Positions 1-35,421 of a stretch of 35,421 nucleotides of DNA are shown piece after piece (the stretch's first letter is position 1; every line of letters begins with the position of its first letter). Position numbers and translations under genes: made by a program. The stretch is from the NCBI GenBank assembly GCA_021735645.1, contig JAIPGP010000033.1, positions 1-35,421 of the forward strand. Direction: 5' to 3'. Source of the DNA: Candidatus Cloacimonadota bacterium. Lineage in GTDB: Bacteria; Cloacimonadota; Cloacimonadia; Cloacimonadales; TCS61. The notes under the pieces are model-generated. The model was not told where the DNA came from, made no database searches, and saw only the letters and a list, made by a program, of their open reading frames with translations.

Positions 1-51
1 CTCCTCTATAAGGAGCAATGCATCGAGGATAACATTCTTTTTCTTTTCCAT
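1..51 (-). CDS. 5' end of a minus-strand gene, product unknown (runs off the left edge)
   Basis: An ATG at 51-49 opens a frame that stays open to the window edge for 17 codons and reads MEKKKNVILDALLLIEE. A GGAGG ribosome-binding site (complement of 58-62) sits seven bases upstream, and a near-consensus promoter lies just beyond it at 76-104, so the start is well supported although only the N-terminus is visible. No signal peptide is seen and the fragment is too short to name a family. It is transcribed away from the large secreted-protein gene that begins at 529. Confidence 0.6.
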   Translation of the reverse strand, partial: MEKKKNVILDALLLIEE

Positions 52-75
52 AATAACCTCCATAATATTGGAGAC

Positions 76-104
76 AAAATAATTTAAGCCAGTATGTATG
101 TCAA
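76..104 (-). promoter_or_regulatory. sigma-70-type promoter of the left-edge minus-strand gene
   Basis: Read on the minus strand, a perfect TTGACA (104-99) is followed by a 17-base spacer and TATTTT (81-76). It lies 25 bases upstream of the ATG at 51, which leaves a short leader carrying GGAGG. The same architecture is seen upstream of other genes in the window. Confidence 0.6.
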
Positions 105-165
105 CTAAATTATTAATTTTATTTTTATAACCTACTTATATGGATGCTAAAATGTCCAAACTCCA

Positions 166-430
166 GGCTTAATCCTACCGGATTAAGCTCTTTTTAATGT
201 CAATCCAGGAGGATTGACCTACATTAAGACCACATACCAACCAGCTCTGGGATGAGTGGTATTTTCAGGTAGCTTAATCCTCCCGGATTAAGCTCTTTTT
301 AATGTCAATCCAGGAGGATTGACCTACATTAAGACCAGACCGCCTGGTTCTGTAATGGTTGGCATTTGTAGCTTAATCTTTCTAGATTAAGATTTCTTTA
401 ATATCACATCAGAAAGGAATTAAGAATCAG
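166..430. repeat. left hairpin-repeat array: two full ~105-bp units plus a decayed third
   Basis: Each unit starts with a palindrome AGCTTAATCC-TCCC-GGATTAAGCT followed by C and a T5-6 run. A second hairpin follows, GTCAATCC-AGGA-GGATTGAC, nested in AATGT...ACATT. Last comes a variable segment able to pair ATACCA with TGGTAT. First hairpins lie at 167-188, 271-294 and 372-391; second hairpins at 199-218 and 304-323. The third unit decays after its first hairpin, which has changed to CTTAATCT/AGATTAAG and still pairs. The same family reappears downstream of the large gene. The first hairpin plus T run resembles an intrinsic terminator on the plus strand. Function is unknown. Confidence 0.85.
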
Positions 431-528
431 AATTATAACTCTGAGACAGCATTTTATTATTTGTTGACATTTTCTTGACGCAAATTATCTTATATAATAT
501 GATTTAAGTTAATCGGAGGGTTATACTT
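431..528 (+). promoter_or_regulatory. leader and probable promoter region of the GLUG/PKD gene
   Basis: This AT-rich stretch holds TTGACA (464-469), TTGACG (475-480) and TATAAT (493-498). No pair has the usual 16-18-base spacing, so the exact promoter cannot be fixed. GGAGGG at 515-520 is the ribosome-binding site for the ATG at 529. Confidence 0.35.
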
Positions 529-3500
529 ATGAAAAAATTATTAATAATAATATTTTTGATTATATTTAATTGGCTTATTGCAGATGGCACCCCGCCGGAA
601 GGTTCTGGCACTGAAATAGACCCCTATCAAATGATGTCTTTAGATAACCTGCTCTGGTTGAGCACTACCCAAACCGCCTGGGTAAGCTCATCCTACTTTA
701 TACAAATACAGGACATTGATGCAACTGACACGCAAAACTGGAATGATGGGGCAGGATTCAGCCCGATCGGATTAGATATTAATAATCCCTTTTCCGGAAA
801 TTACAGCGGAAACAATCACATTATTGACGGACTCTATATCAATAGATCAGGCATTGATAATCTGGGACTGTTTGGATATACCACCGAAGCATTCATAGAA
901 GCTACCGGCGTAACCAATGTAGTATTTAGTGGAGGAGCAGGAGTGGGTGGACTGGTGGGATGGAATAACACTTCTGTGATCAGCAGGTGTTTTACCAGCG
1001 GAAATGTGAATGGGACATCTTTTAATATCGGAGGTCTGGTGGGAAAAAATGTTGCTTCGATGATCAGCGCCAGCTATTCAACTTGTAACGTGAGTGGCAA
1101 TGATTCCGTAGGTTGCCTGGTGGGAGTGAATCAAAGTTCCACGATCAGTGACTGTTTTGCCAGCGGAGATGTAATGGGAGTTTCGGACGGTGGTGGATTA
1201 GTGGGATTGAATTTTTTTTCCGGCACGATCAGCGATTGTTATGCCATTGGCAGTGTGAGTGCAGAAACTAATGCGGGTGGTTTGGTGGGCTGGAATTATT
1301 CAGGTTCGATCTTTAGCAGTATCTGGAACATAGAAACCTTCCCGCAAAATGAGGGAGTGGGAGCTAATTATAATGGTGAGATATCTGATTTACTGGGTGC
1401 AACTACGGCAGAAATGCAAATAAATACCACATATACGGCTATCGGATGGGATTTCGCAGGAGAAATTGTAAATGGAACACAGGATATCTGGAATATTTAT
1501 AGTATTGTGAATGATGAATATCCTTATATTTCTGATCTGAAATGGTCATTAAATGAGTTACTGGCAAACTTTTCTGCAGTTCCGGTTTATGGCGATATTC
1601 CAATGACAGTAAATTTCACGGATGAATCGATTTCAGAAAATATTATTATAACCTGGGAATGGGATTTTGAGAATGATGGAGTGATTGATAGTTATGAGCA
1701 GAATCCATCCTTTGTCTATAACGCGGCTGGTATTTATTCTGTTACTCTAACGGTAACTGATAATAATAATTCCACTAATACAATGATAAAAGAGGATTAT
1801 ATCACAGTAATTAACGGAGGTGTCCATCCTGATGGGAGCGGAACCGAAGCTGAACCATATCTGGTGTCTGCGCTGGATAATTTATTATGGATCAGCACAC
1901 ATGAAAGCAGCTGGAGTAGTTATTTTGTGCAAACAGAAAATATAGATGCCTCAGACACGCAAAACTGGAATGAAGGTGCCGGATTCAGTCCGATAGGAAC
2001 GGTAAACTTTCCTTTTTCAGGATATTATAATGGCGGTAATCACAATATTGCAGGTCTCTATATTTATAGACCTGCCACTGACAATGTGGGATTTTTTGGA
2101 TATAATAATGGATCTAACATACAAGGATTGGGGATAATCAATGCCAATATAACCGGTCTTGATTTTGCTGGTAGTCTGGCTGGATATAATGAAAATTCCA
2201 CAATCAGTGAATGCTATACAACCGGTAGTTTGAGTGGAAATAGTGAACTGGGTGGTTTAGCGGGATATAATTATGGTTCCACGATCAGCGAATGCTTTGC
2301 AGCAGTAAGCGTAACTGGAGATACGAATGTTGGCGGGTTGGCGGGACAAAATGCAGTATCATCTATAATATGTGACAGCTATGCAGCCGGCAATGTGATT
2401 GGAGGTGAATTTGTAGGAGGTTTGACTGGAACTAATTTTAATGATTCCACAATTAACAATTGTAATGCAACCGGTAGTGTTCAAGGTACAGGCTGGCGTA
2501 TCGGCAGCCTGGTAGGAACTAATGTTAACTGGTCAACCGTGAGTAATTGTATCTGGAATTTAGAGACATCTGGTCAGGCAAGTGCAGTGGGATATAATAA
2601 TGTTAATGGGATTATCTCTGATGTAATTACTGCCACGACAGCAGAAATGCAGATAATGAGCACCTATACGGCAATCGGGTGGGATTTTTCCGGGGAAACT
2701 GCCAACGGTACTGAAGATATCTGGGAAATTAACAGCGAGTTAAATAATAGTTATCCTTTTATTTCAGACTTGAATTGGTCACTGGGTGAATTTCTGGCTA
2801 ACTTTTCTGGAGTTCCAACTTCTGGCTATACTCCATTAACCGTAAATTTTATGGATGAATCTGTACCAGAGGACAGTATAATCGCCTGGCAATGGGATTT
2901 TGATAGTGACGGTATGGACGACTCTGAAGAACAGAACCCATCCTTTGTCTATAGTGAAGCAGGTATTTATTCTGTTACTTTAACGGTAACCGATAATAAT
3001 AATTCAACTAATACAATGATAAAAGAGGATTATATCACAGTAATTTACGGAGGTGTCCAGCCGGATGGGAGCGGAACTGAAGCTGAACCATATCTGGTAG
3101 CTACACTGGATAACTTGTTATGGCTAAGTGCACATGAAAGTTACTGGAGTGAATATTTTGTGCAAACAGCCGATATAGATGCCACTGCTACTCAAAACTG
3201 GAATGATGGGGCTGGGTTCATTCTGATCGGGAGGATCAACTATCCATTTTCAGGAAATTATCACGGAAGCAGCCATATTATTGATGGGCTTTATATAAAC
3301 AGACCTGCTACAACCAATATTGGACTATTTGGATATTCAAGTGGAGCAATCATTGAAGGTTTAGGAATAACAAATGCCAATATAACTGGCCTTGACCATG
3401 TTGGCGGTTTGGCGGGGTATAGTGATAATTCCACAATCAGCGAATGTTATGCAACCGGCAGTGTGAGTGGTCAATCTTATATTGGTGGTCTAGTGGGAGT

Positions 3501-5817
3501 TAATTATAATAATTCCACGATCAGTGAAAACTATGCCACTTGTGCTGTGAATGGAGTTGAATATATTGGCGGATTAGTGGGATTTAATAATAATAATTCC
3601 GCGGTTAGCAACAACTATGCAACAGGTAATGTGAGCGGAAATGAAAGCGTCGGTGGTCTGGCGGGATACAATAGTAATTTTTCCTCGATAAGCAAATGCT
3701 ATGCCATAGGAAGTGTAAGTGGTAATATAGAAGTTGGAGGTCTGGCAGGTCGGAATTTTAATTCATCTGTTATCAGCAGATGTGTCTGGAATACAGAAAC
3801 CTCCGGGCAATCCACCGGAATAGGAAATAATAGCAGTAATATATATAGTTTACTGGGCAGAACCACGGCAGAAATGCAGATGATGAGCACCTATACGAAT
3901 ATTAACTGGGATTTTAGGGAAGAAACAAATAATGGAGTTGATGATTTCTGGGATATTTATTCTAATTTTAATAATGGCTATCCCTATATTTCAGATTTGT
4001 TAGGGTCACTGTATAATGGAGAATTACTGGTTACCTTCTCTGCATCAACAACTTATGGCAGCAGTCCATTAGCAGTAGCTTTCCTGGATGGCTCGGTATC
4101 GGAAAATACAATTGAACTCTGGCAGTGGGATTTTGACAATGATGGTGTGATAGATAGTAATGAACAAAACCCAGTCTGGATATATAATGAACCAGGAGTT
4201 TACACTGTGCGTTTAACTGCAGCAAATTCCACCGGGCGGGAAACATCCACCAGAATAAAAGAAGATTATATAACAGTGACACCAGACTGGCAGGTGAACC
4301 CGGAGGATTTTTCTTATTGTGGCAGTATCTGGGGTGCCGTATATCTGGATTATGATCTGGTGGATCATACTGAAGGTATGCTGGGCTGTTTTGTGGGAGA
4401 TGAATGCCGGGGAGTAGGCAGTCTGGAAATGGGGACTATCATTGACTATACTTCAGAATATGGCTATATAGCTTTTTTACCGGTAGTTTACAGCAATGTG
4501 GATGAGGGTGAGATACTGAGATTTAAATACTGGGACTCTTACGAAAATAACGGTGAAATCATGAATGTCTGGGGAAGTATGGAATTTATTGCCAATATGG
4601 TGATAGGTAATGCAATTGAGCCTTATGAATTTCTGGCAAATCCTGATATAGCAATAGAACAATCCTTAGCAGAGGGATGGAACTGGTTTTCGGTCAATAT
4701 TGATAATGAAGATATGGGGATAGACAATGTACTTGGTTCGATAGGAGATAATGGAGAAAATATCAAGAACCAGACTCAGAGTGCTTTCTACTATGCAGAA
4801 ATCGGCTGGTTAGGCTCATTGAATGATTTTAATGCTAAAACAATGTATATGATCAAACTTTCAGAAGCAGACACACTGGAATTCTCGGGCATCCCGGCAA
4901 ATATCTGGCAGGTGGAATATAACGTGTATCCCGGCTGGAACTGGATATCATATTCACCTCAGGAGACGGAAAATATTAATTATGCTTTAAGCGGTCTGGG
5001 AGAATATGCAACCGTTATCAAGGGCCAGGCAAATTTTTCTTACTATTATGAAGATGCCGGCTGGCTGGGCAGTCTGGAAGAATTAACACCATTGAGTGGT
5101 TATAAGCTGAATGCCAATACAGAATGCAGCTTTACTTATCCGCTCCCTGAAAATTACTCCCGGGAAAGTAATGAGACAACTCAAGAGACATTTGCAGAAA
5201 TTGAACATCGAGAATTTGATTATAATGCTTATGAATTTAATGGGACTTTAGTATTCAGCTGTATAGATGAAATACCGGAGGAGTCGATTATCACTGCTTT
5301 TTGTGAGGATGAAGTTAGAGGAATCAGCGAACTGCTGGATTACAGAAAGCAGTTGGATAGAAAGTATTTTGCCCTGATGGTTTATAGTGATGAACCTTTT
5401 GAAGACGGTTTCCGGCTTTATTATCAGGAAAATGAAGATGCTGAGTTGGTTGAACTGGATTATGGTTTTACATTTGAATCCGATATGATACTGGGTGATT
5501 TCATAAATCCCGAAATGCTCATATTACCACAGAGTGATAATGATGACATCATTGAGTATATTGATAAACTGAGCATATATCCCAATCCTTTCAATCCGGT
5601 GGCAAATATTCAATATGAACTGGCTGAAAGTGGAAATGTATCGCTGAAAATCTATAATCTGAAAGGGCAGAAAGTAGTAACACTGGTTAATGGTTATTTT
5701 GAAGCAGGGAAACATTCCATTAGCTGGGATGCAGAAAACCAAAGCAGCGGGATTTATTTTATACATTATGAAAATAGCTCCATAAACCAGGTGAAGAAGA
5801 TAGCTCTTTTGAAATAA
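529..5817 (+). CDS. giant secreted GLUG-motif/PKD-domain protein with T9SS-type C-terminal sorting domain
   Basis: This 1762-residue protein starts with a signal peptide (MKKLLIIIFLIIFNWLIADG). Three tandem modules of about 410 residues begin near residues 20, 430 and 841. Each opens with PDGSGTE(A/I)xPY, continues through GLUG repeats of the type VGGLVGxN...ISxCYATGSVSG, and ends in a PKD domain with WxWDFDxDGxxDSxEQNP. Residues about 1254-1670 hold four unnamed repeats in the order A-B-B-A: A copies share Cx(D/E)DExRG, and B copies share GWNWxS and GWLGSL. Residues 1683-1762 are a sorting domain with YPNPFNP and YNLKGQKVV. The expected role is a surface-attached adhesin or polysaccharide-interacting protein. 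It stands alone between two repeat arrays. Confidence 0.85.
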   Translation: MKKLLIIIFLIIFNWLIADGTPPEGSGTEIDPYQMMSLDNLLWLSTTQTAWVSSSYFIQIQDIDATDTQNWNDGAGFSPIGLDINNPFSGNYSGNNHIIDGLYINRSGIDNLGLFGYTTEAFIEATGVTNVVFSGGAGVGGLVGWNNTSVISRCFTSGNVNGTSFNIGGLVGKNVASMISASYSTCNVSGNDSVGCLVGVNQSSTISDCFASGDVMGVSDGGGLVGLNFFSGTISDCYAIGSVSAETNAGGLVGWNYSGSIFSSIWNIETFPQNEGVGANYNGEISDLLGATTAEMQINTTYTAIGWDFAGEIVNGTQDIWNIYSIVNDEYPYISDLKWSLNELLANFSAVPVYGDIPMTVNFTDESISENIIITWEWDFENDGVIDSYEQNPSFVYNAAGIYSVTLTVTDNNNSTNTMIKEDYITVINGGVHPDGSGTEAEPYLVSALDNLLWISTHESSWSSYFVQTENIDASDTQNWNEGAGFSPIGTVNFPFSGYYNGGNHNIAGLYIYRPATDNVGFFGYNNGSNIQGLGIINANITGLDFAGSLAGYNENSTISECYTTGSLSGNSELGGLAGYNYGSTISECFAAVSVTGDTNVGGLAGQNAVSSIICDSYAAGNVIGGEFVGGLTGTNFNDSTINNCNATGSVQGTGWRIGSLVGTNVNWSTVSNCIWNLETSGQASAVGYNNVNGIISDVITATTAEMQIMSTYTAIGWDFSGETANGTEDIWEINSELNNSYPFISDLNWSLGEFLANFSGVPTSGYTPLTVNFMDESVPEDSIIAWQWDFDSDGMDDSEEQNPSFVYSEAGIYSVTLTVTDNNNSTNTMIKEDYITVIYGGVQPDGSGTEAEPYLVATLDNLLWLSAHESYWSEYFVQTADIDATATQNWNDGAGFILIGRINYPFSGNYHGSSHIIDGLYINRPATTNIGLFGYSSGAIIEGLGITNANITGLDHVGGLAGYSDNSTISECYATGSVSGQSYIGGLVGVNYNNSTISENYATCAVNGVEYIGGLVGFNNNNSAVSNNYATGNVSGNESVGGLAGYNSNFSSISKCYAIGSVSGNIEVGGLAGRNFNSSVISRCVWNTETSGQSTGIGNNSSNIYSLLGRTTAEMQMMSTYTNINWDFREETNNGVDDFWDIYSNFNNGYPYISDLLGSLYNGELLVTFSASTTYGSSPLAVAFLDGSVSENTIELWQWDFDNDGVIDSNEQNPVWIYNEPGVYTVRLTAANSTGRETSTRIKEDYITVTPDWQVNPEDFSYCGSIWGAVYLDYDLVDHTEGMLGCFVGDECRGVGSLEMGTIIDYTSEYGYIAFLPVVYSNVDEGEILRFKYWDSYENNGEIMNVWGSMEFIANMVIGNAIEPYEFLANPDIAIEQSLAEGWNWFSVNIDNEDMGIDNVLGSIGDNGENIKNQTQSAFYYAEIGWLGSLNDFNAKTMYMIKLSEADTLEFSGIPANIWQVEYNVYPGWNWISYSPQETENINYALSGLGEYATVIKGQANFSYYYEDAGWLGSLEELTPLSGYKLNANTECSFTYPLPENYSRESNETTQETFAEIEHREFDYNAYEFNGTLVFSCIDEIPEESIITAFCEDEVRGISELLDYRKQLDRKYFALMVYSDEPFEDGFRLYYQENEDAELVELDYGFTFESDMILGDFINPEMLILPQSDNDDIIEYIDKLSIYPNPFNPVANIQYELAESGNVSLKIYNLKGQKVVTLVNGYFEAGKHSISWDAENQSSGIYFIHYENSSINQVKKIALLK

Positions 5818-5851
5818 AACCTCACATTGCCCTGAATGCTTCTCTCAGTTT

Positions 5852-6204
5852 AAGACGCGCAACCAGACCACCCAACTCTGGAATGGTTGACTTTTTGTAG
5901 CTTAATCCTCCCGGATTAAGCTCTTTTTTAATGTCAATCTGGGAAGATTGACCTACATTAAGACCACATACCAACCAGCTCTGGAATGAGTGGTATTTTC
6001 AGGTAGCTTAATCCTCCCGGATTAAGCTCTTTTTAATGTCAATCCAGGAGGATTGACCTACATTAAGACCACATACCACCCAGCTCTGGAATGAGTGGTA
6101 TTTTCATGTAGCTTAATCCCGGATTAAGCTCTTTTTTAATGTCAATCTGGGAAGATTGACCTACATTAAGACCAAACCATCCGGACCCGGATGATAAGCA
6201 TTTT
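5852..6204. repeat. right hairpin-repeat array: one partial and three full units
   Basis: This is the same family as the array at 166-430. A partial unit (5852-5898) holds only the last segment. Three full units follow, with first hairpins at 5899-5922, 6005-6028 and 6110-6130 and second hairpins at 5933-5952, 6038-6057 and 6141-6160. Two second hairpins read CAATCT-GGGA-AGATTG instead of CAATCC-AGGA-GGATTG, so both arms changed together. The last first-hairpin has lost three loop bases. The palindrome plus T6 run that begins 80 bases after the large gene may also serve as its terminator. Confidence 0.85.
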
Positions 6205-6232
6205 TACGGTAGCATTGCTGTTTATGTCTTTC

Positions 6233-6378
6233 ACTCTTTCATATTTTCTCTCAGTCCCATCCTCTCACCTTCTCATCTTCTCATTTTCTCACCTTCTCAT
6301 TTTCTCATTTTCTCACCTTCTCACCTTCTCACCTTCTCACCTTCTCACCTTCACCCCTTCGCCTCTTCACCTCTTCGC
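6233..6378. repeat. polypyrimidine low-complexity tract built on CTCACCTT / CTCATTTT units
   Basis: About 145 bases are almost pure C and T on the plus strand, made of imperfect 8-10-base units such as TTCTCACC and TTTTCTCA, with CTTCACCTCTTCGC at the end. A 64-codon frame runs through it but encodes only a Ser/His/Leu/Phe repeat with no ribosome-binding site, so it is not called a gene. Confidence 0.8.
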
Positions 6379-6416
6379 ACTATGAGGGGATTGAGGGGCG
6401 GGGTGATTTATAGTTA

Positions 6417-6446
6417 TTGACAATTAAAACCGAGTCTTTTTTTTTA
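6417..6446 (+). promoter_or_regulatory. possible promoter of murI-pyrG
   Basis: TTGACA at 6417-6422 is followed 18 bases later by TTTTTA (6441-6446). The -35 is perfect but the -10 is poor. It is the best candidate upstream of murI, about 70 bases before its start. Confidence 0.35.
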
Positions 6447-6515
6447 CTCTACATTTCAAGGACAGGGAAATAATTGAGGAAGTATCTTAAATGCAGCTTC
6501 AAGAGGGGATATTAT

Positions 6516-7319
6516 ATGAAAAACCCGATTGGGATATTTGATTCAGGCGTTGGCGGTCTCACGGTGTTCCGGGAGATCAGGAAGCAATTTCCGCAGGAAG
6601 ACATCCTTTATTTTGGTGATACAGCGAGGGTGCCTTATGGTCCCAAATCTCCGGATACCATCATCCAGTACTCCATTCAGAATGCCAGATTTTTACTGCA
6701 AAACAGAGCTAAGATCATTGTAGTAGCCTGTAATACGGCATCCGCTCTTGCCTTGCCAATTCTGCAATCAATGCTTCCAGTACCGGTAATCGGCGTTATC
6801 CAGCCAGGCGCGAAAGCAGCCGTTGAACACTCAGCTAATCACAAAATAGGAATAATAGGCACTTACGGAACGGTGAATAGCGGTGCTTATCAGCAGGAGA
6901 TACATAAGCTGAACCCTGAAATAGAAGTACTGGCGAAAGCCTGTCCATTATTTGTACCTTTAGTAGAAGAAGGCTGGGAAGATCATACAGTAACACATCA
7001 GATAGCAGCGGAATATCTGTCAGAATTTCTGCAAGCTGATTATGACACTCTGATATTGGGCTGTACACATTATCCCATTTTAAAAGATACTCTGATCAAA
7101 GTGACAGCAGGTAAGATCAAACTGATAGACAGTGCCGAAGTGATAGCTTCAGAGCTGGAATCTGAACTGCCGGAAATAGAAACATCAGGTATTGGTAAAA
7201 ACCTGTTTTATGTTTCAGATAATGAAGAGAAGTTTCGCAGTATAGCGTCCCGCATCACGGGGACAAACCTGGAATATCTTAATAAGGTATTTTTAGGTGA
7301 ATCATGGTTTATAAAGTAA
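6516..7319 (+). CDS. murI: glutamate racemase
   Basis: MurI interconverts L- and D-glutamate to supply D-glutamate for peptidoglycan in the cytoplasm. The N-terminus GIFDSGVGGLTV, the GDTARVPYG segment, the first catalytic cysteine in VACNTAS (residue 72) and the second in LGCTHYP (residue 183) are all present, and 267 residues is the normal family length. The ATG at 6516 is chosen because AGAGGGG lies just upstream and the conserved GIFDSG begins five residues later. A longer frame from a TTG at 6474 adds 14 unconserved residues. pyrG follows after 24 bases and is probably cotranscribed. Confidence 0.95.
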   Translation: MKNPIGIFDSGVGGLTVFREIRKQFPQEDILYFGDTARVPYGPKSPDTIIQYSIQNARFLLQNRAKIIVVACNTASALALPILQSMLPVPVIGVIQPGAKAAVEHSANHKIGIIGTYGTVNSGAYQQEIHKLNPEIEVLAKACPLFVPLVEEGWEDHTVTHQIAAEYLSEFLQADYDTLILGCTHYPILKDTLIKVTAGKIKLIDSAEVIASELESELPEIETSGIGKNLFYVSDNEEKFRSIASRITGTNLEYLNKVFLGESWFIK

Positions 7320-7340
7320 ACAAATACAGGAGAATTATGA

Positions 7341-8966
<1,626 letters not shown>

Positions 8967-8984
8967 GCAACATAGTATATAGTA

Positions 8985-9018
8985 AGCCAGCAGCAATCAC
9001 TGCTGGCTTTTTTATTTT
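8985..9018 (+). terminator. rho-independent terminator of murI-pyrG
   Basis: A perfect 9-bp stem AGCCAGCAG (8985-8993) and CTGCTGGCT (9000-9008) closes a six-base loop and is followed by a T-rich tail. It lies 18 bases after the pyrG stop codon. Confidence 0.9.
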
Positions 9019-9425
9019 AGTCATTTTGTAAGATAGTCTGCAATTCCACGTTAGAAATTAATGTTGGGCAATGCCTGCTAATTAGATAAACCGGTATCTT
9101 CTTATAAATTGCCTACTTAATGAAAAAGCTCACACGTGCAACACACAAATGATATACATTATTAAGTTACACGTACAATTGAACTAAGGCTACGCCCATA
9201 ACCCTCATCCTCCCTTCCTTATTTTTCCTTTTCAACATCGTTGCCGCTGAAAATGCGAAAGCCTGCCATGGCTTGTAAGCGTACTGGGGCAAAAGTTCTT
9301 AGTGACATATACTGACTTGGTTTTTCTGAATAATTTCCCCAAATAACAGTATTTTTTCATTATTTTTCAGATAAATAACTTGCTATTTTTATTTAATATT
9401 TTTGAAAGGTAATGGGAGGCAATAA
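9019..9425. other. intergenic region with no recognised gene
   Basis: Nothing protein-coding or RNA-like was recognised in these 407 bases. A small inverted repeat, AAGCC-TGCCAT-GGCTT, lies near 9260. The last part is AT-rich and should carry the promoter of the gene at 9426, but no clear -35/-10 pair is visible. GGGAGG at 9414-9419 is the ribosome-binding site for that gene. Confidence 0.5.
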
Positions 9426-10156
9426 ATGAAGAAATTTGTTTATACAGTACTCTTTTTATTGATTTTCAGCTTCTTTCTGCATGGAGAAATATTAAGTTTC
9501 AGGATAGCACCAAAATTAAATATCCCATTAAAGAATTTTGATGAGCAGGATCCGCCTGAATCTCTTCCAGTACCGAGTCTGGGGTTTTATTACAATTCAA
9601 CATTCGCCATAGGAGCTGAACTAAGGTATTTTCATGAATTAAATGGTTCTGAAGAAATATCACCGGTTTTTTTGACCTTTCTTACGATTATTATAAACTG
9701 CAGAATACCAAGGAGTTATCTTATGTGTTTTTAGGGCAAAACTTATCTGTTCACCAGATAAGTTTTGCCTTAGGACGCAATCTAAATCTAAGCTTTTTAA
9801 CAGTGAAGGAGTTACATCCTTATATACTTTTGGGCTATAATCACAAATTTTTTCATGGCAAAACTAATGATTATATTGTATATGAAGGAGATTTTGAATA
9901 TGATTATAAGCAATTTTATAAGCCGGGTCACACCTTTCGCTTCGCTTTGGGGTTCCATATTAATAGAGCAAAAAATATCTTTAAAAGTGTTCAGATGAAT
10001 TTTGATACTGGAAGTGCTACTCGAGATGTTGTGAAAGTATATGAAAATTCTGAATATATAGGGAAATATGAGCCTTATGGTGACAAGGTTATTCCTGACA
10101 TATCCCTTTCTATATGTTTTACATTAGGATATGATCTGCATTGGGGAGGTAAATAA
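9426..10156 (+). pseudogene. outer-membrane beta-barrel-like protein, frame broken at a T7 run
   Basis: Two frames, 9426-9734 and 9725-10156, are halves of one gene. The first has a signal peptide (MKKFVYTVLFLLIFSFFLHG) and barrel-like strands, and is in frame up to the run of seven T at 9667-9673. Moving to the -1 frame there joins it smoothly to the second, reading ...SPVFFDLSYDYYKLQ... and on to a terminal aromatic beta-strand (ISLSICFTLGYDLHW). The restored protein has about 243 residues, normal for a small outer-membrane barrel. The ATG at 9725 has no good ribosome-binding site. The break may be a mutation, a sequencing error, phase variation or programmed -1 frameshifting. It overlaps the next gene in TAATG. 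Confidence 0.75.
9667..9674 (+). other. T7 homopolymer / candidate -1 slippery site
   Basis: In the upstream frame the codons are GTT TTT TTG, so the heptamer T-TTT-TTG fits the X-XXY-YYZ slippery pattern. A -1 slip continues with GAC CTT TCT, which is the frame of the downstream half-gene. An eight-T allele would also restore the frame. Confidence 0.6.
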
Positions 10157-11433
10157 TGAGAATGTTATTTATTTTACTTGCAGTTCTTCTTCTATTGTCC
10201 TGTGAAATTCCAAAAGATGCCGAAGGTATCATCGGTCTAGTGGATACAGAAGCACCGTATGTAGAGATAATGTCACCGGAACCAGGGAATAGTTTTAAGG
10301 GTTTTGTGGATGTAGAAGTATTTATAAGAGATATTTCATCAATAAAGACTATCACTAAAAGATTATCTGGTTATGGATCACCACTAGGCTGTTACAGTTT
10401 TGATCTAATAAATCAGGATGGGCATCTATATACATACAGGGGAGACATTTCCCATCATGGTGGACAACTAAACCTGAGTATTGAGGTTGAAGATGATTTT
10501 GGAAATTTCGCTATAGATACTACAAGTATTAATGTAATTCGTGTAACGAAACACCTTCTTTCCCGACAAGCTTATGAAATTGAAGAAGATAATAATGGTC
10601 TTGTGTGGATATATACATTATCCGGTTCTTCAACAAAAATCTTATACACTTACAATAATGAAACCGGGAATTTAACAGAAATGATAAGGGAAGCAATTGG
10701 CGGTTTTGCTTTTGACCCTTTAACTAATCATCTTTGGCATTGCAAAACCTATTATAGTGACTATTTTTTAGTATGCCGGGATGAAGAAACTAACATTATT
10801 GAGGAATGTGAGGTAAATTACTTAGTAAAAGATATCATGTTCACACCAGAGGGATTGCTTTGCGGATTAGTAGAAAGGATGCATGGAGATATTTACTGTA
10901 CTTTCTCAGATGGTGAATTACAGTATCCTCTGGGAAATTCTAATTACTTCAGGGCTTTTACAATTGATCAGGACGGAATTAAGTGGTTTATTGAGGAATA
11001 TTCGCTTGTGCGCTGGGATGATGAAGAAGTTCTATATATTGATATGCCCGTTCGTTTCTACGTTCAACAGATGAAAGTTGATTATCAGAATAATCTCTGG
11101 ATCAAGGGAGGAGATCATCTGATAAAATATGACAGAGAAAACTTTGAATGCTTTGAAATGCCAGATCAATATTCAAACTGGTCTTCTGATGAGATTTTTA
11201 CCAATGATCCGGATGGAGCGGTTTGGATCAGTGGCAGAAAAACTGTAAAAGTAATAAATGGCGAAATCGTTCGGGAATATCCCTTTATTAATTATCATGA
11301 TCCTAAGGCAACTTTTGCCGACGGCTATGGTAATATTTTCGTTACTGGAGATGATGGTGACCTTTATATTATTAACGAGGCTGGACTGGACTTTCGCCAG
11401 TTAGAGACGCACCGGACTACGCGGCAAAAGTGA
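10156..11433 (+). CDS. lipoprotein with Ig-like domain and beta-propeller repeats
   Basis: The 425-residue protein begins with a lipoprotein signal (FILLAVLLLLSC, lipobox cysteine at residue 16). An Ig-like segment follows (APYVEIMSPEPGNSFKG to about residue 130). Then come propeller-like repeats with the pattern D.(N/D)G.(V/L)W: EDNNGLVWIYT, IDQDGIKWFIE, VDYQNNLWIKG, NDPDGAVWISG and ADGYGNIFVTG. These resemble the extracellular propellers of hybrid two-component sensors, but no kinase is attached. The start codon overlaps the stop of the barrel gene (TAATG), so the two are translationally coupled and may act together in the envelope. The function is unknown. Confidence 0.75.
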   Translation: MRMLFILLAVLLLLSCEIPKDAEGIIGLVDTEAPYVEIMSPEPGNSFKGFVDVEVFIRDISSIKTITKRLSGYGSPLGCYSFDLINQDGHLYTYRGDISHHGGQLNLSIEVEDDFGNFAIDTTSINVIRVTKHLLSRQAYEIEEDNNGLVWIYTLSGSSTKILYTYNNETGNLTEMIREAIGGFAFDPLTNHLWHCKTYYSDYFLVCRDEETNIIEECEVNYLVKDIMFTPEGLLCGLVERMHGDIYCTFSDGELQYPLGNSNYFRAFTIDQDGIKWFIEEYSLVRWDDEEVLYIDMPVRFYVQQMKVDYQNNLWIKGGDHLIKYDRENFECFEMPDQYSNWSSDEIFTNDPDGAVWISGRKTVKVINGEIVREYPFINYHDPKATFADGYGNIFVTGDDGDLYIINEAGLDFRQLETHRTTRQK

Positions 11434-11506
11434 TGTAAGAATTATCATTACAGAGGTACAGAGAACAGAGAACAGAGAACGAAGAGAACGTAGAGGAATG
11501 TTACTA
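11434..11506. repeat. convergent intergenic gap with tandem CAGAGAA repeat
   Basis: Between two convergent genes lies a purine-rich run of imperfect 7-base units (ACAGAGAACAGAGAACAGAG, continuing GAACGAAGAGAACGTAGAGG), about 11453-11495. No hairpin terminator is seen for either flanking gene. Confidence 0.6.
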
Positions 11507-12679
11507 TTAACTTCTCTTCTTTTTAGTCATTTTTCCCCGCAGAGCATCTACTGGTAAAAGCCTGGAAATACTGCGAACCGGTAGATAACTCACTAAGAAT
11601 AAAATGAGCATCACTATCACTATTGTGATCAGCACCAGTGGGATAGTATATTGCGGATACATGGCATCCAGCAGACCATCCATACCGTAACTGTCCATCA
11701 TCTCGGGCAGCTTCATACCGGTTTCCTGAAATCTCAGAAGCAGCGGAGTTCCCCATACAGCAGCTAAAACCACAGCCAGCAAGCCGGAAAGAAGCCCTTC
11801 CAGGGTGAATATAGCGATCACCTGCTGCCTGCGAACACCCAATGCCAGCATCATGCCAATTTCTTTGCGTCTTTTGAAAAGCGCCAGCACCTGAGTGTCA
11901 AAAACAGCTATCATTGCCAGAAAAATCAGCAGGATATACATGAATATACCTCCGGCAATTTCAGTAGCAAATACAGCCCGGAACTCTGCCAGCAGATCAT
12001 CCTGAGTTTTGAACTGCCATTCCTGACCTAAATCGCCAGCATACTGTCTTACCGAGAAACAGGTAACTTGTTCGGCTATTCCCAGCATTTCCCGCATCTG
12101 CTGCAAACTGAGCCAGACCTGTCCCTGATCTATTGAGAGGACTGTGGTTATGAAAACATCTACGATCTCAAACTCGGCAGCATCAAAGCTGCCACTGCTT
12201 TCCCGCCAGCGCAGCATCAGTTTATCACCGGCATTTAATTTCATTCTGGCGGCAGTGCGGCTGCCCAGCATCAGTTTATATTTTCCGGCTTCATAATTTA
12301 ATTTATCTGTGGGTAGTTTGAGCAGGTTCTGCTGAGTTTCCACCCCTCTGAGAATGATATTTATCATTCTACCCTGGGGATAGATAACGCCTTGACCGAC
12401 AAGGAATTCAACAGCATCAGCATCCGGGATAGATTGCACCATTGGTGCCCGGCTATCTTCAAAGCTGAACATATCATAGGGATCATAATTATGCTGCCAG
12501 TATTGCCCTCCGGCAATATACCAGTCGATCATCGCATTTTCAGCATCTCTCTGCCAGCCGACATATAGACCGTGAAAACCGATAATTGCCACCAGCACAA
12601 CTGAGAGAATGAACACATTCAGCCAGGTGCGAAAGCCACCGCCAATGATATTTCTCCAGGCTAATTTCAGCAGCATCAT
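11507..12679 (-). CDS. FtsX/MacB-family ABC transporter permease (paralogue of 14720-15904)
   Basis: This 390-residue inner-membrane protein has the LolC/E-MacB layout. One N-terminal membrane helix follows LKLAWRNIIGGGFRTWLN, a periplasmic domain spans about residues 40-250, and three C-terminal helices follow (AGGIFMYILLIFLAMIAVF, then ALFKRRKEIGMMLALG, and a last helix ending in SYLPVRSISRLLPVDALRG). It is clearly paralogous to the permease at 14720-15904, which shares nearly the same termini. The initiator ATG overlaps the stop of the LolA-like gene by one base (TAATG). It is the last gene of the operon and probably shares the single ATPase encoded at 15901-16593. Confidence 0.88.
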   Translation of the reverse strand: MMLLKLAWRNIIGGGFRTWLNVFILSVVLVAIIGFHGLYVGWQRDAENAMIDWYIAGGQYWQHNYDPYDMFSFEDSRAPMVQSIPDADAVEFLVGQGVIYPQGRMINIILRGVETQQNLLKLPTDKLNYEAGKYKLMLGSRTAARMKLNAGDKLMLRWRESSGSFDAAEFEIVDVFITTVLSIDQGQVWLSLQQMREMLGIAEQVTCFSVRQYAGDLGQEWQFKTQDDLLAEFRAVFATEIAGGIFMYILLIFLAMIAVFDTQVLALFKRRKEIGMMLALGVRRQQVIAIFTLEGLLSGLLAVVLAAVWGTPLLLRFQETGMKLPEMMDSYGMDGLLDAMYPQYTIPLVLITIVIVMLILFLVSYLPVRSISRLLPVDALRGKMTKKKRS

Positions 12680-13416
12680 TATTTCCTGAGACTTGCTTTA
12701 CTGAATACACATTCCGGAATCTCGGCATCCAGGTCAATGCTGTCAATCTTGAGCGTAGTTCCTTTTCCCTTAGTATTCAAGATATCTTTATAGAATATTT
12801 CATAAGGATACCAGCGGTCTTTCACTTTTCTGATATCAGAGAACTCCACTCGCTTCAGAAGGGTGCCGCTTTCACCGTAAAGCTCTTCTTTAAGAGGCAT
12901 ATAAATATCCTTCGCAACCCATAATTTACGCTGGTAGTAAGTGGTGCCGGCTTCTTTGGCGATCAGCTTTAATACCCAGCAGGTTCTATCGAGTAAAGTT
13001 TCTTCACCTTCAATCACGGCGGTATAGCGATCCTGATAAATGTTTTCCTCCATGAAATCCTCATAAGAAAGGTCACTGCCATTCACGGATTGACGCAAAA
13101 GATGACCGGACATTTGAATTGTTCTATCGCTATTTTTGTCATATATCCATAATTTATCACCCAGCTTCAGCATCTTGGTTCCTGCTTCGCGAGGCGGAGA
13201 GAGGTATTCTGTGAAAGAATCACTGCTGCCGTGTGACCAGGTTCTGGTAGCTATCTCGCGGCTACCCCGCCTGCCTTCTATCACCATACGGGAGCTGATT
13301 ATCTGGGAATCACTGTATAAATTATCATCTATCCTGCGGAGTATCTCATCAGCAGTTTCTGACCAGAGACCAGCACTGATTAATATCATCAAAACTGTCA
13401 GTATTACTGTTTTCAT
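12679..13416 (-). CDS. LolA-like outer-membrane lipoprotein-sorting protein (COG2834 type)
   Basis: The 245-residue periplasmic protein has a signal peptide (MKTVILTVLMILISAGLWSE) followed by a LolA/LolB-like half-barrel. ADEILRRIDDNLYSDSQ, then MKMLKLGDKLWIYDK-type strands and the RQSVNGSDLSYEDF segment match the family often annotated as outer membrane lipoprotein-sorting protein. The expected role is carrying a lipidated or hydrophobic substrate from the permeases to the outer membrane. Its gene sits between two permease genes, with GGAGG before the ATG and an eight-base gap from the upstream stop. Substrate and direction are inferred from the family. Confidence 0.82.
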   Translation of the reverse strand: MKTVILTVLMILISAGLWSETADEILRRIDDNLYSDSQIISSRMVIEGRRGSREIATRTWSHGSSDSFTEYLSPPREAGTKMLKLGDKLWIYDKNSDRTIQMSGHLLRQSVNGSDLSYEDFMEENIYQDRYTAVIEGEETLLDRTCWVLKLIAKEAGTTYYQRKLWVAKDIYMPLKEELYGESGTLLKRVEFSDIRKVKDRWYPYEIFYKDILNTKGKGTTLKIDSIDLDAEIPECVFSKASLRK

Positions 13417-13424
13417 TTTTCCTC

Positions 13425-14696
13425 CTAATTCTCCAGTTCTTTAAATAATGAAGCAGTATTGCGTTTAAAAACCGCCAGTCCGGCAAAACCGGCACCCATC
13501 AAAGTCGCCAGGAAACCGGGAATAAAGCCGATCACATAACTGAACCAGTTCACATCAGCCGAAATATCAGGACTCATCATCACGGTAGCATTTGTGAGAT
13601 AATGGCTCATATCAAAGGGATGGTTTTGCAGCCAGTAGCCAAAAGCCACGCCACCGGATGTACCGATTATAGAACCTAAAAGTCCGATCAATAAAGCTTC
13701 CAGGACCAGACTGCCATAAATATGCCCGGCAGATTCGCCAATTGCCAGCCGGAGCCCCATTTCGCCATACCGCCTTATCCCGTTGATCAAGCCCAGATTC
13801 CAAAGCACCAGTCCCATGATAAAGACAAAGAACCCGATAATAATAAAAATCGCGCCCCGCATCCAGACCAGCATGGATCCCATATCACCCTGCTTATGCA
13901 AAGGCAGCATTACTGCTGAAAACTCATCAGCAGGGTCTGCATGACCGGCTGTGAAAGCATCAGCTATTGCCTGTGCCTTGTCCCAGTTATATTCATTATC
14001 TTTATATATACCTAATATCTCACCTACCCCATCTTCCATATCAAGTAATCTACGGGCATCTGAAATATCCAGCAGCAGCATCCCTCTATCCAGCACCGGG
14101 ATTCCGAATTCTGCTACTCCCGTTACGCGGAAATTTCCTACTGCCATACCGCCATACATAGTGGCAGTGATCAGGCTCAGATCACTACCCAGCTTAATGC
14201 CCAGCTTTTTGAATAATCCAGTGCTGAGCACCACTTCATCAGGCTCTTGCGGTAATCTGCCTTCACGCAGTGCTGCTTTCAGATTCAAAAGCTTCAGTTC
14301 ATCAGAACCGGCAGAAAGATCTACTGCCATTGCTGCACTTTCTCCCTGCACAATTGTCTCTCCCTGTTCATCTGGGACATCAACTAACCCGCCAAACTGG
14401 ATTCTCTCATACCAGTTCAAATCAGGATAATTCGCTTGCAGTTCTACCAGCAATTCTTCTGCTCCCAGCAGGCAGAGATCATAAGGTCTCTGGTCAGCTT
14501 CTTCCGCATAAGCTCTGGTCATCACTTTCACATGTCCGGTATCAAACCGGGCACTGCTGTCAATAGCTATGCGTTCATAGCCTCTTATAAAAGAATAATA
14601 AAGCGAGGTAACCAGCACTCCTGTGGCGATGAGGATTATCGGTAATAAACTCCGTGACCTGTCCCGCAGAATGCCTTTTAAAATGAAATCAAACAT
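13425..14696 (-). CDS. FtsX/LolE-family ABC transporter permease
   Basis: The 423-residue protein begins FILKGILRDRSRSLLPIILIATGVLV, a first transmembrane helix. A large periplasmic domain follows to about residue 285, and three C-terminal helices with the intervening loop LINGIRRYGEMGLRLAIGES complete the FtsX fold. It is more divergent than the two paralogous permeases on either side and may be the second, non-equivalent half of a heterodimer, as LolC and LolE are. GGAGG precedes the ATG at 14696. No defect is visible. Confidence 0.87.
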   Translation of the reverse strand: MFDFILKGILRDRSRSLLPIILIATGVLVTSLYYSFIRGYERIAIDSSARFDTGHVKVMTRAYAEEADQRPYDLCLLGAEELLVELQANYPDLNWYERIQFGGLVDVPDEQGETIVQGESAAMAVDLSAGSDELKLLNLKAALREGRLPQEPDEVVLSTGLFKKLGIKLGSDLSLITATMYGGMAVGNFRVTGVAEFGIPVLDRGMLLLDISDARRLLDMEDGVGEILGIYKDNEYNWDKAQAIADAFTAGHADPADEFSAVMLPLHKQGDMGSMLVWMRGAIFIIIGFFVFIMGLVLWNLGLINGIRRYGEMGLRLAIGESAGHIYGSLVLEALLIGLLGSIIGTSGGVAFGYWLQNHPFDMSHYLTNATVMMSPDISADVNWFSYVIGFIPGFLATLMGAGFAGLAVFKRNTASLFKELEN

Positions 14697-14719
14697 TTAT
14701 TCCTCCAACACTGCCTTTC

Positions 14720-15904
14720 TCAGGAGTATTGTTTTTTCCTTTTAACTTTTACTGTCATTCGCCCCAGCAGGGCATCTACCGGCAATAATTGCGAAATACT
14801 ACGAACCGGGATATAACTTACAATCAGCATGATCAGCAGCACTATGAGCACGGTAAATATCACCAGCCCGACTGTATATTGCGGATAGAGAGCATCAATA
14901 ATGCCATCCACGCCATAAGAATCCATATAATCCGGCATATGCAGTCCCTGCTCCTGAAATTTCAGCAGCAGCGGAGTGCCCCATACAGCCGCCAACAGTA
15001 CCGAAAGAACACCTGACAGAAAACCTTCCAGCGTAAATATCCTGATGATCTGCTTTCTATTCATACCAATAGCCATCATCATGCCCACTTCTTTACGTCT
15101 TTTGAAGAGAGCCAGCACCTGAGTATCAAAAACGGCTATCATCGCCAGAAACGTAAGCAGGGCATACATGAACATACCTCCAGCTATCTTGGCAGAGATG
15201 AGAGCTCTGAATTCGGATAATAGAAAGTCCTGCGACTTGAACTGCCATTGCTCACCCAGACCGGCAATCTGCTGCCTGACCGAAAAATAATTAACGCTCT
15301 CCTTTATACCGAGCATTTGCCGCAATTGGGTTATTCCCAGCCAGACCTGTCCCTGATCAATTGAGGACACATTGGAAATGAATATCTTCACTACTTCAAA
15401 ACTGGTGGCATCAAAGCTGCCGCTGCTATCGCGCCAGCGCAGCATCAATCTATCGCCTTCCTGCAGTTTCAGCTTAGCTGCTGTGCGGTGACCCAGCATC
15501 AGTTTATATCTGTCCGGCTCATAAGAGAGTATTTCAGTTGGAAGTTCCAGTAAAGATTGTTCTTCTTCTACCCCTTTAATAGTGATGTTTTTCATTCTGC
15601 CCCGGGGATAGATCACTCCCTGGCAAACCAGAAATTCTACAGCATCAGCGTCCGGCACATTTTCAGGCATTTTCTGCCAGCTCTTCTCAAAACTAAATGA
15701 ATCATAAGGATCAAAGTCCTGCTGCCAGTATTGTCCTGCGGCTATATGCCAGTTGATAATCCCATTTTCACCATCTTTCTGCCAGCCGGTGTACATTCCA
15801 TGAAACCCGATAATAGTCACCAGTACCAGCGACAAAATAAACACATTCAGCCAGGTGCGAACACCGCCTCCCAGCAAATTTCTCCAGGCTAATTTCCAGA
15901 TCAC
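14720..15904 (-). CDS. FtsX/MacB-family ABC transporter permease (paralogue of 11507-12679)
   Basis: The 394-residue permease has the same four-helix, large-periplasmic-domain plan and many identical stretches with the permease at 11507-12679, such as LAWRNLLGGGVRTWLNVFILS against LAWRNIIGGGFRTWLNVFILS, and IAVFDTQVLALFKRRKE in both. The start is a GTG whose bases form a GTGA overlap with the stop of the ATPase gene, which indicates translational coupling and a stoichiometric complex with that ATPase. The two paralogues probably arose by duplication within the operon. Confidence 0.87.
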   Translation of the reverse strand: MIWKLAWRNLLGGGVRTWLNVFILSLVLVTIIGFHGMYTGWQKDGENGIINWHIAAGQYWQQDFDPYDSFSFEKSWQKMPENVPDADAVEFLVCQGVIYPRGRMKNITIKGVEEEQSLLELPTEILSYEPDRYKLMLGHRTAAKLKLQEGDRLMLRWRDSSGSFDATSFEVVKIFISNVSSIDQGQVWLGITQLRQMLGIKESVNYFSVRQQIAGLGEQWQFKSQDFLLSEFRALISAKIAGGMFMYALLTFLAMIAVFDTQVLALFKRRKEVGMMMAIGMNRKQIIRIFTLEGFLSGVLSVLLAAVWGTPLLLKFQEQGLHMPDYMDSYGVDGIIDALYPQYTVGLVIFTVLIVLLIMLIVSYIPVRSISQLLPVDALLGRMTVKVKRKKQYS

Positions 15905-16593
15905 TGGCTAATCTCTTCATCAAAGGCTATTTGACCATCTATCAAAGTGATCTTACGCCTGAGATATTTGATAACTTTGGCATCATGTGTGCTGAAGACA
16001 AAGGTGGTACCCAGCTTTTTATTCAATTCCACCATAGTCTGCAGAATATGATGAGAGTTTTCGGCATCCAGATTAGCAGTAGGCTCATCAGCTAGAACGA
16101 TCTGGGGCTTTTTCACAATCGCCCGGGCAATTGCCACCCGTTGACATTCCCCGCCGGATAACTGGGCAGGTCTGCTCTTTAGTTTGGGTATCAAGCCCAC
16201 CCACTGGAGAGCGTCTGTAACCATCTGCTTCCGCTGGGCAGCAGTATAATCCAATAGCAGCAGTGGGAATTCCACATTCTCGTAAACCGTATATACCGGC
16301 AGCAGATTATAGGTTTGAAATATAAAGCCAATATGTTCGCTACGCAAACTGGCTGACTGCCGATGAGTAAGCGATTTCACGTCCTTTCCCAGAACTTCCA
16401 CGCTGCCTTCGGACTGCACATCCAGAGAGCCGATAATATTCAGCAGGGTTGTTTTACCAGACCCGCTGGGTCCCACAATGCCGCTGAATTCACCTTCCCC
16501 TATCTGCAGATTGATAGCTTTTAAGGCGGTAAATCTTCCCGTTCCCACAGGATAATGCTTAAACATCTCTTTGATACTGATCAGTTTTTCCAT
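15901..16593 (-). CDS. ABC transporter ATP-binding protein, LolD/MacB type
   Basis: The 230-residue cytoplasmic ATPase carries Walker A GPSGSGKTT, a Q-loop in FIFQTYNLLP, the signature LSGGECQRVAIARA, Walker B IVLADEPTANLD and the switch histidine in STHD. Length and the YNLLPVYTVYENVEFPL segment match the LolD/MacB/FtsE group, which power FtsX-type permeases acting on periplasmic or membrane substrates rather than importing solutes. It is the only ATPase in an operon with three permeases, so it presumably serves all of them. GGGGAG precedes the ATG. Confidence 0.93.
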   Translation of the reverse strand: MEKLISIKEMFKHYPVGTGRFTALKAINLQIGEGEFSGIVGPSGSGKTTLLNIIGSLDVQSEGSVEVLGKDVKSLTHRQSASLRSEHIGFIFQTYNLLPVYTVYENVEFPLLLLDYTAAQRKQMVTDALQWVGLIPKLKSRPAQLSGGECQRVAIARAIVKKPQIVLADEPTANLDAENSHHILQTMVELNKKLGTTFVFSTHDAKVIKYLRRKITLIDGQIAFDEEISQ

Positions 16594-16601
16594 GATCTCC
16601 C

Positions 16602-17723
16602 CTAATAATTTAATTGCAGCAATATCTGGAATTGAGTTCCTGGTGCTGCCGCTTCTTCCATATCTTCCACCGGATCACCGGTTATAATGCTTAGATTAAA
16701 ATACAGGCTCAGATAGTCATATACCCGGTTGTAAGATAAATAGTAATACATATTTTTCTGCTTATGATCATAACTTGCCAGCCCTGTGAGGCTGTCATAG
16801 ATACCCAGCGGATAATCTGCCGCTACCAGGCTGATATTCATGGCTTCTATAGCTGTTGTCCAGAAACTCTCCTCAGACCGCAGATACTGATGCTCAGCTA
16901 AAATATGGACGCCATTACCCAGCCCAAAGGTGTAATCTCCTCCTATTGTATATGATTCGGCATACAATGGCAGGTATTCCACTCCTTCATAAATTGATAC
17001 TGAGCTTTCCAGCCATAAACCGATGCCAATATCCCAGCGACCGTCAAAACCAAGCCGCTTCTCCTGAGCTTCGATAAAAAACTTGCCTTCCCTTTCTTCT
17101 GATTGCTGATCCTCAACACCTCGATTATGATAACTGAATCCCAGCTCTCCGCCCAAAATAGGCAATTGCATTCTGCCCCCCATCTCTAGTGTCTCATCCC
17201 GCGTCTTCACCAGTTCCTGCCCCTTCAATTCCGCGTTATCATAGATCACCCAGAACCAGTAATTACTGTTATCCAGGCCATAATAGCGTACCAGCATGCT
17301 CCAGACACCTTCGGTCTGCTGTCGCGGATCAAGGGGGTCAAGCCGGTCAAACCATTGCAGACTCCGCAGATAGCTGGCAGGACCAAAATTGAGTTTTTGC
17401 AAACCGATCCGAAATTCACTCTGACCCGTAGATGACCTCAGCCAGAAGCGGTAAATATCCAGGTTATAATCTGTTACCGTATCTTTGTCCATCACGCTTG
17501 CTTCTGCTCTGCCGGAAATTTCCAGATTACCATCTAAAGTGATATTGCCACTCTGATAAATTTCCTTCTGCAGTGATGGGTAATATTCTATAAACAGCTC
17601 TCCCCTATCGGCTGATTTTTGCTGGAAATATTTACACGAAGTATAAATGTCATGCTCAAAACTCCAGCTTATTAATGGCAGTATGCCCAGCAGCACCAAA
17701 AACAATATCAGCAGACGTCTCAT
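16602..17723 (-). CDS. putative outer-membrane beta-barrel protein, first gene of the export operon
   Basis: The 373-residue protein starts with a signal peptide (MRRLLILFLVLLGILPLISWS). It continues with alternating aromatic strands typical of barrels, for example YNLDIYRFWLRSSTGQSEFRIG, YYLSYNRVYDYLSLYFNLSI and the C-terminal FQILLQLNY ending in an aromatic residue. No exact family was recognised. Its position directly before the ATPase, permease and LolA-like genes suggests an outer-membrane terminus or receptor of the same pathway. AAGGAG lies eight bases before the ATG, and a promoter lies at 17775-17803. Confidence 0.7.
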   Translation of the reverse strand: MRRLLILFLVLLGILPLISWSFEHDIYTSCKYFQQKSADRGELFIEYYPSLQKEIYQSGNITLDGNLEISGRAEASVMDKDTVTDYNLDIYRFWLRSSTGQSEFRIGLQKLNFGPASYLRSLQWFDRLDPLDPRQQTEGVWSMLVRYYGLDNSNYWFWVIYDNAELKGQELVKTRDETLEMGGRMQLPILGGELGFSYHNRGVEDQQSEEREGKFFIEAQEKRLGFDGRWDIGIGLWLESSVSIYEGVEYLPLYAESYTIGGDYTFGLGNGVHILAEHQYLRSEESFWTTAIEAMNISLVAADYPLGIYDSLTGLASYDHKQKNMYYYLSYNRVYDYLSLYFNLSIITGDPVEDMEEAAAPGTQFQILLQLNY

Positions 17724-17774
17724 CAGCGATTCTCCTTACTGTGCTTCATTATTGATCAATTTTTCTTACTTTTA

Positions 17775-17803
17775 ATTACTATCAACTGAACCTTTTTTGT
17801 CAA
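17775..17803 (-). promoter_or_regulatory. promoter of the six-gene export operon
   Basis: On the minus strand, TTGACA (17803-17798) is followed by a 17-base spacer and AGTAAT (17780-17775). It lies about 50 bases upstream of the first gene of the operon. Confidence 0.55.
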
Positions 17804-17840
17804 GGAGAAATGCGATGAACTAGCAGGGGATTGGTTTTTA

Positions 17841-17902
17841 GTGGACGGGGTGGACAGTGGACGCAGCGGACGTAGTAGACGCAGTGGACTTAGTGGACAG
17901 AA
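17841..17902. repeat. 9-bp minisatellite, unit GTGGACNNA (copy 1 of 3 loci)
   Basis: About seven units in tandem: GTGGACGGG, GTGGACA, GTGGACGCA, GCGGACGTA, GTAGACGCA, GTGGACTTA, GTGGACAG. The same unit recurs at 24297-24345 and 35056-35107, each time in a gene-free gap and each time opening with a truncated 7-base unit followed by full 9-base units. Confidence 0.85.
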
Positions 17903-18030
17903 TGTGACGGATAGGGGGAAAGAGGGATTGAAGGATGAAAGTGTGACGGTTCAATAATAAAATCTTACATTACATTACATTTTCCGTGTGTTCCGTGTGT
18001 TCAGTGGTTAAATAAGTCTTTACGTGGTTT
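17903..18030. other. gene-free low-complexity spacer upstream of clpB
   Basis: This stretch holds a G/A-rich run with GTGACGG twice, then the direct repeat TTCCGTGTG-TTCCGTGTG-TTCAGTGGTTAAA (about 17981-18012), a form often seen in intergenic low-complexity repeats. No coding frame or RNA gene was recognised. Confidence 0.5.
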
Positions 18031-18057
18031 CTGGCACTCTTATCAGTCAACTGCTAT
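18031..18057. promoter_or_regulatory. CIRCE-like operator, upstream copy
   Basis: CTGGCACTC-N9-AACTGCTAT matches the HrcA operator TTAGCACTC-N9-GAGTGCTAA at 13 of 18 arm positions with the exact 9-base spacing. It lies just upstream of the clpB -35 element. It is also part of a larger inverted symmetry with the second copy. Confidence 0.55.
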
Positions 18058-18066
18058 TTATTTTAC

Positions 18067-18094
18067 TTGACGAGAATTTGTTTAGAATTATTTT
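18067..18094 (+). promoter_or_regulatory. clpB promoter
   Basis: TTGACG (18067-18072), a 16-base spacer and TATTTT (18089-18094) lie about 50 bases before the clpB start and between two CIRCE-like operators. Confidence 0.6.
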
Positions 18095-18119
18095 AGCAGT
18101 TGAATATTGAGAGTGCCAG
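18093..18119. promoter_or_regulatory. CIRCE-like operator overlapping the clpB -10 and start site
   Basis: TTAGCAGTT-N9-GAGTGCCAG matches the CIRCE consensus at 14 of 18 arm positions with the correct 9-base spacing. It overlaps the -10 and the expected transcription start, the usual place for HrcA repression. No hrcA gene is in the window. Confidence 0.65.
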
Positions 18120-18145
18120 AAATGGCTGTATTTTAGGAGGAAGAT

Positions 18146-20713
18146 ATGAATTTGAACCGATTGACGATTAAAGCCAGGGATGCAGTAGAACAGGCATTGC
18201 AGATTGCTCAGGACAGGCAGCATCAGGAGATAAGTTCGCTGCATCTGCTTTCCGCCCTGGTAAGCATGGAAGATAGTTTTACCAAAGCACTATTACAGAA
18301 GAATGGGATAAATATTACGCGACTGGAATCCACTTTGGAAGATGAACTTGATAAACTGCCGCGAGTAAGTGGTAATTTTCAAACCGGTATCGGCAGCGAG
18401 CTGAATACAGTATTACATAATGCCGAGAAACTGGCAGGGAAGTTACAGGACGAATATATCAGTGTAGAGCATCTATTTCTGTCGATCATCGAAAGTGGTA
18501 AACTGGGAAGAGAGTTAAAGAGTCTTTTACCGGAAAAGAATGCTGTTTTAGCAGCATTGAAGGATTTGCGGGGTAATCAGCGGGTGAGTGATGATAATCC
18601 GGAGTCAAAATATCAGGTACTGGATAAATACACGCGGAATCTGACCAGATTAGCAGCAGAAGGCAGACTTGATCCGGTGATAGGCAGGGATGAAGAAATC
18701 CGGCGGACAATACAATCGCTATCGCGGCGGAGAAAGAATAATCCCGTATTGATAGGCGAACCTGGAGTGGGAAAAACTGCGATAGTTGAGGGGCTTGCTC
18801 ACCGGATAATCAATCAGGACGTGCCGGAAAACCTGAAAAATAAGGAAGTACTTGAACTGGACATGGGCTCGCTACTGGCAGGTGCAAAATTCCGGGGCGA
18901 ATTTGAAGAGCGGCTAAAAGCAGTACTGAAAGAGGTAGAGAAAGCGGAGGGGCATTATATACTATTTATAGATGAGATGCACACAGTGGTGGGAGCGGGA
19001 GCGGCAGAAGGTGCCATAGATGCATCTAATATGCTGAAACCGGCACTGGCACGGGGCAGTCTTCACTGCGTGGGAGCTACTACCTTAGATGAATACCGCA
19101 AATACATAGAAAAAGATGCAGCCTTGGAGCGAAGATTTCAGCCGGTGTATGTGAAAGAGCCCAGCGTGGCAGACACAGTATCCATTCTGCGGGGGATCAA
19201 AGATAAATATGAAGTGCATCATGGTGTACAGATAACAGATAGTGCCCTGGTGGGAGCTGCTACCATGAGTGACCGTTATATAAGTGACCGCTTTCTGCCG
19301 GATAAGGCTATTGACCTGGTGGATGAAGCCTGTGCCAGACTGCGTATGGAGATAAATTCACGACCGGAAGATATAGATGAAACTCAGCGGCGGGTACGTC
19401 AGCTGGAAATAGAAAAGTTTTCTCTGGCAAAAGAAGATAATGAAGTTGGCAGACAGCGACTGGCAAAAGTAGATAGTGAACTGGCAGAATTAAAGGAAAA
19501 GCTTAACCTGCTCACCATTCGCTGGGAACATGAAAAGCAATTACATCAGCGGCTTAGTTCTCTGAATGAAGAAATAGAACGCATCAAAAGTGAAGCAAAT
19601 AGAGCAGAGCGGGAAGGTAATCTGGAGAAAGTAGCCCAGCTCAAATATGGCACGCTTGCCAGCAGTCTGCAGGAGCAATCAGCCTTGAAAGCAGAAATTC
19701 AGAAGATACCGGAAAGTGAACGACTGCTGCGTGAGGAAGTTACGGAAGAGAATATTGCCCAGATAGTATCAAAATGGACAGGTATTCCGGTTACTAAGCT
19801 GGTAGAGAGCGAGCTAAATAAACTGGTGCAAATGGAAGCGGTTTTAGGAAAACGTGTGATCGGGCAGGCAGAAGGAATTGCTGCTGTAGCAAATGCCATC
19901 CGCCGCAGTCAAAGTGGTCTTTCTGATATGCAGCGCCCCATCGGTTCTTTTATCTTTATGGGGCCCACCGGTGTGGGTAAAACAGAGCTGGCTCGCAGTC
20001 TGGCAGAATACATGTTTGATACTGAAAAGGCAATAGTGCGGATAGATATGAGCGAATATATGGAGAAGCATGCTGTATCACGGCTGGTGGGAGCACCTCC
20101 CGGTTATGTGGGTTATGATGAAGGCGGTTATCTCACAGAAGCAGTACGCCGGCAGCCTTACAGCATAATTCTATTTGATGAGATAGAAAAGGCACATCCT
20201 GATGTCTTTAATATCCTGCTGCAAATTCTGGAAGACGGAAGATTGACAGACAGCAAAGGCAGGACAGTAGATTTTAAAAATACAGTGATCATAATGACTT
20301 CCAATATCGGCTCACAATTAATCTATGATCAGGGGAACAGTGATCTAGACAGCATCCGTCCGCAGCTCATGCAATTATTGCAGCAGCACTTTAAACCGGA
20401 ATTTCTGAATCGATTAGATGAAGTAATAATATTTCACAGACTGGAAAAAGAGCAGATACGCAGGATAGTGGAAATTCATCTGGGCTATTTACAGTCAAAA
20501 CTGGCAGCGCGAAATATCGAACTAGAGATTTCTGAGGCTGCTATTGATGAAATCACGGTTTTGGGTTTTGATCCGCAGTTTGGAGCCCGGCCTTTGAAGC
20601 GTGTAATTCAGCAGAAACTGGAGAATCCCTTATCATTATTGCTTTTACAGAACAAAGTAACAGCGGGTTCAATCATAGAAATAGGTAAAGTACTGGAATT
20701 GCTAATCAGATAG
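18146..20713 (+). CDS. clpB: ATP-dependent disaggregase ClpB
   Basis: ClpB is a hexameric AAA+ chaperone that, with DnaK, extracts and refolds proteins from aggregates. The 855-residue protein has the N-terminal Clp domain (1-145) and a first AAA+ domain with Walker A GEPGVGKT at 204-211 and a [12 protein letters not shown] segment. The coiled-coil middle domain (about 410-525) that separates ClpB from ClpA/C is present. The second AAA+ domain has GPTGVGKT at 606-613 and [14 protein letters not shown]. Length is normal. AGGAGG at 18135-18140 precedes the ATG. CIRCE-like operators imply HrcA heat-shock control, and a terminator follows the gene. Confidence 0.96.
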
Positions 20714-20740
20714 AATTGTATATACTCTCCCTGAAAACAA

Positions 20741-20775
20741 GCCGTTCTCCCAATTAAAGGGAGAACGGCATTTTG
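20741..20775. terminator. intrinsic terminator between clpB and the convergent lipoprotein gene
   Basis: The perfect 11-bp stem GCCGTTCTCCC (20741-20751) and GGGAGAACGGC (20759-20769) with a seven-base loop is followed by ATTTTG. It sits 27 bases after the clpB stop and 10 bases beyond the end of the convergent gene, so it may serve both, although the T run is short. Confidence 0.75.
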
Positions 20776-20779
20776 CTTT

Positions 20780-21592
20780 CTACGGAGCGTTCCGCACCAC
20801 ACGCAAGCCGATATAGTTACTGCCATACGATTGAGATACTGCTCTATATGTACAGCAGCAGAACTCATCTTCATTATACCAGCAGCCGCCCCGCACCAAG
20901 CGGAAAGAACCTGTTTCCGGTCCTCTGGGATCAGGAACGGGGCTTTCCTGATAATAATCAGCTGAATACCAGTCCCAGCACCATTCCCAGACATTACCGC
21001 TCATGTCATATAAGCCCATGGCGTTAGGCATTTTCTGTCCGACTTTCTGCACCTGATTTTGGGAATTTCTTCTAAACCAGGCAACTTCAAAGACATCATC
21101 GCAGCCGGAGAATTTATAAAGTGAGTCAGCACCGGCGTACCTGGCAGCATATTCCCATTCTGCTTCCGTAGGGAGTCTATAGCCATTCGCAGACCAGTTG
21201 CAGGTGCTATCTGCCAGATTGAAGCAGGGCTGCAGATTTTCTGCTTCACTGCGATCATTGCAATACTGCATTGCCAGCTCCCAGGTGATGCCAAAGGCGG
21301 GATAATTATCACCAATGCCGTAGCCATTTTCTGGTACAGTGCCTATTATATGCCGGAATTCTTTTTGGGTTATCTCATATTTTGACATATAAAAGGAGCT
21401 GACATGAACGTTATGAACCGGCTGCTCATTCAGATTAGAGTCCTCCAGGCAGCAGCCCATTTCGAAGTCACCTGCAGGCAGCAAGATCATTTCCGGTGAA
21501 ATAGATACTTCATCGGCAGAAGAGCTATCTTCTGCGCAGCCTGCCAGTAATAGAATAAAAATAATAATAACCGGGAACCATAGCTTTTTCAT
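20780..21592 (-). CDS. lipoprotein with formylglycine-generating enzyme (FGE-sulfatase) domain
   Basis: The 270-residue protein begins with a lipoprotein signal (MKKLWFPVIIIFILLLAGC). The SUMF1/FGE fold follows: MILLPAGDFEMG, YEITQKEFRHI, a long GYRLPTEAEWEYAARYAG, MGLYDMSGNVWEWCWDWY, and the closing RLVRGGCWYN and YIGLRVVRN. These are the family hallmarks, but most bacterial members are not sulfatase activators and many act as carbohydrate-binding or regulatory domains. The start at 21592 is chosen over a frame beginning at 21616 because GGGAGG lies just upstream and the signal peptide then begins cleanly. Membrane anchoring on the outer leaflet is expected. Confidence 0.85.
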   Translation of the reverse strand: MKKLWFPVIIIFILLLAGCAEDSSSADEVSISPEMILLPAGDFEMGCCLEDSNLNEQPVHNVHVSSFYMSKYEITQKEFRHIIGTVPENGYGIGDNYPAFGITWELAMQYCNDRSEAENLQPCFNLADSTCNWSANGYRLPTEAEWEYAARYAGADSLYKFSGCDDVFEVAWFRRNSQNQVQKVGQKMPNAMGLYDMSGNVWEWCWDWYSADYYQESPVPDPRGPETGSFRLVRGGCWYNEDEFCCCTYRAVSQSYGSNYIGLRVVRNAP

Positions 21593-21667
21593 ACGCACCT
21601 CCCATGCTTGAATCAATCACAGCATAATTTATATATTCATTAAAGACTTTCTTTATAGCACATCAAT

Positions 21668-21696
21668 ATTATCTTATTTTATCATAATCCTGTCAA
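21668..21696 (-). promoter_or_regulatory. promoter of the FGE-like lipoprotein gene
   Basis: On the minus strand, a perfect TTGACA (21696-21691), a 17-base spacer and GATAAT (21673-21668) lie about 76 bases upstream of the ATG at 21592. Confidence 0.65.
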
Positions 21697-21758
21697 GACA
21701 AATAAATATTATTTACTGCCAGTATTTTACATATCAGCATTAACAGTTTACAAGGGGT

Positions 21759-21793
21759 AGCCCCGCTGCCTTTATCAGGCAGCGGGGCTTTTT
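21759..21793 (+). terminator. strong terminator-like hairpin on the plus strand with no plus-strand gene before it
   Basis: The perfect 12-bp stem AGCCCCGCTGCC (21759-21770) and GGCAGCGGGGCT (21778-21789) with a seven-base loop runs into TTTTT on the plus strand only. Both flanking genes are on the minus strand. It lies between the stop of the 711-residue protein gene and the promoter at 21668-21696. The gap 21593-21925 otherwise holds only that promoter and AT-rich DNA. Confidence 0.75.
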
Positions 21794-21925
21794 GTATGAG
21801 GGATAGATTGAAAAGCTTTTTTATAAAATCCAGCGAGTTCTGAACAAGGTCACTCTGGTTAATTCTTCCAGATTGATGTTTTCAGCTTTATCCTGCCTGA
21901 TCTGATTTATATTGCTCATGTGACA

Positions 21926-24061
21926 CTATTTCATCAGGATCATTTTGCGGGTAGTTGAGTATCTTTCAGTTTTCACCTGATAGAAATACATACCGCTGGC
22001 AACATCGCTACCCAGGTCACTATCTCCATTCCAGACCACGCTGTGTCTGCCGGCATCATATTCTGCTTTCACGAGGTTTTTTACCTTTTGACCTTTCATA
22101 TTATAAATATTCACCTCCACTTCACCAGCTTCCTGGTTTTGGAATATGATACTGGTTCTGGGATTAAAAGGATTGGGATAATTACAACTGAATAGCGGGG
22201 TTTCCGTCATATCAGCGTCATCTCCATTGATAATATCACCAAAGAAGATGCGCAAAGCACCATACATGAATGTAGATCCATTATTCATTCCCTGTTCACG
22301 GCAGTGATAGGAGCCGTAATCATGGTCATCTAAATAGAATAAGGGTAAAGTGCCATAACCGTTTCCGTCATCGATGATCGTTTCCCCGGGATAGATAAAG
22401 CAGGGTATCTGGCAGGCAAGTTCGGCATCATAGTTTTCATCTATGCAGCAGGCATTACGAAAAATGGGTTCGCTCCAGGTTTCGCCCCAGTCTGAGGAAA
22501 CACAGACTGCAATTTCCGGTTTAGCTAAAAAATCTTCATACCCAATCCAGTTTTCATGTGCAGCAGTGGCTTTTGTACCATCCATCCAGACGAGAGCCAT
22601 CCAGCCGGTATCTTCATTCACACTCAGGTAGTATTCATTGTAATAGAAACAAGCCTCCGTGTCCCAGTGAAAGATGGGCCAGTCCTGTGCCCATTGCGGG
22701 AAGCCGGTAGTATCGTAAGAATCAATCTCACCATCCTCATCCAGGTCCCAGGGTTTCATAGGAATATCGTCATTAGGATCAGCTCCGGCGGGATATACAT
22801 CCGTGAAGCTGAATTCATGGCTTATCAGGTCAAAGGAGAAAGTTTTGGGATACACTTGAAACCAGCGGGGACGATAGAGGTCTTCATAGCCGTCATTGTA
22901 GGTAACTCCCATAGCTCCAGCCCACATAACCTGTGTATTATTGTGCGTAGGAACCAGATTGAAACAACTGGAGTGCATGATTTCCTGTTTCACCTGCGGA
23001 TATGGAACAGTCGGGCTATTTTGCAGGTTGGAATAAAGGTAGCAGGTTTCACCAGTGGCATCATTATAAAAAGAGGGATTCTCTTCAGCAAATTCCCAAT
23101 CCTGATAATATTCTTCCCATTCACCTTCGCCATAATTATCATTAATAAAGCAGAACATCTGGTCAGGTTCTTGAGAATTATCAGCCGGAACTTTGTAGCC
23201 CATAAAGACAATCTGGTTATCCATAACGGTGAACGCTTTAAAGGAACGATACCAGGCAGGTTGTTCGGCATTCCAGCTATCCATGGCAGCTATAGTGGTA
23301 TAATTCCATTCCAGGTCACTTTGCTGGTTTAAATCGTCAGTATCAAAATCTGCAAAACAGATCATCACGTTTTCGGAAGGATAGCCGGTTTCCCCGTCCG
23401 AATTATTGTGATTACTGGCAACTATATAAATCCGTTGTTTGCCGGGGACAGGTGAAGAACCTATTTTGATCTCGGGCCAGATAAATTCATCGTTTGCGGT
23501 GGGATCGATATCATCCATTTCATCAGAATTGATCACTGTGATCACCGGGTCTTTCCATAAGCCCGGTTCATACAGCACGTGATACAGGTCATATATCAGC
23601 AGGCAATCTATAGTTTCATTATCATCTGCCAGTACATGCCAGCAGCCAAACACATCACCAGTCTGCTGATCAACCTCTGCGTCGCTGTAGGCTCCGGCAT
23701 ACCCCATGCCGGAAGAAGTCTGCAAATTACCTTCTGCATCAATATAGCTGAAGCATATTTCACTGAATCCGCCCTGTTCCATTACCCTATACATGATGTA
23801 GATGCCCCCGCCCATTTCTTCCGGTTGAGATGCAACAGGTAATTGGTTATAGCATTGAAAGTAATCGGCATAATTAGTCATGAGTCCCGTGGGGGCTGTA
23901 ACCCATTCCGAATATGGCATTTCACGACAATCTTCGCGAGTGATCTTATCAGTTTGAAAGGATAGATCAGCTCTATTCTTCTGGTAATCTGTTTTAAATT
24001 GCTGCGCCCCTGCCATCAGCACAAATATAAGTATCAAACAAATCGCTATACTCTTTTTCAT
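21926..24061 (-). CDS. secreted Asp-box protein with T9SS-type C-terminal sorting domain
   Basis: The 711-residue protein has a signal peptide (MKKSIAICLILIFVLMAGAQ). Its long central region is rich in aromatic and acidic residues and includes CVSSDWGETWSEPIF, an Asp-box (SxDxGxTW) typical of sialidase-like beta-propellers. The last 80 or so residues are a sorting domain (CNYPNPFNPRTSI, YNMKGQKVK, SGMYFYQVK, KMILMK). It is probably exported and anchored at the surface. No catalytic residues of sialidases were recognised, so an enzymatic role is not claimed. AGGAGG precedes the ATG. Confidence 0.78.
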   Translation of the reverse strand: MKKSIAICLILIFVLMAGAQQFKTDYQKNRADLSFQTDKITREDCREMPYSEWVTAPTGLMTNYADYFQCYNQLPVASQPEEMGGGIYIMYRVMEQGGFSEICFSYIDAEGNLQTSSGMGYAGAYSDAEVDQQTGDVFGCWHVLADDNETIDCLLIYDLYHVLYEPGLWKDPVITVINSDEMDDIDPTANDEFIWPEIKIGSSPVPGKQRIYIVASNHNNSDGETGYPSENVMICFADFDTDDLNQQSDLEWNYTTIAAMDSWNAEQPAWYRSFKAFTVMDNQIVFMGYKVPADNSQEPDQMFCFINDNYGEGEWEEYYQDWEFAEENPSFYNDATGETCYLYSNLQNSPTVPYPQVKQEIMHSSCFNLVPTHNNTQVMWAGAMGVTYNDGYEDLYRPRWFQVYPKTFSFDLISHEFSFTDVYPAGADPNDDIPMKPWDLDEDGEIDSYDTTGFPQWAQDWPIFHWDTEACFYYNEYYLSVNEDTGWMALVWMDGTKATAAHENWIGYEDFLAKPEIAVCVSSDWGETWSEPIFRNACCIDENYDAELACQIPCFIYPGETIIDDGNGYGTLPLFYLDDHDYGSYHCREQGMNNGSTFMYGALRIFFGDIINGDDADMTETPLFSCNYPNPFNPRTSIIFQNQEAGEVEVNIYNMKGQKVKNLVKAEYDAGRHSVVWNGDSDLGSDVASGMYFYQVKTERYSTTRKMILMK

Positions 24062-24656
24062 TTTAACCTCCTGAAAATAGCTTAGTGATATAAAGACTAT
24101 TGCAGGAAGTGTACCACAAACACAATAGGATATAAATCTATTCCGTTATAGATTTGTTTATTATTATTTTAACTCTCTATAATATATTTCTTGTATTATA
24201 TTTGATATTAGCATTTGCTTATCATAATGATAAAGATAAAACCTTACTTTTATAGTTTTGATAATGAAGAAATAAAGTTGGTGAGATAATAGTTTTGCGG
24301 ACAGTGGACATAGCGGACTAAGAGGACGCAGTGGACCTAGTAAACGATAAGCTATGACATAAAACGTACTATAAGTTTTAGAAACATTTTTTTTAGATAG
24401 AATGAGCAGTAACTTTGTTCCATACTCTTGTAACCCACAGGGAAGCCACTCGGGAGCCACAGGGGGTGATATCGGGTGCATAATTAAGTGTAATCTATTT
24501 ATTATCAGCTAATTATGCGATTTTGGGAGAAAAACAGGCGACTTTATCCGTTTTGAAACGATAGAACACTATATTTCCAGTTTCAGTTTTTACTAATAAT
24601 CAGCTCAAATCTTCCAAATTCTCCTATTCTGAGTAGGGTTCAGAAGTATTACTTAC
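24062..24656. other. gene-free 595-base region with repeats
   Basis: Apart from the 9-bp minisatellite at 24297-24345, this region has a short GC-rich block near 24434-24466 built of three 11-base units (CCCACAGGGAA, GCCACTCGGGA, GCCACAGGGGG). The rest is AT-rich. An open frame of 105 codons on the minus strand runs through the repeats and has no ribosome-binding site or recognisable domain, so it is not called. No clear terminator follows the protease gene. Confidence 0.55.
24297..24345. repeat. 9-bp minisatellite, unit GTGGACNNA (copy 2 of 3 loci)
   Basis: Units in order: GCGGACA, GTGGACATA, GCGGACTAA, GAGGACGCA, GTGGACCTA, then a degenerate GTAAACGATAA. Phase and the truncated first unit match the other two loci. 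Confidence 0.82.
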
Positions 24657-27600
24657 CTATTTTAGTAGAAGTACTTTTTCTGCGGTATCCAGACCTGCCC
24701 CTTTAATTTTCAGAAAGTATATTCCACTGGGCATTTCGTCTGCATTCCAGATATAGTTATGGTTACCCTGCTCCTGGACACTGGCACACAAAGTTTCGAT
24801 TTTTTGACCTTTGAGGTTATATACTGCCAATTCGACGCTCCCGGTTTGAGAAATATTATAGGAAATATTTATACTGGGATTAAAGGGATTGGGATAGGCG
24901 CAAAAACTATTATTTTCAGCGATAACATCCTGGTCTTCTGCTGATTGAGGGACCACGGTCAAAAGGACCGGAACGCGGGATTCCAGGCGGTCATCTGTAA
25001 CTACTATCTCACAGAAATACTCACCCGGGGTTAAACGCTGGGCATCGAATTCCAGTTCTACCACGCTGAATGACCCGGCAGGAATCACGTCATGTATATC
25101 TTCCATGTATATCCATGATAGAGGATTCAATAGATCAATCGTGCCGGTTACAGTATGTGGGTCTGCCCCATAACCATCACCAGTCATCCTCCATTCAATG
25201 AGCAAAGAATCCAGATCGGCATAATCAATCGAAGCCTCCACCTGGCAGGTAGCGGATTCTCCGCCGTGCAGAAATCCGAAGTCATTAGGGGAAATACCCA
25301 GCCAGAGAACATCTGCCCCATAACCCAGTTCACTTTCAGTTTCCATATTTCCCCCGGAAGCCCCCACAAAAGGTGTAACATCATCAACATCTACTTCATC
25401 AGGAAAATCAATTTCAATTTCAGATATCCATTCATTATCAATACTATAATTATTTGCCACAAAATTCCAGTTTACTGCTCCACCCGGTAGAAATGACTCA
25501 GTATTGCACCCAATAAAACAGCCAGATACATCGCGATCTTGCTCAGTTTCCAGCCTGAGATTGATTTCCACAGCTTCTTCCAGATAATTACTGATAACCA
25601 GATCATAGAACACAGAGTCACCTTCCTCAATCTCATAGCGAATTTCCAGAGGAGACATCCATAGACCATTGGGAGCATAGCTGGAGAACCAGAGTTCAAA
25701 GCTCCAGGAATCTTCGTCACTGGTAAAGATCAGTTCTGCACTAAATGGATGAGCAAATTCAATATCTTCCGATACTTCAAAACATAAAGCATCTTCAATA
25801 AAGATGTTTTCCTGAGTCTGCATATCACCAATATTTTCCATATTATCAACCACTTCAATCCATTCATCATCCAGAATCATTTCAAGCTGGACATTAGTTG
25901 CCTGGTCAGTACCATAATTTGTAATACTCAGGTCTAAAGTAGCAGTTTCTCCGGCATGAAGAACTTCATCCAAGCCACTGTGAATTTCCATTTCATCAAG
26001 GTAAACAAAAGCACCTTCCGGCGGGATCATTTGAATTTCTTCTATTAAAGTAACTTTATTAAATCCGGTAGCCGTGATTGTGAAAAATCCTGGTATCTGA
26101 GGAACCTCGGAGATATCAAGATCAACTATTCCATCATCCCCAGTATATCCTGAAGCGGCGATCTCACCGTCTCTGGTCAGACAGATCAAAACGTCTGGCT
26201 CACCGGCATCAATTTCAAAAGAAGGAAACCCCATAAAAATTGTCGGCATATGACTTAATTCTAATTCCTGTGGTATTTTTGAGCGCACCACTAAATTTGG
26301 ATCGCCAAAAACATTCCAGCTACAGAATTCATCCGGTTCAGAAGTTATTTCCATGGCATAATTTATGCAATTATACCATAATCCGCCAATTGTCTGCTTT
26401 GATTCAGCACATAATAAATCTACAAACTCGTCCTGTCCATACTCAGGATCACCAATCCATTGAGAAATACTGCTGGCTAAAAATCCAATAGCACCAATAG
26501 CTTCACCATCCGCATTTGTAGCCCGGAGCCAGAACTCCGCAAAGCAGGTGATGGGGGCAAAATTTCCGATCAAACATGCTCCATTACAAACGAAGGGCAG
26601 CATTCCCACATTTTGCAGGTTATACACATCGCTTTGGTAAAAAGGAATGGAATAATAATTCTGATCCTCACCATGTCCCAGGTAATTTATTACACCTCTG
26701 CCTTCATTGATAGCATCTGCCAGAACCTGAGTACTAGCACCCTGACCTTCATAAATCTCGTCAACCTGAAGATAGCCATATTCCAGAAGATCATCTCTAA
26801 TGTAACCCATATGCTGCCAGCCACCTTCATAATGCTGTCCTGCAGGACCGCCGTTATATGCCACACCTGCAGCTTTTTGCATCCAGTCACCATCTGAGAT
26901 ATCTCTTTCATAATAAATACTCCGGTCAACCTGAGTTTCCACATCAGCTTCAGATTGGGCACTAAATCTACCGATCATAATATCAGGATATTGATCTGAT
27001 CCTGCCACTCTGGCATAATAGGCATCACCGGCATAGGGTGAATAATTATAGATAACAGGAATTTGTTGGGCATCCCCGACAAACAGAACCCAGGCTAATT
27101 CATTATCTTCTTCATAATAAGTGTCCAGATAGTTTTCCAATTGAGTATTAGTAGTGCCGATATCTGACATAGCCACGATTTCAGTCTCAATACCTTTTTG
27201 TATTTTCCAGGTTACATAAGGTTCCATTTCGGTCATAAAATCGTCATAGCAGATTACGAGGAGCTTACCTGTAACATCCATGATCTCAGGATAGCGCATA
27301 GAGCTCAAAAATTCATTATAATTAATAAAATGTCTCTGGTAAAGAGCTTTGAAATCGTGCACTATCTTGGCTGGTGATTCAGTTCTCACATTAATACTGC
27401 TCTGGCCATCAGCATAAAGCTCAACTTCCAGGCGTGTATATATGCGCACCTTACCTGTTACCGGATTATACTGCACCGGATTTATCTGAAGATCAATTCC
27501 TCGGTAATCACGCATTATATAGGGTTCTGACAGTTCAGCAACAATGCCGGGATAAAAAGCATCCTGAGTATATACCTCACCAAAAGTATAAGGTATTAAA

Positions 27601-27977
27601 TCGTAATCTTCTGCAAAAGATACCGGGCCCTTAGCGGGAGCAATCAGCAGGTCAAATTCCTGATATTCTAAATTAACTACATTCACAGACATATTACTTG
27701 TGCCATCAATCAGTAATCCTCTTCGCAGTACCGGAAGTTCCGGCTCACCCTTCACATGTAAACCGGATTCTGATTTCAGGTGCAATATTTGATATTCTTC
27801 ACCAGTTATTATAACTGGTTTGATGGATACTTTATTAATTTCATATTTTACTATGGTAGATTGACTATTTGATAAGAGAACACTAACCTGATTTTCTCCG
27901 GGGTTATTAAGCAAAAAATCTTCACCGGACAAGTTCAACACTATAATACAAATTAGAACAAATATTAATTTTTTCAT
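24657..27977 (-). CDS. gingipain-like C25 family cysteine protease with T9SS-type sorting domain
   Basis: The 1106-residue secreted protein has a signal peptide (MKKLIFVLICIIVLNLSGED) and a pro-region resembling the gingipain propeptide (to about residue 230). A C25 catalytic domain follows, from KLLVICYDDF to about residue 590. The catalytic histidine lies in YLGHGED (His435) and the cysteine in CNGACLIGNF (Cys468), with the WVLFVGDAQQIP and DIMIGRFSA strands that precede them in gingipains. Ig-like domains follow, and the C-terminus is a sorting domain (CAYPNPFNPSINI, YNLKGQKIE, KVLLLK). It probably degrades extracellular protein to feed amino-acid fermentation. AGGAGG precedes the ATG. Confidence 0.9.
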   Translation of the reverse strand: MKKLIFVLICIIVLNLSGEDFLLNNPGENQVSVLLSNSQSTIVKYEINKVSIKPVIITGEEYQILHLKSESGLHVKGEPELPVLRRGLLIDGTSNMSVNVVNLEYQEFDLLIAPAKGPVSFAEDYDLIPYTFGEVYTQDAFYPGIVAELSEPYIMRDYRGIDLQINPVQYNPVTGKVRIYTRLEVELYADGQSSINVRTESPAKIVHDFKALYQRHFINYNEFLSSMRYPEIMDVTGKLLVICYDDFMTEMEPYVTWKIQKGIETEIVAMSDIGTTNTQLENYLDTYYEEDNELAWVLFVGDAQQIPVIYNYSPYAGDAYYARVAGSDQYPDIMIGRFSAQSEADVETQVDRSIYYERDISDGDWMQKAAGVAYNGGPAGQHYEGGWQHMGYIRDDLLEYGYLQVDEIYEGQGASTQVLADAINEGRGVINYLGHGEDQNYYSIPFYQSDVYNLQNVGMLPFVCNGACLIGNFAPITCFAEFWLRATNADGEAIGAIGFLASSISQWIGDPEYGQDEFVDLLCAESKQTIGGLWYNCINYAMEITSEPDEFCSWNVFGDPNLVVRSKIPQELELSHMPTIFMGFPSFEIDAGEPDVLICLTRDGEIAASGYTGDDGIVDLDISEVPQIPGFFTITATGFNKVTLIEEIQMIPPEGAFVYLDEMEIHSGLDEVLHAGETATLDLSITNYGTDQATNVQLEMILDDEWIEVVDNMENIGDMQTQENIFIEDALCFEVSEDIEFAHPFSAELIFTSDEDSWSFELWFSSYAPNGLWMSPLEIRYEIEEGDSVFYDLVISNYLEEAVEINLRLETEQDRDVSGCFIGCNTESFLPGGAVNWNFVANNYSIDNEWISEIEIDFPDEVDVDDVTPFVGASGGNMETESELGYGADVLWLGISPNDFGFLHGGESATCQVEASIDYADLDSLLIEWRMTGDGYGADPHTVTGTIDLLNPLSWIYMEDIHDVIPAGSFSVVELEFDAQRLTPGEYFCEIVVTDDRLESRVPVLLTVVPQSAEDQDVIAENNSFCAYPNPFNPSINISYNISQTGSVELAVYNLKGQKIETLCASVQEQGNHNYIWNADEMPSGIYFLKIKGAGLDTAEKVLLLK

Positions 27978-28034
27978 ATCGCCTCCTGAAATTCTTTTTA
28001 TATTTAATGCAATATTTATTCCAAAAAGGAGAAT

Positions 28035-28946
28035 TTATTTCTTTTTCCCCTTTTCCGAACTTCTGGCATGAGCCTGCTGATACACTTTCTTCACCTCTTC
28101 AAGCGATAGATGAGTATATATCTCAGTTGTTGATAAATTTGCATGCCCCAGCATTTCCTGCACTCCCCGCAAATCTGCACCATGCTCCAGTAAATGCGTG
28201 GCAAAGGCATGCCTGATACTATGCGGAGAATATCCTGTAGTCTGGGCGATCAGGTTCAAGTAGTGGCTTAGTATCTCGCGAATCTCACTTCCGGACAGGG
28301 GAATCCCACTTTTAGAGAGGAAAAAAGTCTTCTCTTTGGGCTCAGGTTCAAATTCGGCTCTCACTTTCAAATAATGCTTCAGTGCTTTCCGGCAGGCTTT
28401 GCCGAAGGGGATGATGCGTTCTTTGCGACCTTTGCCCATCACCTTTACAATTCTATTATCGAAATCAATATTCCGGGTTTCCAGAGATCCTACCTCGCTG
28501 ATCCGCAGACCGCAGGAATACATGATCTCCAGCATGGCGCGATTACGAATGCCAAATTTAGAGTTTTCATCGGGAAGCTCAAGTAATTGCAGCATTTCCG
28601 CTTCTGTAAAATGTCGGGGCAGCATCTTTTCATACTTAGGTATTTTCAGGTACTGGGTAGGGTCTTCATCCACGATTTTCTCTTTCAAGCAGAATAAAAA
28701 AAAGTTCTTTAATGTCGTAGCCTTGCGAGCCAGGGTTCTGTTACTTCGCCCTTCATTTCTCAGCCAGCGCAGGAAGTCCCGCAAGTACAGACGTTTCACT
28801 TCCTTAAGATTGATCCTGCCATCGGGGAAATATTTCACCATGAAAATGCTGAATTGCTTTAGATCACTGCTGTAAGCTGCTATTGTGTGTTCAGATGAAC
28901 CTCGTGATTTCAGAAAAGTGAGGTATTTTTCAATTTCTGTGTGCAT
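28035..28946 (-). CDS. tyrosine recombinase of the XerC/XerD family
   Basis: The 303-residue protein has the SAM-like core-binding domain (1-90) and a catalytic domain. All active-site residues are present: Arg148 in CGLRISE, Lys172 in GKGRKER, His242 and Arg245 in HSIRH, His268 in LGHANLST and Tyr277 in TEIYTH. Length and motifs match the chromosomal XerC/XerD recombinases that resolve dimers at dif, rather than phage integrases. Its first codons overlap the end of the upstream phosphoesterase-like gene by 17 bases, so it is cotranscribed with that gene. Whether it is XerC or XerD cannot be decided here. No dif site was recognised. Confidence 0.93.
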   Translation of the reverse strand: MHTEIEKYLTFLKSRGSSEHTIAAYSSDLKQFSIFMVKYFPDGRINLKEVKRLYLRDFLRWLRNEGRSNRTLARKATTLKNFFLFCLKEKIVDEDPTQYLKIPKYEKMLPRHFTEAEMLQLLELPDENSKFGIRNRAMLEIMYSCGLRISEVGSLETRNIDFDNRIVKVMGKGRKERIIPFGKACRKALKHYLKVRAEFEPEPKEKTFFLSKSGIPLSGSEIREILSHYLNLIAQTTGYSPHSIRHAFATHLLEHGADLRGVQEMLGHANLSTTEIYTHLSLEEVKKVYQQAHARSSEKGKKK

Positions 28947-29691
28947 CTTTCCAGCTATGTTCCTGCCACTCAGTTGAAATTCTCCCGGCGGTAAAAGTAA
29001 TTTTTAATCTGCCAAAATTACCTTTCTCACTATTAACGAAATAGTAACCGGTCTGCTTGTCTTTGCCCATCATTGTATTCTTAGTTTTTGCATAATCAAA
29101 ATTTATGATACTATCTACATCAATTTCAGAAGCCATACTATCCACCACGTATTTACTGAGCGAGGTGAGCATCACGATCTGATCACAGCCTGCTGCTTTC
29201 AGCTTTTCAACCTGCTTCCTGGCTACTGTAAACACATCTGCCCTTAAACTCACTCCTTCGGCATATTGCTGTTTCACAAACCAGTCAGGCGTATATATAC
29301 TAAAGATTCCTACTTTCAAAGTGTCAACAGTGATGACAAATTTCTTTAAAGTAGTTACACTATCAGATTCTATATTAGCTGCCAGTAAACCAAAACTGGG
29401 ATATTTCTCCTGATGGTAATGCAGAAAATCGTTGGGTGAAAAAAGCATGCCGGGCAGCCTGCCCAGATAATATAATATCACACTATCTGCCATTGCCGGT
29501 TTAAATATTTCTCCAGCATAAATATTGATACTCATTACGCTGTCCATGGTTGCTTCCTGCAATTGTGCAGCCAGTCCAGCAATATCCTCCACCTCAAACT
29601 GCGGATGGATAAAAAAATTCAGACTTATCTCATCTGCATGCACAATCATATTCAAGCTCAAAAACAGGGCTAATAGCACTATTTTCCTCAT
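28930..29691 (-). CDS. secreted protein resembling a degenerate 5'-nucleotidase/metallophosphoesterase
   Basis: The 253-residue protein starts at an ATG (29691) with GGAGA upstream and a signal peptide (MRKIVLLALFLSLNMIVHAD). A longer frame from a GTG at 29712 is less likely. Segments such as YPSFGLLAANI, LKVGIFSIYTPDW and KLKAAGCDQIVMLTSLS, then the closing GxFGRLKITF, follow the order seen in UshA-like 5'-nucleotidases. However, the metal-binding DxHG, GNHE and GHxH motifs are absent. It is probably an inactive relative, or a different fold with chance similarity. The gene lies 17 bases after the methyltransferase stop and overlaps the recombinase start. Confidence 0.6.
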   Translation of the reverse strand: MRKIVLLALFLSLNMIVHADEISLNFFIHPQFEVEDIAGLAAQLQEATMDSVMSINIYAGEIFKPAMADSVILYYLGRLPGMLFSPNDFLHYHQEKYPSFGLLAANIESDSVTTLKKFVITVDTLKVGIFSIYTPDWFVKQQYAEGVSLRADVFTVARKQVEKLKAAGCDQIVMLTSLSKYVVDSMASEIDVDSIINFDYAKTKNTMMGKDKQTGYYFVNSEKGNFGRLKITFTAGRISTEWQEHSWKDAHRN

Positions 29692-29708
29692 TCTTGCTCT
29701 CCAAATTT

Positions 29709-31028
29709 TCACTTTGTATTCTTCCTGAAATCAAGAACCCACTCAATCTGAATTAATCCTCCCCTACCTTTCCTATCAAAACGCATAAATCTGTTTCTGA
29801 TTTTGTAACCCCATTTATTATCCAGCTTAAATCCATTTCTCCCGGCAATTTCTGCTAAATAATCTGCTGTATTTAAGTTTATATTGCTAACATTGCTGTT
29901 CCCAACCACCATAATATAATGAGAGTCCTCCTGCAATAATTTATTTATTGATTTAAAATGAGCTTCCATTTCTATAAAATATTTATAAGTGATGTATGAA
30001 TGCTTAAAACCATTTTTCACATCTTCTGAATATATGTTTTGCAGTTTTAAATCTAATTCCTTTATACTAAGTAAGCGCTCGTAAGGCGAGTAAGTGGAAT
30101 ATTCCTCTTTTCTTATTTGCTTATTACCAATATAATTTTGTTTCTTCAAATTTTGTTTCTTTTGGGTATCCATATCAAAGTAATCACCTATCCAGAAAAA
30201 CTCTACCATCTGATTATATATATAATCTATCGCCTTTATATAGGGTGGTGAAGTTATTGCCAAATCAATTTTCCCATCTATTACCTTATTAATTCCATCT
30301 ACACTGGAAGTGCATATAACTATGCTTTTTGAAGTACTTTTAATTAGCTTTGTATAAGCAGTAATATCCTGAATGTATTTGCCTAATTGCTTGAGAAATA
30401 GAGTCTTCACATCCTCCGGTATTTTCTTGTTTGTATGCGAGACGTATGTCTTCTGAGACTGATTATCTGCATTGGACACTTTTCTGATTATTGATGAGAA
30501 ACATATAATAAGCAAATCCTGGATATCTATTATATCTCTATTATTACCAAATAATACCGGTATTTTATCAATTAATGATCTAATTATGGATAGCTTATTA
30601 ATCGCATCATTAGTAAACCAGTGATTAATAGTTGCACAGCTCGGCTTAAATTCTGCTATTTCTTCCTGATTAATTGAATTAATTAGCCACTCATTTATTT
30701 CATTAAGCTTTTTAAGATTAATAACGGTTGTTTTAACTTTTGAGATTAAAACCGATAAGGGATCAATATCTATTCCTATACAATTATGGTGATGTAATAG
30801 AGCTTCTACGAGAGTAGTTCCTGAGCCACAAAAGGGGTCTAAAATTATCTTACCTTCTAATCCTGATAAGTATTTTTCTATTGCCCACTTAGGAACTTGT
30901 GGAATAAACTTACCTGGGTATTTATGAAAATCATGCGTCAGGTATGTTACACTTTTTGTGTTTATAGTAAATATTGTATTTTCTTCTATTTCTAAAGGAA
31001 AACTTTCTTGTATTTCACTGAATTTCAT
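29709..31028 (-). CDS. SPPY-type DNA methyltransferase (first of two)
   Basis: The 439-residue amino-methyltransferase has the S-adenosylmethionine motif DPFCGSGTT at residues 64-72, followed by GIDIDPLS, and the catalytic TSPPY at 259-263. SPPY is typical of N4-cytosine enzymes but also occurs in N6-adenine ones, so the base is not assigned. HKYPGKFIPQ at 35-44 is a usual lead-in. The ATG at 31028 is chosen because it forms an ATGA overlap with the upstream methyltransferase stop; a longer frame to 31139 would overlap that gene by 115 bases. It forms a restriction-modification module with the two genes upstream. The DNA is AT-rich. Confidence 0.85.
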   Translation of the reverse strand: MKFSEIQESFPLEIEENTIFTINTKSVTYLTHDFHKYPGKFIPQVPKWAIEKYLSGLEGKIILDPFCGSGTTLVEALLHHHNCIGIDIDPLSVLISKVKTTVINLKKLNEINEWLINSINQEEIAEFKPSCATINHWFTNDAINKLSIIRSLIDKIPVLFGNNRDIIDIQDLLIICFSSIIRKVSNADNQSQKTYVSHTNKKIPEDVKTLFLKQLGKYIQDITAYTKLIKSTSKSIVICTSSVDGINKVIDGKIDLAITSPPYIKAIDYIYNQMVEFFWIGDYFDMDTQKKQNLKKQNYIGNKQIRKEEYSTYSPYERLLSIKELDLKLQNIYSEDVKNGFKHSYITYKYFIEMEAHFKSINKLLQEDSHYIMVVGNSNVSNINLNTADYLAEIAGRNGFKLDNKWGYKIRNRFMRFDRKGRGGLIQIEWVLDFRKNTK

Positions 31029-32461
31029 TTCTTTCTCTTTTTTAATAGCAATATACTCTCTCTCAAATATTGTTTTAAGGGCTCTAACTTTAATTTTTGC
31101 TGCGAACTTGTTGTTAAATGCCGCGTGATGTAAAGACATTCAATCTCAAAACCAATTTCTCTGGCAATATCAGCTATTAAGACATCTGTCGGAATTATTA
31201 CTCCCGAATAGGCAGAATTTCCGACTACAATGCCCACATAGCCATTATCAGCAGTCTGATTATACAATTTTATTAGAAGAGTGTTAAAATCATCAAAATA
31301 GCCCCTTACTACATTCGGAATTCTTTTACTCCATAATTTGCTGGAATCAAATAAACTTACTAATATCTCTAAATACTCATTTTTAAAGGTAACATATTTA
31401 TTATTCAATGAACTAGTGTTTGAGCGAAAACCTTTAACTTTTAAATTTCTCATTTGCTCTTTGCTTGTTACAAAGTCGCCTAACCATAATTCGACTTTAT
31501 GAATCTCAAAATAGTCAAAGCTGTTGCAATATGGAGGTGAAAAAAAAGTGAATCCAATTTCTTCTTTAAATAATTTATCAAAATCCAGACAGTTACTCTC
31601 GTAGATGCGTGGTCTTATGTTCACAGAACCATAATAATTAATTATATCAAATAATATTATCTCTAATTTTTCAATCAATTTACCTTTCACGTAATTGAAT
31701 TTATCTACAGGAAAATATTTATTCTCCCAGATTTCTTGCGGAATATTTGTATATCCCTTAACTGTTCTTTTTCTATTTTTATATTTTATTCCATTCCCTT
31801 CTTTTTTAAAATTAGAAACGCTTTCAATAATTGAAAGCCATGAAACAAAAACCAATTTCCTGACTTTATTGCTGTTAATACTTGCTATTTCATTTTTTAA
31901 CTGGAGAAGAGATTGCAAAATATCATGATTGAATGTTTTATCAGCTAAACTAAATGATGTTTTGTGATCTGAATTTGATTTCTTTATTTGTTTTATATAG
32001 CTGATTATCTTTTTTATCTGAGCGATATCATCACTATTGTAAACTTCATTCTCAGTTTCAGATACTAATACAGAAATTGGATTTACATCAATACCAATTG
32101 ATTCTAAATCATTATTTCTGGCGGATAGCAGAGTTGTCCCACTCCCTGAAAAAGGATCAAATATAATACCCCTGGCATCTAATTTATTTATAAAATAGTT
32201 TACCAGTTTTTGTGAATACCCTTCCCGATATGGATACCATCTCTGTATTGGCGTTTTAAAGGCATCCTTAAAATTTACTTCATGTCTCAATGATATTGCA
32301 TCTACAAAGTTTATCCCCCTCTCAAGTTTTTCAAAAACATTGATTTGCTGTTTATGAAAATCATTAGGATCTTTTACGTAATAAGGTAAAATACATTGAG
32401 CTTGTTCAATTGGATTAATGTTGTTTGCATCTAAATTATTATTATGGTCAATTTTAATCAT
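31025..32461 (-). CDS. SPPY-type DNA methyltransferase (second of two)
   Basis: The 478-residue protein has DPFSGSGTT at residues 102-110, then SIGIDVNPIS, and catalytic FSPPY at 307-311, with RWYPYREGYSQKLV before motif I. It shares the layout of the downstream methyltransferase but is diverged, so each may modify a different strand or sequence. The ATG at 32461 overlaps the end of the nuclease gene by eight bases; an upstream start at 32503 is possible but would overlap by 50. Base composition is markedly AT-rich. Protection against the upstream nuclease is the expected role. Confidence 0.85.
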   Translation of the reverse strand: MIKIDHNNNLDANNINPIEQAQCILPYYVKDPNDFHKQQINVFEKLERGINFVDAISLRHEVNFKDAFKTPIQRWYPYREGYSQKLVNYFINKLDARGIIFDPFSGSGTTLLSARNNDLESIGIDVNPISVLVSETENEVYNSDDIAQIKKIISYIKQIKKSNSDHKTSFSLADKTFNHDILQSLLQLKNEIASINSNKVRKLVFVSWLSIIESVSNFKKEGNGIKYKNRKRTVKGYTNIPQEIWENKYFPVDKFNYVKGKLIEKLEIILFDIINYYGSVNIRPRIYESNCLDFDKLFKEEIGFTFFSPPYCNSFDYFEIHKVELWLGDFVTSKEQMRNLKVKGFRSNTSSLNNKYVTFKNEYLEILVSLFDSSKLWSKRIPNVVRGYFDDFNTLLIKLYNQTADNGYVGIVVGNSAYSGVIIPTDVLIADIAREIGFEIECLYITRHLTTSSQQKLKLEPLKQYLRESILLLKKRKK

Positions 32462-33902
32462 TTTTGCCCGGATCCCATCTCTCATCGATGGCTTTATTAC
32501 CAAATTCTAATCTATATGTTATTGGTTTCACATATAAAAGTTCATCTTTACCCTTTTGATAGGGGTTCTTAATAATATTGATAAATGTCCCCTTTGCTGT
32601 AAAATATACTCGATAAATGTAAAATTGGGATTGGTGTTGCTTAGCTATAACCCACTCATTTCTAGTCATTGTTATTGAATCTAATGTGGCTGACAAATTT
32701 GGTGGATTTACTCTTATTGTCGATTTCACTTCAATATATCTAACATATTCTGGATTTTCTTTATCCCGACCAGCCTCAATTGAAGTTACATCATATCCCA
32801 ACCCTTTAGTTTTCCCATGATGATTAATTTTATTAACAAGTCTTGGTATAAAACTTCGGACTATTTTTTTCTCATATTCTAAAACAAATTCTTCACCTTC
32901 GTCACCAATTTCGAGAGATGTTAATTCTTTTTTAGCACCTTCAGATTTATCTCCAGCCAAACTATCTATATTTGTTTTAAATTTATTGTAAATATTTTCA
33001 TCTATTTCACCATAATATTTTTGCCATTCTAAATTAATCTGCTTAGTAATACCAACCTTTGATAAATCATATTTCAAAATATCAAATTGTAAAGGATTTT
33101 CTAATTCATGAATAAATATTTCTATTGCTTGATCCTCTTTTTCATTTAACCAAACTTCATTTCTGTCCTTCCTGATTAAATTAGCTAAATGTAAATAATC
33201 TAATTGCTCATTTATATGTTGCATGTAATAGGAATATTGCCTGCCTTTGTCCTTAACCTTATTTTTAATACCCTTTCTTCTGTCTAAAACTATTCTATTG
33301 TAAACCTGGGTTATAGTTACTTTCCCCTGTAACACCTTTAATGAATTCAAAACATAAAAAGCAATCTCATTCTTAGTTAATACAATTGAATTGGCTGATG
33401 CTTTCTTTAACAATGCAATAATAAAATGGTAAGGTCTGAAATTAATTTGATGTTTAATTTTATCTTTAAGTGTTTCAATTGTTTGCGTGCCATTAGGCTG
33501 TTGAAATTTAAAACAAACCCCTTTAAAAAATGCTGGCTGATCTCCATCTTTTATATAATTCAATGCTCGTTCTGTCAAATATACCATTCCATCATTCTCA
33601 TAACATAACCCAAGCAGTTGTTGAACATTCTCTGTCCTGTGATTTCCTATTGTTTTACTATTTGTGATGTATTTCTCCAGTTCTTGATCGAATTGCTTCT
33701 TATAATCTTCTACTGTTGTTGGACAAATGCTATTCAAGATATCAGAATATATAGGCAATAAGTCATCCATTTTTGAAATTGTTTTGCCTCTGATGATTGT
33801 ACATCGATATTGACTTTCAGGATTGTAATCTTTATCAGACTCAATGTTTTCAATAGCACTCTCCTTTGTGCCATTAAGTACCTTTTTATTCTCTTTTTTC
33901 AT
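32454..33902 (-). CDS. restriction endonuclease with C-terminal DUF3883/PD-(D/E)XK-type domain
   Basis: The 482-residue protein ends in a DUF3883-like domain. GDEGEEFV (333-340), GLGYDV (367-372) with the aspartate, YIEVKST (389-395) with the Glu-x-Lys pair, and MTRNEW (412-417) outline a PD-(D/E)XK nuclease core. The N-terminal 300 residues are lysine-rich and contain helix-turn-helix-like stretches (LTKNEIAFYVLNSLKVLQG), probably for DNA recognition. The gene is directly followed by two methyltransferases that overlap it or each other, which makes a restriction enzyme the natural reading. GAGGT precedes the ATG. Very high A+T sets it apart from genes outside the module. No known enzyme was recognised. 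Confidence 0.78.
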   Translation of the reverse strand: MKKENKKVLNGTKESAIENIESDKDYNPESQYRCTIIRGKTISKMDDLLPIYSDILNSICPTTVEDYKKQFDQELEKYITNSKTIGNHRTENVQQLLGLCYENDGMVYLTERALNYIKDGDQPAFFKGVCFKFQQPNGTQTIETLKDKIKHQINFRPYHFIIALLKKASANSIVLTKNEIAFYVLNSLKVLQGKVTITQVYNRIVLDRRKGIKNKVKDKGRQYSYYMQHINEQLDYLHLANLIRKDRNEVWLNEKEDQAIEIFIHELENPLQFDILKYDLSKVGITKQINLEWQKYYGEIDENIYNKFKTNIDSLAGDKSEGAKKELTSLEIGDEGEEFVLEYEKKIVRSFIPRLVNKINHHGKTKGLGYDVTSIEAGRDKENPEYVRYIEVKSTIRVNPPNLSATLDSITMTRNEWVIAKQHQSQFYIYRVYFTAKGTFINIIKNPYQKGKDELLYVKPITYRLEFGNKAIDERWDPGKND

Positions 33903-34070
33903 TATTACCTCATTTTTAAAATCTCTGCCTCTACTTTTATGTCAATGTTTATTTTAGGTATAATCTGAAGGAGCTTATTGCACTAATAATGGCTTTTTCT
34001 TCTAAGTGACACCATCTATTAGCAATTTCCCACTTTACCATTATATTGTCAAAGTATATGTTATATGTTA

Positions 34071-34114
34071 AATTTCTAACCCGGGGTTGACACTCGATCA
34101 GCAAGTTAGAAATT
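34071..34114. promoter_or_regulatory. inverted repeat in the leader of the P-loop ATPase gene
   Basis: A perfect 10-base inverted repeat, AATTTCTAAC (34071-34080) and GTTAGAAATT (34105-34114), encloses 24 bases that include TTGACA (34087-34092). It ends 27 bases before the ATG at 34142. It could be an operator around a -35 element or a leader-RNA hairpin. Confidence 0.5.
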
Positions 34115-34141
34115 GACCTGACAGATTTACAGGAGTTAAAT

Positions 34142-34834
34142 ATGAATAAAGATATAGTTATCATTATCGGTGCTTATGGCAGCGGTAAAAGCGAGTATGC
34201 CATCAATTATGTCTGGCAGCTCAAGCAGCAGGAAATACCAGTCACACTTGTTGATCTTGATGTAGTAAATCCCTATTTTCGCAGCCGAGAAGTTCGAGAG
34301 GATTTTGCCCGACAGGATATAATTGTGATAGCTCCTGACGGCGAATACACTCATGCGGATATGCCGATGCTTTCACCAAGAATTATGGGTGCTGTCCAGG
34401 ATATCTCCAGAAAACCCGTTCTCGATGTAGGCGGTGACCCCGCTGGTTGCCGTACGCTGGCAAGATATGTACAAAACATCAAAAACAGAGGTTATCAACT
34501 GAAAGTGGTTATCAACACCAAAAGGCCCTTCACTTCTGACCATAAGGGCATTATCCAATTACTGGAATCTCTCGAATATAGTTCCCGACTGAAAGTTACT
34601 GAACTGGTCTGCAATACAAATCTGATGGAATACACTGATGAAGCAGCCATATCCGATGGTATCAAGATCATCTCAGGTGTCGCTGAGGAACTCAAGCTAA
34701 AATTCTCTGAATACCTGGTCATGGAAAAATATGCCGACCGTATTCCCGAAAACCTGCTGGGTAAAAAAAGAGTTCTTCTCCAATACTACCTCAATAAACC
34801 CTGGGAAAAATCGAAAGTGCATGGTGTTATCTAA
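34142..34834 (+). CDS. P-loop ATPase of the CobQ/MinD (SIMIBI) type, function unknown
   Basis: The 230-residue cytoplasmic protein has a Walker A loop GAYGSGKSE (10-18), a switch-like VTLVDLDVVNPYFRSRE (34-50) and a second switch DVGGDPAG (95-102), placing it in the SIMIBI class that includes MinD, CobQ-like and nickel-insertion NTPases. Proteins of this kind are often annotated as cobalamin biosynthesis CobQ, but no glutamine amidotransferase domain is present. AGGAG lies seven bases before the ATG. It diverges from the restriction module and has no partner gene here. No N-terminal signal or membrane helix is seen. Confidence 0.75.
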   Translation: MNKDIVIIIGAYGSGKSEYAINYVWQLKQQEIPVTLVDLDVVNPYFRSREVREDFARQDIIVIAPDGEYTHADMPMLSPRIMGAVQDISRKPVLDVGGDPAGCRTLARYVQNIKNRGYQLKVVINTKRPFTSDHKGIIQLLESLEYSSRLKVTELVCNTNLMEYTDEAAISDGIKIISGVAEELKLKFSEYLVMEKYADRIPENLLGKKRVLLQYYLNKPWEKSKVHGVI

Positions 34835-35292
34835 AGGAATCTGAACAGATTATATAATTTAAATCTTTGCAGATCAGATATATGCCAGTCACTTTCTGAC
34901 TAAATATAGAGGATGTGAATCTTGGGGAGACGGGGATGGAGAGAAAGTTGGAAAATTGGAAGGTTGGAAGGTTGTATGAAGTCGAAGCTAGGACGAAGTG
35001 AAGAAATAACTGCAGAAAGACTGATTGACGGGAGGGAGGAGAAGTATGAGATTTGGTGGACAGTGGACGTAGTGGACTAAGTGGACACAGAGGACGTAGT
35101 GGACATAAAAGTGAAACCTGGGCAGCTGGTGAGACATTGCGGATGGATAAACATCACATCATAAATACCTGTAACTTTTAACTTGTTCTTTGCATTGTAA
35201 TGGTTATTATTCTTGATTATTTTATTCTTGTCTTGAGTTATTATGTGTTTTGCTATTATTTCTTATGTATTTAAATCCATAATATTAAATGA
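34835..35292. other. gene-free region before the insertion-sequence fragment
   Basis: This stretch holds a G/A-rich block with TTGGAAGG repeats (about 34925-34980), the third 9-bp minisatellite (35056-35107), and an AT-rich segment (35160-35290) that should contain the end of the insertion sequence. No terminal inverted repeat or target duplication could be assigned, since the other end is outside the window. Confidence 0.5.
35056..35107. repeat. 9-bp minisatellite, unit GTGGACNNA (copy 3 of 3 loci)
   Basis: Units in order: GTGGACA, GTGGACGTA, GTGGACTAA, GTGGACACA, GAGGACGTA, GTGGACATA. This is the most regular of the three arrays. Confidence 0.85.
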
Positions 35293-35421
35293 CTATCCGT
35301 ATAGCTCCGCATAAGTAATTCCGCAAGAATTTGTACAAGCCGTAATTACTCTGTCTAATAACTCATTCTCATGAAATCTCCTATTCAACCTGTAGCAGAA
35401 TTCATCAAGATATGACTGAAG
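35160..35421 (-). mobile_element. partial insertion sequence, IS1595-like, extending beyond the window
   Basis: The transposase C-terminus at 35293-35421 implies that the element's end lies a short way to the left, within the AT-rich stretch starting about 35160. The left limit given is approximate because no terminal inverted repeat was identified. Confidence 0.5.
35293..35421 (-). CDS. C-terminal end of an IS1595/ISXO2-type transposase (runs off the right edge)
   Basis: Reading the minus strand from the window edge gives 42 uninterrupted codons before TAG (35295-35293). The peptide includes YLDEFCYRLNRRFHENELLD and then RVITACTNSCGITYAELYG. The YLDEFxYRxNRR signature followed by LxDRxxxAC and TYAEL is the usual C-terminus of the IS1595 (ISXO2-like) DDE transposases. 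Only the end of the protein is present, so intactness of the element cannot be judged. Confidence 0.8.
   Translation of the reverse strand, partial: LQSYLDEFCYRLNRRFHENELLDRVITACTNSCGITYAELYG

Follow-up and report, generated by a model that had tools for sequence, protein, structure and literature searches.

The repeat units that flank a giant surface protein gene in the genome of this Candidatus Cloacimonadota bacterium are, very probably, tandem dimers of GTAG-tagged REP sequences that most likely were spread by a RAYT transposase and then amplified locally into arrays. The basis for this is read from the sequence: the anatomy of the REPs, the geometry of the dimers, their genome-wide dispersal, covariation in their stems, a RAYT gene flanked by the same dimers and a linker shared by the two arrays. 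The window, that is the whole stretch of DNA analysed, is 35,421 nt long.

Two arrays of REP dimers in the window

The gene at 529-5817 (+ strand) encodes a 1762 aa surface protein with GLUG motifs, PKD domains and a Por secretion tail, as identified with Pfam. Proteins with a Por secretion tail form a very large set in the genome of the window (G000, 3.77 Mb), with about 100 further places besides this gene, and many of them exceed 1000 aa.

A preliminary description had reported a repeat of about 105 bp on both sides of this gene, in one orientation and nowhere else in the window. This holds. Positions 191-337 and 5925-6071 share 97% identity across 147 nt, the period of the arrays is 103-106 bp, and all units of the left and right arrays lie in the same orientation. 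The strict REP pattern, GTAGNTYAATCNNNNNNGATTRA, matches at the two array sites and nowhere else in the 35-kb window. With up to two mismatches to GTAGNTYAATCNNNNNNGATTRA allowed there were 13 matches in the window against 0.24 expected, every one within the two arrays, and none of the shuffles reached 13.

Judged by its letters, each unit consists of two GTAG-tagged REPs set head to head (a REPIN or BIME) and followed by a linker. REP 1, on the plus strand, consists of the GTAG foot, the stem CTTAATCC, the loop TCCC and the stem GGATTAAG. REP 2, on the minus strand, consists of the GTAG foot, the stem GTCAATCC, the loop TCCT and the stem GGATTGAC. The two are separated in the window units by a T-rich spacer of 13-14 nt (GCTCTTTTTAATG), and the linker that follows the pair is specific to the locus.

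Three parts had been described for the unit, namely a terminator-like palindrome with a T run, a second hairpin and a variable third segment. Hairpin 1 with its T run indeed scores terminator-like at positions 166, 271, 5899, 6005 and 6110. The second hairpin exists and folds with the first far beyond shuffled sequences (z = -9.1), but its anatomy had to be corrected: it is itself a REP, lies on the opposite strand and has a GTAG foot of its own, and the unit is thus a symmetric head-to-head dimer. The third segment folds no better than chance (z = -1.4 against shuffles); we rejected a third conserved hairpin and describe the segment as the linker.

The left array (167-430) holds two full units, 167-268 and 269-367, and a decayed third. 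In the first, REP 1 (167-188, +, identified from its sequence) lacks its GTAG foot at the junction with an insertion sequence (IS), and is followed by REP 2 (200-222, -, GTAGGTCAATCCTCCTGGATTGA) and a linker of type A (228-268, +). The second unit is made up of REP 1 (269-292, +, GTAGCTTAATCCTCCCGGATTAAG), REP 2 (304-327, -) and a linker of type B (331-367, +). The third (368-430, +) retains a variant of REP 1, GTAGCTTAATCTTTCTAGATTAAG, and a degenerate partner. The gap between the left array and the gene contains two promoter-like sites (464-503, +), each a 10/12 match to the consensus, a resemblance in sequence that does not imply function.

The right array (5858-6210) begins with a linker remnant at about 5858-5896 (+), of B-like type, and continues with the units 5897-6002, 6003-6107 and 6108-6210. 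The first comprises REP 1 (5897-5920, +), REP 2 (5933-5956, -, GTAGGTCAATCTTCCCAGATTGAC), in which the loop-closing pair is T-A and not C-G, and linker A (5962-6002, +), 97.6% identical to 228-268. REP 1 (6003-6026, +), REP 2 (6038-6061, -) and linker A (6067-6106, +; 95% identity to 228-267) form the second. In the third, REP 1 (6108-6129, +, GTAGCTTAATCCCGGATTAAGC) is 3 bases shorter; it is followed by REP 2 (6142-6164, -) and a diverged, B-like array end (6165-6213, +) that terminates at CGGTAGC.

A search of the window for tRNAs, as possible integration sites, found none. Just 3' of the right array, at 6221-6372, lie tandem octamers (TTCTCACC-like), and similar short-period stretches occur in other sampled parts of the genome.

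Dispersal of the REPs and a RAYT transposase

The strict REP pattern gave 136 matches in G000, and 50 and 11 in two genomes of the same genus (G001 and G002, respectively). There were further 49 matches in G015, from another genus of the same family, 4 in G029 and 3 in G036; the pattern is absent from 53 of the 59 genomes searched. The reversed pattern, used as a control, had no match in any genome.

Clusters and neighbouring genes were analysed in about 0.5 Mb of G000 stretches around REP matches. With the foot left loose as GNNG, these sampled stretches yielded 141 copies in at least 55 clusters, including the nine window REPs that have both a pattern match and a GTAG foot. Although the foot was left loose, 135 of the 141 carry exactly GTAG. 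All but three copies (138/141) lie outside ORFs of at least 150 aa, even though such ORFs make up 78% of the sequence. By crude gene calls the clusters face 57 5' ends and 40 3' ends of genes. Crude ORF calls place them in 25 tandem, 13 divergent and 4 convergent gaps, the divergent gaps being long here.

Two stem positions vary in step. The loop-closing pair is G-C in 54 of the 141 copies, C-G in 35, A-T in 29, T-A in 18 and unpaired in 5, and the third stem pair is T-A in 98 and C-G in 42, with one mismatch. Among the 34 distinct REP sequences these positions are paired in 29 and 33, where shuffles averaged 8.6 and 18.8; none of 2000 shuffles attained the observed pairing, indicating that the REP stem is kept as a stem while its letters vary.

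Close head-to-head pairs with GTAG on the outside number 25, one of which is an artefact of the loose pattern, and nearly all of their spacers are 12-18 nt long. The dimers occur singly or in tandem arrays that include flanking sequence. Array periods are 103 bp on contigs C13 and C16, 97-99 bp on C64 and C73, 159 bp on C124 and about 120 bp on C85. Arrays of REPs only, with a period of 33-37 nt, are found on C14 and C124. At C73:12103-12832 two REP arrays, both of 98-bp period, lie about 730 bp apart with no ORF of at least 80 aa between them, a second example of a REP array split by an insert.

The suggestion that the unit is a non-autonomous mobile element is supported by the position of its dimers next to RAYT genes. 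In G001 a RAYT gene of 218 aa (contig C93; L228, 1420-2076, minus strand) is flanked by REP dimers of this family, two per side (about 1180-1240, 1389-1452, 2122-2187 and 2248-2313 of L228), the arrangement termed a REPtron. Its product scores 81.7 bits against the NCBIfam model REP_Tyr_transpos and passes the cut-off of 80. The sole relative in the PDB is 4er8, TnpArep of E. coli. In TnpAREP of E. coli, W94, Q95, E100, H101 and R104 take part in GTAG recognition and N119 is essential (PMC6006769). The alignment of the G001 protein to 4er8 shows conserved residues opposite W94, Q95, H101, R104, Y115 and N119, and E100 is replaced by D.

The orthologue in G000 is seen as two pieces. Contig C14 starts with the part encoding residues 125-217 (76% identity) and contig C66 with that encoding residues 3-26 (92% identity), both beside REPs, so that dimers adjoin both broken ends. 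We take the pieces as one RAYT gene broken by assembly, and we infer an intact gene in G000, since it is seen there as two contig-end fragments with the middle missing.

Contigs C14 and C66 align colinearly with G001:C93 on either side of the RAYT, and the order of the genes between differs. The order is flank, RAYT, AraC-type gene and surface gene in G000, and flank, AraC-type gene, RAYT and surface gene in G001. The label AraC-type comes from reading the protein sequence, not from a family search. The RAYT position of either genome is taken up by a REP dimer in the other, and the breakpoints of the swap fall at REPs (G000 C14:1-2528 and C66:1-5056 against G001 C93:1-10028; L154, L148 and L270). 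The relocation may have occurred by transposition or by REP-to-REP recombination. The two congeners form a natural pair, with the RAYT module at different places of one locus.

Other candidates in G000 were rejected as the cognate transposase. The RAYT-like genes on C103, C52 and C42 have unrelated repeats in their flanks and no REP of this family, and an IS200-type gene on C120 has no GTAG REP of the family nearby. The gene on C103 (1-1400, L144) lies within a tandem array of its own repeats of about 88 bp, and that on C52 (L145) within tandem arrays of its own 149- and 198-bp repeats; both sets are unrelated in sequence to the window REP family. The fragment at C42:2-523 (L146) has a 33-bp hairpin repeat (RRGRRSSQGNL) about five times in frame, resembling the insertions of REPs described in RAYT subclass 2.4 (PMC6006769).

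We suggest that the RAYT of G000 and its relatives, a HUH tyrosine transposase of the TnpAREP type, most likely recognises the GTAG foot and the hairpin on single-stranded DNA and would thereby spread REP dimers into intergenic gaps. Recombination or replication slippage could then multiply an inserted dimer with its local flank into a tandem array, and such amplification would give arrays of differing period. We infer RAYT-driven mobilisation, array growth and a possible influence on transcription.

With its T run, hairpin 1 may plausibly terminate or insulate transcription as a side effect. In passing, the right array could serve the surface gene as a 3' hairpin or terminator, and the left array could shield it from upstream transcription. 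That the arrays are in the first place intrinsic terminators or insulators, under selection for transcription control, we consider unlikely. Such a role would fit the terminator-like character of hairpin 1 at five window positions and the predicted promoter-like sites that separate the left array from the gene. However, it leaves unexplained the GTAG foot and the inverted second REP, as well as the genus-restricted burst of copies and a transposase flanked by the same units, and many copies lie in divergent gaps, where a terminator is unnecessary. Termination is a possible side effect and not the origin.

The two covarying stem positions and the strong predicted folding could also point to transcription of the arrays into a structured non-coding RNA. 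We regard this as very unlikely, because a Rfam search gave no family match and recognition of the REP on single-stranded DNA accounts for the covarying stem. In addition, the linker in the window is locus-specific, which means that no common transcript is conserved.

The surface gene between the arrays

Linker A was found at 228, 5962 and 6067 alone among the stretches examined, and a whole-genome search with window positions 100-530 gave no other place covering linker A among the matches listed. Being unique to the two window arrays, it indicates that both descend from one local array, and REPIN transposition alone is insufficient to explain the sharing. We propose that RAYT-spread dimers formed a single array here that was divided by the gene, which came to lie inside it, or that was copied across the gene. 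The right array starts partway through a linker, and the last dimer of the left array is decayed, as would fit the interruption of one array. An empty site, with the array and without the gene, was not found. The flanking of the gene on both sides looks like local history.

The RAYT locus offers a related possibility. REP arrays might let gene modules move, as in the order swap of the RAYT and the AraC-type gene at REPs, and the surface gene might have been placed in the window array likewise. We think this quite unlikely.

The preliminary description had taken the bracketing of one gene as suggesting a cassette. The common local origin of the arrays, indicated by linker A, agrees with part of that reading; the remainder was not borne out. 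What that description had itself named as refuting it is what we find: the units are scattered over ordinary intergenic gaps (at least 55 clusters), with no link to surface genes. A Por secretion tail is encoded by 17 of the 93 neighbours of REP clusters and by 23 of 213 other genes in the same stretches (p = 0.10), and among genes of at least 400 aa by 15 of 51 neighbours and 20 of 75 others (p = 0.84). As the units sit in ordinary gaps and are not enriched at surface genes, the exchange of surface proteins by cassette fails as an explanation.

It is accordingly very unlikely that the arrays are recombination arms flanking a swappable surface gene. The restriction of linker A to the two window arrays would suit such arms, and so would the genes beside murI: G001 and G015 share the murI-pyrG pair that lies 3' of the window gene, but each has a different gene next to murI. 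Against this, the murI intergenic region of G001 has no REP, related surface genes in G000 (on C36 and at C111:20094-23207) had no nearby REP in the searches made, and the AraC-type gene at the RAYT locus is also bracketed by REPs.

An adjacent insertion sequence and related systems

Window positions 1-166 (minus strand), at the left edge, are the terminal part of an IS. The terminal repeat, AATGTCCAAACTCCAG, occupies 151-166 directly next to the first REP, and a minus-strand ORF starts at 51-1 (MEKKKNVILDALLLIEE). Window positions 29-165 match the start of contig C97 at 99% identity, and the IS end is 85.6% identical to one in G002 (L281), where the next ORF encodes a protein matching DDE_5. 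The terminal 16-mer AATGTCCAAACTCCAG abuts a REP on C22, C97 and C107 and another hairpin on C105. A hairpin with a stem score of at least 7 opens 19 of 29 flanks of the IS terminal sequence in four genomes, compared with 1.3% of random places; for some elements both ends are counted among the 29, and not all flanks are independent.

The IS and short elements with AATGTCCAAACTCCAG sit directly beside REPs, terminator-like stems and other palindromes (window 1-166; G000 C97:1-138, C107:1-138 and C105:1-138; L279-L302). Two short elements in G015, L298 and L302, are each bordered on either side by the same palindrome, as would be seen if the target duplication comprised the entire hairpin.

It is extremely unlikely that the units themselves are a DNA-transposon MITE with terminal inverted repeats, moved by a DDE transposase: the dimer does have the form of a miniature element with inverted repeats, and the same genomes hold an IS with short-element relatives, but the REP pair has a GTAG foot and flanks a RAYT rather than a DDE transposase, and the DDE-type IS, which inserts at REPs, ends in another terminal repeat, AATGTCCAAACTCCAG.

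Insertion at REPs is known from ISPpu9 and ISPsy8 (PMC1525189). Here, at three places in G000, the IS end adjoins the REP hairpin at one and the same position; unlike those elements, this IS matches DDE_5, and its relatives also lie beside other hairpins, including terminator-like ones.

The type of system described here is already known, and our sequence comparison places a GTAG-REP/REPIN family with a cognate RAYT in Cloacimonadota. The GTAG REP superfamily (Di Nocera et al. 2013, PMC3733652) shares with our family GTAG at the foot of a short hairpin, an 8-bp stem, a 4-nt loop, stem subfamilies with compensatory changes, head-to-head dimers, tandem clusters and an intergenic position. The stem and loop of our family read YAATCN-TCCC-NGATTR, and the likeness is one of architecture. 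REPs elsewhere are biased towards 3' ends and convergent gaps, whereas the 5' ends are the more numerous here, as counted with crude gene calls.

In Pseudomonas fluorescens SBW25 (Bertels and Rainey 2011, PMC3116915) the unit is likewise an inverted REP doublet, clusters repeat the REPIN and its flanking sequence in order, and one cluster adjoins a RAYT. Our system differs in phylum, in a spacer of about 13-16 nt and in also having REP-only arrays (33-37 nt).

TnpAREP/RAYT subclass 2.4 (PMC6006769), present in Bacteroidetes and various phyla, shares the HUH motif as NHxH, WQ and YIxNNP with our RAYT. The HUH motif is NHLH here and not NH[IFV]H, and D stands in place of E100; membership in subclass 2.4 is suggested by motif match only. 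The RAYT on G015 C147 (L226, 992-2336) is 41% identical to that of G001 and is flanked by a different GTAG REP, GTAG-CACAGACG-TCCC-CGTCTGTG, with the TCCC loop common to both families.

The GTAG lineages of PMC3733652 are Proteobacteria, Cyanobacteria, Chloroflexi and the PVC group. Cloacimonadota, mostly uncultured, are unnamed there and in the REP surveys PMC6006769 and PMC12306157, and GTAG REPs with a cognate RAYT are hereby extended to them. No earlier report of such REPs from Cloacimonadota was found in the literature searched, most subscription journals being outside it. REP clusters and the IS that inserts next to them lie near many contig ends, which suggests why assemblies break there.
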